Below are positions 1 through 42,356 of a DNA stretch of 42,356 nt, piece by piece (positions within the stretch are counted from its first letter, which is position 1; each line of letters opens with the position of its first letter). The position numbers and the translations under genes were made by a program. The notes beneath the pieces are model-generated. The model did not search any database. It saw only the letters and a list, made by a program, of their open reading frames with translations, and had not been told where the DNA came from. Source of the DNA: Bacteroidetes bacterium GWA2_32_17 (GTDB lineage Bacteria; Bacteroidota; Bacteroidia; Bacteroidales; GWA2-32-17); NCBI GenBank assembly GCA_001769035.1, contig MENF01000083.1, positions 1-42,356 of the forward strand, given 5' to 3'.

Positions 1-18
1 AGATGCACCACAAAACAG

Positions 19-66
19 GGGACTTTAGTCCCAATCATTTTATTGAGAATCAGGGGCTTTTAAGCC
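19..66. repeat. Two small GGG/CCC hairpins in the leader region
   Basis: Two short palindromes stand close together: GGGACTTTAGTCCC at 19-32 and GGCTTTTAAGCC at 55-66. Both are preceded by CAGGGG-like sequence, so they look like two variants of one intergenic hairpin family. No gene is seen in 1-417; the stretch is filled with this and the repeats listed next. Confidence 0.5.
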
Positions 67-79
67 AAAAATGGGTTAT

Positions 80-98
80 TAGCTTGACGCGTATGCGC
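80..98 (+). repeat. Dispersed TAGCTTGACGC-type word, copy 1
   Basis: The word TAGCTTGACGCGTATGCGC recurs in related form on the opposite strand at 14502-14520 and on the same strand at 14699-14715. The three copies share the core CTTGACGCnnATGC. It marks a dispersed intergenic repeat family of unknown function. Confidence 0.45.
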
Positions 99-108
99 CT
101 GAGCGGGA

Positions 109-150
109 GAACTCGAACATTATGAATCAAACACTGAAGTTTATAGACAG
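109..150 (-). repeat. Degenerate end of a MITE-like element
   Basis: The 42 bases align, with a one-base gap and a few mismatches, to the reverse complement of the left end of the MITE-like element at 14799-14950 (shared cores ACTCGAACATTAT and ACACTGA). Only one end is present, so this is a decayed remnant. Confidence 0.5.
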
Positions 151-189
151 TTACTACATAAAAGTTCGAAAGAACTAAATTGCTATTTT

Positions 190-327
190 AACATATTGTA
201 AAATATTTTCAAGTTCGATATTAATGAATTCAGCTAATTCGGATTTGTAACCCGAATGATAATATCAATATACCAGCTAATTCGGATATGTAATCCGAAT
301 TTTATAATAACATATTGTAAAATATTT
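190..327. repeat. Nested pair of direct repeats with hairpin cores
   Basis: AACATATTGTAAAATATTT occurs at 190-208 and 309-327. Between them lie two copies of CAGCTAATTCGGATnTGTAA followed by nCCGAAT (231-256 and 274-300). Each inner copy folds: ATTCGGAT and ATCCGAAT form a perfect 8-base stem in the second copy and a slightly weaker one in the first. The arrangement looks like tandem duplication or serial insertion of a palindromic repeat. Confidence 0.6.
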
Positions 328-392
328 CAAAACTCAACAAGATAAGACCTAAATTTTACTAATTTTTAATAAATCAAATAGCTTTATTTTTG

Positions 393-400
393 TATTTTTG
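393..400 (+). promoter_or_regulatory. Bacteroidota -7 box for the Big_5 lipoprotein gene
   Basis: TATTTTTG matches the Bacteroidota -7 consensus TAnnTTTG exactly. No clear TTTG -33 partner is seen. Transcription would begin about 10 bases before the TTG start at 418, giving a very short leader. Confidence 0.45.
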
Positions 401-417
401 CATTTAAAAATAAAATC

Positions 418-2166
418 TTGAAACAATATATCTGTTTGTTTTTTGTTGTTTGCACTTTTATTGCATTAATATACTCTTGTGCAAGTCAATCGGCATTACA
501 TGGAGGTCATAAAGATGAAAAGCCACCTACATTACTTAATAGTGAACCAATAAATAAATCATTAAATTTCAACGAAAAAAAAATAGCATTAAATTTCGAT
601 GAGTTTTTGCAGTTAAAATCAGTTCAGCAGAAATTTGTAATGTCGCCACCAGTAAAGGAAAATCCGCAAATAATTAATAAGGGTAAGACGGTTATTATAA
701 GTTTTAAAGATTCGCTTTTGCCTAATACAACCTACAACTTAAATTTTTCAGATGCAATTGCCGATTTGAATGAGGGAAACTCAATAAACGATTTTCATTT
801 TTGTTTCTCAACTGGCTCTGTAATTGATTCGTTAATGGTATCGGGTAAAGTGTTAAATGCTATAACATTGAAACCTGAAAAAAATATGTTTGTAATGCTT
901 TATACCGATACAATTGATTCGACACCTATTAAACAAGTTCCATATTACATTGGTAAAACAAATGATAATGGAGATTTTAAAATTGAAAATGTAAAAAATG
1001 GACGATATAAAATTTTTGCTTTACAGGATGGCAACAGTAATATGTTATTCGATTTACCATCCGAAATAATTGCCTTTTCAGATACAATAATTGTACCTTC
1101 TGTTACAACAGAAATAAATGTCAATGACTCTACAACAATAATAGATGTTAACGACTCTATAAAAAATGATTCCAGTAAAGTAATATTTAAAAAAATAATT
1201 TACAAACCCGACAGTATAAATTTATTTGCATTTGAAGAAGATCGTGCAAAACAATTTGTAAAGAAGGTTTCGCGTTCATACAAAAACAAATGTATGCTTC
1301 AATTTAATCGTAAAGGTTTTGGTAATGCAACTGTTGATGGAATAACAACAAAAAACTTTTTAACCGAAAAAAACGAAACACTCGATTCACTTACACTTTG
1401 GTTAATAGATTCTTTAGATTATTTAAAAGATACTGTAACTTTTCAGTTAAAATATTTTAAAAAGGATAGTTTGAACAAAATTTTTGAAGTTACTGAACCT
1501 GTGTCATTTGTATATAATGTTAATGCTCAAAAAGTACAACAACCCAGCAAGCTAAATGTTATTACTAATTTCACCAACAAACAAGTTGTAAATTCAAATA
1601 TTGATATTATATTACGTTTTTCAAATCCTGTACTAAACCTTACAAACAATGATATTATTGTTGAAGAAGCGAAAGACAGCGTATATAATATTATTTTACC
1701 AAACATTACTCACGATAGTTTATCGCCATGTGTTTTTCATTTTTCATATTTATGGAAAGATAATATGAATTACAGAATAATAATCGAAAAAAACAAAATA
1801 CACGATATTTATAATTTAACTTGCGATTCGCTTGTTAAATCGTTTAAAACCTACTCTGCCGATAATTATAGTGCTGTGTCATTTAGCATTACAGGTAAAG
1901 AAAATTTCTATGTTTTTCAATTAGTAGATTTAACTGGAAACGTAGTTCAAACATTTAACGGAAATATTCCATTAATTAAGAAATTTACACAGTTAAACCC
2001 CGGAAAGTTTCGTCTAAAGGCATTTGCTGATAACAACAAAAATGGGGAATGTGATACAGGTTTTTATTTAGAACACAAACTTCCTGAAAAAATTTATCTT
2101 TATCCCGAAGAAATTAACCTTCGTTCAAACTGGGAAATAGATATTAAATGGGATATAAAAGATTAA
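418..2166 (+). CDS. Lipoprotein with Big_5 (Ig-like) domain
   Basis: A 582-residue predicted lipoprotein. The N terminus is a hydrophobic signal ending in a lipobox-like LIYSC with Cys21, followed by a GGHKDEKPP stretch that is typical of a Bacteroidota family of surface or periplasmic proteins. Residues about 35-130 match the Big_5 Ig-like fold (PPTLLNSEP, LNFDEFLQL, NTTYNLNF, DAIADLNEGN). A carboxypeptidase-regulatory-like segment follows near 140-210 (GKVLNA, KNGRYKIFALQDGN). A second similar beta-rich segment is near the C terminus, with LNPGKFRLKAFADNN resembling a prealbumin-like fold. The start is TTG, placed just after a good -7 box. Function is unknown; a cell-envelope role is inferred from the signal only. 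Confidence 0.85.
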   Translation: MKQYICLFFVVCTFIALIYSCASQSALHGGHKDEKPPTLLNSEPINKSLNFNEKKIALNFDEFLQLKSVQQKFVMSPPVKENPQIINKGKTVIISFKDSLLPNTTYNLNFSDAIADLNEGNSINDFHFCFSTGSVIDSLMVSGKVLNAITLKPEKNMFVMLYTDTIDSTPIKQVPYYIGKTNDNGDFKIENVKNGRYKIFALQDGNSNMLFDLPSEIIAFSDTIIVPSVTTEINVNDSTTIIDVNDSIKNDSSKVIFKKIIYKPDSINLFAFEEDRAKQFVKKVSRSYKNKCMLQFNRKGFGNATVDGITTKNFLTEKNETLDSLTLWLIDSLDYLKDTVTFQLKYFKKDSLNKIFEVTEPVSFVYNVNAQKVQQPSKLNVITNFTNKQVVNSNIDIILRFSNPVLNLTNNDIIVEEAKDSVYNIILPNITHDSLSPCVFHFSYLWKDNMNYRIIIEKNKIHDIYNLTCDSLVKSFKTYSADNYSAVSFSITGKENFYVFQLVDLTGNVVQTFNGNIPLIKKFTQLNPGKFRLKAFADNNKNGECDTGFYLEHKLPEKIYLYPEEINLRSNWEIDIKWDIKD

Positions 2167-2263
2167 ATAATAGTTTCGGGTTTCAGGTTTTTGGTTTCGG
2201 GTTTGAAGTTTTTAACAACCTCAAACTAAAAACTATAAACTAAAAACTAATTAATATAAACTT

Positions 2264-2719
2264 ATGAAGAATTATGAATTTGATGCTTTAATAATTAAAC
2301 ACCCAACCTTAAATTCGGGTTATATTGAGTTTCCTTACGATGCCGAAAAAGAGTTTGGTAAAAAAGGTCAAATAAAAGTAAAAGTTTGGTTCGATAGCTA
2401 TTTATACAGAGGTTCGTTATTTAAAATGGGATTGCCATGTTATTGGGTTGGGGTAAGTCAGGAAGTTAGAAAAGCAATCGGTAAAAACCCGGGTGATGTT
2501 GTTCACGTTGTTATTGAAAAAGATGACGATGTTAGAACTGTCGAAATCCCTGAAGATTTAAAAAATTTGCTTACAAAGCACATTGTTGCAAAAGAAAAAT
2601 TTGAGAAATTCTCATACAGCCACAAAAAAGAATGGGTAATGTGGTTAAACGATGCAAAAAAATCTGAAACACGAAATAAAAGACTTCAAAAGATATTAGA
2701 TAAACTTTTAGAAAATTAA
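2264..2719 (+). CDS. DUF1905/OmdA (YdeI-like) protein
   Basis: A 151-residue soluble protein. Residues 1-90 fit DUF1905: a beta-barrel-like region with GYIEFPYDAEKEFG and the GLPCYWVGVSQEVRKAIGK turn. The C terminus (about 100-151) fits the OmdA/YdeI module (FSYSHKKEWVMWLNDAKK), named for bacteriocin protection. Biochemical function is not established for the family. The 97-base gap before it (2167-2263) is low-complexity sequence built from words such as AAACTAAAAACT, with no clear promoter. No signal peptide is present, so it should be cytoplasmic. Confidence 0.85.
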   Translation: MKNYEFDALIIKHPTLNSGYIEFPYDAEKEFGKKGQIKVKVWFDSYLYRGSLFKMGLPCYWVGVSQEVRKAIGKNPGDVVHVVIEKDDDVRTVEIPEDLKNLLTKHIVAKEKFEKFSYSHKKEWVMWLNDAKKSETRNKRLQKILDKLLEN

Positions 2720-2741
2720 TTTTTAAATAATAAATAATTTT

Positions 2742-2749
2742 TATTTTTG
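2742..2749 (+). promoter_or_regulatory. -7 box before the 145-aa unknown gene
   Basis: TATTTTTG fits TAnnTTTG exactly, 42 bases before the ATG at 2792. No convincing -33 element is seen. The box suggests that the 145-aa gene starts its own transcript. Confidence 0.4.
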
Positions 2750-2791
2750 AACTTAAATTCAATTAATTAATAACAATTTAAAAAACATTTT

Positions 2792-3229
2792 ATGATTATT
2801 TTATCTGAAGCAATGCAAACAATTTCAACAAATTGGAATAATAAATTTGTGGAACTTACTCCAGGCGTTTATCGTCTCGATGTTGGATTAAAGCTAAAAG
2901 ACGAAACTATCCGTTATCAATTTGTATATGTTTGGCAAGTAAAAAACCAAAATGGTCGCGACCAAGTATTTATGAACAGTCGTGCCGGAATGTATAACAA
3001 CAATCTAAATCTTTATCAATTGTTAAAAGACAGTGGCTCGGGTTATTATTCTACTATTACAATTGTTCCCGATAAAAATGCTGAAGGCAATCCTTGCGAA
3101 ACTGTTGTTGTTCAAGCATCGCCATATTTGGATTCACTATCTGTTGAATTATTAGGTGATATTATTTTTGAAGTTGCAAACGAAGCCGATTGGTTAGAAG
3201 AGAAACATTTTGGAGGAGACAATAATTAG
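2792..3229 (+). CDS. Unknown 145-aa protein, YbjN/chaperone-like in appearance
   Basis: I do not recognise this protein with confidence. It is 145 residues with no signal or membrane segment, and alternates beta strands with a C-terminal acidic helix (ASPYLDSLSVELL, EVANEADWLEEKHFG). Proteins of this size and layout include the YbjN and type III secretion chaperone-like folds, but this is a visual guess. It lies 154 bases upstream of the double-AAA+ gene on the same strand, so the two may work together. Its stop codon overlaps the start of a fragment resembling the MITE end at 14799. Confidence 0.7.
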   Translation: MIILSEAMQTISTNWNNKFVELTPGVYRLDVGLKLKDETIRYQFVYVWQVKNQNGRDQVFMNSRAGMYNNNLNLYQLLKDSGSGYYSTITIVPDKNAEGNPCETVVVQASPYLDSLSVELLGDIIFEVANEADWLEEKHFGGDNN

Positions 3230-3245
3230 AGCTTGTCTATAAACT
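3224..3245 (+). repeat. Solo MITE terminus overlapping a stop codon
   Basis: These 22 bases match the left terminus of the MITE-like element at 14799 at 18 of 22 positions. The TAG stop of the upstream 145-aa gene (3227-3229) lies inside the match. The remaining spacer to 3383 is low-complexity (TTAAGAATTTAGATTTACG type words). Confidence 0.4.
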
Positions 3246-3383
3246 ACAAAATAAATAACAATTTAAGAATTTAGATTTACGATTTAGGAATTAAAAAGCT
3301 GAATGTAAGTTCTTATTCTTAAATCCTTTATCCTAAATTTTATAAAAAACCGATTTTATATTCAAATAAATTAAATCAAAATT

Positions 3384-6005
3384 ATGGAAATAAAAAAAGA
3401 CGAACTTATAAAAGAAGCCCGTTACAAATTTAATAAAGTAAATGTTTATTCATCAAGCGAATGGATGGCTAATTCTACAAAAAAGTATCGTTCAGTTTTC
3501 GATACTAAAGAAACAACTTACATTTATTCCGAATCGTCTTTATATAACAAATTGTTTGATGAACAGGATTGGGAAGCAAAAATTAATTTAAAGTGTTTTT
3601 CTTTAGATGGAAAAAATCGTAAAGAGCTTTGTAGTATTGACTCAAAAAAAACTATTTCAAAAGAAGATAATATCGTTTATATCCGCGATGGGTGGGGAAC
3701 TGATACTCGCGGTTCATACTGGAAAAGAGGCGATTATCTTTGGGAAACATATATTGATGATAAATTACTAGGTTCTAAAAAATTCTATATTGAAGATAAC
3801 GGACTTGTAACATTAAACGAAAATCCATATTTTGACGTACATTCTCTTAAGTTTTATATCGGCGGAGCTGAAGGCATTATAAAAGACAGGAGAGTTTACT
3901 TAAAAAAAATAAACAGAAAAACTGCTCAATATTTGTTTGCAGAATTTTCGTTTATTAACAAATCGGATAATGATTGGTTCTGCGAATTGTTTTTTAACTT
4001 TTACGATGATGCAAATCAATTAAAAGGTCAGGTTTCGAGCATAAAATATATTGAAAAAAATCGAAAAGATGAAATAATAACTTTCGAAGAGGGTTGGGGA
4101 AACTCAACTCCCGGAACATGGATTGATGACAGCTATTCTGTTGAAATTGTTTTTATGGATACTTTAGTTGCAGTAGCTTCAATTGAAGTTGGTAATGAGG
4201 AAGAAAATGGCGAGGTAGAAGTATTTAATTCAAGTGATAAATGCACAATACTTAAAACATCAACTGATAAAGTGAAAGAAACCGAATCAATTGAAGAAGT
4301 ACTAAAAGAGTTGAACTCTTTAATTGGTTTAGAACAAATTAAGAAAAAAATTAATGAACATATTACTTACCTTAATTTCATTAAACTCAGAAAAAACAAA
4401 GGATTTAACGACACCGAAATAATTTCGTTACATAGTGTTTTCACAGGCAATCCAGGAACTGGAAAAACTACAGTAGTGCGAATTTTAGGTCAAATGTATA
4501 AAAAAATGGGTTTATTAAGTAAAGGACACATTGTTGAAGTTGACAGAGCCGATTTGGTTGGCGAGTATATTGGGCATACTGCTCCTAAAGTTAAAGATAA
4601 TATTGCTAAAGCCAGAGGTGGCATTTTGTTTATTGACGAAGCATATTCGTTAGCACGAAAAAACGATGATTCAAAAGATTTTGGCAAAGAAGTTATCGAA
4701 ATTATACTTAAAGAAATGTCGGATGGTAAAGGCGATATAGCTATTATGTGTGCAGGATATCCAAAGGAAATGGAAATTTTTCTTGAATCAAATCCCGGCT
4801 TAAAATCCCGATTTTCGTATTATTTTCATTTTGATGACTACTTACCCGAAGAATTGTTTAGCATTTCCATTTCTGCTGCGAATAAAAGAGGAATGCAAAT
4901 ATCACTACCTGCACAAAATATTATTAAAAAAGCGATGGTTGATGCATATCGCGCCCGCAATAGGACATTCGGAAATGCACGTTTTGCAAATTCAATTATT
5001 ACAGAAGCAAAAATAAATCTGGGAATAAGATTAATGAGTTTGCCAAATGTTATCGAACTTTCGAATGATACGCTTTCTACTATTGACGTAGCCGATGTTG
5101 AAAAAATATTTAAATCGAATGATAAAAAACAACTTAATTTGAATGTTGATGACGAACTTCTACGTTCAGCAATGGCAGAGTTAAATAAATTGATTGGAAT
5201 TAAAAACATAAAACAGGAAATTGATGAGCTTATTCGTTTAGTACAATATTATAGAGAAACAGGAAAAGATGTTTTGAATAAATTTTCGTTGCATAGTGTT
5301 TTTATCGGAAATCCGGGGACAGGAAAAACTACCGTTGCACGTATAATTGGAAAAATTTATAAATCTTTGGGTTTGTTAGAAAAAGGGCACGTTGTTGAGT
5401 GCGAAAGAGAATCGTTGGTTGCCGGTTATATTGGACAAACAGCCATTAAAACAAAAGAACAAATCGAAAAAGCAAAAGGTGGCGTATTGTTTATTGACGA
5501 AGCTTATGCTTTAGCTGGAAACTCAAAAGACGATTTTGGCAAAGAAGCCATCGAAGTTATTTTAAAAAACATGGAAGATATGCGTGGTCAGTTTTCAGTA
5601 ATTGTAGCCGGTTATCCAGATAATATGAATGTTTTTTTAGAATCAAATCCAGGTTTAAAATCGAGATTCGACCGCACTTTTGTTTTCGAAGATTATTCGG
5701 CAGATGAGCTTTTTGAAATTGCAAAAATTTTATTTTCAAATGAAAATTTAAAACTCGATTCTGAAGCAACTGAATATATAACAAAGTACATCGAGGCAAT
5801 TTATGCAAACCGCGACCGTTATTTTGGAAATGCACGAACAATACGAAAAGTTGTTGAAGAATCTATTAAAAATCAGAATTTACGAATGGCATCTGTTCCT
5901 GCATCTCAAAGGACAAAGGAAATGCTAAATACATTAACTTTAGCCGATGTTGTGGAATTTGTTCCGGAGCCAAACAAAACAAGAGTAACTATTGGGTTTA
6001 AATAA
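3384..6005 (+). CDS. Double CbbX/CfxQ-type AAA+ ATPase with beta-rich N terminus
   Basis: An 873-residue protein with two full AAA+ modules of the CbbX/SpoVK type. Module 1: Walker A GNPGTGKT at 355-362 and Walker [10 protein letters not shown] with D418/E419. Module 2: Walker A GNPGTGKT at 642-649 and Walker [10 protein letters not shown] with D705/E706. Each is followed by NPGLKSRF, the arginine-finger and sensor region, and by the helical lid. Residues 1-290 are unlike CbbX and contain two related beta-rich units marked by [12 protein letters not shown] and [11 protein letters not shown]. Single-module relatives remodel Rubisco; tandem relatives occur in sporulation and type VII secretion, but no Rubisco or secretion gene is near. 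Its client is unknown; the 145-aa gene upstream is the best candidate partner. Confidence 0.93.
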
Positions 6006-6022
6006 TAAAAACTCTAATATTA

Positions 6023-6808
6023 TTAATACTTTTCTTGAGAAGTTGCACCCGTAACAATTGCAACGCTTGCACCACAGCCCAAGCGGTTTGCTCCGGCATT
6101 AATTAATGCAATTGCCTGCTCATAATTTTTGATACCACCGCTTGCTTTAACTCCCATTTTTGTTCCAACTATTCGCCTCATTAATGCAACATCCTGAACA
6201 GTTGCACCATGTCCCGAAAATCCTGTACAGGTTTTTACAAAATTAGCATCGGCTTTTTTAGATATTTCGCAAGCTAATATTTTTTCTTCTTCGGTAAGCA
6301 AGCCGGTTTCAATAATAACTTTAAGGACAGTGTTACTGCGGCATGCACGTTTAATTGTTCTAATATCTTCTTCAACTAATTTTAATTCACGCGATTTTAA
6401 AGCTCCTACATTAATTACCATATCAATTTCGTTTGCTCCGTTTGATATAGCTGTTCTAGCTTCAAATGCTTTGCTTCTGCTGTCCATTTCGCCTAATGGG
6501 AAGCCAATAACTGAGCAAATTAGAATTCCCGAACCTCTTAGTTTTTTAGCAACAAAAGGTACCCACGAAGAGTTAACACATACTGATTTGAATTTGTAGG
6601 TACGTGCTTCGTCGCATAATTTTTCAAACTGCGATTTTACAGCTTCGGGTTTTAATAAAGTATGGTCAATATAACCTGCTAACTCAAGTGCTGTCATTTG
6701 CTTTGCATTTTTAGATAATTCAGACTTATTATCTTGTTCTTTCATTTTTTCATTTAATCGTGCCATTACTTCTTTAGTGATTTTATCAATCATTTCGTTA
6801 TGTTCCAT
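6023..6808 (-). CDS. deoC: BMC-targeted deoxyribose-phosphate aldolase
   Basis: Class I aldolase cleaving 2-deoxyribose-5-phosphate to acetaldehyde and glyceraldehyde-3-phosphate. In 261 residues the TIM barrel starts near 38. Active-site residues are visible: D129 in EIDMVINVG, the Schiff-base lysine K192 in FVKTCTGF, and K221 in GVKASGGI. About 37 extra residues precede the barrel; MIDKITKEVMARLNEKM is a short amphipathic helix followed by a polar linker, as in encapsulation peptides that direct enzymes into microcompartments. It is the last gene of the BMC operon and converges on the AAA+ gene with a 17-base gap. Cargo status is inferred from the extension and the context. Confidence 0.93.
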   Translation of the reverse strand: MEHNEMIDKITKEVMARLNEKMKEQDNKSELSKNAKQMTALELAGYIDHTLLKPEAVKSQFEKLCDEARTYKFKSVCVNSSWVPFVAKKLRGSGILICSVIGFPLGEMDSRSKAFEARTAISNGANEIDMVINVGALKSRELKLVEEDIRTIKRACRSNTVLKVIIETGLLTEEEKILACEISKKADANFVKTCTGFSGHGATVQDVALMRRIVGTKMGVKASGGIKNYEQAIALINAGANRLGCGASVAIVTGATSQEKY

Positions 6809-7147
6809 ATTAATTATTCTATATTTATTATTTAAAAAAGTTTATTGTTCTTTACGAAATACGAATTATACGAATGTACAAATAAAATATTGTTTCATCG
6901 TTCTATGTTCAAAAAAGTTTATTGTTCTATGTTCATTGTTAATATAGTCATACATTGTCATTCAGTAGTCATACTTTGTCATTCAGTTGTTTTTATTGCT
7001 ATTGTATGACCATTGTTTGACAATTGTGTGACTATTGTTTTTGTTGTTCATTGTTCACTGTTCGTGGTATTTAATACTTTGTACTTTATTTCTATTTATT
7101 TCGAGCAATTTCTATATATTGTTTATCATTCCCTCTATACTTAATAC
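6809..7147. repeat. 339-base low-complexity spacer inside the BMC operon
   Basis: No gene is supported here. The sequence consists of reiterated words: AAAAAAGTTTATTGTTC occurs at about 6835 and 6909, and CATACTTTGTCATTCAG-type units recur from 6950 to 7010. Further TTGTTCATTGTTCACTG words follow. It separates rpiB from deoC, although both are on the same strand, so deoC may be less tightly coupled to the rest of the operon. Confidence 0.55.
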
Positions 7148-7645
7148 TCATCTTTCTCTCTCAATAGCCATCATTTTATTTATTCTTTGCAAATGTCTTC
7201 CACCTTCGAAACGTGTTTCGAGCCATAGTTTAGCCATTGTACACAATTCAAGGGAAGAATGTTGATTTGTGCCCATTGTTAAAACATTTGCATTATTATG
7301 TTCGCGGCTGTTTTGTATTGTTTTTTCGCTCCAGCATAAAGCAGCTCTTATTCCTTTAACTTTATTGCAAACCATACATGAGCCAATTCCTGCTGCATCA
7401 AGCATTATACCTCTGTCACACTCACCGGATACTACTTTTTTGGAAACGGTATATGCGAAATCGGGGTAATCAACTTTTGTTATATTGTTATCAGTACCAA
7501 CATCAATAACATTATATCCAATACTTTGTAAATATGTTTTAAGCATTTCTTTTGAATCAAAAGAGCCATGGTCAGCACCAATAGCAATTCTTTTAACTTG
7601 TGCAGCATTATTTATTTTGTCGGCATAAGAAATATTATCTGACAT
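7148..7645 (-). CDS. rpiB: RpiB-family sugar-phosphate isomerase with Asp at the Cys position
   Basis: A 165-residue RpiB/LacAB-family isomerase, expected to interconvert ribose-5-phosphate and ribulose-5-phosphate or a related pair. Recognisable elements are IGADHGSF (D25/H26), DYPDFA, H116 in SREHNNANVL, and GGRHLQRI near the C terminus. In E. coli RpiB the catalytic base is a Cys in ILICGTG; here the aligned segment is IMLDAAG with Asp83. About 16 extra residues precede the usual start (VKRIAIGADH) and could be a weak targeting tag. Its place between pentamer genes and deoC marks the BMC as acting on sugar phosphates. Confidence 0.9.
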   Translation of the reverse strand: MSDNISYADKINNAAQVKRIAIGADHGSFDSKEMLKTYLQSIGYNVIDVGTDNNITKVDYPDFAYTVSKKVVSGECDRGIMLDAAGIGSCMVCNKVKGIRAALCWSEKTIQNSREHNNANVLTMGTNQHSSLELCTMAKLWLETRFEGGRHLQRINKMMAIERER

Positions 7646-7656
7646 ATTTTAATATA

Positions 7657-7926
7657 TTAAATTGATATTTCATCAACAATTCCGGCAATTACGGTTCTGA
7701 TAGTGAAAGTATCGGGCTCGTTAATTATTTCTCTTGCCGAATTACCTTCTTCAAGAACAAGCACAGTGTCTCCAACTCCAGCTTGTACTGCATCAATTGC
7801 AAGAAATGATGTTCCATTATTATTTCTCAAAAAATCTATAGGTTGAACAACCATAATTTTTTTCGATTCGTAACCTTTGGCTTTAATTGTTGAGACTATA
7901 TTTCCTATTACTTTTGCAAGTATCAT
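7657..7926 (-). CDS. BMC vertex protein, EutN/CcmL family (copy 4)
   Basis: An 89-residue EutN/CcmL pentamer-forming protein that caps the vertices of a polyhedral shell. It has the family start MILAKVIGNIVSTIKA, the central VQAGVGDTVLVLEEGNSAR segment and the closing VIAGIVDEISI strand. It is the shortest and most canonical of the four copies in this operon. It lies 11 bases upstream of rpiB, so the two are probably co-translated. The 54 bases between it and the next pentamer gene are low-complexity words. Confidence 0.92.
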   Translation of the reverse strand: MILAKVIGNIVSTIKAKGYESKKIMVVQPIDFLRNNNGTSFLAIDAVQAGVGDTVLVLEEGNSAREIINEPDTFTIRTVIAGIVDEISI

Positions 7927-7980
7927 TATTGTTTATTGTTTGAAAAAGTTCTATGTTCAAAAATGTTCATTATACTTTGT

Positions 7981-8304
7981 TTATTGCCTATTGTTTTTGA
8001 TTTTGGAATTTGGGTTTTGTAATTTGGGGTTTGTTTTTTGTTCAATGTCCATTTCGTCAACAATGCCCATAATTGCAGCATCGCAGGGGTTCATTAAAGT
8101 TTCAAGAATTCTGCTTGCTTCTCTACTTGTTTCATAATATATTAACCCGCCAACTCCCGATTGAATTGTATCAACAGCAACAATTGCATTGCCAACATTA
8201 TTCAATTTCTCATCAAGTGGCTGAACAAGCATTAATTTTAAACCCTCAAAAGATTCTACTTTTACGGTGCTTACTACACGTCCTATTACTCTGCCTAGTT
8301 TCAT
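7981..8304 (-). CDS. BMC vertex protein, EutN/CcmL family (copy 3) with extra tail
   Basis: A EutN/CcmL vertex protein of 107 residues; the fold ends near MGIVDEMDI, around residue 89. The last 18 residues or so (QKTNPKLQNPNSKIKNNRQ) are polar and repetitive. They are encoded by the kind of low-complexity sequence that fills the spacers of this operon, so the tail looks like a recent read-through into spacer DNA, not a conserved domain. The start MKLGRVIGRVVSTVKV is canonical. The ATG lies immediately beside the repeat flank of the four-helix-bundle gene, so its native upstream region has probably been replaced. Confidence 0.9.
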   Translation of the reverse strand: MKLGRVIGRVVSTVKVESFEGLKLMLVQPLDEKLNNVGNAIVAVDTIQSGVGGLIYYETSREASRILETLMNPCDAAIMGIVDEMDIEQKTNPKLQNPNSKIKNNRQ

Positions 8305-8310
8305 ATTTTT

Positions 8311-8337
8311 ATCAGTAATCAGTTATCGGTAATCAGT
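8311..8337. repeat. Inverted flank of the four-helix-bundle gene (3' side)
   Basis: This is built from reiterated TAATCAGT words. Its reverse complement supplies the last codons and stop of the four-helix-bundle gene (C terminus KLITDN). It is an imperfect inverted match to 8737-8766. Confidence 0.5.
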
Positions 8338-8717
8338 TTGGAGTTATTACAAAATTTATCTGCTTTAGCAATCATAGAAAATAACATTTTACCGACTAAA
8401 GCATATTTTTCACAAAAATAACAAGAAATTTCTTGAGAAATATATTTGCAATCAAATGATGTTTCAATCCAATGCTGGGTTTCTAACTGTTCTCCATCAG
8501 CATCTGTTAATTTGCTAATAAAATGTTTTTCATATTTTCTTTTTGCCCAAGATTCAGCAATTTGAGATCCTACTGAGCGAGATGATCTTCTTATTTGGTC
8601 AGTAAGCGAATATTTTTCTTCTTTTGAAAAATTATTAGTTAATTCAAAAATCTCAAGAGAAAGTTTTCTTGATAATTTATAAACTTCTAAATCTCTATAA
8701 CTTTTTACATAATCCAT
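8319..8717 (-). CDS. S23/four-helix-bundle protein inserted in the BMC operon
   Basis: A 132-residue protein of the four-helix-bundle family related to the protein encoded in 23S rRNA intervening sequences. Visible marks are SYRDLEVYKLSRKL, SLTDQIRRSSRSVGSQIAESW and KLTDADGEQLETQHWIE. It is all alpha-helical with no signal. Family function is unclear; relatives include the accessory protein of diversity-generating retroelements. It splits the aldehyde dehydrogenase gene from the third pentamer gene and has no known BMC role. Its flanks carry inverted copies of TAATCAGT words, and one of them encodes its C terminus. I read it as a small inserted unit, not as operon core. Confidence 0.88.
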   Translation of the reverse strand: MDYVKSYRDLEVYKLSRKLSLEIFELTNNFSKEEKYSLTDQIRRSSRSVGSQIAESWAKRKYEKHFISKLTDADGEQLETQHWIETSFDCKYISQEISCYFCEKYALVGKMLFSMIAKADKFCNNSKLITDN

Positions 8718-8736
8718 TTTCTTAAATTTTTTAAAT

Positions 8737-8766
8737 ACTGATTACAAATTACCATTTACTGATTAC
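8737..8766. repeat. Inverted flank of the four-helix-bundle gene (5' side)
   Basis: ACTGATTAC and related ATTACCATTTACTGATTAC words upstream of the gene mirror the TAATCAGT words at 8311-8337. Together they bound a segment of about 455 bases with imperfect inverted ends. Confidence 0.5.
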
Positions 8767-8768
8767 TT

Positions 8769-10184
8769 TTAAATTATTCTGAGATAATCAACAAGTGTAC
8801 ACCTTCTTTCTCTTGTAAAAGTTCTTGCTCTTGTAACGCCTTCGCCTGTTGGACTTGCTATAGTAAATGAAGCAAATCCTGCTCCGCCAAATCCTAAACC
8901 TGCATAACTCGGTCCATTCTTAATAAATATTGAACAATTCATAACTTTAGCCATTTTGCTAAGTTTTGCAATATTTAATGAGTACATCATGGCAGTATGT
9001 CTGAATCCGTGTTCACAATCTACAGCCAAATCAATAGCTGCATCAACATCTTTAACTCTGACAATTGGCATAACAGGCATAAGTTGTTCTGTCCAAACCA
9101 AAGGGTGATTTTTATCTACTTCGCAAATTAATAAACGGGTAGATGAAGGCACATTTAAACCAATTCCTTTTGCTATAAAATCGGCATTTTTACCAACAAA
9201 ATTTTTATTTGCAGCACCTTCGTGTCCTGGTCCTCCAGGGTCAGAAATTACTAATTCTGTGATTTGTTTTATCTGGTTGTCTGTTAGTTCATAAGCACCA
9301 TTTTTTTTCATTTCTTCTTTTAATTGAGCGGCTACCGATTCAACAACTATTACTTCTTTTTCGCAAATACAAATCACATTATTATCGAAACTTGCACCAT
9401 CAACAATATCTTTAGCAGCTTTAGTGATGTTTGCAGTTTCATCAACAACAACAGGAGGGTTCCCGGGACCAGCGGCAATAACTTTTTTACCGCTGTTCAT
9501 AGCAGCTTTTACAACTGCTGGGCCTCCTGTAACAACCATTATTGCAATTTTTTTATGACACATTAATTCTTTAGCCGATTCAATTGTTGGTTCATCAATA
9601 CAAGAAATTAAATTAACAGGACCGCCTGCTTCAATAATAGCAGTATTTAACAAACTAATAAGTGATGCAGAAACTTTTTTTGCCGATGGATGTGGATTAA
9701 AAACGACTGCATTACCGGCAGCAAGCATTCCTATTGCATTGCATATAATTGTAACTACAGGATTTGTGCTCGGTGTTATTGCACCGATAACTCCATAAGG
9801 AGCTCTTTCAACAAGAGTTAGTCCATGATCGTCAGTAAATGCTTCTGATACAATGTCTTCTACGCCGGGGGTTTTATTAATTCCAAGTTCATTTTTTAAT
9901 ACTTTGTTTTCCCATCGTCCCATGCCTGTTTCTTCGTGTGCCATTTTCGACAGAATTTCATTATATTCCATAGAAATTTTCCGTATATTGGCAATGAGCT
10001 TCTTTCTGATTTCTAACGATATTTTTGAAAATTCTTTGAAAGCTATATCTGAAGCTTCAACAGCATTATTCAAATTTGAAAATACTCCAAGTTTTTTTTC
10101 ATTATTTACATTTGTTGAAGTAAGATTCATGCTTTTAATAACTTCTTCAACTAATTTTCTTACATTTTGTTCTGTATAATCCAT
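8769..10184 (-). CDS. CoA-acylating aldehyde dehydrogenase, BMC type
   Basis: A 471-residue EutE/PduP-type enzyme oxidising an aldehyde to acyl-CoA with NAD+. With DeoC in the operon the likely substrate is acetaldehyde, giving acetyl-CoA. The catalytic loop FDNNVICICEKE contains Cys272, aligned with the PduP nucleophile, plus an unusual second Cys274. Other family marks are APYGVIGAITPSTNP, NAVVFNPHPSAK, VVTGGPAVVKAAM and SPTGEGVTRARTF near the C terminus. Residues 4-20 form a short amphipathic helix (EQNVRKLVEEVIKSMNL) followed by a linker, a typical encapsulation peptide. It lies 14 bases after the single BMC-T gene. No alcohol dehydrogenase or phosphotransacylase accompanies it. Confidence 0.95.
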   Translation of the reverse strand: MDYTEQNVRKLVEEVIKSMNLTSTNVNNEKKLGVFSNLNNAVEASDIAFKEFSKISLEIRKKLIANIRKISMEYNEILSKMAHEETGMGRWENKVLKNELGINKTPGVEDIVSEAFTDDHGLTLVERAPYGVIGAITPSTNPVVTIICNAIGMLAAGNAVVFNPHPSAKKVSASLISLLNTAIIEAGGPVNLISCIDEPTIESAKELMCHKKIAIMVVTGGPAVVKAAMNSGKKVIAAGPGNPPVVVDETANITKAAKDIVDGASFDNNVICICEKEVIVVESVAAQLKEEMKKNGAYELTDNQIKQITELVISDPGGPGHEGAANKNFVGKNADFIAKGIGLNVPSSTRLLICEVDKNHPLVWTEQLMPVMPIVRVKDVDAAIDLAVDCEHGFRHTAMMYSLNIAKLSKMAKVMNCSIFIKNGPSYAGLGFGGAGFASFTIASPTGEGVTRARTFTRERRCTLVDYLRII

Positions 10185-10198
10185 TTTAAATTCTCAAA

Positions 10199-10750
10199 TT
10201 ACATAAAAAACTGTTTTATTTCAATATGTGGTTGTGGAATAATTACGTCTTTGCACAATTGATTTTTTTCTTTAACTTTTGCAGTAGCAACATTCATTGC
10301 TGCCTCAACTGCATCTAATGTACCCATCATTTTCACGTACGATTTTCCACCAAAGCCAATAGCAAGTCTTATTTCGATAATTTTCACATTTCCTGTTTTG
10401 GCAGCTATATCGCCTGCTTCGATACTTGACGCTACTGATAATGTTTCAATTATACCAATTGCATTCCAATCTGTAGTTTTAATAATATTCCCTATAGCAG
10501 GAACAATATCCTGATGAACCATTGGTAAATATAAGTTGTCAACTAAATAATCTTTTCCTGTTTCAGAACCCATTTTAAATGAATATTCTACAGAAGCAAC
10601 ATCGCCACTAAAAACAATAATATATTTTCCGGGACAAATAGTTCTTGCTTCAATGATTTTAATTTGTGCAATTTTTACCATATCATCAAGAGCTTTTATG
10701 CCAATTGCAATGCTACTAAACTCTAAAACGCCTAAAACAGTTGTTGTCAT
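10199..10750 (-). CDS. Trimeric BMC shell protein, single-layer type (BMC-T)
   Basis: A 183-residue tandem-BMC-domain protein that forms pseudohexameric trimers in the shell facets. Domain 1 covers about 5-90 (LGVLEFSSIAIGIKALDDMVK, pore loop near CPGKYI). Domain 2 covers about 96-180 (AIGIIETLSVASSIEAGDIAAK, pore loop near GFGGKSYVK). It resembles the single-stacking BMC-T1 type rather than the double-stacking type encoded elsewhere in the operon. Such proteins are thought to form substrate or cofactor pores. The gene precedes the aldehyde dehydrogenase by 14 bases. Confidence 0.92.
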   Translation of the reverse strand: MTTTVLGVLEFSSIAIGIKALDDMVKIAQIKIIEARTICPGKYIIVFSGDVASVEYSFKMGSETGKDYLVDNLYLPMVHQDIVPAIGNIIKTTDWNAIGIIETLSVASSIEAGDIAAKTGNVKIIEIRLAIGFGGKSYVKMMGTLDAVEAAMNVATAKVKEKNQLCKDVIIPQPHIEIKQFFM

Positions 10751-10975
10751 TTAAAAATATTATTACTATTCAACTTCAAAAGTAAATATAAATTGCTTCA
10801 TGTTTATTGTCATACATTGTCATACAATAGTTAACACATTGTCATACTTTGTAATTCATTGTTTATTGTTTCATTATTATTTAACCATTTAGCAATTTAA
10901 CAATTTAACAATGAAACATTTTTAAAATTTGATATAATCTGTGGCTTAAAAGAACAGAGGCTTAATAGTAACAAA
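10751..10975. repeat. 225-base low-complexity spacer in the BMC operon
   Basis: No gene is seen. Repeated ATTGTCATAC words fill about 10805-10860 and ACAATTTAAC-type words follow to about 10920. The style matches the spacer at 6809-7147. Confidence 0.5.
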
Positions 10976-11263
10976 TTATTTCTTATAAACTATTTTTTCG
11001 TTTTCATCAATTAAATCAATAATTCCAATTATTATTGCGTCAACTGGTTTATTAACTGTTACCGGAGTTTCTCTGGCTGAAGTGCTTTCTGCAACAAATA
11101 CGAGCTCATCATTGCCGGCTCCAATTAAATCAAGAGCAACTAAATAGTCTCCTTTTTTTTCTCCTGATTGATTGCATTTTTCCAATAAAAGGTACTTTGA
11201 ACCTTTGATGCTGTCATTTTTGACAGTACTAACAATTGTTCCAACAACTTTTGCCAAGAGCAT
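10976..11263 (-). CDS. BMC vertex protein, EutN/CcmL family (copy 2)
   Basis: A 95-residue EutN/CcmL pentamer protein: start MLLAKVVGTIVSTVKN, central LDLIGAGNDELVFVAESTSAR, closing strand DAIIIGIIDLIDE. It is 5 bases from the preceding copy, so the two are probably translated together as a pair. It differs from its neighbour throughout, so this is an old duplication; mixed or alternative vertices are possible. Confidence 0.92.
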   Translation of the reverse strand: MLLAKVVGTIVSTVKNDSIKGSKYLLLEKCNQSGEKKGDYLVALDLIGAGNDELVFVAESTSARETPVTVNKPVDAIIIGIIDLIDENEKIVYKK

Positions 11264-11268
11264 TTTTC

Positions 11269-11562
11269 TTAATCTTTTTGATATGTATATTTACCATCTT
11301 TTTCGATAAAATCAACTATTGCAATAATAGCAGAATCGGTTGGTTTGCCTTCTGTTACATTTGTAAATCTTGCACCGCTTCCCGAAACGTAAAATACAAT
11401 TTCGCCAATTCCTGCTCCAACACTGTCCATTGAAACTACAAAATCATTTTTCCCTTTCATAGTTACAGGGTCAATTTTCTCTAACAGAAGAAGTTTGATT
11501 CCTTCCATTTTCTGAGCCTTTTGAGTAGCTACTACCGTTCCAATAACTTTTGCTAAAATCAT
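11269..11562 (-). CDS. BMC vertex protein, EutN/CcmL family (copy 1)
   Basis: A 97-residue EutN/CcmL pentamer protein: start MILAKVIGTVVATQKAQ, central MDSVGAGIGEIVFYVSGSGAR, closing AIIAIVDFIEKDGKYTYQ. It follows the second BMC-H gene after an 81-base spacer with a long palindrome (11593-11628). It is the first of four vertex genes in the operon. Confidence 0.92.
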   Translation of the reverse strand: MILAKVIGTVVATQKAQKMEGIKLLLLEKIDPVTMKGKNDFVVSMDSVGAGIGEIVFYVSGSGARFTNVTEGKPTDSAIIAIVDFIEKDGKYTYQKD

Positions 11563-11592
11563 CTAAAGATAATTAATTGTATTAATGTGTTT

Positions 11593-11628
11593 ATGTGTTC
11601 ACGTTAACATATGTAAACATGAACACAT
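11593..11628. repeat. 36-base intercistronic palindrome
   Basis: ATGTGTTCACGTTAACAT (11593-11610) is followed directly by an arm that pairs with it at 16 of 18 positions (11611-11628). It lies between the second BMC-H gene and the first pentamer gene. As RNA it could form a hairpin that protects or processes the shell-protein message; no T-tract follows, so a terminator is unlikely. Confidence 0.55.
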
Positions 11629-11643
11629 CAGCACAATAAAATA

Positions 11644-11943
11644 TTATTTTTTTGAACTTACCCTGCCTAAAGGCAATGCTGAGTCAACATTACTATGTGG
11701 TCGTGGAATTACGTGAGTTGATACAATTTCCCCGACTTTTTCGGCTGCACGGGTTCCTGCATCAACGGCAGCTCTAACAGCGGCAACATCACCTCTAACT
11801 ATTGCAGTAACATAACCACCACCAATTTTTTCGTAACCAATAAGTTCAACTTTTGCAGCTTTTACCATTGCATCCGATGCTTCAACCATTGCAACAAAGC
11901 CCCTTGTTTCAATCATTCCTAATGCTTCACTGTTATCATTCAT
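11644..11943 (-). CDS. Hexameric BMC shell protein (BMC-H), copy 2
   Basis: A 99-residue Pfam BMC-domain protein forming hexameric facets. Landmarks are [20 protein letters not shown], the pore loop KIGGGY and the C-terminal [14 protein letters not shown]. The start is set at 11943 because GGAGG (11951-11955) lies 7 bases upstream; an ATG at 11994 would give 17 extra residues overlapping the BMC-T gene. It differs from the first BMC-H of the operon at 7 of about 86 aligned residues, so it is a recent duplicate. The clear Shine-Dalgarno site is unusual in this window. Confidence 0.93.
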
Positions 11944-11950
11944 AATTTTT

Positions 11951-11955
11951 CCTCC
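11951..11955 (-). promoter_or_regulatory. Strong Shine-Dalgarno site for BMC-H copy 2
   Basis: The minus strand reads GGAGG, 7 bases before the ATG at 11943. It decides the start of this gene. Few other genes in the window have such a site. Confidence 0.6.
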
Positions 11956-11965
11956 GTTATTTTTA

Positions 11966-12586
11966 TTAATATTCTTTTCTTCCTGTAATTTCATTTAAAC
12001 GTTTTTCTACAATTGTTTTAGCTTCTAACACTTCGGCTTCTTCGCCGGCAATATAAACCCTGCCAAATTTACCAAATCCGTTAACTTCAATAATATTGAT
12101 TCTTGCAGCTTTTTCGGCTTCATTTGCAGCATAATAAGCGTATCCTGCAGGTTCTACTTCAAGAATAAACAATGTGTCGCCTCTTAATATCATGTTACCA
12201 TATCTTACTCTATTAATAAGTTGGGCATGATGGTCTTCAACATTTTTAATTAGTTGACTTGTAAGTATTCTTGGGCAAAGCCTGTCTTCTTCTTTTTTCT
12301 CAATTGCATTAAGTACTGCTTGTCCAGCCATTCGGGTATCACCTTGACTGTCGGAATGTACTTCGAGCATTCCATAAGCTCTTTCTACTATTTGCATACC
12401 GGGAGTTACATGTGTAGCTTTTAATGCAACATCAGTTAACTTATTAATTTCGATACCTGGTGCAATTTCAATTACGCAACAAGATTGTCCGCCAACAGGA
12501 AGATATCCTCTTGATACTGTTGAAAGATACGATGCCATTTGAAGTTGTAATGAATCTAAAAAAACATAAGTTCTTAAATCAACCAT
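11966..12586 (-). CDS. Trimeric BMC shell protein, double-stacking type (BMC-T)
   Basis: A 206-residue tandem-domain shell protein. The N terminus ([37 protein letters not shown]) and [18 protein letters not shown] resemble the BMC-T group that stacks as two trimers with a gated pore, such as the T2/T3 proteins of Haliangium. The second domain includes [19 protein letters not shown] and [17 protein letters not shown]. Stacked trimers are thought to admit large substrates or cofactors. It lies 2 bases after the first BMC-H gene and has a weak AAAGGA site upstream. Confidence 0.92.
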
Positions 12587-12588
12587 AA

Positions 12589-12897
12589 TTATTTTCCTTT
12601 CTTAATTAATTTATTACTAAGAGGTAAAGCTGAGTCAACATTATTATGTGGACGTGGAATTACATGAGTTGATACAACTTCGCCAACCTTTTCGGCGGCT
12701 ACAACTCCTGCGTCAACAGCAGCTCTAACAGCAGCAACATCACCTCTTACTATTGCAGTTACATAACCACCACCAATTTTTTCAAAACCGACAAGTTCGA
12801 CTTTTGCTGCTTTTACCATTGCATCTGATGCTTCAACCATAGCAGCAAAACCTCTGGTTTCTATCATTCCTAATGCTTTCATTTCATTGTCAATCAT
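12589..12897 (-). CDS. Hexameric BMC shell protein (BMC-H), copy 1
   Basis: A 102-residue BMC-domain protein and the first gene of the shell operon. The domain begins at [20 protein letters not shown], the pore loop is KIGGGY (residues 40-45), and the tail [15 protein letters not shown] ends in a lysine-rich extension. It is nearly identical to the second BMC-H copy within the domain. An internal ATG five codons in (MKALGM) could also serve as start. A candidate promoter and palindrome lie 55-100 bases upstream. Confidence 0.94.
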
Positions 12898-12951
12898 ATT
12901 TCTTTTGTTATTAGTTAATTTTACTTTGTTATTTATAAGAGAATTTTTAAG

Positions 12952-12965
12952 TCATAATATTATGA
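12952..12965. promoter_or_regulatory. 14-base palindrome, candidate BMC operator
   Basis: TCATAATATTATGA is a perfect palindrome located just downstream of the candidate -7 box, where the transcript would begin. A regulator bound here would block initiation. No regulator gene lies in the BMC locus. Confidence 0.4.
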
Positions 12966-12967
12966 TG

Positions 12968-12998
12968 TAAAATTATGATTTTTTTTATTAATTTCAAA
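12968..12998 (-). promoter_or_regulatory. Candidate promoter of the BMC operon
   Basis: On the minus strand TTTG (12995-12998) is followed after exactly 19 bases by TAATTTTA (12968-12975), which fits TAnnTTTG at all but the last base. It would drive the operon starting with the first BMC-H gene at 12897, and separates it from recX upstream. Confidence 0.45.
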
Positions 12999-13043
12999 AT
13001 CATATCTTTTTGTGATTTAAATACAACTTTTGAAACGACTAAA

Positions 13044-13508
13044 TTAATCCAACTTTTTTATATTTTTTAATACTTTATAAGCATCTTCACCCGAAACACC
13101 TTTTGATGCCAAAAAACGTAATAATTTTTGCTCTCTCTCAAAATCTGAACTGGCTTTAATATATTTTACTTTTTGTTTAGCAATTTCAGAAAGTTGTGTA
13201 ATGTATTGATTTTTATCAATTTCAGAAATCACCTCTTTAATTAATTCTGTCGTTATTTTTTTAATATAAAGTGCATTTTTAATTTTATCAATTCCCCACT
13301 TTTGAAATTTGAGTTTGTCATTTACAAAGGCACGTACAAAACGTTCTTCGTTAATAAAATTTTCTTCGATAAGTTTTGCTATAATTTTTTTTATTGAGTT
13401 ATCGTCAACTTCTAATTTTTTTAAACGCATCCGCATATCGCTAACACACAGCTCTCTACGGCTACACCAGTTCATTGCACGGGTAATATAAAATTCGTAG
13501 TTTGTCAA
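13044..13508 (-). CDS. recX: Regulatory protein RecX
   Basis: A 154-residue RecX-family protein, an all-helical modulator of RecA filaments. Marks are ITRAMNWCSRRELCVSDMRMRL, LIEENFINEERFVRAFVNDKL and WGIDKIKNALYIKKI, the three-helix repeats of the family. It overlaps the end of prmC by 4 bases, so the two genes are translationally coupled. RecX is usually near recA in Proteobacteria, but linkage to prmC is expected in Bacteroidota. Length is normal. Confidence 0.92.
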   Translation of the reverse strand: MTNYEFYITRAMNWCSRRELCVSDMRMRLKKLEVDDNSIKKIIAKLIEENFINEERFVRAFVNDKLKFQKWGIDKIKNALYIKKITTELIKEVISEIDKNQYITQLSEIAKQKVKYIKASSDFEREQKLLRFLASKGVSGEDAYKVLKNIKKLD

Positions 13509-14365
13509 CTTAAAACTAATTTCGATTTAACAATTCGTGGTTTATTATTTATGTCATTTATTATAATATTATCTACAAATCCGTAAACTTCAAATAACAA
13601 TGAAACTTCTTTCCCAAATTTTTCGTGAACCTCAACATACAATAATCCATCTTCTTCTAAATGTTTGCATGCAAATTCTGCAATGTGTTTATAAAATTTT
13701 AATGGCTCATCAGTTGGAGTAAAAAGTGCAATTTCAGGTTCATAGTCTTTCACGTTGTTATGTAATTTTATTTTTTCATTTTCAGGAACATAAGGAGGGT
13801 TGCTAACAATAATTTCAAATTTATCAAACGTATTAACTTTAGAATTACATATATCATCAACAAAAAATTTTATTAACACACCGTTTTCTTCTGCATTTTG
13901 TTTAGCAACTTGTAAAGCATCATCAGAAATGTCAGTTGCGAACACTTCAAATTCTTCGCAATATTTCTTTAATGTTATGGGAATACAACCGCTTCCAGTT
14001 CCAATATCTATAATTTTAATGTTTCGACATTTGTTTTCTAACAAAATTATTTGAACCAATTCCTCTGTTTCTTGTCGGGGAATTAACACGTTTTTATTTA
14101 CAATAAAATTTAATCCATAAAACGGAGCTTTACCAATAATGTATTGTATTGGTTCATAGTTCAATAAACGTGTTTCAATATTTTTCCATTCATTAATTTT
14201 AGAATCCGGAAAGAGCATATTTTTATTTTCGGTATATTTGAATTTTGAAAAATTAAACAAATGTTCAACAACAATATAAGCAATACTTGTTGATTCATTT
14301 TCGGAATAAATGGTTTTTAGTTTGTTAACCAATGTGTTATAATATACGGATATCGTTTCATTCAT
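13505..14365 (-). CDS. prmC: Release-factor glutamine methyltransferase PrmC
   Basis: A 286-residue SAM-dependent methyltransferase that modifies the GGQ glutamine of release factors. The N-terminal helical domain contains NYEPIQYIIGKAPFYGL. The Rossmann domain has IIDIGTGSGCIPI (motif I) and the catalytic IVSNPPYVPENE (NPPY). Length is typical of HemK/PrmC. It overlaps recX by 4 bases. A consensus promoter lies almost directly before the ATG, so the mRNA may have little or no leader. Divergent from ribD. Confidence 0.95.
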   Translation of the reverse strand: MNETISVYYNTLVNKLKTIYSENESTSIAYIVVEHLFNFSKFKYTENKNMLFPDSKINEWKNIETRLLNYEPIQYIIGKAPFYGLNFIVNKNVLIPRQETEELVQIILLENKCRNIKIIDIGTGSGCIPITLKKYCEEFEVFATDISDDALQVAKQNAEENGVLIKFFVDDICNSKVNTFDKFEIIVSNPPYVPENEKIKLHNNVKDYEPEIALFTPTDEPLKFYKHIAEFACKHLEEDGLLYVEVHEKFGKEVSLLFEVYGFVDNIIINDINNKPRIVKSKLVLS

Positions 14366-14369
14366 TTTT

Positions 14370-14400
14370 CAAAGATAAATAATAACTGATGTTACACAAA
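14370..14400 (-). promoter_or_regulatory. Consensus promoter directly before prmC
   Basis: The minus strand has TTTG (14397-14400), a 19-base spacer and TATCTTTG (14370-14377), a full match to the Bacteroidota consensus. The -7 box ends only 4 bases before the prmC ATG at 14365, so a leaderless or near-leaderless transcript is implied. Confidence 0.6.
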
Positions 14401-14501
14401 ATATAAAAAATGCCACAAATTACACAGACATCACAGATTAATTACTATAGTAATAGGAACGATAACTATCGGATATATTTATTTTTTCAATCCGATTACT
14501 T

Positions 14502-14520
14502 TCGCATGTGCGTCAAGCTA
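14502..14520 (-). repeat. Dispersed TAGCTTGACGC-type word, copy 2
   Basis: The reverse complement reads TAGCTTGACGCACATGCGA, matching the copy at 80-98 except for a few bases. The stretch 14366-14998 between prmC and ribD contains no supported gene, only this and the following repeats. Confidence 0.45.
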
Positions 14521-14617
14521 TGAAAATAATTTATTGCATGAAACACTTGTTCGTTAAGAGTCCCGAAGCATTCTTTATATTGATATCTTTGCTTATCTAT
14601 AACAATGTCGTTTTTTT

Positions 14618-14650
14618 AGATTTGACAACTTTTAAAAAGTTGTCAAATCT
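14618..14650. repeat. Perfect 16-base-pair hairpin
   Basis: AGATTTGACAACTTTT (14618-14633) is separated by one A from its exact reverse complement (14635-14650). The stem follows a run of T on the left. It is most likely a dispersed palindrome; no gene ends close enough for it to act as a terminator. Confidence 0.7.
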
Positions 14651-14698
14651 GCCTCCCCCGACATTTATATCGGGTAAGAAGCAATACCGATAAGGGCT

Positions 14699-14715
14699 TA
14701 ACTTGACGCCAATGC
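14699..14715 (+). repeat. Dispersed TAGCTTGACGC-type word, copy 3
   Basis: TAACTTGACGCCAATGC shares the CTTGACGC core with copies at 80-98 and 14502-14520. Together with the copy at 14502 it forms an inverted pair enclosing the 33-base hairpin at 14618. Confidence 0.4.
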
Positions 14716-14798
14716 AATCGCTTTCGGAACTGTAGTTCGTGCCTTAAAAATTACAAGATTAAAATTTATTAACTACCTTTGGTAGTTTAATCTGTGTT

Positions 14799-14950
14799 AA
14801 TTAGTGCCTGTCCATAAAGTCAGTGTCTGAACTATAATGTTCGAGTTTGAGGCATGCGAAGTTTTGAAAACCAAGGAGTTTACTGTAGTAAATGACTGTT
14901 TTCAAAACGAGTATAACGAAAAAATCGGACATTATGGACAGACACTAATT
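14799..14950. mobile_element. MITE-like element with 19-base terminal inverted repeats
   Basis: The ends AATTAGTGCCTGTCCATAA (14799-14817) and 14932-14950 are inverted repeats with one mismatch. Inside are nested palindromes: GTTTTGAAAAC paired with GTTTTCAAAAC, and TTTACTGTAGTAAA at the centre. At 152 bases with no coding potential, it fits a non-autonomous element or cruciform-forming repeat. Partial copies occur at 109-150 and 3224-3245. Confidence 0.6.
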
Positions 14951-14998
14951 AGTGTTATCTGTGGCAAAAAAACTTATTGTAAGGTGAGATAATAACAA

Positions 14999-16057
14999 AT
15001 GAATTTCGACCAAATATTTATGTATCGTTGCATTGAGCTTGCAAAATCAGGATTAGGCAATACTTCGCCAAATCCAATAGTGGGCTGTGTAATAACTTAT
15101 AACAATAAAATTATTGGCGAAGGTTATCATCAAAAATATGGCGAAGCTCATGCCGAAGTAAATGCAATAAATTCAGTAAAAGATAAAGAGCTTTTAAAAA
15201 AATCAATTTTATATGTCACTCTCGAACCATGCTCGCATTTTGGAAAAACACCGCCCTGTACCGATTTAATTGTAAAAATGAAAATTCCACGAGTTGTAAT
15301 TTCATGTAGCGACCCCAATCCTCAAGTTTCAGGAAAAGGAATTAAAATTTTGCAAAAAGCTGGAATTGAAGTAAAAACAGGCATTTTAAAAGATTTGTAC
15401 GAATGGGAAAATCGTCGTTTTTTTACTTTTCACAATAAAAAAAGGTCATACATAATTTTAAAATGGGCAAAAACAAAAGATGGATTTATTGATGTAATAA
15501 GAAATAACAACGTTCCAAATATTAATCGGATTACTAACGAAACTTGCAAAACTCTTGTTCATAAATGGAGAACCGAAGAACAAGCAATATTAATTGGAAC
15601 TAAAACAGCAATTAACGATAACCCCGAATTAACTGTCAGAAATTATAATGGCAAAAATCCATTGCGAATTGTTATTGATAAAGATTTAACCCTTCCACAA
15701 ACGCTAAAAGTTTTTAACAAAAAAGCCGATACACTTATAATTACAGAAAAAAACAAATTCCCCAAAACAGATGAACATATTAAATTTTGTGCTTTAAATT
15801 TTGATAAATATTTTGAAGAAAACTTATTAAACGAACTTTATAAACTTAATATACAATCTATAATAATTGAAGGTGGTTTGTTTACATTAAATTCATTTAT
15901 AAATAAAAATTTGTGGGACGAAGCCCGAGTTTTTACCGGAAATAAAAAATTTGAAAAGGGATTAAAAGCACCTGTAATTAAAGGTAAATTATTGTCGAAA
16001 GAAAAAATATTGGATTGTGGGTTGGAGGTATTAAAGAATAATAAATTAAAATATTGA
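14999..16057 (+). CDS. ribD: Bifunctional riboflavin deaminase/reductase RibD
   Basis: A 352-residue enzyme for two early steps of riboflavin synthesis. The N-terminal deaminase (1-145) carries the zinc site HAE at 51-53, LEPCSHFGKTPPC with Cys78 and Cys87, and SPNPIVGC. The C-terminal reductase (about 148-352) has ILKWAKTKDGFIDV, EEQAILIGTKTAINDNPELTVR and IIIEGGLFTLNSFI. Length is usual. It is divergent from prmC across 630 bases of repeats. Downstream on the other strand lies a vanZ remnant. Confidence 0.95.
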   Translation: MNFDQIFMYRCIELAKSGLGNTSPNPIVGCVITYNNKIIGEGYHQKYGEAHAEVNAINSVKDKELLKKSILYVTLEPCSHFGKTPPCTDLIVKMKIPRVVISCSDPNPQVSGKGIKILQKAGIEVKTGILKDLYEWENRRFFTFHNKKRSYIILKWAKTKDGFIDVIRNNNVPNINRITNETCKTLVHKWRTEEQAILIGTKTAINDNPELTVRNYNGKNPLRIVIDKDLTLPQTLKVFNKKADTLIITEKNKFPKTDEHIKFCALNFDKYFEENLLNELYKLNIQSIIIEGGLFTLNSFINKNLWDEARVFTGNKKFEKGLKAPVIKGKLLSKEKILDCGLEVLKNNKLKY

Positions 16058-16138
16058 AACGATGTCATCCTTCGAGAACCTCATGATGACTTTATAAAAC
16101 ATCAAAATCACTATTAGTTATGTGCATAACAGGATATC

Positions 16139-16271
16139 TATAATATTTTCCTCCAAAATTTTCTTTTATACAAACCCGAAAATAATATTGCTCCAACTAT
16201 TGTCCCTGTTGAATTTGCAATAAAATCAATAATATCCATTGAGCGTGCTACAAATAATGTTCCTTGCAAAT
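16139..16271 (-). pseudogene. Duplicated 3' fragment of the vanZ-like gene
   Basis: These 133 bases are almost identical to the C-terminal coding end of the intact vanZ-like gene at 17330-17462, including the stop (TAG here, TAA there), with only a few substitutions. Upstream the match ends abruptly. It is a partial duplicate that brackets the inserted Bro-N gene. The rest of 16058-16351 holds no other gene. Confidence 0.8.
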
Positions 16272-16351
16272 TTCAATAACACTTTGCAACTAACACAATT
16301 AATGATAATTAGAAAACATGAAATAAATTTAGTTTTGCTTTATGTAAAAAA

Positions 16352-17185
16352 TTATTTGAGCTTATTTTTGTCCTTTGTTATTGGTAAATAATTTTCGCCT
16401 GTAACAACTTTTTTTCCTGTTTGTTCCTCAAGTTTTAAACGAGCATCTTTTGCTATTTTACCACCTTTTTTACTGGCTTTTGCATTTTCTATTAATCCAT
16501 TTGCATCTTCTGTTTCGGCAATTTGTCGGGTTGAAAGCTCAGCAAGGGCAGTAAAAATAAGCTCGGCTTCAGTCATGTGGTCGCGTAGGTTTTGCGTTTT
16601 TAGACCTTTTAAATCTTTATGTTTTTTTACTGTAAGCCCTGTCCATTCTTGATGAATTATATTTGTTAGCAATGCAAATTCATCTGATTTTTCTACTCCG
16701 TTTTCTTTCCAATAATCTGTTAATTTGTTACGAGTTTCTTACCCCGTCATTCGTTGCTGAATCCATTTTTCACTTCTGCCTAATTTTTGCCAATTTTCTC
16801 TTGCTCTGTCAATACTTTGGCTTGGGTCTGAAATTTCTTGTATTCGTTCGTTTCCAACTTTTGCTAACCATTGTTTGAACGGTTCTGCTTTTGGTGATGG
16901 TATGGATTGAATTATACGAAGTAGTTGTTCTGTATCAGCTACATCAGTTTCTCGCATTTTTCCATCTTCGGCAACCAATTTCAAACGGTTACAATTTGTA
17001 ACCGTTTGGTTCCCCTCATTTAACAATCTGCTTTTTAATACTTTCCAGTAATTTCGTGCCCCTTGATGTGTTAATTGACTAGTAAGAATTTCTACAACAT
17101 CTACAATACTAAAATACCATTTGTTTTCTTCTTCACTCCAAAGTGAGCGAACTTTTTTGCTTTCAAATAATTTTATATTGCTCAT
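16352..17185 (-). pseudogene. Bro-N antirepressor-like gene with in-frame stop
   Basis: Reading from 17185, residues 1-148 give a Bro-N type protein (SLWSEEENKWYFSIVDVVEI, NYWKVLKSRL, TEQLLRIIQSIPSPKAEPFK, QWLAKVGNERIQEI) ending at a TAA at 16739-16741. The same frame continues without further stops through ETRNKLTDYWKENGVEK, QEWTGLTVKKHKDLKGLK, and GKIAKDARLKLEEQTGKKVV to 16352. The whole would be 277 residues, the normal length of these phage-antirepressor/DinD-like proteins. The stop probably replaced a Gln codon (CAA to TAA). It was acquired between two copies of vanZ sequence. Two half-proteins or read-through cannot be excluded. Confidence 0.85.
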
Positions 17186-17328
17186 TTAAAAATATTTTAG
17201 CAAAAATAAAGAAATCAAAAAGAATTTTACTCTAAAAAGGAGTTTTTATGCTTTTTTATCTTGTATCATTTAATACTTTCATTTATTAATTATTTGTTTT
17301 ATTGTACATTATACGGCATAACTACTTG

Positions 17329-17715
17329 TTATAATATTTTCCTCCAAAATTTTCTTTTATACAAACCCGAAAATAATATTGCTCCAACTATTGTCCCTGT
17401 TGAATTTGCAATAAAATCGAAAATATCCATTGAGCGTGCTACAAATAATGTTCCTTGCAAATATTCCATTAAAGCACCATAACTAACACACATCAAGACA
17501 ATTATTAAAAAGGAAATAAATTTAATTTTACCTAACCATTTGTCAGTTCCGGCTAAAACAAACAATGTTAAAACAAAATACCAAGTAAAATGAATTATTT
17601 TATCAAATCCGGGAATGTTAATAAATTTAATTTCATTAAGCGAATTTCCTGAAATATAACTACCTATAAAAATTAATATTGCCCAAATAATTGCTTTTAT
17701 AAACGAAATATTCAT
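17329..17715 (-). CDS. VanZ-like membrane protein
   Basis: A 128-residue integral membrane protein with four predicted segments. Family marks are DKIIHFTWYFVLTLF, YGALMEYLQG and ARSMDIFDFIANSTGTIVGA. VanZ in enterococci gives low teicoplanin resistance, but most VanZ-like proteins have unknown function. The start is placed at the ATG at 17715, three codons inside a TTG-started frame. A 133-base copy of its 3' end is duplicated at 16139-16271. It is divergent from hemW. Confidence 0.85.
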   Translation of the reverse strand: MNISFIKAIIWAILIFIGSYISGNSLNEIKFINIPGFDKIIHFTWYFVLTLFVLAGTDKWLGKIKFISFLIIVLMCVSYGALMEYLQGTLFVARSMDIFDFIANSTGTIVGAILFSGLYKRKFWRKIL

Positions 17716-17744
17716 ATCTTTCAATTTTTAAATAAACAAAAGTA

Positions 17745-17752
17745 TAATTTTG
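17745..17752 (+). promoter_or_regulatory. -7 box directly before hemW
   Basis: TAATTTTG fits TAnnTTTG and ends 6 bases before the hemW ATG at 17759. No TTTG -33 partner is seen. A very short or absent leader is implied. Confidence 0.4.
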
Positions 17753-17758
17753 AATAAC

Positions 17759-18892
17759 ATGGCAGGTATTTATTTTCATATTCCTTTTTGCAAAACACGT
17801 TGTAATTATTGCGATTTTTATTCTACTACCGATAAAAACAAAGTGCCTGAACTAATTAAAGCAGAACTCAAAGAAGTTGATTTAAGAAAAAATTATTTGT
17901 CGAACGAAGTAATTGAAACAATATACTTTGGTGGTGGAACACCATCGTTAATTTCGCCTGGTAATATTGAAAAATTAATTAATACGGTTTATAAAAATTT
18001 TAAAATTGATGCGAATTTAGAAATTACTATTGAAGTTAATCCTGATGATATAAATTCAAATAAAATTAAATTATATAATAAAATTGGAGTTAACAGAATA
18101 AGTGTTGGATTACAATCATTTAACAACGAGATTTTAAGTTTCATAAATCGCCGTCACGATGCTGCAAAATCGTTAAAAGCAATAGAAATAATTAAAAATG
18201 CCGGTTATAAAAATATAAGTGTTGACTTAATTTATGGCATTCCAAACTTATCAATAAAAGATTGGGAAAGTACAATTGATAAAACGTTAGAACTTAAAAT
18301 ACAGCATATTTCGGCTTATCATTTAAGTTTTGAAAAGGGAACAAAAATCAACTCTCAACTTTTAAAAAAAGAAATTAATCAAATTTCCGACGACGAGAGT
18401 TTTGCACAGTACAACTTACTTTGTAAAAAATTTAAAAAATACAATTTCGAACATTACGAAATTTCTAACTTTTCGCTTAAAAACTTTGAATCGAAGCATA
18501 ATAGTGCCTATTGGCAAAATAAAAAATATTTAGGAATTGGTCCCTCGGCACATTCTTACGATGGCAATTCGCGACAATGGAATGTAAAAAGTTTAAATAA
18601 ATATATTGAAAGCATAAATTCTGAAAAAAAATATTTTTTACATGAATTTCTTAACGAAAATCAAAAGTATAACGAATTAATTTTAATTTCTTTACGAACT
18701 AACAAAGGATTAACTATTAATGATTTAAAAATGTGTTTTAATAAAAATATTCAAAATCATTTTCTAAAATCTGTAAACAAATATTTAGACAATGGTAAAA
18801 TTAAAATTAACAATAAAGGGAATTATGTTATTACTGAAAAAGATTGGTTTATTTCTGATGGAATAATTTCCGATTTATTTATAACAAATTAA
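17759..18892 (+). CDS. hemW: Heme chaperone HemW (radical SAM)
   Basis: A 377-residue radical SAM protein of the HemW/HemN-like family. The cluster motif is Cys11, Cys15 and Cys18 in FHIPFCKTRCNYCDF. Other marks are ETIYFGGGTPSLI, NRISVGLQSFN, GYKNISVDLIYGIPN and KYLGIGPSAHSYDG. HemW inserts heme into target enzymes rather than oxidising coproporphyrinogen; the short N terminus fits HemW, not HemN. The start is set at the ATG at 17759, 3 codons after a TTG in the same frame. It converges with the DUF486 gene with 16 bases between. Confidence 0.93.
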   Translation: MAGIYFHIPFCKTRCNYCDFYSTTDKNKVPELIKAELKEVDLRKNYLSNEVIETIYFGGGTPSLISPGNIEKLINTVYKNFKIDANLEITIEVNPDDINSNKIKLYNKIGVNRISVGLQSFNNEILSFINRRHDAAKSLKAIEIIKNAGYKNISVDLIYGIPNLSIKDWESTIDKTLELKIQHISAYHLSFEKGTKINSQLLKKEINQISDDESFAQYNLLCKKFKKYNFEHYEISNFSLKNFESKHNSAYWQNKKYLGIGPSAHSYDGNSRQWNVKSLNKYIESINSEKKYFLHEFLNENQKYNELILISLRTNKGLTINDLKMCFNKNIQNHFLKSVNKYLDNGKIKINNKGNYVITEKDWFISDGIISDLFITN

Positions 18893-18908
18893 ATTATGAT
18901 AAAATATT

Positions 18909-19238
18909 TTACCACTTCTTAAAAATAAAGAAAACGGCTAACACTATAAATACAAAACCTACAATATAATTCCACTTTAAACTCTCATTTAAATACAATA
19001 TTGCAAATGCCGAAAACACAACCAAGCTAATAATTTCCTGAATAGTTTTAAGCTCAAATACATTAAATTGCCCATACCCTACTCTGTTTGCCGGTACCTG
19101 AAAACAATATTCAGCGAAAGCAATTACCCACGAAATAAGTACTACTTTCCAAAGCGAAACATCTATAAATTTTAAATGACCATACCAAGCAATGGTCATA
19201 AAAATATTTGAAATAGTTAGTAAAATAATTGTCCACAT
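18909..19238 (-). CDS. DUF486 (DMT-like) small membrane protein
   Basis: A 109-residue membrane protein with four segments, of the DUF486 family related to half-size drug/metabolite transporters. Marks are SNIFMTIAWYGHLKF, ISWVIAFAEYCFQVPANR, and VGYGQFNVFELKTIQEI. It probably dimerises; the substrate is unknown. It is divergent from the defence-like operon that begins at 19464. Confidence 0.9.
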   Translation of the reverse strand: MWTIILLTISNIFMTIAWYGHLKFIDVSLWKVVLISWVIAFAEYCFQVPANRVGYGQFNVFELKTIQEIISLVVFSAFAILYLNESLKWNYIVGFVFIVLAVFFIFKKW

Positions 19239-19263
19239 AATTTATTTTGATAAAAAAACATGG

Positions 19264-19271
19264 CAAAAATA
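19264..19271 (-). promoter_or_regulatory. -7 box for the DUF486 gene
   Basis: The minus strand reads TATTTTTG, an exact TAnnTTTG match, 25 bases before the ATG at 19238. No clear -33 element is visible. Confidence 0.4.
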
Positions 19272-19439
19272 AGAAAATGTGCCTAATTGAACTAATGTGG
19301 CTAAAATTGAATTTGCTTTAAAAATGAAAAGGCAAGTCATCGCTACGCTAAAATCAGTGGTGTAATTCAATCAAAAAACCGACACAGTTATATTCTATTT
19401 AATTTTGTCCCAAATGTTTTTTTCAAAAAGACTAAATCG

Positions 19440-19447
19440 TATCTTTG
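19440..19447 (+). promoter_or_regulatory. -7 box for the methyltransferase operon
   Basis: TATCTTTG fits TAnnTTTG exactly, 16 bases before the ATG at 19464. The expected -33 position holds a T-run instead of TTTG. Confidence 0.5.
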
Positions 19448-19463
19448 CGTATTAATTTAAGCA

Positions 19464-20537
19464 ATGATAAAACAAAAAAAATATGCTGTAGTTGACCTAT
19501 TCTGCGGAGTGGGTGGATTAAGTCATGGTTTTGTTTTGGAAGGTTTTAATGTCGTTGCAGGAATTGATTCAGATCAATCATGTGCATTTGCATTTTCTGA
19601 AAACAATAACGCAAAATTTATTTGTAGCGATATCAATGAGATAGACCCAAAAGAGATAGAAAAGTTATTTCCAAAAAAATCTATCAAAATATTGGTTGGA
19701 TGCGCTCCTTGCCAGCCATTCTCGCGTTATACTGCAGGTGTTAAACCAAAAAATACTGATAATAAATGGAGTTTGCTTAGCTCATTTGCAAAAATAATTG
19801 AAGTAATTCAACCTGATATTATTTCAATGGAAAATGTTCCCCAATTAGCAAAATATAACAAGAATGGTGTTTATAGCAAATTCATAAAGACATTAAAGGA
19901 AAACAATTATTATATTTCGGATACGCAGAAAATTGTTTATTGCCCAGAATTTGGTGTACCTCAAAATCGTAAACGACTTGTTTTACTTGCTTCTAAATTT
20001 GGTAACATCAATTTAATTTCTCCACTTTATTCAAAAGAAAATTATCCGACAGTTAAAAGTACAATAGGAAAATTACCTAAAATAAAAGACGGAGAAATTT
20101 GTAAAACCGACTCCTTACACAGAGCACAAAAGCTTTCTGATCTTAATAAAAAAAGAATCAGATTAACAAAAGAAGGAGGAAGTTGGAGGAATTGGCCTGA
20201 TGACTTAAAGTTGAAGTGTCATAAAAAACTTTCTGGTAAAACATTTGGTGATGTTTATGGAAGAATGAAATGGGATGAACCATCTCCCACTCTCACAACA
20301 CATTGTATTGGTTTGGGTAATGGGCGGTTTGGACACCCTGAACAACATCGTGCAATTTCTTTAAGAGAGGCAGCGCTCCTTCAATCGTTTCCGATTGATT
20401 ATAAATTTATAGATGATACAAAAGGTGAAGTAATTTCAAAAAATATTCAGCGACAAATTGGCAATGCAGTGCCAGTAAAATTAGGTGAGGCAATTGCAAG
20501 AAGCATTAAGATACATTTAGAAAAAATCTTAAACTAA
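19464..20537 (+). CDS. DNA (cytosine-5) methyltransferase
   Basis: A 357-residue C5 methyltransferase with motifs in canonical order: motif I DLFCGVGGLSHGF (11-23), motif IV GCAPCQPFS with nucleophile Cys83, motif VI SMENV (121-125), motif VIII FGVPQNRKRL (163-172), and motifs IX/X with SPTLTTH and RQIGNAVPVKLGEAI. The target-recognition region is about 185-265 and is short. It would mark host DNA. It heads a three-gene operon with a DUF262 protein 4 bases downstream and a HEPN protein after that. No conventional restriction endonuclease is adjacent, so the partners probably supply the toxic activity. Confidence 0.95.
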   Translation: MIKQKKYAVVDLFCGVGGLSHGFVLEGFNVVAGIDSDQSCAFAFSENNNAKFICSDINEIDPKEIEKLFPKKSIKILVGCAPCQPFSRYTAGVKPKNTDNKWSLLSSFAKIIEVIQPDIISMENVPQLAKYNKNGVYSKFIKTLKENNYYISDTQKIVYCPEFGVPQNRKRLVLLASKFGNINLISPLYSKENYPTVKSTIGKLPKIKDGEICKTDSLHRAQKLSDLNKKRIRLTKEGGSWRNWPDDLKLKCHKKLSGKTFGDVYGRMKWDEPSPTLTTHCIGLGNGRFGHPEQHRAISLREAALLQSFPIDYKFIDDTKGEVISKNIQRQIGNAVPVKLGEAIARSIKIHLEKILN

Positions 20538-20541
20538 ACAT

Positions 20542-21639
20542 ATGACAAATAGCAAAATCACAATAACGGATAAGGAAAGAGAAAAAGCTGAAAAGCAAAT
20601 TAAAGAATTAAATATTCCTTATGATTATAATACATTAGAATATCCTATTGAGGTTTTACTTTACAAATTTAAAACAGGAGTAATAAAAGACGGAGCAAGC
20701 ATCTATATACCAAACTATCAGCGTAATTTTGTTTGGAATGAATACGAAATGTCAAGATTTATAGAATCGCTTTTTCTCGGAGTTCCAATTCAACCAATTT
20801 TTGCATCAATTAATGACAATTCTGGCTACATAGAAATTATTGATGGCTCGCAACGTATTAGAACAATAGACGCTTTTGTTAATCATGGCTTAGTATTGCA
20901 AGATTTGAAAAAATTGACTACTTTAAATGGTTTTTCATATCTTGATTTAGATTTATCCAGACAAAATAAATTTCAAACTAATTCACTTCGTTTTCAAATA
21001 ATTTCTGATAAAGCCACTGAAGAAATAAAGCAAGACATTTTCTATAGATTAAATACAAGTGGCAGAAAAGCAAGCCCGGCAGAAGTTAGGAAAGGTTCTT
21101 TTGGTGGCAAATTTTATGACTTTATAATTGAGTGCTCAGAAAATAAATTATTTAAAAAGTTGACACCCTTAAGTAAGGATAAAATAAAAAGAGGTGATGC
21201 TCAAGAATTAGTTTTGCGATTTTTTACATATTCTGAATTTGGTGAAGATCCAAAAATCAGAGGACAAAAATATCTTGACAAATATGTAGAAGAAAAAAAC
21301 AAAAATGGGTTTGACAAGCATACTTTACAAAATAATTTTATTACGATGTTGGAATTTGTAGAAAAATATATACCTAATGGATTTTCTAAATCATCAGCTT
21401 CAGATTCTACGCCAAGAGTGAGATTTGAAGCTATTTCAGTTGGTTCATTTTTAGCTCTTCAATATGACCCAACATTAAAACCAACATATATAGATTGGCT
21501 TGATTCTGTTGAGTTTGATGATCACGTGGCATCTGATGGGAGTAACAATTCTGGAAGATTAACAAAAAGAGTAAATTTTGTTCGTGATAGTCTTTTAAAT
21601 AGAATAAAAAAGGATCAGTTGCATTATGGGAAAATCTAA
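20542..21639 (+). CDS. DUF262 (ParB-like) protein of a defence operon
   Basis: A 365-residue protein with a DUF262 domain: IYIPNYQRNFVW (54-65), LFLGVPIQPIF and IIDGSQRIRTI with DGSQR at 101-105. DUF262 is the N-terminal half of GmrS/GmrD-type enzymes and has a ParB-like fold that can hydrolyse nucleotides. The nuclease half (DUF1524, HNH-like) is not seen; the C-terminal region (about 220-365) is helical with TPRVRFEAISVGSFLA. It could sense modification or invasion and control the HEPN partner, with whose gene it overlaps by 14 bases. Role is inferred from operon context. Confidence 0.88.
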   Translation: MTNSKITITDKEREKAEKQIKELNIPYDYNTLEYPIEVLLYKFKTGVIKDGASIYIPNYQRNFVWNEYEMSRFIESLFLGVPIQPIFASINDNSGYIEIIDGSQRIRTIDAFVNHGLVLQDLKKLTTLNGFSYLDLDLSRQNKFQTNSLRFQIISDKATEEIKQDIFYRLNTSGRKASPAEVRKGSFGGKFYDFIIECSENKLFKKLTPLSKDKIKRGDAQELVLRFFTYSEFGEDPKIRGQKYLDKYVEEKNKNGFDKHTLQNNFITMLEFVEKYIPNGFSKSSASDSTPRVRFEAISVGSFLALQYDPTLKPTYIDWLDSVEFDDHVASDGSNNSGRLTKRVNFVRDSLLNRIKKDQLHYGKI

Positions 21640-22363
21640 GGAAGAATTTCTAAGTAGGAAGAAGGAGATAGATAAGTATTTTGAGTTTTTATCCAAACTT
21701 GAACACGATACACCTGTATTACATTATTCCTTAACAGGAGTTAACAATGTTCACCCTATTGATGATGAGTTGTTAAAAATATTAAAAGCCAATGGTTTTC
21801 TTTTGATTTATAATCTTGTTGAGGCAATAACAAGAATTACATTGATAGAATACTTAAATTCAATTTCAAAATCCAATATCTCATTTAAGAAACTTCACGA
21901 AGATGTTCAACGACTTTGGGTGTCTAACAAAAGGTTTGCAGATAAAAACCTAAAAAATAAATCTGAAGAAGTGATTTTTCAAGAATTATACAATGAAATA
22001 GTTTCAAACACGATTGTTTCTTTCACAATTGAACTTAAGGACGACAGAGGAGAAGTAATAAATGAGTTTGTAAAACTTTCAGGGAATGTTGATGCTGATA
22101 AAATACGTAAGTTAGCCACAAAGTATGGATTTGATTCAAAAGTTGGACCAGCTGAAAAAGCTGGTGCTGATTTGGTAACAATTAAAACAAATAGGAATTA
22201 TTTGGCTCATGGAATAAAAACATTTACTGAATGTGGAGGGAAAGTTTCAGTCATTGATATGTGTAATTATAAAAAAAACGCTATTCTTTATCTAGAGAAG
22301 ATAATTTCTAACATTGAAAAACATATCGAAGAAGGTAAATTTAAAGCACCAAAAAAGAAATAA
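21626..22363 (+). CDS. HEPN-domain protein, MAE_28990-like
   Basis: A 245-residue protein with a HEPN signature: R190 to H195 in TNRNYLAHG (Rx4H), the catalytic pattern of HEPN ribonucleases. An N-terminal helix FLLIYNLVEAITRITLIEYL (58-77) forms the other face of the bundle. It resembles the MAE_28990/MAE_18760-type HEPN group that I recall being encoded with DUF262 genes. If active it would cut RNA and stop growth on infection. Its ATG lies inside the DUF262 gene (14-base overlap), so translation is coupled. The lysine-rich C terminus (KFKAPKKK) may bind nucleic acid. Confidence 0.85.
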   Translation: MGKSKEEFLSRKKEIDKYFEFLSKLEHDTPVLHYSLTGVNNVHPIDDELLKILKANGFLLIYNLVEAITRITLIEYLNSISKSNISFKKLHEDVQRLWVSNKRFADKNLKNKSEEVIFQELYNEIVSNTIVSFTIELKDDRGEVINEFVKLSGNVDADKIRKLATKYGFDSKVGPAEKAGADLVTIKTNRNYLAHGIKTFTECGGKVSVIDMCNYKKNAILYLEKIISNIEKHIEEGKFKAPKKK

Positions 22364-22395
22364 TGACAGATTATTTCAAACTTTATTTTTTTTAT

Positions 22396-22845
22396 TTACT
22401 CTCTTATTTTATCAAGTAGGCGATTTAGTTCAAGAACTTCTTCTTCAGTAAGATTTTTCAGAAAAGTATCTACTTGAGTTTCTATTTCATCCATTTCAGA
22501 TAAAAGATTTATTCCTTTTTCGGTAATTGCAACATCTTTCTGACGACGATCAACCGCACCTTCTTTTCTGCTGATTAATTCTTTAGCAAATAATTTATCT
22601 AAAATTCGGCTTACATCTGAACTTTTATCGAGCATTCGCTCCTTTAAAAAGCCAATTGATTTAGGTCCTTCTTTGCGAAATCCCCGCAAAACACGTAAAA
22701 TATTATATTGTTGCTCTGTTAAATCGTGTTTTTTTAAAAATTGTAGAAATTGATAACTCAAATGATTAACAGTATATTTTAAATTAATCAATCCTTTGTG
22801 ATAATTGTTACGAAAACGACCTTTTATTTCATCTTCTATTTTCAC
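22396..22845 (-). CDS. MarR-family transcriptional regulator
   Basis: A 149-residue winged-helix regulator of the MarR family. Marks are LTEQQYNILRVLRGF, the recognition region LDKSSDVSRILDKLFAKEL and the wing SRKEGAVDRRQKDVAITEKG. It converges with the defence-like operon (32-base gap) and lies downstream of pyrC on the same strand with its own promoter. An ATGTT/AACAT repeat near its promoter suggests autoregulation. The ligand and targets are unknown. Confidence 0.92.
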   Translation of the reverse strand: MKIEDEIKGRFRNNYHKGLINLKYTVNHLSYQFLQFLKKHDLTEQQYNILRVLRGFRKEGPKSIGFLKERMLDKSSDVSRILDKLFAKELISRKEGAVDRRQKDVAITEKGINLLSEMDEIETQVDTFLKNLTEEEVLELNRLLDKIRE

Positions 22846-22860
22846 AATTTTAATTTTTTA

Positions 22861-22868
22861 CAAATATA
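22861..22868 (-). promoter_or_regulatory. -7 box of the marR-like gene
   Basis: The minus strand reads TATATTTG, an exact TAnnTTTG match, 15 bases before the ATG at 22845. Confidence 0.5.
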
Positions 22869-22882
22869 AGTCAAAACCTTAT

Positions 22883-22894
22883 ATGTTGTAACAT
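22883..22894. promoter_or_regulatory. Candidate MarR operator
   Basis: ATGTTGTAACAT is an interrupted palindrome (5-base arms ATGTT/AACAT) located 14 bases upstream of the marR -7 box, where the -33 contact should be. A MarR dimer bound here would block its own promoter. Confidence 0.35.
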
Positions 22895-22913
22895 GTTTAA
22901 TCTTTATTAACTA

Positions 22914-24257
22914 TTATCGCGAAAACTCTAATGCTTTGCCTTTAGTTTGTTCTTCAAAAACTCCATTGTAATAAACTGGAATTCCGTTGACAAATGTTGT
23001 AACAACTTTTGATTTAAAAGTTTGACCTTCAAATGGCGACCACTTACATTTGTACAAAATGTTATTAGTTTCAACTTTCCATTGATTATTTAAATCAACC
23101 AAAACCAAATCAGCCCAATAATCAGGACGAATGTACCCTCTGTTTTTAACTTGAAAAACTTCTGCTGGAGAATGGCACATTTTATCAGTTATTTTTTCGA
23201 GAGAAAAAATGTTCTGATGATACATTTCTAACATCGCAACCAATGAGTGCTGAACTAATGGTCCGCCAGATGGTGCCTGAAAATAACTTGCTGATTTTTC
23301 TTCGATTGTATGAGGTGCATGGTCGGTTGCAACAATATCGAGAATATTGTTATTTAAAGATTCTCTTAATTTTTCTCTGTCGTTTTTTGATTTAATTGCT
23401 GGGTTCCATTTTATTTTGTTACCATATTTTTCGTAATCTTCATCGTTAAACCAAAGATGATGAACGCAAACTTCATTAGTAATTCGCTTATCTTTTATAG
23501 GTTTATCGGAAAACAATTCCATTTCTTTTGCTGTTGATAAATGTAAAACATGCAAACGAGTATCGTACTTTTTAGCTAAATCAACAGCTTTTTTTGATGA
23601 AGCATAACACGCTTCAGCAGAGCGTATTAGCGGATGATATTTTATGGTTATATTCTCACCAAATTTATTTAAAAAATGAGATGCATTTGCCCTGATAATA
23701 CTTTCCTCTTCGCAATGAACAGCAATTAGCGATTTCGATTTTTTAAATAATTCCGAAAGAGTTGATTCGTTATCTACTAGCATATTTCCCGTTGAAGCAC
23801 CCATAAAAACTTTTATACCGCACACATTGTTATTATCTAAAGATAACAACGTGCTTAAATTATCGTTTGACGCACCAAGATAAAACGAATAATTTGCCAA
23901 AGATTTTTGAGAAGCAATATCAAATTTTTCTTGTAAAAGTTTATGCGTAAGTGCTGGTGGTTTAGTGTTTGGCATTTCCATAAACGAAGTTATTCCACCA
24001 GCAACAGCTGCTTTAGCTTCAGTATAAATTTCAGCTTTATGAGTTAATCCGGGTTCACGAAAATGTACTTGGTCGTCAATAACTCCTGGGAAAAGATGAA
24101 ACCCTTTAGCATCTATTATTTTAATACTTTCTTCAGATAGACCTTCAATTATTTGTTCAGAAACTTCTTTAATTTTTCCATCAACAATCAGTACATTTCC
24201 AATAAAGATTTTGTTTTCGTTAACTATTGTAGCACCTTTAATATAATAATTGTGCAT
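22914..24257 (-). CDS. pyrC: Dihydroorotase
   Basis: A 447-residue class I dihydroorotase of pyrimidine synthesis, closing carbamoyl-aspartate to dihydroorotate. The metal motif is DDQVHFREPGLTH. GIKVFMGAST holds a conserved lysine segment, and VATDHAPHT gives the catalytic aspartate and further ligands. The amidohydrolase barrel is intact. The start is set at the ATG at 24257 (MHNYYIKGATIVNE), where the family usually begins; an in-frame ATG at 24278 would add seven residues. It follows the mannosyltransferase gene on the same strand after a spacer with two REP-like hairpins. Confidence 0.93.
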   Translation of the reverse strand: MHNYYIKGATIVNENKIFIGNVLIVDGKIKEVSEQIIEGLSEESIKIIDAKGFHLFPGVIDDQVHFREPGLTHKAEIYTEAKAAVAGGITSFMEMPNTKPPALTHKLLQEKFDIASQKSLANYSFYLGASNDNLSTLLSLDNNNVCGIKVFMGASTGNMLVDNESTLSELFKKSKSLIAVHCEEESIIRANASHFLNKFGENITIKYHPLIRSAEACYASSKKAVDLAKKYDTRLHVLHLSTAKEMELFSDKPIKDKRITNEVCVHHLWFNDEDYEKYGNKIKWNPAIKSKNDREKLRESLNNNILDIVATDHAPHTIEEKSASYFQAPSGGPLVQHSLVAMLEMYHQNIFSLEKITDKMCHSPAEVFQVKNRGYIRPDYWADLVLVDLNNQWKVETNNILYKCKWSPFEGQTFKSKVVTTFVNGIPVYYNGVFEEQTKGKALEFSR

Positions 24258-24329
24258 AATAGTGTCAGTATTTATCATACGTTTTGATTTGTTTTGACCT
24301 TTATTTTCTATAAAGTTTGGCTATTCGTC

Positions 24330-24390
24330 ATGGCGGATTTAATCCGCCATCTCATTTTCGTGTAAAGCGATTGCGGGTCAAGCCCGCAAT
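24330..24390. repeat. Two REP-like hairpins between pyrC and the GT2 gene
   Basis: ATGGCGGATT/AATCCGCCAT (24330-24350, 10-base arms) and ATTGCGGG/CCCGCAAT (24370-24390, 5-base loop) form two GC-rich hairpins in AT-rich DNA. Both end in sequence resembling the repeats at 28522-28542 and 37333-37352, with TGAC words beside them. They may form a mRNA-stabilising or attenuating element between the two genes. Confidence 0.65.
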
Positions 24391-24451
24391 GACTAATAAA
24401 GCAGGGGCTATTGTTAATTGTCAATATTTCGGGAGTAAATGCTAACACTAA

Positions 24452-25189
24452 TTAGCTAATTTGTTTGTAATTTCTAAAAAAACTTTTCCATTTCATTTTA
24501 ATTACCCCCCAAACAGCTTCACTAAAAATTCCACCACTCATTTTTGATGTTCCTTGCTTACGATCGGTAAAAATAATTGGGACCTCAACAATATTAAAAC
24601 CCATTTTATATGTTGTAAATTTCATTTCAATTTGAAAACCATATCCCTTCATTCTAATTTTATCAAAATGAATTGCTTCCAAAACTTTTCTGTTGTAACA
24701 AACAAACCCTGCAGTTGTATCGCGAATATCCATTCCTGTAATAAAACGAACGTAAGCCGAAGCATAATATGACATAATTACTCTTCCCATGGGCCAGTTT
24801 ACAACATTTACTCCCGATTTATATCTTGAGCCAATTGTTAATGTTGGTTTTTCGATATTGCATGCATTATAAAGATTAATAAGGTCGTCGGGATTATGCG
24901 AAAAGTCGGCATCCATTTCAAAAACAAAATCGTACTGACGCTCTAAACTCCATTTAAAACCAGCAATATACGCAGTTCCTAAACCTAATTTACCTTTTCT
25001 TTCTAACAAATGCAGACTCTTAGGATATTCTTTTTGTAATGTTTTAACAATTTGTGCAGTACCATCGGGTGAACCATCATCAATAATTAATACTTCGAAT
25101 GATTTTTGCAAAGAAAATACTTTACGAATAATTCTTTCGATATTTTCTTTTTCGTTATAAGTTGGTATAATTACTATTGAATCTGACAT
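24452..25189 (-). CDS. Polyprenol-phosphate mannosyltransferase (GT2)
   Basis: A 245-residue family 2 glycosyltransferase resembling dolichol/polyprenol monophosphomannose synthase. Marks are VIIPTYNEKENIERII, LIIDDGSPDGTAQIV, and the metal-binding FEMDADFSHNPDDL. RDTTAGFVCYNRKVLE and VEVPIIFTDRKQGTSKM are typical of the DPM1-like group. No C-terminal membrane anchor is present. It would charge a lipid carrier with a sugar for envelope glycosylation. Linkage to pyrC is common in Bacteroidota, from memory. Own promoter at 25219. Confidence 0.9.
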   Translation of the reverse strand: MSDSIVIIPTYNEKENIERIIRKVFSLQKSFEVLIIDDGSPDGTAQIVKTLQKEYPKSLHLLERKGKLGLGTAYIAGFKWSLERQYDFVFEMDADFSHNPDDLINLYNACNIEKPTLTIGSRYKSGVNVVNWPMGRVIMSYYASAYVRFITGMDIRDTTAGFVCYNRKVLEAIHFDKIRMKGYGFQIEMKFTTYKMGFNIVEVPIIFTDRKQGTSKMSGGIFSEAVWGVIKMKWKSFFRNYKQIS

Positions 25190-25218
25190 TTAATAGAATT
25201 GTATTGAAATTTATTATG

Positions 25219-25226
25219 CAAATATA
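25219..25226 (-). promoter_or_regulatory. -7 box for the mannosyltransferase gene
   Basis: The minus strand reads TATATTTG (TAnnTTTG), 29 bases before the ATG at 25189. Confidence 0.45.
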
Positions 25227-25278
25227 ATTTTATTTTTTAGTATAATTAAACAGTTCATGTTAAAAAGCAATAAAATAA

Positions 25279-25311
25279 TTTGCATCTTATTATAAAAACA
25301 TATTATATTTG
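25279..25311 (+). promoter_or_regulatory. Promoter of the tungstate transport operon
   Basis: TTTG (25279-25282), a 21-base spacer and TATATTTG (25304-25311) give a full Bacteroidota promoter. Transcription would start near 25318, leaving about 32 bases of leader before wtpA. Confidence 0.55.
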
Positions 25312-25349
25312 TGCCCGATATGAATTTATTTACATAACGAAAATTAAAT

Positions 25350-26336
25350 ATGAATTATACATTAAAACTTTGGCTGATTATACCATTAATATTGGTATCA
25401 CTTAAATTAAATCCGATAGCTATAAGCTCGTTTAATTTAATTTCAAAAACAGAATTAACTGGCGAACTAATTATTTTTCATGCCGGAAGTTTATCAGTTC
25501 CTGTAAAAGAAATTGCCGATGCCTTTAAAAAAGAAAATCCAAATGTTACTATTATTTCTGAAGCAGCAGGAAGTGTAGAATGCGCAAGAAAAATATCTGA
25601 ATTAGATAAACCCTGTGATATAATGGCTTCGGCTGATTATACTGTTATAGATAAAATATTAATTCCAAAATTTGCCAACTGGAATATAAAATTCGCATCA
25701 AACGAAATGGCAATTGTTTATACTAACAAGTCCAGAAGAAGTAATGAAATAACTAATAAAAACTGGTATAAAATTATGCTTGATGATAAAATTAGTATAG
25801 GAAGAGCCGATCCTAATTCTGACCCCTGTGGCTACAGAGCTGTTTTAGTAACAAAGCTTGCAGAAAAATATTATAAAGCAAACGGACTATCAGAAAAATT
25901 ACTAAAAAAAGACGAAAATAATATTCGCCCAAAAGAAACGGATTTATTAGCTTTATTAGAGTCAAATACAATAGATTATATTTTTCTTTATCGCTCTGTA
26001 GCCGAACAACATAAGCTAAAATATATAATTTTACCTGATGAGATAAATCTTAAAAATTCTGCATTCTCTGATTTATACGCATCTGTATCTGTTGATATAA
26101 ATGGGAAAAAACCTGGCGAAAAAATAACCCAAAAAGGAGAACCTATGGTTTATGGAATAACAATACCTAACAACGCACCTAACAAATCTGTTGCTCTTGC
26201 CTTTGTTAAATTTCTATTAACAAAAGAAAAAGGAATGAAAATACTTGAAAAATTAGGTCAACGGTCGGTTATTCCTTCTTCAACTAATAGTTACGATAAA
26301 ATTCCTGTAGAACTTAAATCGTTTGCAAAAAAATAA
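25350..26336 (+). CDS. wtpA: Tungstate/molybdate-binding protein WtpA
   Basis: A 328-residue periplasmic binding protein with an N-terminal signal (hydrophobic 1-28). Mature sequence contains IIFHAGSLSVPVKEIADAF, EAAGSVECARKISEL, DIMASADYTVI and IGRADPNSDPCGYRA, the marks of the WtpA/ModA-like group that binds tungstate and molybdate. The presence of wtpBC downstream supports this. Oxyanion uptake would feed tungsten- or molybdenum-cofactor enzymes; none is seen in the window. First gene of the operon, 10 bases before the porin gene. Confidence 0.92.
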   Translation: MNYTLKLWLIIPLILVSLKLNPIAISSFNLISKTELTGELIIFHAGSLSVPVKEIADAFKKENPNVTIISEAAGSVECARKISELDKPCDIMASADYTVIDKILIPKFANWNIKFASNEMAIVYTNKSRRSNEITNKNWYKIMLDDKISIGRADPNSDPCGYRAVLVTKLAEKYYKANGLSEKLLKKDENNIRPKETDLLALLESNTIDYIFLYRSVAEQHKLKYIILPDEINLKNSAFSDLYASVSVDINGKKPGEKITQKGEPMVYGITIPNNAPNKSVALAFVKFLLTKEKGMKILEKLGQRSVIPSSTNSYDKIPVELKSFAKK

Positions 26337-26346
26337 TTGATAAGAT

Positions 26347-27624
26347 ATGAGAACAGGAATAATAATGGCAATATTTCTTTTTATTGCAGAATTGGTTCAA
26401 TCGCAATCTTCGGACACTATAAAAACATTTAATGTTTCGCTTGAATTTCGCCCCCGTGTTGAATTTCGCAATGGTTATAAACAGCTTCGTAATGATACAA
26501 CTACTCCTGCATATTTTGGTACGCAAAGGAGCAGAATTTTATTTGACTTTAAACAAAAGTATTTTAAATTTCATACTTCTATTCAAGATATTAGAATTTG
26601 GGGACAATACGGACAAGAATCAATAAATGGTTCATTAAACATATTTGAAGCTTATATTGAGCAGAATATAAAATCAAATTGGTTATTACGAATTGGCAGA
26701 CAGAATGTTCAATTAGATAATGGACGTTTATTTTCAAAATCGGACTGGAGTCAGGCATCAAAAGCTCACGATGGGCTTAATTTAATTTTTAAAACACAAA
26801 AAATAAATTCGCAGTTAATGTTTTTCTTTAATCAAACTTCAGAAAGAATTTATGAAACAGATTATTCTCCTTCGTCATTTTCTAATTATAAAATATTAAG
26901 TGTGCATCATTTTAATGTTAAACTTTCTGAAAAAGTAACTTTAACAACTCTTAATTCGGCAGATGGGTATCAGAGTTTAACGAATAAAAATGTTTTATAT
27001 GTTCGAGGAAATTCAGGCGGTCGCATTGAATTTACTCATAAAAATTTATATTTAACTTTAAGCGGATATTACCAGTATGGCAACATTTCATCTGGCAATA
27101 AAGTTGAAGCTTATTATTTACAACCTGAAATAAAATACGCTGTTTCAAAAAAAATAACAAGTTCGCTTGGATGTGAATATGTTAGTGGTGATGATGCAAC
27201 AAAAAACAATTCAATTTCTCGTTCTTTTGTTCCTCTTTACGGGGTAACTCATAAATTTATGGGAAACATGGATTATTTTACAAAATTTCCGAATGATGTA
27301 AAAAATGGTGGACTAATAAATCCATATTTATTTTTGACATATAAAATATCAAAAAAACTTTCAATACGTACTGATGAACATTTATTTTATTTGCAAAATA
27401 AAGTAATAGATAATAATAAAGTAATAAATCACTATTTGGGATTCGAAAATGACCTTTCATTAAAATACAAATTCAATGAATTTATAACCTTTGATTTTGG
27501 CTTTTCTTTTTTACTTGCAGAAAAAAGTATGGAAATACTGAAAGCCGGAAATAGTAATAAAAATAATATTTGGTCATTTGTTATGATAACTTTTAATTCT
27601 GAATTATTTAATAGTTTAAAATGA
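26347..27624 (+). CDS. Alginate-export-like outer-membrane porin
   Basis: A 425-residue beta-barrel protein with a signal peptide (1-19, cleavage after VQS). It alternates aromatic and polar residues, with LEFRPRVEFRNGY, WLLRIGRQNVQLDNGRLF and WSQASKAHDGLNLIF, features of the alginate-export/porin family. The barrel closes with a C-terminal strand FVMITFNSELFNSL. Its position 10 bases after wtpA suggests an outer-membrane channel for the oxyanion or another small anion. Substrate not shown. Confidence 0.82.
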   Translation: MRTGIIMAIFLFIAELVQSQSSDTIKTFNVSLEFRPRVEFRNGYKQLRNDTTTPAYFGTQRSRILFDFKQKYFKFHTSIQDIRIWGQYGQESINGSLNIFEAYIEQNIKSNWLLRIGRQNVQLDNGRLFSKSDWSQASKAHDGLNLIFKTQKINSQLMFFFNQTSERIYETDYSPSSFSNYKILSVHHFNVKLSEKVTLTTLNSADGYQSLTNKNVLYVRGNSGGRIEFTHKNLYLTLSGYYQYGNISSGNKVEAYYLQPEIKYAVSKKITSSLGCEYVSGDDATKNNSISRSFVPLYGVTHKFMGNMDYFTKFPNDVKNGGLINPYLFLTYKISKKLSIRTDEHLFYLQNKVIDNNKVINHYLGFENDLSLKYKFNEFITFDFGFSFLLAEKSMEILKAGNSNKNNIWSFVMITFNSELFNSLK

Positions 27625-27676
27625 TAGAGATGGCAATTTCAACAATTAGACTAAAAGAAAATATCATATTTGTGGT

Positions 27677-28435
27677 TTGAATTTAAATTATTTTAAATAT
27701 TGTTTGTTTTTAAGTGTTTTACCATTAATTTCTATAGGGCAAAAAAACGATTTAACAAATTGGAATCTAAATGGCAAAGTTAAATCAATAAAAGAGTCAT
27801 CATACTTTGCTATCGAAAAAAACGGAGAGTTTATAAAAGATTCTTTAGATCTTTATTATATAAATCAATTCAACTTATATGGTAATAAAATTGAAGATAA
27901 ACGATATTCTTCAAAAGGAAATTTAGAAAAAAATTACGTTTACAAGTTCGATAATGAAAATAGAAGGATTGAAGAAGCTCAGTATAATGGTGATGAAAAA
28001 TTGATAAGAACAATTTATTATAAGTATGATGATAAAGGAAAATTAATTGAAGATGTTAGTTATAAGGAAATTGGTAAAATTGATAAAAAGATTACATATT
28101 TGTATAATGAAAAAGGCAACATGATAGAAGATAATAGCTACAATTCAGAATTAAAATTACAAAAGAAATTTACCTTTAAGTATAATGAAAATGGCAATAA
28201 AATTGAAAACTGTAAATTTTCTGCTGAAAATAAGTTAGAAAATAAATATACATATAATTATGATTTACAGAATAATATTGTTGAAGAATTATGCTTTGTA
28301 GCTAAAGATTCATCAAATTCAAAATCTGTTTACAAGTATGAATATGATTACCAAAATAATTGGATTAAAAAAACAATTATTTATAACGCAAAACCAGAAA
28401 TGATATTAGAAAGAGAAATTAAATATTATAAATAA
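27677..28435 (+). CDS. Secreted YD-repeat-like protein
   Basis: A 252-residue protein with a signal-like N terminus (LFLSVLPLISIGQK) followed by six or so repeats of about 22 residues of the form YKYDDKGKLIEDVSY, YLYNEKGNMIEDNSY and FKYNENGNKIENCKF. These resemble the YD repeats of RHS-type wrapping proteins but without an Rhs core. Start is TTG at 27677; an ATG start is not evident. Function is unknown. It separates the porin from wtpB, so it is either an operon member or a later insertion. An upstream CATATTTG box hints at an own promoter. Confidence 0.75.
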   Translation: MNLNYFKYCLFLSVLPLISIGQKNDLTNWNLNGKVKSIKESSYFAIEKNGEFIKDSLDLYYINQFNLYGNKIEDKRYSSKGNLEKNYVYKFDNENRRIEEAQYNGDEKLIRTIYYKYDDKGKLIEDVSYKEIGKIDKKITYLYNEKGNMIEDNSYNSELKLQKKFTFKYNENGNKIENCKFSAENKLENKYTYNYDLQNNIVEELCFVAKDSSNSKSVYKYEYDYQNNWIKKTIIYNAKPEMILEREIKYYK

Positions 28436-28447
28436 TGTTAAGAGGAC

Positions 28448-28566
28448 TTCTAAAAATTAACGACACGTCATTCTGAACTTGTTTCAGAATCTCACAATCG
28501 AAGGTCTGCCTTCAATATGAGATGGCGGGTAAAGCCCGCCATGACGCAACCTGTTAATTTTTAGAA
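28448..28566. mobile_element. MITE-like nested inverted repeat in the wtp operon
   Basis: TTCTAAAAATTAAC (28448-28461) and its exact reverse complement (28553-28566) bracket 91 bases. Inside are two hairpins: ATTCTGAA arms at 28470-28490 and ATGGCGGG/CCCGCCAT at 28522-28542, both with GTCAT/ATGAC flanks. The whole folds as one long imperfect stem. It looks like a non-autonomous palindromic element inserted between the repeat protein and wtpB. Confidence 0.65.
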
Positions 28567-28585
28567 ACCACATTAAAATAATTAA

Positions 28586-29377
28586 ATGAGAAATTTTAAC
28601 ACATTAAATTTAGTTTTTATTTTTTTAGGGGGATTAATTTTACTATTTATTCTTGCTCCATTGCTAGGAATGTTTTTATCAACCTCGCCTATTGATTTAT
28701 TTGAAACAGCAAAAGAAACTGAAGTTCAACAAAGTATATGGTTAACATTATGGACATCGATTGCAGCTACATTGATATTTTCAATAGGTGCAATACCTTT
28801 AGCATACATTATTGCAAAAAACAAATTTCCATTAAAAAAAATTGTACTTGGCATAATAAATATTCCTGTAATTATTCCTCATTCAGCAGCGGGTATTGCA
28901 TTGCTCGGTGTTATATCAAGAGACACAATAGTTGGGAAAACAGCAGAAAACATAGGGTTCTCGTTTATAAATCACCCTGCAGGAATTATTGTTGCAATGG
29001 CATTTGTTAGCATTCCATATTTGTTAAATTCTGCTATTGATGGATTTTATAACGTTCCCGACCGACTTGAGAAAGTTGCTATGACTTTAGGAGCATCAAA
29101 AACAAAAGTGTTTTTTTCTATTTCGTTACCTCTTGCAATGAAAAACATTGTAACTGGTTTAATAATGATGTGGGGTCGTGGTTTAAGCGAGTTCGGTGCG
29201 GTAGTAATTATTGCCTATCATCCTATGATTACACCCGTTTTAATTTATGAAAAATTTAATTCATTTGGATTAAGTTACACAAAACCTGTAACCGTTTTAT
29301 TTATTACAATTTGTTTATTAATTTTTATTGTTATGAATATAATTTCGAGGAGAAAAAAGAATGTTGGAACTCGTTAA
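28586..29377 (+). CDS. wtpB: Tungstate ABC transporter permease WtpB
   Basis: A 263-residue inner-membrane permease with six predicted segments, ModB/WtpB type. The cytoplasmic coupling loop is DRLEKVAMTLGASKTKVFF followed by SISLPLA. VIIPHSAAGIALLG and WGRGLSEFGAVVII are typical of the group. It overlaps wtpC by 17 bases, so the two are translated together. It is separated from wtpA by the porin, the repeat protein and a MITE. Confidence 0.92.
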   Translation: MRNFNTLNLVFIFLGGLILLFILAPLLGMFLSTSPIDLFETAKETEVQQSIWLTLWTSIAATLIFSIGAIPLAYIIAKNKFPLKKIVLGIINIPVIIPHSAAGIALLGVISRDTIVGKTAENIGFSFINHPAGIIVAMAFVSIPYLLNSAIDGFYNVPDRLEKVAMTLGASKTKVFFSISLPLAMKNIVTGLIMMWGRGLSEFGAVVIIAYHPMITPVLIYEKFNSFGLSYTKPVTVLFITICLLIFIVMNIISRRKKNVGTR

Positions 29378-30401
29378 TATAAATAAGAGCATAGGGAAAT
29401 TTTCTTTAAGTAATATTAATCTTGTTATTAATAAAGGAGATTATTATACGTTGCTTGGCAAATCGGGAGCGGGTAAGACTATGTTGCTCGAAATTATTTC
29501 GGGTATAGTTAAATTAGATTCAGGAAAAATTATATTAAATGGAAATGAAATAACAATTAACCCAATACAAAACAGAAATTTTGGAATAGTTTATCAAAAT
29601 CAAGCATTATTTCCCCATTTAACCGTATTCGAAAATATAGCATATCCGCTAAAATGCAGAAAAGAAAATAAAACAACTATTAAAAATACTGTAAATTCAT
29701 TAGCCGAAGAAACAGAAATTTCGCAATTGTCAGATAGAAATGTTACAGATTTATCAGGAGGCGAAGCACAGAGGGTGGCAATTGCAAGAGCTTTAGCAAC
29801 AAAGCCAGAAATATTATTGCTCGATGAGCCGCTTTCGTTTTTAGATATTAATTTAAAACACGATATAACATCTTTGCTCAGAAAAATAAATAAAAAAGGG
29901 CAAACAATAATTCATGTTACGCATAATTATAAAGAGGTGGTCTCACTTTCAAACCGAATTGCAATTATCGAAAATGGTACAATAATTCAAGATGGCATTT
30001 TGAACGATGTTTTTCATAATCCTAAATCAAGATTTGTTGCAAATTTTTTAGGAATAACAAATTATTTCTCGGGTAAAATTATTGAAAATAACAATATAAA
30101 ATATTTTGAGACCAATGGTTGTAAATTTATTGTTTCAGATAATTTTCCGTTAGGCGAAATAAATGTGTGGTTCAGAAACAATAATGTATATATTGTTAAT
30201 GAAGAAAACAGAAATAATTTCAGCAATATATTCAAATGTAAAATTATTGATATTGAACCTACTTCAAAAGGTATCGAAATTTATACGAATATTGGTATCC
30301 CTATTTATTTATATATAAATAATGACTTGAATAAACAATTAGCAATAATGCAAGATTTAGAAATTGAGATAGGGATTAAATCTGAGGATATTTGCTTTTA
30401 A
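29361..30401 (+). CDS. wtpC: Tungstate ABC transporter ATPase WtpC
   Basis: A 346-residue ATPase. Walker A GKSGAGKT (33-40), Q-loop in GIVYQNQALFPHLTVFENI, signature LSGGEAQRVAIARAL, Walker B EILLLDEPLSFLD and the H-loop in HVTHNYKEV are all present. The C-terminal 120 residues form the TOBE-like regulatory region seen in ModC/WtpC, which may sense oxyanion. Start chosen at 29361 inside wtpB (17-base overlap). Confidence 0.93.
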   Translation: MLELVNINKSIGKFSLSNINLVINKGDYYTLLGKSGAGKTMLLEIISGIVKLDSGKIILNGNEITINPIQNRNFGIVYQNQALFPHLTVFENIAYPLKCRKENKTTIKNTVNSLAEETEISQLSDRNVTDLSGGEAQRVAIARALATKPEILLLDEPLSFLDINLKHDITSLLRKINKKGQTIIHVTHNYKEVVSLSNRIAIIENGTIIQDGILNDVFHNPKSRFVANFLGITNYFSGKIIENNNIKYFETNGCKFIVSDNFPLGEINVWFRNNNVYIVNEENRNNFSNIFKCKIIDIEPTSKGIEIYTNIGIPIYLYINNDLNKQLAIMQDLEIEIGIKSEDICF

Positions 30402-30424
30402 TACAACAAATCTCTTTTCAAATT

Positions 30425-30454
30425 TTTGTATATTAAATAAAATTTATATTTTTG
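30425..30454 (+). promoter_or_regulatory. Promoter of the first antiporter gene
   Basis: TTTG (30425-30428), an 18-base spacer and TATTTTTG (30447-30454) match the Bacteroidota consensus. The leader to the ATG at 30525 would be about 65 bases. Confidence 0.55.
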
Positions 30455-30524
30455 AATAGATTAAGAAAAGAGGATACACACAATTTCCCCTAAATATATT
30501 ATTTTATAAATAATTTACATTTAA

Positions 30525-31682
30525 ATGAATATTATTATAATAATTTGTATTTTAGTATTGATATCTTACATTTTTGATTTAAGTTCTAAAAAAACAAAAA
30601 TTCCGACAATAGTTCTTTTACTTATACTCGGATGGATTGTTAAGCAATTTACAACTTTCTTAAATATTGAGTTACCTGATTTGCATTCACTTTTACCAAT
30701 TATTGGTACTGTAGGATTGATATTAATTGTTCTTGAAGGAGCATTGGAACTCGAATTAAATAAAAGCAAGAAAAAAACACTAATAAAAACAACATTTTCT
30801 GCAATTATTCAGATAATAATACTTATGATAATATTTGGTTATGGTTTTCATTTCCTTACAGGAAAACCACTAATGGTGACATTACTAAATGTTATACCAA
30901 TTTGTATAATAAGCAGTGCCGTAGCCATTCCAAGTGCACAACACTTAAATGCTAACAGTAAAGAATTTGTTATATACGAAAGTAGTTTGTCGGATATTTT
31001 CGGGGTAATTATCTTTAATGTTTTTGCAACTGAAGGGGCAATAACGTTTTTATCAATGGGATATTTTACATTTCAATTGTTAATAATGCTTATTATATCA
31101 TTTGTAGCAAGTATTGGTCTTGTTTATTTATTAAAACAGATTACCCATCATGTAAAATATATTCCAATTTTATTAATAATTGTACTAATTTATAGCATAT
31201 CAAAAATTTATCATTTACCTTCACTTATTTTTATTTTGTTATTTGGGCTTTTCCTTAACAACATTAATGATTTTAAAAGATTTCATTTTATTGAAAAATT
31301 AGATCCCGAAAATTTCAATAAAGACATACAAAAGTTTCGTGAAATGATAGGAGAGTTTACTTTTCTGATAAAATCACTTTTCTTTTTACTTTTTGGATTT
31401 TTGATAGATGCTAACAATCTATTAAACTTTCAAAGTGTAATGCTTGCATTAATTATAGTATGCATTATTTTATTGATACGTTATTTATATTTTAAAATCA
31501 CAAAAGTTAATGTAACAAAATTATTATTTCTTGGACCAAGAGGCCTAATAACAATTTTACTTTTTCTATCCATTCCTTATTCAATGCAAATTCCTTATAT
31601 TAATGAATCACTTGTGATTTTAGTAATTATATTCAGTTCTTTAAGTATGATGTTAGGCACAATGTTTAAACAAAACACTTAA
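30525..31682 (+). CDS. Sodium/hydrogen exchanger (CPA family), short
   Basis: A 385-residue membrane protein with about 11 segments of the Na/H exchanger fold: KTKIPTIVLLLILGWIVKQF, GLILIVLEGALELELNKSK, IPICIISSAVAIPSAQHL and ESSLSDIFGVIIFNVFA. No C-terminal regulatory domain is attached. Ion specificity cannot be told from the sequence. It converges on the KamA-like gene with 22 bases between. Confidence 0.88.
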   Translation: MNIIIIICILVLISYIFDLSSKKTKIPTIVLLLILGWIVKQFTTFLNIELPDLHSLLPIIGTVGLILIVLEGALELELNKSKKKTLIKTTFSAIIQIIILMIIFGYGFHFLTGKPLMVTLLNVIPICIISSAVAIPSAQHLNANSKEFVIYESSLSDIFGVIIFNVFATEGAITFLSMGYFTFQLLIMLIISFVASIGLVYLLKQITHHVKYIPILLIIVLIYSISKIYHLPSLIFILLFGLFLNNINDFKRFHFIEKLDPENFNKDIQKFREMIGEFTFLIKSLFFLLFGFLIDANNLLNFQSVMLALIIVCIILLIRYLYFKITKVNVTKLLFLGPRGLITILLFLSIPYSMQIPYINESLVILVIIFSSLSMMLGTMFKQNT

Positions 31683-31704
31683 TTCGATTTTATACTGCAT
31701 CAAA

Positions 31705-33510
31705 TTAAAAATAATACCAGATTGATTTATAATCATCCGGATTTTCGCCATCTGCCTGAATACGTTTGAGATAATTATAAATAGGCAAATCTTTGTATAA
31801 GTAATCTTCAACTAATGTAACTTTTGATTCCCAAGGAAAAAAGCGATAAACTCTTTCACCTGTACCCATTACCATTATAGGTTCATGGTCTTGCCACGCC
31901 CTTAAATGCGACTTGCCTAATTTTGGTAAATTAAAAACCGGCTCATCAGTTCTTACAATACCAGGTAAAAAACGTGCTTCTTCTTTTCTCTCTTGTTCTA
32001 TTCTTGCAATTGGAACTCTAAAATCAATAGTTTCATCTTTTCCTTTAGTATTAAAAGTGTAATATGGGTCAATGCCTATCAATTTCAACATTTTTCGTAG
32101 ATACGAAGTTTCATACCTAAAACTGTTATAATAAGTGAACACTTGTTGATTGTAAATACTTATTCCTGCTTTCCTTATTTTTGATACTGCTTCAATAACT
32201 TCTTTGTTTATTTCGCTAAAATGTTCAAAATGAGTAATTATACACAGTTCTCTTTTTCCTGGAATATTATTATTTTTCAAAATTTCAATAAACTCATCAT
32301 TAATTCTCATTGGAAGTGTTACAAGAACACGTGTGCCAATTCTAATTCGCTCAATGTGACTAATTTTAGCAAGTTCATTTATTACAAATCCAATATTTTT
32401 GTTATTTAGAGTTAATGGATCGCCACCTGTTACCAAAACTTCTGAAACATTTTTATTTTCTTTTATCCATTTAATTGCATTTACTATAATACTTTTAGAA
32501 AAAATTGTATTGTCAATATTTTTAATTTCCCAATTTCTCTGACAATAAACACAAATCTGCGGACAAGAATTAAAAGGTTTTAAAATAACAATATGTGGAT
32601 ATCTTCTTGTAATTCCTTCAATTGGACTAGTAGATTTTTCGCCCATAAAATCCATGTCTGTATTTTGCATTTTGTTTTCATAAACATTAACGCAGTATTT
32701 TTTTGAAGGTATTACCATAGCTCTAACAGCTTTATCGAAGTTGTTTTTACCTGTATAATCAAAAAGAGATAAATAATAAGGTGTTATTTGAAATGGAATT
32801 TTACACTTTGTTGAAATTTCCAACGCTTCTTTTTCAGTATTTGAGAGAAAAACCAAATCTGATAATGTTTTTGAATCTTTTACAATTTTTTTTAAATGCC
32901 ATTGATAATCGTTCCAATCGTTTTCATTTGCATTAAAATATTTTAATATTCTTTGCTTTGAGTCAAGTCTTTTTTTATCAATTTCAATATCAAGACCTGA
33001 CTTAAATTTTGACATTTTTTTATGAATGTAACTAGCATACTTATCAAGTTTAACAGTTCTTTTTCTTGCAATTTCATCATCAGAACCTTCTAAAATAAAA
33101 GTTGATTCAGTAATTCCTGATTTACCATTTATACCGTTAAATAAACTAATAAATTCGAGCAAAAAACCTTCAGATACACTATCTAAAGCATTTTGTTTTT
33201 TATTCGCTATTTTGTAAAGTTTATTAAGTGCCGAATAATTAGTAAGCTTCTCATTTTCTGTTCTAATTACATTTTTTAATACTCTTATACATTCTTTAGC
33301 ATTATTTCTTTCAACAATATGAATTTTATTAAACTTCTTATCCGAAAATATATTAAAATAATGTCTTTCAAGATTATTAAGATAGTCAAAAAGATTATTT
33401 CTAGCATCTGCTAATTTTTTTGAATTAAGCAATAAACTTTTAATTTTGGTATCGGAATTCCATAATAAATTTATTAAAGCTTCCTTTGGTTGATTAATTA
33501 GTTTTATCAT
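31705..33510 (-). CDS. KamA-like radical SAM aminomutase, long form
   Basis: A 601-residue radical SAM protein related to lysine 2,3-aminomutase. The cluster motif is Cys316, Cys320 and Cys323 in SCPQICVYCQRNWE, unlike the RHC/RRR form of true KamA. VLVTGGDPLTLNN and RVLVTLPMRIN fit the family. A segment with NLPKLGKSHLRAWQDHEP near the C terminus may carry the PLP lysine. The N-terminal 290 residues are an extra domain. Start set at the ATG at 33510; a longer frame from 33597 would add 29 hydrophobic, atypical residues. The substrate may not be lysine. Confidence 0.85.
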   Translation of the reverse strand: MIKLINQPKEALINLLWNSDTKIKSLLLNSKKLADARNNLFDYLNNLERHYFNIFSDKKFNKIHIVERNNAKECIRVLKNVIRTENEKLTNYSALNKLYKIANKKQNALDSVSEGFLLEFISLFNGINGKSGITESTFILEGSDDEIARKRTVKLDKYASYIHKKMSKFKSGLDIEIDKKRLDSKQRILKYFNANENDWNDYQWHLKKIVKDSKTLSDLVFLSNTEKEALEISTKCKIPFQITPYYLSLFDYTGKNNFDKAVRAMVIPSKKYCVNVYENKMQNTDMDFMGEKSTSPIEGITRRYPHIVILKPFNSCPQICVYCQRNWEIKNIDNTIFSKSIIVNAIKWIKENKNVSEVLVTGGDPLTLNNKNIGFVINELAKISHIERIRIGTRVLVTLPMRINDEFIEILKNNNIPGKRELCIITHFEHFSEINKEVIEAVSKIRKAGISIYNQQVFTYYNSFRYETSYLRKMLKLIGIDPYYTFNTKGKDETIDFRVPIARIEQERKEEARFLPGIVRTDEPVFNLPKLGKSHLRAWQDHEPIMVMGTGERVYRFFPWESKVTLVEDYLYKDLPIYNYLKRIQADGENPDDYKSIWYYF

Positions 33511-33685
33511 ATTTTTATTTTTTTTTAAAATATATAAAGCATTTGTATTGCAATTTAAAAAGCAAAATATATACAGGTAAACTGTATTAATAGTCAATAA
33601 CAGCTAACCGGGCTAGTTTTATTAATACCGTAATCAGCTTTTACAAACCAAAAAATATAATGCCAATTAAACAAAAAACTAAAAT

Positions 33686-33784
33686 TTAGCTTAATATACT
33701 ATACGCTACCCATATTAAAAAAAGGATTATTCCCCATACCAAAGAATAAAGTCCTATACTAAACCAGTTAATTTTCTTTTTCAT
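33686..33784 (-). CDS. 32-residue single-segment membrane peptide
   Basis: A small frame starting at an ATG at 33784, just after nhaD: basic MKKKIN followed by one hydrophobic helix (WFSIGLYSLVWGIILFLIWVAYSIL). Such tiny membrane proteins can be accessory subunits. Being 46 bases after nhaD on the same strand, it could be co-transcribed with it. It resembles no family I can name and could be chance. Confidence 0.45.
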   Translation of the reverse strand: MKKKINWFSIGLYSLVWGIILFLIWVAYSILS

Positions 33785-33830
33785 AATATTTTCTTTTAAT
33801 ATTTTTAAACTCTTTATTTGTGATACTTTA

Positions 33831-35093
33831 TCACAAAAACAAAATGTAAACAGCTGCACCAGCCAAATAACCAATAAATGCCCAAATGCTTATCTTTTTT
33901 AAATACCAGAAAAAATCAATTTTCTCAATTCCCATAGCGGCTACACCTGCTGCCGATCCAATAATTAATAAACTACCACCGGTTCCGGCACAATATGCAA
34001 TAAACTCCCAGAAATAATGATCGGCAGGAAAAATCTGTAAATCGTACATCCCCATAGTTGCTGCAACCAAAGGGACATTGTCAATAATTGCAGATAAGAA
34101 ACCTAAGGAAATAGAAATGACTTTTAGATTTCCTATTGATTCACTCATTGATGTGGCAAGACTTCTAAGCAATCCTGTTGATTCAAGTGCAGCAACTGCA
34201 ACCAAAATGCCAAGAAAGAATAAAATACTTGGCATGTCAATTCTTCTAATAATTTTTGCTACTGTTATTTTTTGTTCGTGCTCCTTCTTTTTATGTAAGA
34301 GCTCTGTTACTATCCATAAAACAGAAAGCCCAATTAAAATTCCCATAAATGGTGGTAAGTGAGTAATGGTTTTAAAAACAGGAACAAAAATTAGTACAGA
34401 AACACCGAGAAAAAAAATAAAGTTTTTTTCAAATTTTGGGATAATTGAATCCTTTTTGTCATTCTCTTTGTTTTTTCTTTCAAATTGACCTTTAATCATA
34501 AGTGAAATTAAAACTAACGGAACAATCATACTCACAAAGCTTGGAACAAATAATTTGAGTACAATGTTAACTGTTGTAATCTGACCTCCTATCCAAAGCA
34601 TTGTTGTAGTAACATCACCAATTGGCGACCATGCACCGCCTGAATTAGCTGCTATTACAATCATTCCTACAAATAAAAGACGGTCATTTTTTTCATTTAA
34701 TAATTTTCTTATAAGAGTAACCATTACAATAGTTGTGGTCAAATTATCAAGTACAGCAGACAGAAAAAAGGTTATAAAACTTAAAATCAATAAAAGTTTT
34801 CTTTTATTATGAGTTGTTATTTGCTTTGTTATTACATCAAATCCATCATGCGAATCAATTAATTCAACAATAGTCATTGCTCCAATAAGAAAAAATAAAA
34901 TCTGAGAAATACTTCCTACATGTTCGCCTAATTGAAGTATAACATGTTCAGTATTATTGGAAAATAACACATAAATTGTCCAGCATATTACTCCTGTAAA
35001 AAGTGCAGTTGCAGCTTTATTTATATGAACCTTATTTTCAAAGGCTATAAATGTGTAGCCAATAATAAATGCAATAATTAAAATTGAATTCAT
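33831..35093 (-). CDS. nhaD: NhaD-type sodium/proton antiporter
   Basis: A 420-residue antiporter with about 12 segments, NhaD type (ion transporter superfamily). Marks are FFLSAVLDNLTTTIVMVTLIR, VIAANSGGAWSPIGDVTTTML, and a second repeat GFLSAIIDNVPLVAATMGMY. GTGGSLLIIGSAAGVAAMG completes the second half. It exports Na+ or Li+ in exchange for protons. It is followed by a tiny membrane peptide gene. The first of its kind in the window to match a well-defined family. Confidence 0.93.
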   Translation of the reverse strand: MNSILIIAFIIGYTFIAFENKVHINKAATALFTGVICWTIYVLFSNNTEHVILQLGEHVGSISQILFFLIGAMTIVELIDSHDGFDVITKQITTHNKRKLLLILSFITFFLSAVLDNLTTTIVMVTLIRKLLNEKNDRLLFVGMIVIAANSGGAWSPIGDVTTTMLWIGGQITTVNIVLKLFVPSFVSMIVPLVLISLMIKGQFERKNKENDKKDSIIPKFEKNFIFFLGVSVLIFVPVFKTITHLPPFMGILIGLSVLWIVTELLHKKKEHEQKITVAKIIRRIDMPSILFFLGILVAVAALESTGLLRSLATSMSESIGNLKVISISLGFLSAIIDNVPLVAATMGMYDLQIFPADHYFWEFIAYCAGTGGSLLIIGSAAGVAAMGIEKIDFFWYLKKISIWAFIGYLAGAAVYILFL

Positions 35094-35147
35094 TTAATAA
35101 TAATTATAGTCAGAACTCACGAATGACGCAAGTTCAATATGAATAGT

Positions 35148-35161
35148 AAAAAAAAAAAAAA
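35148..35161. repeat. Run of 14 A residues
   Basis: An uninterrupted homopolymer of 14 A lies between nhaD and the 119-aa gene. It may be slip-prone or a sequencing risk; a T-run on the minus strand follows the 119-aa gene, so terminator-like use is conceivable but no stem precedes it. Confidence 0.4.
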
Positions 35162-35169
35162 TAGAAAAC

Positions 35170-35529
35170 TTAAATTGAAGGTGGACCTCGTTTTTCGTTA
35201 ACAGAAAAAAGTCGTAATAAGTTATAAGTTTGCGATGAAAAGATTAACTCTTTATTATAAAAGTCAAAGAGTTTAGGGCAATTATTACTAAAAAGATAAA
35301 ATACTGTTGTAAGCCCTCTATGACGGATTTTCTTTTCTTTAAGAATTTTATTTGAAGTTGGATAATTCTTTGTGTCAAGTAAGGAATCTGTTTTTTTCTC
35401 TTTTGAAGAATTGTCATATTTGGTTACCCCAAATAAATATTGATTTGCAAATATAGGTTCTGTCTTTGCATTTAAATTTTTAAATCCAAAGAATGATAAC
35501 AAAATTAATATGTAAACAAATTTTTTCAC
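35170..35529 (-). CDS. Unknown small secreted protein
   Basis: A 119-residue protein with a signal peptide (MKKFVYILILLSFFGFKNLNA) and a polar mature part. It ends in KRGPPSI; similar PP-containing tails occur in small exported Bacteroidota proteins linked to metal handling, but no His/Cys motif is present here. I do not recognise the family. It lies upstream of nhaD, on the same strand. Expression is unproven. The 262-base gap to 35792 holds no other gene. Confidence 0.6.
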   Translation of the reverse strand: MKKFVYILILLSFFGFKNLNAKTEPIFANQYLFGVTKYDNSSKEKKTDSLLDTKNYPTSNKILKEKKIRHRGLTTVFYLFSNNCPKLFDFYNKELIFSSQTYNLLRLFSVNEKRGPPSI

Positions 35530-35764
35530 AGCGTAAAGTTAAGAAGAATTATCATATTTAAAATATAATAATTTGTAAAGTTGATGTTTTTAAAATTAAC
35601 TTCTTTACACAATTAAAGCATGAAGTTATATAATTCACATATAAATTTTGGATGAATAGTCTAATTATTATTAATTTACAAATGAATAGGAGTTTTGAAT
35701 GTGCTTAATATTAGGAAATTGCAGTATTAATCATGAACTATTTTTATCTGTCATTAAATCTTTT

Positions 35765-35772
35765 TAATTTTG
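35765..35772 (+). promoter_or_regulatory. -7 box of the CPA2 antiporter gene
   Basis: TAATTTTG fits TAnnTTTG, 19 bases before the ATG at 35792. The -33 position holds T-rich sequence, not TTTG. Confidence 0.45.
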
Positions 35773-35791
35773 AATAATTATTTAAGATTAT

Positions 35792-37243
35792 ATGATTAAA
35801 AAATTATTAACATATCTTACTATTATTGGGGTATTTGTTTCACTTATTTGGGTAATTATTGATAAAGGGAATCAAATTGTAAGTACAGAGAAAGTTGAAC
35901 ATAAAGAAAACATTAGTAACACATCAACTTTTGTTGACAATGCAAAACCGGTAGTTATTGATTCTCAGGAAAATATCTTACAACAATTATCAAGTAATAT
36001 TAAATATCCGCTAAGTATATTATTATTACAAGTAATTATAATTCTGTTATTATCAAAAGTGTTTGGCATTATTTTTAAAAAATTAGGACAACAAACTGTA
36101 ATTGGAGAAATAATAGCCGGAATATTTCTTGGTCCTTCAATATTTGGCTGGTTATGTCCTGATTTATCAGCGGTTATTTTCCCAAAAGAATCGTTTATCT
36201 CTTTACAATTTCTAAGTCAAATTGGACTAGCTTTTTTTATGTTTGTAATAGGAATGGAATTAGACATAAGTAAAATTAAAAATAAAGCTCACGATGCTGT
36301 TATTATCAGCCATGTAAGCATAATATTTCCTTTTTTTCTTGGTACTTGCTTGTCGTATTTTATATATCAGGAATTAGCACCGCAAAACATTAATTTTATT
36401 TCATTTGCTTTATTCATAGGAATTGCAATGAGCATAACTGCTTTTCCTGTTTTAGCTCGAATTCTTAAAGAAAGAGGATTAACTCGAACACCATTGGGAG
36501 TATTAGCAATTACCTGTGCAGCAGCTGACGATGTAACAGCATGGTGTTTACTTGCAGCTGTTATTGCAATTGTAAAAGCTGGTAGTATAGTTAGTTCTTT
36601 GTTTACTATTGGCTTAGCAATTGTTTACATAATAATTATGCTTAAACTTGTTAAACCCTGGTTGCAAAAAATAAGCGATAAAAGGCTTAAAGGAAATAAA
36701 ATTGATAAAACCATTATTGCAATTACTTTCTTTGTACTTATACTTTCTGCCTATTTTACTGAGATTATTGGAATTCATGCTTTGTTTGGTTCGTTTATAG
36801 CAGGCGTTATTATGCCAAATAATATTCGTTTTAAAATTATTGTAACAAATAAAATAGAAGATATTAGTACAGTTCTATTATTGCCAATATTTTTTGCCTT
36901 TACCGGTCTTCGTACTCAAATTGGATTATTAAATACAAGTCATTTATGGGTAATCTGTGGGCTTGTTATTTTAGTAGCTGTTTTTGGAAAGTTTGGCGGA
37001 AGTGCTTTTACTGCAAAAATTGTTGGTCGTTCGTGGAAAGAATCTCTTTCAATTGGAGCACTAATGAATACAAGAGGACTAATGGAACTCATTGTTTTAA
37101 ATATTGGTTACGATTTAGGAATTTTAAGTCCTGAAATATTCGCAATTATGGTTTTAATGGCACTCTGTACTACATTTATGACCGGCCCTTTGTTAGATCT
37201 AATTAATTATTTCTCTAAAAAGAACGTAATTAATTTGTATTAA
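35792..37243 (+). CDS. CPA2-type cation/proton antiporter with N-terminal extension
   Basis: A 483-residue KefB/CPA2-like antiporter. Residues about 75-470 form the 11-12 segment core: GQQTVIGEIIAGIFLGPSIFG, FVIGMELDISKIK, AMSITAFPVLARILKERGL, and the TCAAADDVTAW ion site. MNTRGLMELIVLNIG is the conserved second half motif. Residues 1-70 are extra: one membrane helix then a polar, probably periplasmic linker. No TrkA-N domain follows. Substrate is Na+ or K+ by family. Confidence 0.9.
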   Translation: MIKKLLTYLTIIGVFVSLIWVIIDKGNQIVSTEKVEHKENISNTSTFVDNAKPVVIDSQENILQQLSSNIKYPLSILLLQVIIILLLSKVFGIIFKKLGQQTVIGEIIAGIFLGPSIFGWLCPDLSAVIFPKESFISLQFLSQIGLAFFMFVIGMELDISKIKNKAHDAVIISHVSIIFPFFLGTCLSYFIYQELAPQNINFISFALFIGIAMSITAFPVLARILKERGLTRTPLGVLAITCAAADDVTAWCLLAAVIAIVKAGSIVSSLFTIGLAIVYIIIMLKLVKPWLQKISDKRLKGNKIDKTIIAITFFVLILSAYFTEIIGIHALFGSFIAGVIMPNNIRFKIIVTNKIEDISTVLLLPIFFAFTGLRTQIGLLNTSHLWVICGLVILVAVFGKFGGSAFTAKIVGRSWKESLSIGALMNTRGLMELIVLNIGYDLGILSPEIFAIMVLMALCTTFMTGPLLDLINYFSKKNVINLY

Positions 37244-37332
37244 TAAAAAGATATCGTTATATGTACTTTTCTGTTTTCATAAGTCGAAGACAAAAAGCAG
37301 TATGCGTTCATTAGTTTAGATATTTACGGGAG

Positions 37333-37352
37333 ATTCCCGCCTACGCGGGAAT
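37333..37352. repeat. REP-like hairpin downstream of the antiporter
   Basis: ATTCCCGC/GCGGGAAT with a CTAC loop, followed by GACGGG. It lies between convergent genes and could act as a weak bidirectional terminator. It belongs in style to the hairpins at 24330-24390 and 28522-28542. Confidence 0.6.
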
Positions 37353-37370
37353 GACGGGAAAGAGACTTTA

Positions 37371-38063
37371 CTAAATATCTTCGCCAACTAATCTATAACC
37401 AATACCAGATTCAGTAATAATAATTTTCGGTTGATTAGGGTTTTCCTCAATCTTTTTACGAATTTGAGCAATAAAAACCCTCAGGTACTGAGATTGTTCA
37501 ACATAACCAGGTCCCCATATTTCACGAAGAATAAATTGGTGTGTTAGAACTTTATTTTCGTTACGAGCTAATAATGTTATTAGTGAATATTCTGTTGAAG
37601 TAAGCTTTAATACTGCATTATCTTTTTTTACAATCCTTGCTACTAGGTCAATTGTTATATTTTGAAAGGTAATGATGGATTGATTATTTGATTCGAATTT
37701 ATTCCTTAAAGCATTTCTTATCCTGGCTAAAAGTTCACCAGTACGAAATGGTTTTACGAGATAATCGTTGGCTCCATTATCAAGCGCCTGGATAATGTCT
37801 GTTTCAGCATCGCGAACAGATAAAATAATTATTGGTGAAATATACCAATCCCGCAACTTTACCAAAACACTTTGTCCATCTTCGTCGGGTAAGCCAAGGT
37901 CGAGTATTATTAAATCGGGCGGATGCATAGCTGCCATTTGCAATCCTTCTTTGGCAGTTGCAGCCTCAAGTACGTAAAAATTGTTAGATTCAAGAGTTAT
38001 AACAATTAGCTTTCTGATTTGCCTTTCATCATCAATTATCAATATTTTTGAGTTATTATTCAT
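37371..38063 (-). CDS. kdpE: KdpE-like response regulator
   Basis: A 230-residue OmpR-class regulator. The receiver has D11/D12 (IIDDERQIR) and phosphoacceptor D55 in LIILDLGLPDEDG, plus KPFRTGELLARI. The DNA-binding winged helix ends the protein (LTSTEYSLITLLARNEN, REIWGPGYVEQSQYLRVFIAQIRKKIE), and this HYL-type end is typical of KdpE. It overlaps the sensor gene by 8 bases. No kdpFABC genes are in the window. Confidence 0.9.
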   Translation of the reverse strand: MNNNSKILIIDDERQIRKLIVITLESNNFYVLEAATAKEGLQMAAMHPPDLIILDLGLPDEDGQSVLVKLRDWYISPIIILSVRDAETDIIQALDNGANDYLVKPFRTGELLARIRNALRNKFESNNQSIITFQNITIDLVARIVKKDNAVLKLTSTEYSLITLLARNENKVLTHQFILREIWGPGYVEQSQYLRVFIAQIRKKIEENPNQPKIIITESGIGYRLVGEDI

Positions 38064-39132
38064 TCTCTGAATTTATTAAAGGAGTATTTGAGGGAATTTT
38101 TATTGTAACAATGGTTCCATTAGGTTTATTGTTATTAATCTCGACAAAACCGTTATGTGCACTTACAAATCCTTTTACAATGGATAATCCTAAACCAAGT
38201 CCACCCGTTTTTAATTCCGGAGAACGATAAAATTTATCAAATGATTGTTCTTTCCCGTCAGTTATAAATCCGTTTCCGTTATCTGCAACTTTAATTATCA
38301 TATAACCATCCATATATTCGGCTGTAATAATAATTTTAGTGTTATCAGGAGAATGTACAATTGCGTTATGAATAACATTATACAGCGATTGTTCAATTAA
38401 TCCGAAATCTAACCATATTATTGAGTTATCATTGGAAACCTTTATTTCAATTGAGTGGTTTTCATTATCCGGTTGAAGCCTGTTTACAACAGAGTGAATA
38501 AGGTCGTTTATATCACACCAATCCATTTTGGGTTTCAAAAATCCCGAATCAAGCCTTGACATATTAAGTAAATTATCAATCAATCTGTTCAGTCTGCTAG
38601 ACGCTATGTATATCTCACTTTGTAGTTCTAATTTATCTTTTTCTAATAATATTTTATCATTTGTAATTAAATTTTCTGAAGCTCCGATAATTGTTGTGAG
38701 CGGTGTTCGCAGTTCGTGGGAAATTGAATTAAACAAAGTATTGTATAGTTTCAGAGCGTTTAACTTTTCTTCTTTCTGCCTGGCAATTTTTTCGTATTGT
38801 TTAAGTTTCGAAGAAAGTATTCCATTTAACAGAGCAATAATGAAATACATACATAGCATTAAAATATCTTCTGAATTATCAACGTGCAATGTAAAATGTG
38901 GAGGAATAAAAAAGAAATCCCAGATTAATGCACTAAGTACTGCTGAAATGAGAACAGGATATACACTTAATGCAGATGCTAAAAGTGAAACCGTAAACAG
39001 GAGTATTAAAGCAACAGTACGGTAACCTACTAAATCGGAAATAAAGAAACAAATAGTTGAAACTAAAAGAGTAATACCAACACTTATTATATATTGTCGT
39101 GATATCCTTTTATTTGTAAAGCTTTTTAACAT
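38056..39132 (-). CDS. KdpD-like sensor histidine kinase, truncated form
   Basis: A 358-residue kinase. The N-terminal DUF4118 membrane domain (four segments, about 12-108) is as in the middle of KdpD. The H-box is FNSISHELRTPLTTIIG with His139. The ATPase has NVIHNAIVHSPDNTKIII and DNGNGFITDGKE and GGLGLGLSIVKGF. The KdpD/universal-stress N-terminal half found in full KdpD is absent, so sensing must be by the membrane domain. It overlaps the regulator by 8 bases. Confidence 0.92.
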   Translation of the reverse strand: MLKSFTNKRISRQYIISVGITLLVSTICFFISDLVGYRTVALILLFTVSLLASALSVYPVLISAVLSALIWDFFFIPPHFTLHVDNSEDILMLCMYFIIALLNGILSSKLKQYEKIARQKEEKLNALKLYNTLFNSISHELRTPLTTIIGASENLITNDKILLEKDKLELQSEIYIASSRLNRLIDNLLNMSRLDSGFLKPKMDWCDINDLIHSVVNRLQPDNENHSIEIKVSNDNSIIWLDFGLIEQSLYNVIHNAIVHSPDNTKIIITAEYMDGYMIIKVADNGNGFITDGKEQSFDKFYRSPELKTGGLGLGLSIVKGFVSAHNGFVEINNNKPNGTIVTIKIPSNTPLINSENE

Positions 39133-39194
39133 TATATGACATCAGTAAATTAAAAATCAAAATTAGGGTAAATATTTTATTTGATTTTATAAAA

Positions 39195-39371
39195 TCAATT
39201 TTTATTTTCAGAAATCATATCCTGTAGTTCCTTAATACAATATTCAAATCCGGCAATTTTACCTGATAAAAATAAAATTGTATTTTCTTCATTTTTGCTG
39301 TTTATTTTTTTCGCTTCCTGAACTTTTAATCTCTCTAGTTTTGAGATAAAATCTTCAATTAACTTTTCCAT
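39195..39371 (-). CDS. 58-residue coiled-coil protein in the potassium module
   Basis: An ATG at 39371 opens a 58-residue frame (MEKLIEDFISKLERLKVQEA at the start, ending ELQDMISENKN). Charged heptads suggest a coiled coil. It lies 18 bases after the APC transporter gene and 62 bases before the sensor gene, all on the minus strand, so it is likely co-transcribed. No family recognised. It could be a small regulator of the transporter or kinase. Confidence 0.6.
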   Translation of the reverse strand: MEKLIEDFISKLERLKVQEAKKINSKNEENTILFLSGKIAGFEYCIKELQDMISENKN

Positions 39372-39389
39372 ATATGATTATTTTTAATG

Positions 39390-41429
39390 TTATTTATATT
39401 CTTTTGGTAAGGTTTCCATTAACTCTGAAATTTGCATAGGAATTGGAATAACAATTGTTGTAATGCCGTGCTTGTAAAGGTTTCTTTGAACAGCAAATAT
39501 TGTATAATTGTGTAACAATTTATTAAAAAATGCATTTCCTTCAAATAAAAGTTGACCACCTACAAATACAGGGTTAGGATATTTTGCAGTAATTACTGGA
39601 ATTAGTTTATCAATTTCTTCAACAATATCGGTACCTATTGCATAATAACTATCACCATGTAAACCTAACTGTTCAGCTATATAAATGTATTTTTTCATAT
39701 CAATTTCAATATTTTCTTTTAATTTATCTATCTTATCGAATCCTTTGAATTTTATTGAATCCATAACACCAACCTCAACAAATACGATATTATTATAAGT
39801 ACCATTGAAATCGTTTAGAGTTTTAAATAAAGAATACAATCCAAGTCCTCCATACCCGTTAACAAGAAGAACTACCGTGCGATTTGTTATAATATCAAAA
39901 CTGCCGAAATTAGTCTTCTTCATCCTGAACTTCATTACAGAAATAATATCAGGGATAACCTGTTTGATTTTCTTTTGAATTTCAATAATCTCTTTTCTAA
40001 CAAAGTTGTAATGTCTTTTAATAATCACAGCAACTACAGATAAAACTCCGGTAATCACAATGGTTACCCACCCACCCTCTTCAAATTTTATAATTAAAAC
40101 TGTAAATAAAATAAAAGTGGTCATTATTAAACCTATTCCATTAATTAACATTTTCCAGAACCATTTTTTTTCTTCTTTTCTAACCATTATCCAATGTCTT
40201 ACCATACCAAACTGTGATAATGTAAATGTTATAAAAACATTAATACTGTATAAAATAACTAACCACGAAACTGAGCCTTTTGAAAAATACAACAAAATAA
40301 ATGCAGCGCCACCCATTATTAAAATTCCGTTTTGCGAAACAAGCCTGTCGCTCAGGTGAGTAAATTTTCTGGGAAACCAATTATCCTGAGCCATATTCGC
40401 CATTACCCTTGGTCCATCTAAAAACCCGGTTTGAGCTGCAACAAAAAGTAATGATGCTTCCGACAGTAATGTCAGAAAAACAAAACCTTTTCCAATATAA
40501 TGATTCCAACCAGCAGTTGCGGTTTCGACTAAAACTGCATTTAATGTTTTAGTGGGACTAATTTGAACATGAAACAAATAATACGAAATGATTAATCCGA
40601 AAGCAGCAATAGCCAAGGAAACAGATAATAAAATCATTGCTTTTTGAGCGGTTTTAACTTTAGGTTCCCGTAAATTTGGAATACCATTACTTACAGCTTC
40701 AATTCCTGTATAAGTTCCCGCTCCCATACTATAGGCTTTTAAAATCAGAAAAATAGTTCCGAAAACACCTAATTGTGAAATTGTACTACTCATCTCTGCA
40801 CCTGTATTTTTTACTATTTCAGGAGCTTCACCAAGATGAGTAAAGATGCTATATCCTATTAAAATGGCGTGTGTTAAAATAAACGCAATAAATATAGGTG
40901 TCAGTAACATTACTGATTCTTTAACTCCTCTCATGTTAAGAACAATGAGTAGCAATAAAATAAAAAAAGAAAAAAGTAATTTATATCCATGCCATTCCGG
41001 TGGTAAAAAGCTAAAAAAAGCATCAGCCCCACTCGAAACAGAAAGGGTTATGGTCAGCATATAATCAATTAACAGAGCGCTTCCCGAAATCATCCCAATG
41101 GTTGGAGAAATCAATTTACTGGCAACAATATATCCACCTCCACCATGAGGAAAAAGATTGATTATTTGTCGGTAACTTGTGCTGATGACAAAAATTGTAA
41201 TTACTGTAAGAATTGCAACAAAAATCCCAAGGTTTCCATGTCCCGTAAGATTTCGCATTATTTCCTCAGGACCATAACAAGAGGAAGACAATGGGTCAGA
41301 ACCTAAACCCACCCAAGCAAAAAATGCTACTAATGAAATTCGATTAAAAACAGACCTGTCAGTTAAGTCTCTGGCTTTGCCAATGAAAGTGTTTTTTAAC
41401 TTTCCTTTAATATTCTTGCCTTGCTCCAT
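39390..41429 (-). CDS. KimA/KUP-like APC potassium transporter
   Basis: A 679-residue APC-superfamily protein with about 12 segments. Marks of the KimA (YdaO) group: GLGSDPLSSSCYGPEE, LFPHGGGGYIVASKLISP, and GSALLIDYMLTITLSVSSG. GAGTYTGIEAVSNGIPNL and PRVMANMAQDNWFPRKF follow. The C-terminal 190 residues (from about 490) are a soluble domain of alpha/beta appearance (VVLLVNGYGGLGLYSLFKTL). KimA imports potassium with protons. The KdpDE-like pair downstream supports a potassium role. KUP proteins are the alternative. Confidence 0.87.
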   Translation of the reverse strand: MEQGKNIKGKLKNTFIGKARDLTDRSVFNRISLVAFFAWVGLGSDPLSSSCYGPEEIMRNLTGHGNLGIFVAILTVITIFVISTSYRQIINLFPHGGGGYIVASKLISPTIGMISGSALLIDYMLTITLSVSSGADAFFSFLPPEWHGYKLLFSFFILLLLIVLNMRGVKESVMLLTPIFIAFILTHAILIGYSIFTHLGEAPEIVKNTGAEMSSTISQLGVFGTIFLILKAYSMGAGTYTGIEAVSNGIPNLREPKVKTAQKAMILLSVSLAIAAFGLIISYYLFHVQISPTKTLNAVLVETATAGWNHYIGKGFVFLTLLSEASLLFVAAQTGFLDGPRVMANMAQDNWFPRKFTHLSDRLVSQNGILIMGGAAFILLYFSKGSVSWLVILYSINVFITFTLSQFGMVRHWIMVRKEEKKWFWKMLINGIGLIMTTFILFTVLIIKFEEGGWVTIVITGVLSVVAVIIKRHYNFVRKEIIEIQKKIKQVIPDIISVMKFRMKKTNFGSFDIITNRTVVLLVNGYGGLGLYSLFKTLNDFNGTYNNIVFVEVGVMDSIKFKGFDKIDKLKENIEIDMKKYIYIAEQLGLHGDSYYAIGTDIVEEIDKLIPVITAKYPNPVFVGGQLLFEGNAFFNKLLHNYTIFAVQRNLYKHGITTIVIPIPMQISELMETLPKEYK

Positions 41430-41448
41430 AAATAAAAAAAATATGAAG

Positions 41449-41456
41449 CAAATGTA
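41449..41456 (-). promoter_or_regulatory. -7 box of the potassium-transporter gene
   Basis: The minus strand reads TACATTTG (TAnnTTTG), 19 bases before the ATG at 41429. It would drive transporter, small coiled-coil gene and the two-component pair if no terminator intervenes; none is seen. Confidence 0.5.
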
Positions 41457-41521
41457 TGTAGTATGTTATAAGTAAGATATTAAACTTGAAGAGAGAAGTA
41501 TAAAGATTTTATAAAGAAAAT

Positions 41522-42247
41522 TTACTTCAAAATAAATCCAATATTTAACCCTGCAGTTACTGTAAGTGGAAATTCTCTGTTAAAATAATAATGACTATAA
41601 TAATCAGTTCTGTAATCGGACCAATTTGAATTTACATTTATAGAAGTTTTTGATAAAGTAAACCCATAACCAACTCCAACCGAATAATCCAAAGTCATTA
41701 TATTTCCTAAAATAAATTGCCTTCCATAAACTAAATTAAATGCAAAAGCTGAAGAGTTTATGTCATAATACATTCGTTGTGAAGGGTAAGAGCTATAATA
41801 ACTCCTGTTTTTTTCAAAAATAAAACTATAAATCAGCTCTGGTTTTATATATCTGCCTTTTAATGGATGTATGTATTTCATACCTTTTACATAGTAGTCG
41901 TTTCCGAGTAAAAACTTAAAACCAAATTTCGAATAAAATCCAGAAACATCAATACCACTTGAACTTGAGCCAATCCCAATATATGCAATTTTAGCTTCTA
42001 TATTTTTTCCAACATCTATAACTCTTTCATATCCTATTGAGAAGTGATTGTTTAATAAAGCAAAAACTCCAAACTTTAAAACTGATTTTTTATCAAGAAT
42101 TTCAGCTTCTTTATTTATATCAAGTTCATCTGGTTCAACAAATTCAGATTTTCCATTTTGATAAGAAATTTTATACACATCTCTTTTTAATACAACAATA
42201 ACAGGACCTTCAAGGTTGTCCCATGTTTTGTATTTTATTTCATGTGT
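41522..42247 (-). pseudogene. 5'-truncated outer-membrane beta-barrel gene
   Basis: A barrel-like protein rich in Tyr/Ser (YDINSSAFAFNLVYGRQF, TVTAGLNIGF at the end). A GTG at 42178 could start it, but the frame stays open to 42247 and encodes EIKYKTWDNLEGPVIVVLK before VYKISYQNGKSEF. That stretch matches the usual N-terminal region of a Bacteroidota family which should be preceded by a signal peptide. Instead there is an in-frame TAA at 42248-42250 and low-complexity sequence. It is therefore probably a decayed gene whose 5' end was lost or replaced. Confidence 0.65.
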
Positions 42248-42289
42248 TTATATTTTTTAGTTTATTGTTCCTCAATTTATTATATTTTT

Positions 42290-42356
42290 CAGATTGATGT
42301 AGATTGAAGAAGATTGATAGGATTGATGAAGACGTTCTTCAATCTTGTCTTCTCAA
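42290..42356. repeat. GATTGA-word repeat at the window edge
   Basis: The words AGATTGATGT, AGATTGAAGA, AGATTGATAG and GATTGATGAA follow one another, then TTCTTCAATCTTGTC pairs back with AGATTGAAGAA as an inverted arm. It abuts the truncated gene and continues beyond the window. Confidence 0.45.

What the first reader, a model, noticed from the sequence alone, without database searches (positions are those of the whole stretch)
8308..8766. S23/four-helix-bundle gene with inverted flanks embedded in the BMC operon
A 132-aa gene of the 23S-intervening-sequence protein family interrupts the enzyme and shell genes. Both flanks contain TAATCAGT words in opposite orientation, and one flank encodes the protein's own C terminus (KLITDN) and stop. 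This looks like a mobile unit whose ends are part of the gene. Mobility of this family outside rRNA is not, to my knowledge, well described.
Basis: partly seen in the sequence, partly recalled or inferred. Interest (0 to 1): 0.6.

Follow-up and report, generated by a model that had tools for sequence, protein, structure and literature searches.

The report
Mobile S23 gene with heptad arms
A small gene of the family known from 'intervening sequences' in ribosomal RNA sits, with mirror-image arrays of a 7-letter DNA word on both sides, as a movable unit inside a bacterial metabolic operon; related genomes show the same spot empty, or holding a different gene with a different word.

Summary
The 132-aa gene (8319-8717, -) is a PF05635/TIGR02436 (S23, 23S rRNA intervening-sequence protein) member between an EutE-like aldehyde dehydrogenase and an EutN shell gene, flanked by inverted words; one arm encodes its C terminus (KLITDN) and stop. 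'Mobile unit whose ends are part of the gene' is largely supported, with a correction: the ends are not a fixed TAATCAGT but period-7 arrays, inverted on the two sides, whose word differs between S23 clades. At the window's own junction, 5 of 15 order-level relatives with the enzyme have only 8-13 nt; one carries a different S23 with other words; three carry word-bearing spacers without S23. Three further sites in the genus are polymorphic; at carA|carB gene and both flanks are exchanged together. Strong inverted flanks: 59 of 104 S23 copies (42 of 61 in the window's clade; the window copy scores just below) against 6 of 221 control genes. A true 23S rRNA IVS (Azospirillum) has the same layout, so the unit works like an rRNA IVS outside rRNA. 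The moving enzyme is unknown, no constant target duplication was resolved, and a test for selection on RNA pairing was negative. A second family, GxxExxY, shares the layout.

The parts
8305..8768 (-). whole unit: everything between the EutN start codon and the aldehyde dehydrogenase stop codon (464 nt; 8-13 nt in five relatives)
8319..8717 (-). S23 / four-helix-bundle gene, 132 aa
8736..8766 (-). 5' arm in gene sense (GTAATCAGTAAATGGTAATTTGTAATCAGTA)
   Evidence: lag-7 identity 18 of 26 over 8736-8768
8308..8337 (-). 3' arm in gene sense (ACTGATTACCGATAACTGATTACTGATAAA); overlaps the last codons and the stop
   Evidence: lag-7 identity 17 of 23
8769..10184 (-). upstream operon neighbour: EutE/PRK15398-type aldehyde dehydrogenase
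7981..8304 (-). downstream operon neighbour: EutN/CcmL shell vertex protein (107 aa; its end runs into the next array)
7977..8051 (.). gene-less period-7 array at the next junction (EutN|EutN); no insert there in L058 and L021

Best explanation
The feature is a small mobile unit, [heptad-word arm]-S23 gene-[inverted arm], inserted directly behind the stop codon of the aldehyde dehydrogenase gene in a microcompartment operon. It is the same kind of unit as the S23-encoding intervening sequence (IVS) of 23S rRNA, here in a spacer between protein genes. Shown here: sites are polymorphic between related genomes; flanking words and gene change together; word similarity follows protein similarity; units mostly lie in the reading direction of the host operon; the protein is under purifying selection. 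Inferred: (1) the unit has no promoter of its own and is expressed by read-through, which would explain the orientation bias; (2) the inverted arms form a hairpin in single-stranded DNA, or a stem in RNA, that marks the ends, and the S23 ring protein binds them; (3) strand exchange is done by a recombinase or replication enzyme supplied in trans, since no catalytic gene lies in the unit; (4) arms stay matched while words drift through slippage by whole heptads and template switching between the two arms. Step (3) is the weakest: about 0.3 that a DNA hairpin route, rather than an RNA or conventional transposase route, is right.
For: Empty junction at this exact site: of 15 order-level relatives with the enzyme, 5 have 8-13 nt, 1 has 40 nt, 1 a same-clade S23, 1 a different S23 (PF05635; 28% identical to the window's) with other words, 3 word-bearing spacers without S23, 4 are uninformative. 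Other sites: behind an isocitrate/isopropylmalate dehydrogenase gene, S23 in G003 only; between enoyl-CoA hydratase genes, in G000 and G002 but 59-60 nt in G003/G004; carA|carB, three states. S23 in opposite orientation at two shared sites. Two copies 92.9% identical over 524 nt in one MAG at unrelated sites. Inverted-flank score >=30 in 59 of 104 S23 copies against 6 of 221 controls. Period 7/14/21, in the window's own arms too; array density 10x. Word similarity rises with protein identity, related-flank pairs excluded, Mantel rho 0.29, 0 of 999 permutations. S23 in host direction in 35 of 38 loci with codirectional neighbours. dN/dS 0.03-0.21 in 9 same-site pairs. rRNA IVS L170 has the same layout.
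Against: No constant target duplication or outer end was resolved for the heptad-armed units; at the isocitrate-dehydrogenase site the spacers without S23 carry other sequence. No catalytic gene in the unit. 45 of 104 copies, the window's own among them (score 27), are below the 'strong' inverted score. Outside the window's clade same-direction flank similarity is nearly as common as inverted: scores >=30 are 7 inverted and 6 direct of 18 own-genome copies, 10 and 8 of 25 family copies, against 42 and 4 of 61 named copies. Arms of one copy do not always match each other better than those of a same-site relative (12 of 17 pairs). Gene-less arrays are common, so arrays may come before the gene. 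In the tree Bacteroidota copies form one group (98/84), so no recent transfer between phyla is shown for them. The strand-asymmetry test found no selection for RNA pairing, and the window RNA fold is unremarkable (z -1.24).
Confidence: 0.75

Rival explanations
1. Array first: heptad arrays arise and spread by themselves (slippage, recombination between dispersed arrays), and S23 genes enter existing arrays by homologous recombination through the shared words; the arms are the landing site, not part of the unit.
For: Gene-less arrays with the same words are dispersed in these genomes; a 40-nt array without gene lies at the BMC junction of L239; L057 has an array without gene at the next junction; the carA|carB spacer of G000 holds one word-like stretch, GAATTTGGAAATG; outside the window's clade the flanking arrays often run in the same direction.
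Against: Five BMC junctions of 8-13 nt carry no array; words follow the S23 protein across unrelated sites; gene and both flanks change together at carA|carB; a single pre-existing array would not give the inverted orientation that prevails in the window's clade (54 of 61 inverted > direct).
Confidence: 0.2
2. RNA-level element: the arms form a stem in the transcript, RNase III releases the loop as for rRNA IVS, and the unit spreads by reverse transcription in trans with the S23 protein acting like the related DGR accessory protein Avd.
For: Profile kinship to Avd (L057 passes the bAvd cut-off at 41.9 bits); Coxiella IVS excised by RNase III (PMC4990558, passages read); predicted terminal stems; orientation bias 35 of 38.
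Against: No excess of sense-strand wobble mismatches in the arms: 63 sense-compatible against 86 antisense-compatible in 70 units, p 0.07, trend the wrong way; window fold z -1.24, 9 of 100 shuffles as stable; the only ORF of >=80 aa in the unit is S23, and association with a reverse transcriptase elsewhere was not tested.
Confidence: 0.2
3. Non-autonomous (MITE-like) cassette moved by an ordinary transposase.
For: A unit of another S23 subgroup interrupts a GxxExxY gene in G000:C31 with an apparent TA duplication and mirrored outer ends GTGT(C)TAACT-GCA (read by eye); internally deleted copies stand beside it.
Against: Seen once and in another S23 subgroup; heptad-armed units show no constant outer ends or target duplication at the sites looked at.
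Confidence: 0.15
4. An ordinary vertically inherited operon gene with terminator-like or chance flanks.
For: Some S23 genes look like this: a nearly armless S23 beside tRNA-Pro and/or tRNA-Ser in five genomes of the family.
Against: Empty and exchanged junctions; flank statistics; period 7.
Confidence: 0.03

Closest known systems
23S rRNA intervening sequence (IVS) with S23 ORF (Coxiella, Leptospira; Azospirillum copy L170 here)
   Same: Same protein family, similar size (428 nt in Coxiella against 464 nt here), complementary inverted ends, heptamer repeats next to the ORF (GACAGAT in Coxiella, PMC4990558 passages; GAC(A/G)GAN-type arms in L170).
   Different: Lies between protein genes, not in rRNA; other word; excision by RNase III not tested; purifying selection on the protein, whereas the Coxiella paper reports its ORF as under reductive evolution and probably not expressed.
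23S_rRNA_IVP ORFs in rRNA insertions of CPR bacteria (PMC11270868, passages read)
   Same: Same protein family, scattered over several insertion sites in 16S and 23S rRNA.
   Different: rRNA only; 'inverted repeat' and 'heptamer' do not occur in its main text.
Heptameric intergenic repeats of Xanthomonas and Nostoc (PMC4692102, passages read); cyanobacterial STRR repeats (name and link recalled)
   Same: 7-nt tandem words in spacers, including inverted pairs (70 cases in Xcc).
   Different: That paper treats them as G-quadruplex repeats and says it generally did not find them with mobile elements; 'S23' and 'XCC0516' do not occur in its main text.
Avd of diversity-generating retroelements
   Same: Related profile.
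   Different: Window protein is below the Avd and bAvd cut-offs (29.8 of 80; 30.2 of 40).
GxxExxY genes (TIGR04256/PF13366)
   Same: Single small gene, several copies per genome, inverted word arms: 12 of 23 scored copies beat 100 of 100 shuffles.
   Different: Unrelated protein family, other words (CACAGAG, CGCAAAG).

Membership tests
S23 / 23S rRNA intervening-sequence protein family (PF05635, TIGR02436) | profile score above the curated cut-off | tested here: met
   104.3 bits against 33.8; 92.6 against 24
rRNA intervening sequence (IVS) | S23 ORF between complementary inverted ends | tested here: met
   51-nt arms, 73% complementary; 1 of 100 shuffles as good; modest for this copy
rRNA intervening sequence (IVS) | location inside an rRNA gene | tested here: not met
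   of 10 loci scanned only L170 has an rRNA match; L007 (window 6879-10196) has none. So it is IVS-like, not an rRNA IVS
rRNA intervening sequence (IVS) | removal from the transcript by RNase III without ligation | not testable with these tools
   needs RNA work
rRNA intervening sequence (IVS) | heptamer repeats beside the ORF (as in Coxiella) | tested here: met
   lag-7 identity 18 of 26 and 17 of 23, 0 of 2000 shuffles; compare
insertion sequence / MITE | transposase gene in the unit (IS) | tested here: not met
   the only ORF of >=80 aa lying within 8305-8768 is S23
insertion sequence / MITE | constant terminal inverted repeat | tested here: not met
   words differ between S23 groups and vary within the clade
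insertion sequence / MITE | target-site duplication | tested here: inconclusive
   short AT-rich spacers; one apparent TA case in another S23 subgroup
DGR accessory protein Avd | profile above cut-off | tested here: not met
   29.8 of 80 bits; 30.2 of 40 bits
DGR accessory protein Avd | adjacent reverse transcriptase and template/variable repeats | not tested
   not searched
heptameric short tandem repeats (STRR-like) | 7-nt tandem period in an intergenic region | tested here: met
   window arms; average over 18 own-genome and 61 named copies

The most novel reading that the evidence does not exclude
S23 proteins are sequence-specific readers of heptad arrays: each clade's ring protein binds its own 7-nt word, perhaps one heptad per subunit, and armed S23 units form one widespread class of mobile element. 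rRNA intervening sequences, many orphan 'four helix bundle protein' genes and many unexplained heptameric intergenic repeats (including cyanobacterial ones) would be its rRNA-borne, operon-borne and gene-less forms, with GxxExxY units as a second gene family using the same kind of arms.
Probability: 0.35. Interest if true: 0.85.

Novelty: new variant of a known kind. Interest (0 to 1): 0.72.

Why it matters
S23/IVP proteins have solved relatives (2rld, 2gsc) but no known function (so stated in PMC4990558), and heptameric intergenic repeats have no accepted origin (PMC4692102 passages). Linking the two through a unit that can be seen present, absent, turned round and exchanged at defined sites turns both questions into direct tests: does the protein bind its own word, and what moves the unit? 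It also recasts the rRNA intervening sequence as one form of an element that also lives between protein genes.

Tried and rejected
A fixed TAATCAGT terminal repeat was rejected: words differ between S23 groups and vary within the clade.

Interruption of an RND efflux gene by the Pedobacter unit (L062) was considered and dropped: in 13 compared loci the two halves are also separated, by 22-281 nt that mostly hold stop codons and no S23, so the pair is naturally split and this is only another site without S23 elsewhere.

Selection on an RNA stem was tested by strand asymmetry of mismatches and by duplex energies; no signal. Recent transfer between phyla was tested by a tree of 57 copies; Bacteroidota copies are one group, so it is not claimed. 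A class-wide search for the enzyme (E <= 1e-120) found 1 of 395 genomes, the window's own; the order-wide one (E <= 1e-100) found 16 of 393. The family search (E <= 1e-100) found it in G000 and G001 only, of 10 genomes. Phage records gave one weak match. Association with reverse transcriptases was thought of and not run; the searches went to site comparisons.

Rows dropped: one search scored 104 of 107 loci (three with too short a flank); its controls had 20 shuffles each, and 23 of 225 beat all 20. Loci with badly delimited or broken genes (L097, L090, L107, L115, L116; in some counts also L013, L046, L047) were left out (Mantel). Four of the 225 control ORFs proved to be S23 homologues and were removed. 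Of 31 GxxExxY matches 23 were scored; fragments and one without a locus were left out. My notebook says 13 GxxExxY copies beat all shuffles; a recount gives 12. The unit GTRNNCR was derived by reading the same arms it was counted in.

Full report
What is there. The window is a contig of a 4.77 Mb draft genome with 234 contigs. Genes 6023-12586 on the minus strand include DeoC, RpiB, four EutN/CcmL shell vertex proteins, an EutE-type aldehyde dehydrogenase, a PduT-like and a CcmP-like shell protein: a bacterial microcompartment (BMC) operon. Between the aldehyde dehydrogenase (stop codon at 8769-8771) and an EutN (start at 8304) lie 464 nt with one 132-aa gene of the S23 / 23S rRNA intervening-sequence protein family. 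Its flanks hold four of the five TAATCAGT words of the window, two in each orientation, in 51-nt arms that are 73% complementary. Both arms repeat every 7 nt: 18 of 26 and 17 of 23 positions agree at lag 7, reached by 0 of 2000 single-base shuffles. The last codons (KLITDN) and the stop lie in one arm.

Empty sites in the same operon. Of 393 genomes drawn from the order, 16 have the enzyme (E <= 1e-100): the window's own and 15 others. In those 15 the junction reads: five with only 8-13 nt (L247-L251); one with 40 nt made of AATTTGA-like words and no S23 (L239); one with the same-clade S23 (L241; its protein is identical to that of L058); one with a different S23 (L244, 28% identical to the window's; PF05635) between inverted GTGTTAA-type words; three with longer spacers holding words but no S23 (L242 has CTCTGTG / CACAGAG arms back to back; L243; L246); four uninformative (L240 at a contig end; L245, L252, L253 in other context). 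L057 and L058, found through the S23 protein, are filled at the same junction. In the sister genome G001 the words follow the enzyme, but an assembly gap hides the rest.

The S23 copies at this site are not closest kin. The window copy is 78% identical to L055 at an unrelated site, but 70-71% to L057 and L058 at its own site. In the tree L058 groups with L074 and L083 from other sites (99/88). This hints at repeated insertion at one junction; it is not proof.

Other sites in the genus. (a) Behind an isocitrate/isopropylmalate dehydrogenase gene, G003 has an S23 unit; G002, G004 and G000 have 136, 147 and 185 nt of other sequence. Here the flanks next to the gene also resemble each other in the same direction (L030: direct 65, inverted 29). 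(b) Between two enoyl-CoA hydratase genes, G002 and G000 have S23; G003 and G004, 89-91% identical to G002 in the flanks, have 59-60 nt between the aligned blocks. (c) Between carA and carB, G003 has one S23 with TTAGACACTTTAGTC-type arms; G004 and G002 have another S23 (36-43% identical to it) with AATTTG-type arms; G000 has 44 nt between the aligned blocks. Flanks are 79-93% identical, so gene and both arms change together. (d) In two pairs of Bacteroidota the S23 gene stands in opposite orientation at the same site: L070/L107 with flanks 84-93% identical, L061/L064 with 74-79%. The L107 copy has a frameshift near its start. (e) One MAG has two copies 92.9% identical over 524 nt at unrelated sites (L067/L072).

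Arms across the family. The family search gave 19 S23 matches in this genome and matches in 9 of 10 genomes of the family. The protein search gave 62 named loci in Bacteroidota, Verrucomicrobiota, Chloroflexota, Planctomycetota and others. Scoring the upstream 150 nt against the reverse complement of the downstream flank, copies that beat all 100 shuffles number 46 of 61 named, 7 of 18 own-genome and 7 of 25 family copies; controls beat all of 20 shuffles in 23 of 225. At a score of 30 or more: 59 of 104 S23 copies against 6 of 221 non-S23 genes of the same loci (Fisher p 4e-29); some copies are same-site relatives and not independent. The window copy, at 27, is not among the 59. The inverted sense is clear in the window's clade (inverted above direct in 54 of 61; scores >= 30: 42 inverted, 4 direct) but weak in the other sets: 7 inverted and 6 direct of 18 own-genome copies, 10 and 8 of 25 family copies. 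So word arrays around S23 genes are general, mirror orientation less so.

Period and words. Flanks show periods 7, 14 and 21 in the named set; the own-genome set peaks at 7 and 14, the family set at 7 and 8. Period-7 arrays number 70 in 93.7 kb around S23 genes and 38 in 516.5 kb elsewhere, over 102 loci; 49 loci have at least one beside S23. In the window's clade a unit GTRNNCR, derived by reading these arms, occurs at least 3 times in both arms in the expected orientation in 36 of 58 copies, in the opposite orientation in 2 of 58, and in 3 of 221 controls; the window copy itself has 3 and 2. Word similarity rises with protein identity over 97 copies with 89 related-flank pairs excluded (Mantel rho 0.29, 0 of 999 permutations). 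A copy's two arms match each other better than other copies' arms on average in 14 of 18, 22 of 25 and 48 of 61 copies, and better than a same-site relative's in 12 of 17 pairs.

Not every S23 is armed. Five S23 genes next to tRNA-Pro and/or tRNA-Ser, in five genomes of the family and with shared flanks in pairwise alignment, have weak or no arms: scores 26, 21, 20, 18 and 19, reached by 3, 24, 27, 67 and 17 of 100 shuffles. They are a useful contrast: nearly armless and stable in place.

Link to rRNA intervening sequences. Of 10 loci scanned against Rfam, one, an Azospirillum copy, lies inside 23S rRNA (RF02541, 1698.8 bits); its protein is PF05635, and it has inverted arms of GACGGAT/GACAGAG-type heptads. 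The Coxiella IVS paper reports a 428-nt element with a 28-bp terminal stem, RNase III excision and tandem GACAGAT heptamers before the S23 frame (PMC4990558, passages). Of 25 plasmid records with a match, nine cyanobacterial ones were read by eye: eight have inverted word arms, one (L165) has words in the same direction. In a CPR survey S23-type frames were scattered over several rRNA insertion sites (PMC11270868, passages).

How it may work. Of 45 named loci with enough flank, both neighbours run with S23 in 35, both against it in 3, upstream with and downstream against it in 6, the reverse in 1; so 35 of 38 with codirectional neighbours (p 7e-8; neighbours are mechanical ORFs, and the two turned-round copies L064 and L107 were not in this set). 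Expression by read-through is the simple reading. dN/dS is 0.03-0.21 in nine same-site pairs with finite values; 0.26 for L029/L031 (48% identical); the carA|carB swap pairs give 0.38-0.58; five of 17 pairs gave no finite value and several dS values are saturated. So the protein is maintained. If the arms were kept for an RNA stem, mismatches should favour G-U pairs on the sense strand; they do not (63 against 86 in 70 units). The window transcript folds with the arms paired but only z -1.24; L057 gives z -4.46. A DNA hairpin route with enzymes in trans is therefore my first choice, at low confidence. Arm matching despite word drift can come from heptad slippage and template switching between quasi-palindromic arms (recalled mechanism, not tested). 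A ring of five subunits binding tandem heptads is a hypothesis; the pentamer is stated in the Coxiella paper for the Xanthomonas protein.

Wider pattern. Two of the six non-S23 control genes with strong inverted flanks are GxxExxY proteins; three more belong to one array cluster in L094. In the family, 12 of 23 scored GxxExxY copies beat all 100 shuffles. A unit of another S23 subgroup sits inside a GxxExxY gene in this genome, with tandem and internally deleted copies and an apparent TA duplication.

Literature. The searches were on S23, four-helix-bundle or intervening-sequence terms with mobile, inverted-repeat, heptamer, tandem-repeat or operon terms and on heptanucleotide repeats. Among the titles and abstracts they listed, and the passages I read in five papers, I saw none that joins S23 genes outside rRNA with heptad arms. 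One search listed 20 of 27 papers. One search matched 1,588 papers and listed 10, so it says nothing about absence. No paper was read whole. 'GxxExxY' occurs in two papers of the library; in the one I looked into (PMC8934634) it is named once, as a gene reported beside a reverse transcriptase. The library is open-licence PMC only, so novelty is stated for that library and those searches.

Noticed in passing
G000:C31 3300-6100 (L201): Two tandem S23 units of another subgroup, two internally deleted copies and a long heptad array lie inside a GxxExxY gene, with an apparent TA target duplication and mirrored outer ends.
   Followed up: partly
L171-L199 (GxxExxY loci): GxxExxY (TIGR04256/PF13366) genes, multi-copy in this genus, also have inverted word arms; 12 of 23 scored copies beat all 100 shuffles.
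   Followed up: partly
window 7977-8051; L057 1716-1828: Gene-less word arrays at the EutN|EutN junction; in the window the array overlaps the C-terminal end of EutN (107 aa). The junction has no insert in L058 and L021.
   Followed up: partly
L011, L053, L035, L036, L048: S23 gene with weak or no arms beside tRNA-Pro and/or tRNA-Ser in five genomes of the family: possibly a settled, non-mobile S23.
   Followed up: partly
L163, L164, L167, L161, L162 (cyanobacterial plasmids): S23 units with inverted words stand next to tyrosine recombinase or phage integrase genes in Nostoc, Tolypothrix and Calothrix plasmids.
   Followed up: no
L138, L139 (G002, G004 spacer): REP-like hairpin TCATTCTGAGCGAAGCGAAGAATCT...GACTTCGCTCAGGGT in the spacer that holds the S23 unit in G003.
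   Followed up: no
L242 junction: Gene-less back-to-back CTCTGTG/CACAGAG arms (GxxExxY-type words) at the window's own BMC junction in a relative.
   Followed up: no
own-genome and family S23 copies (e.g. L008, L018, L039): Several S23 copies outside the window's clade have word arrays in the same direction on both sides rather than inverted (direct scores 59, 86, 65).
   Followed up: partly
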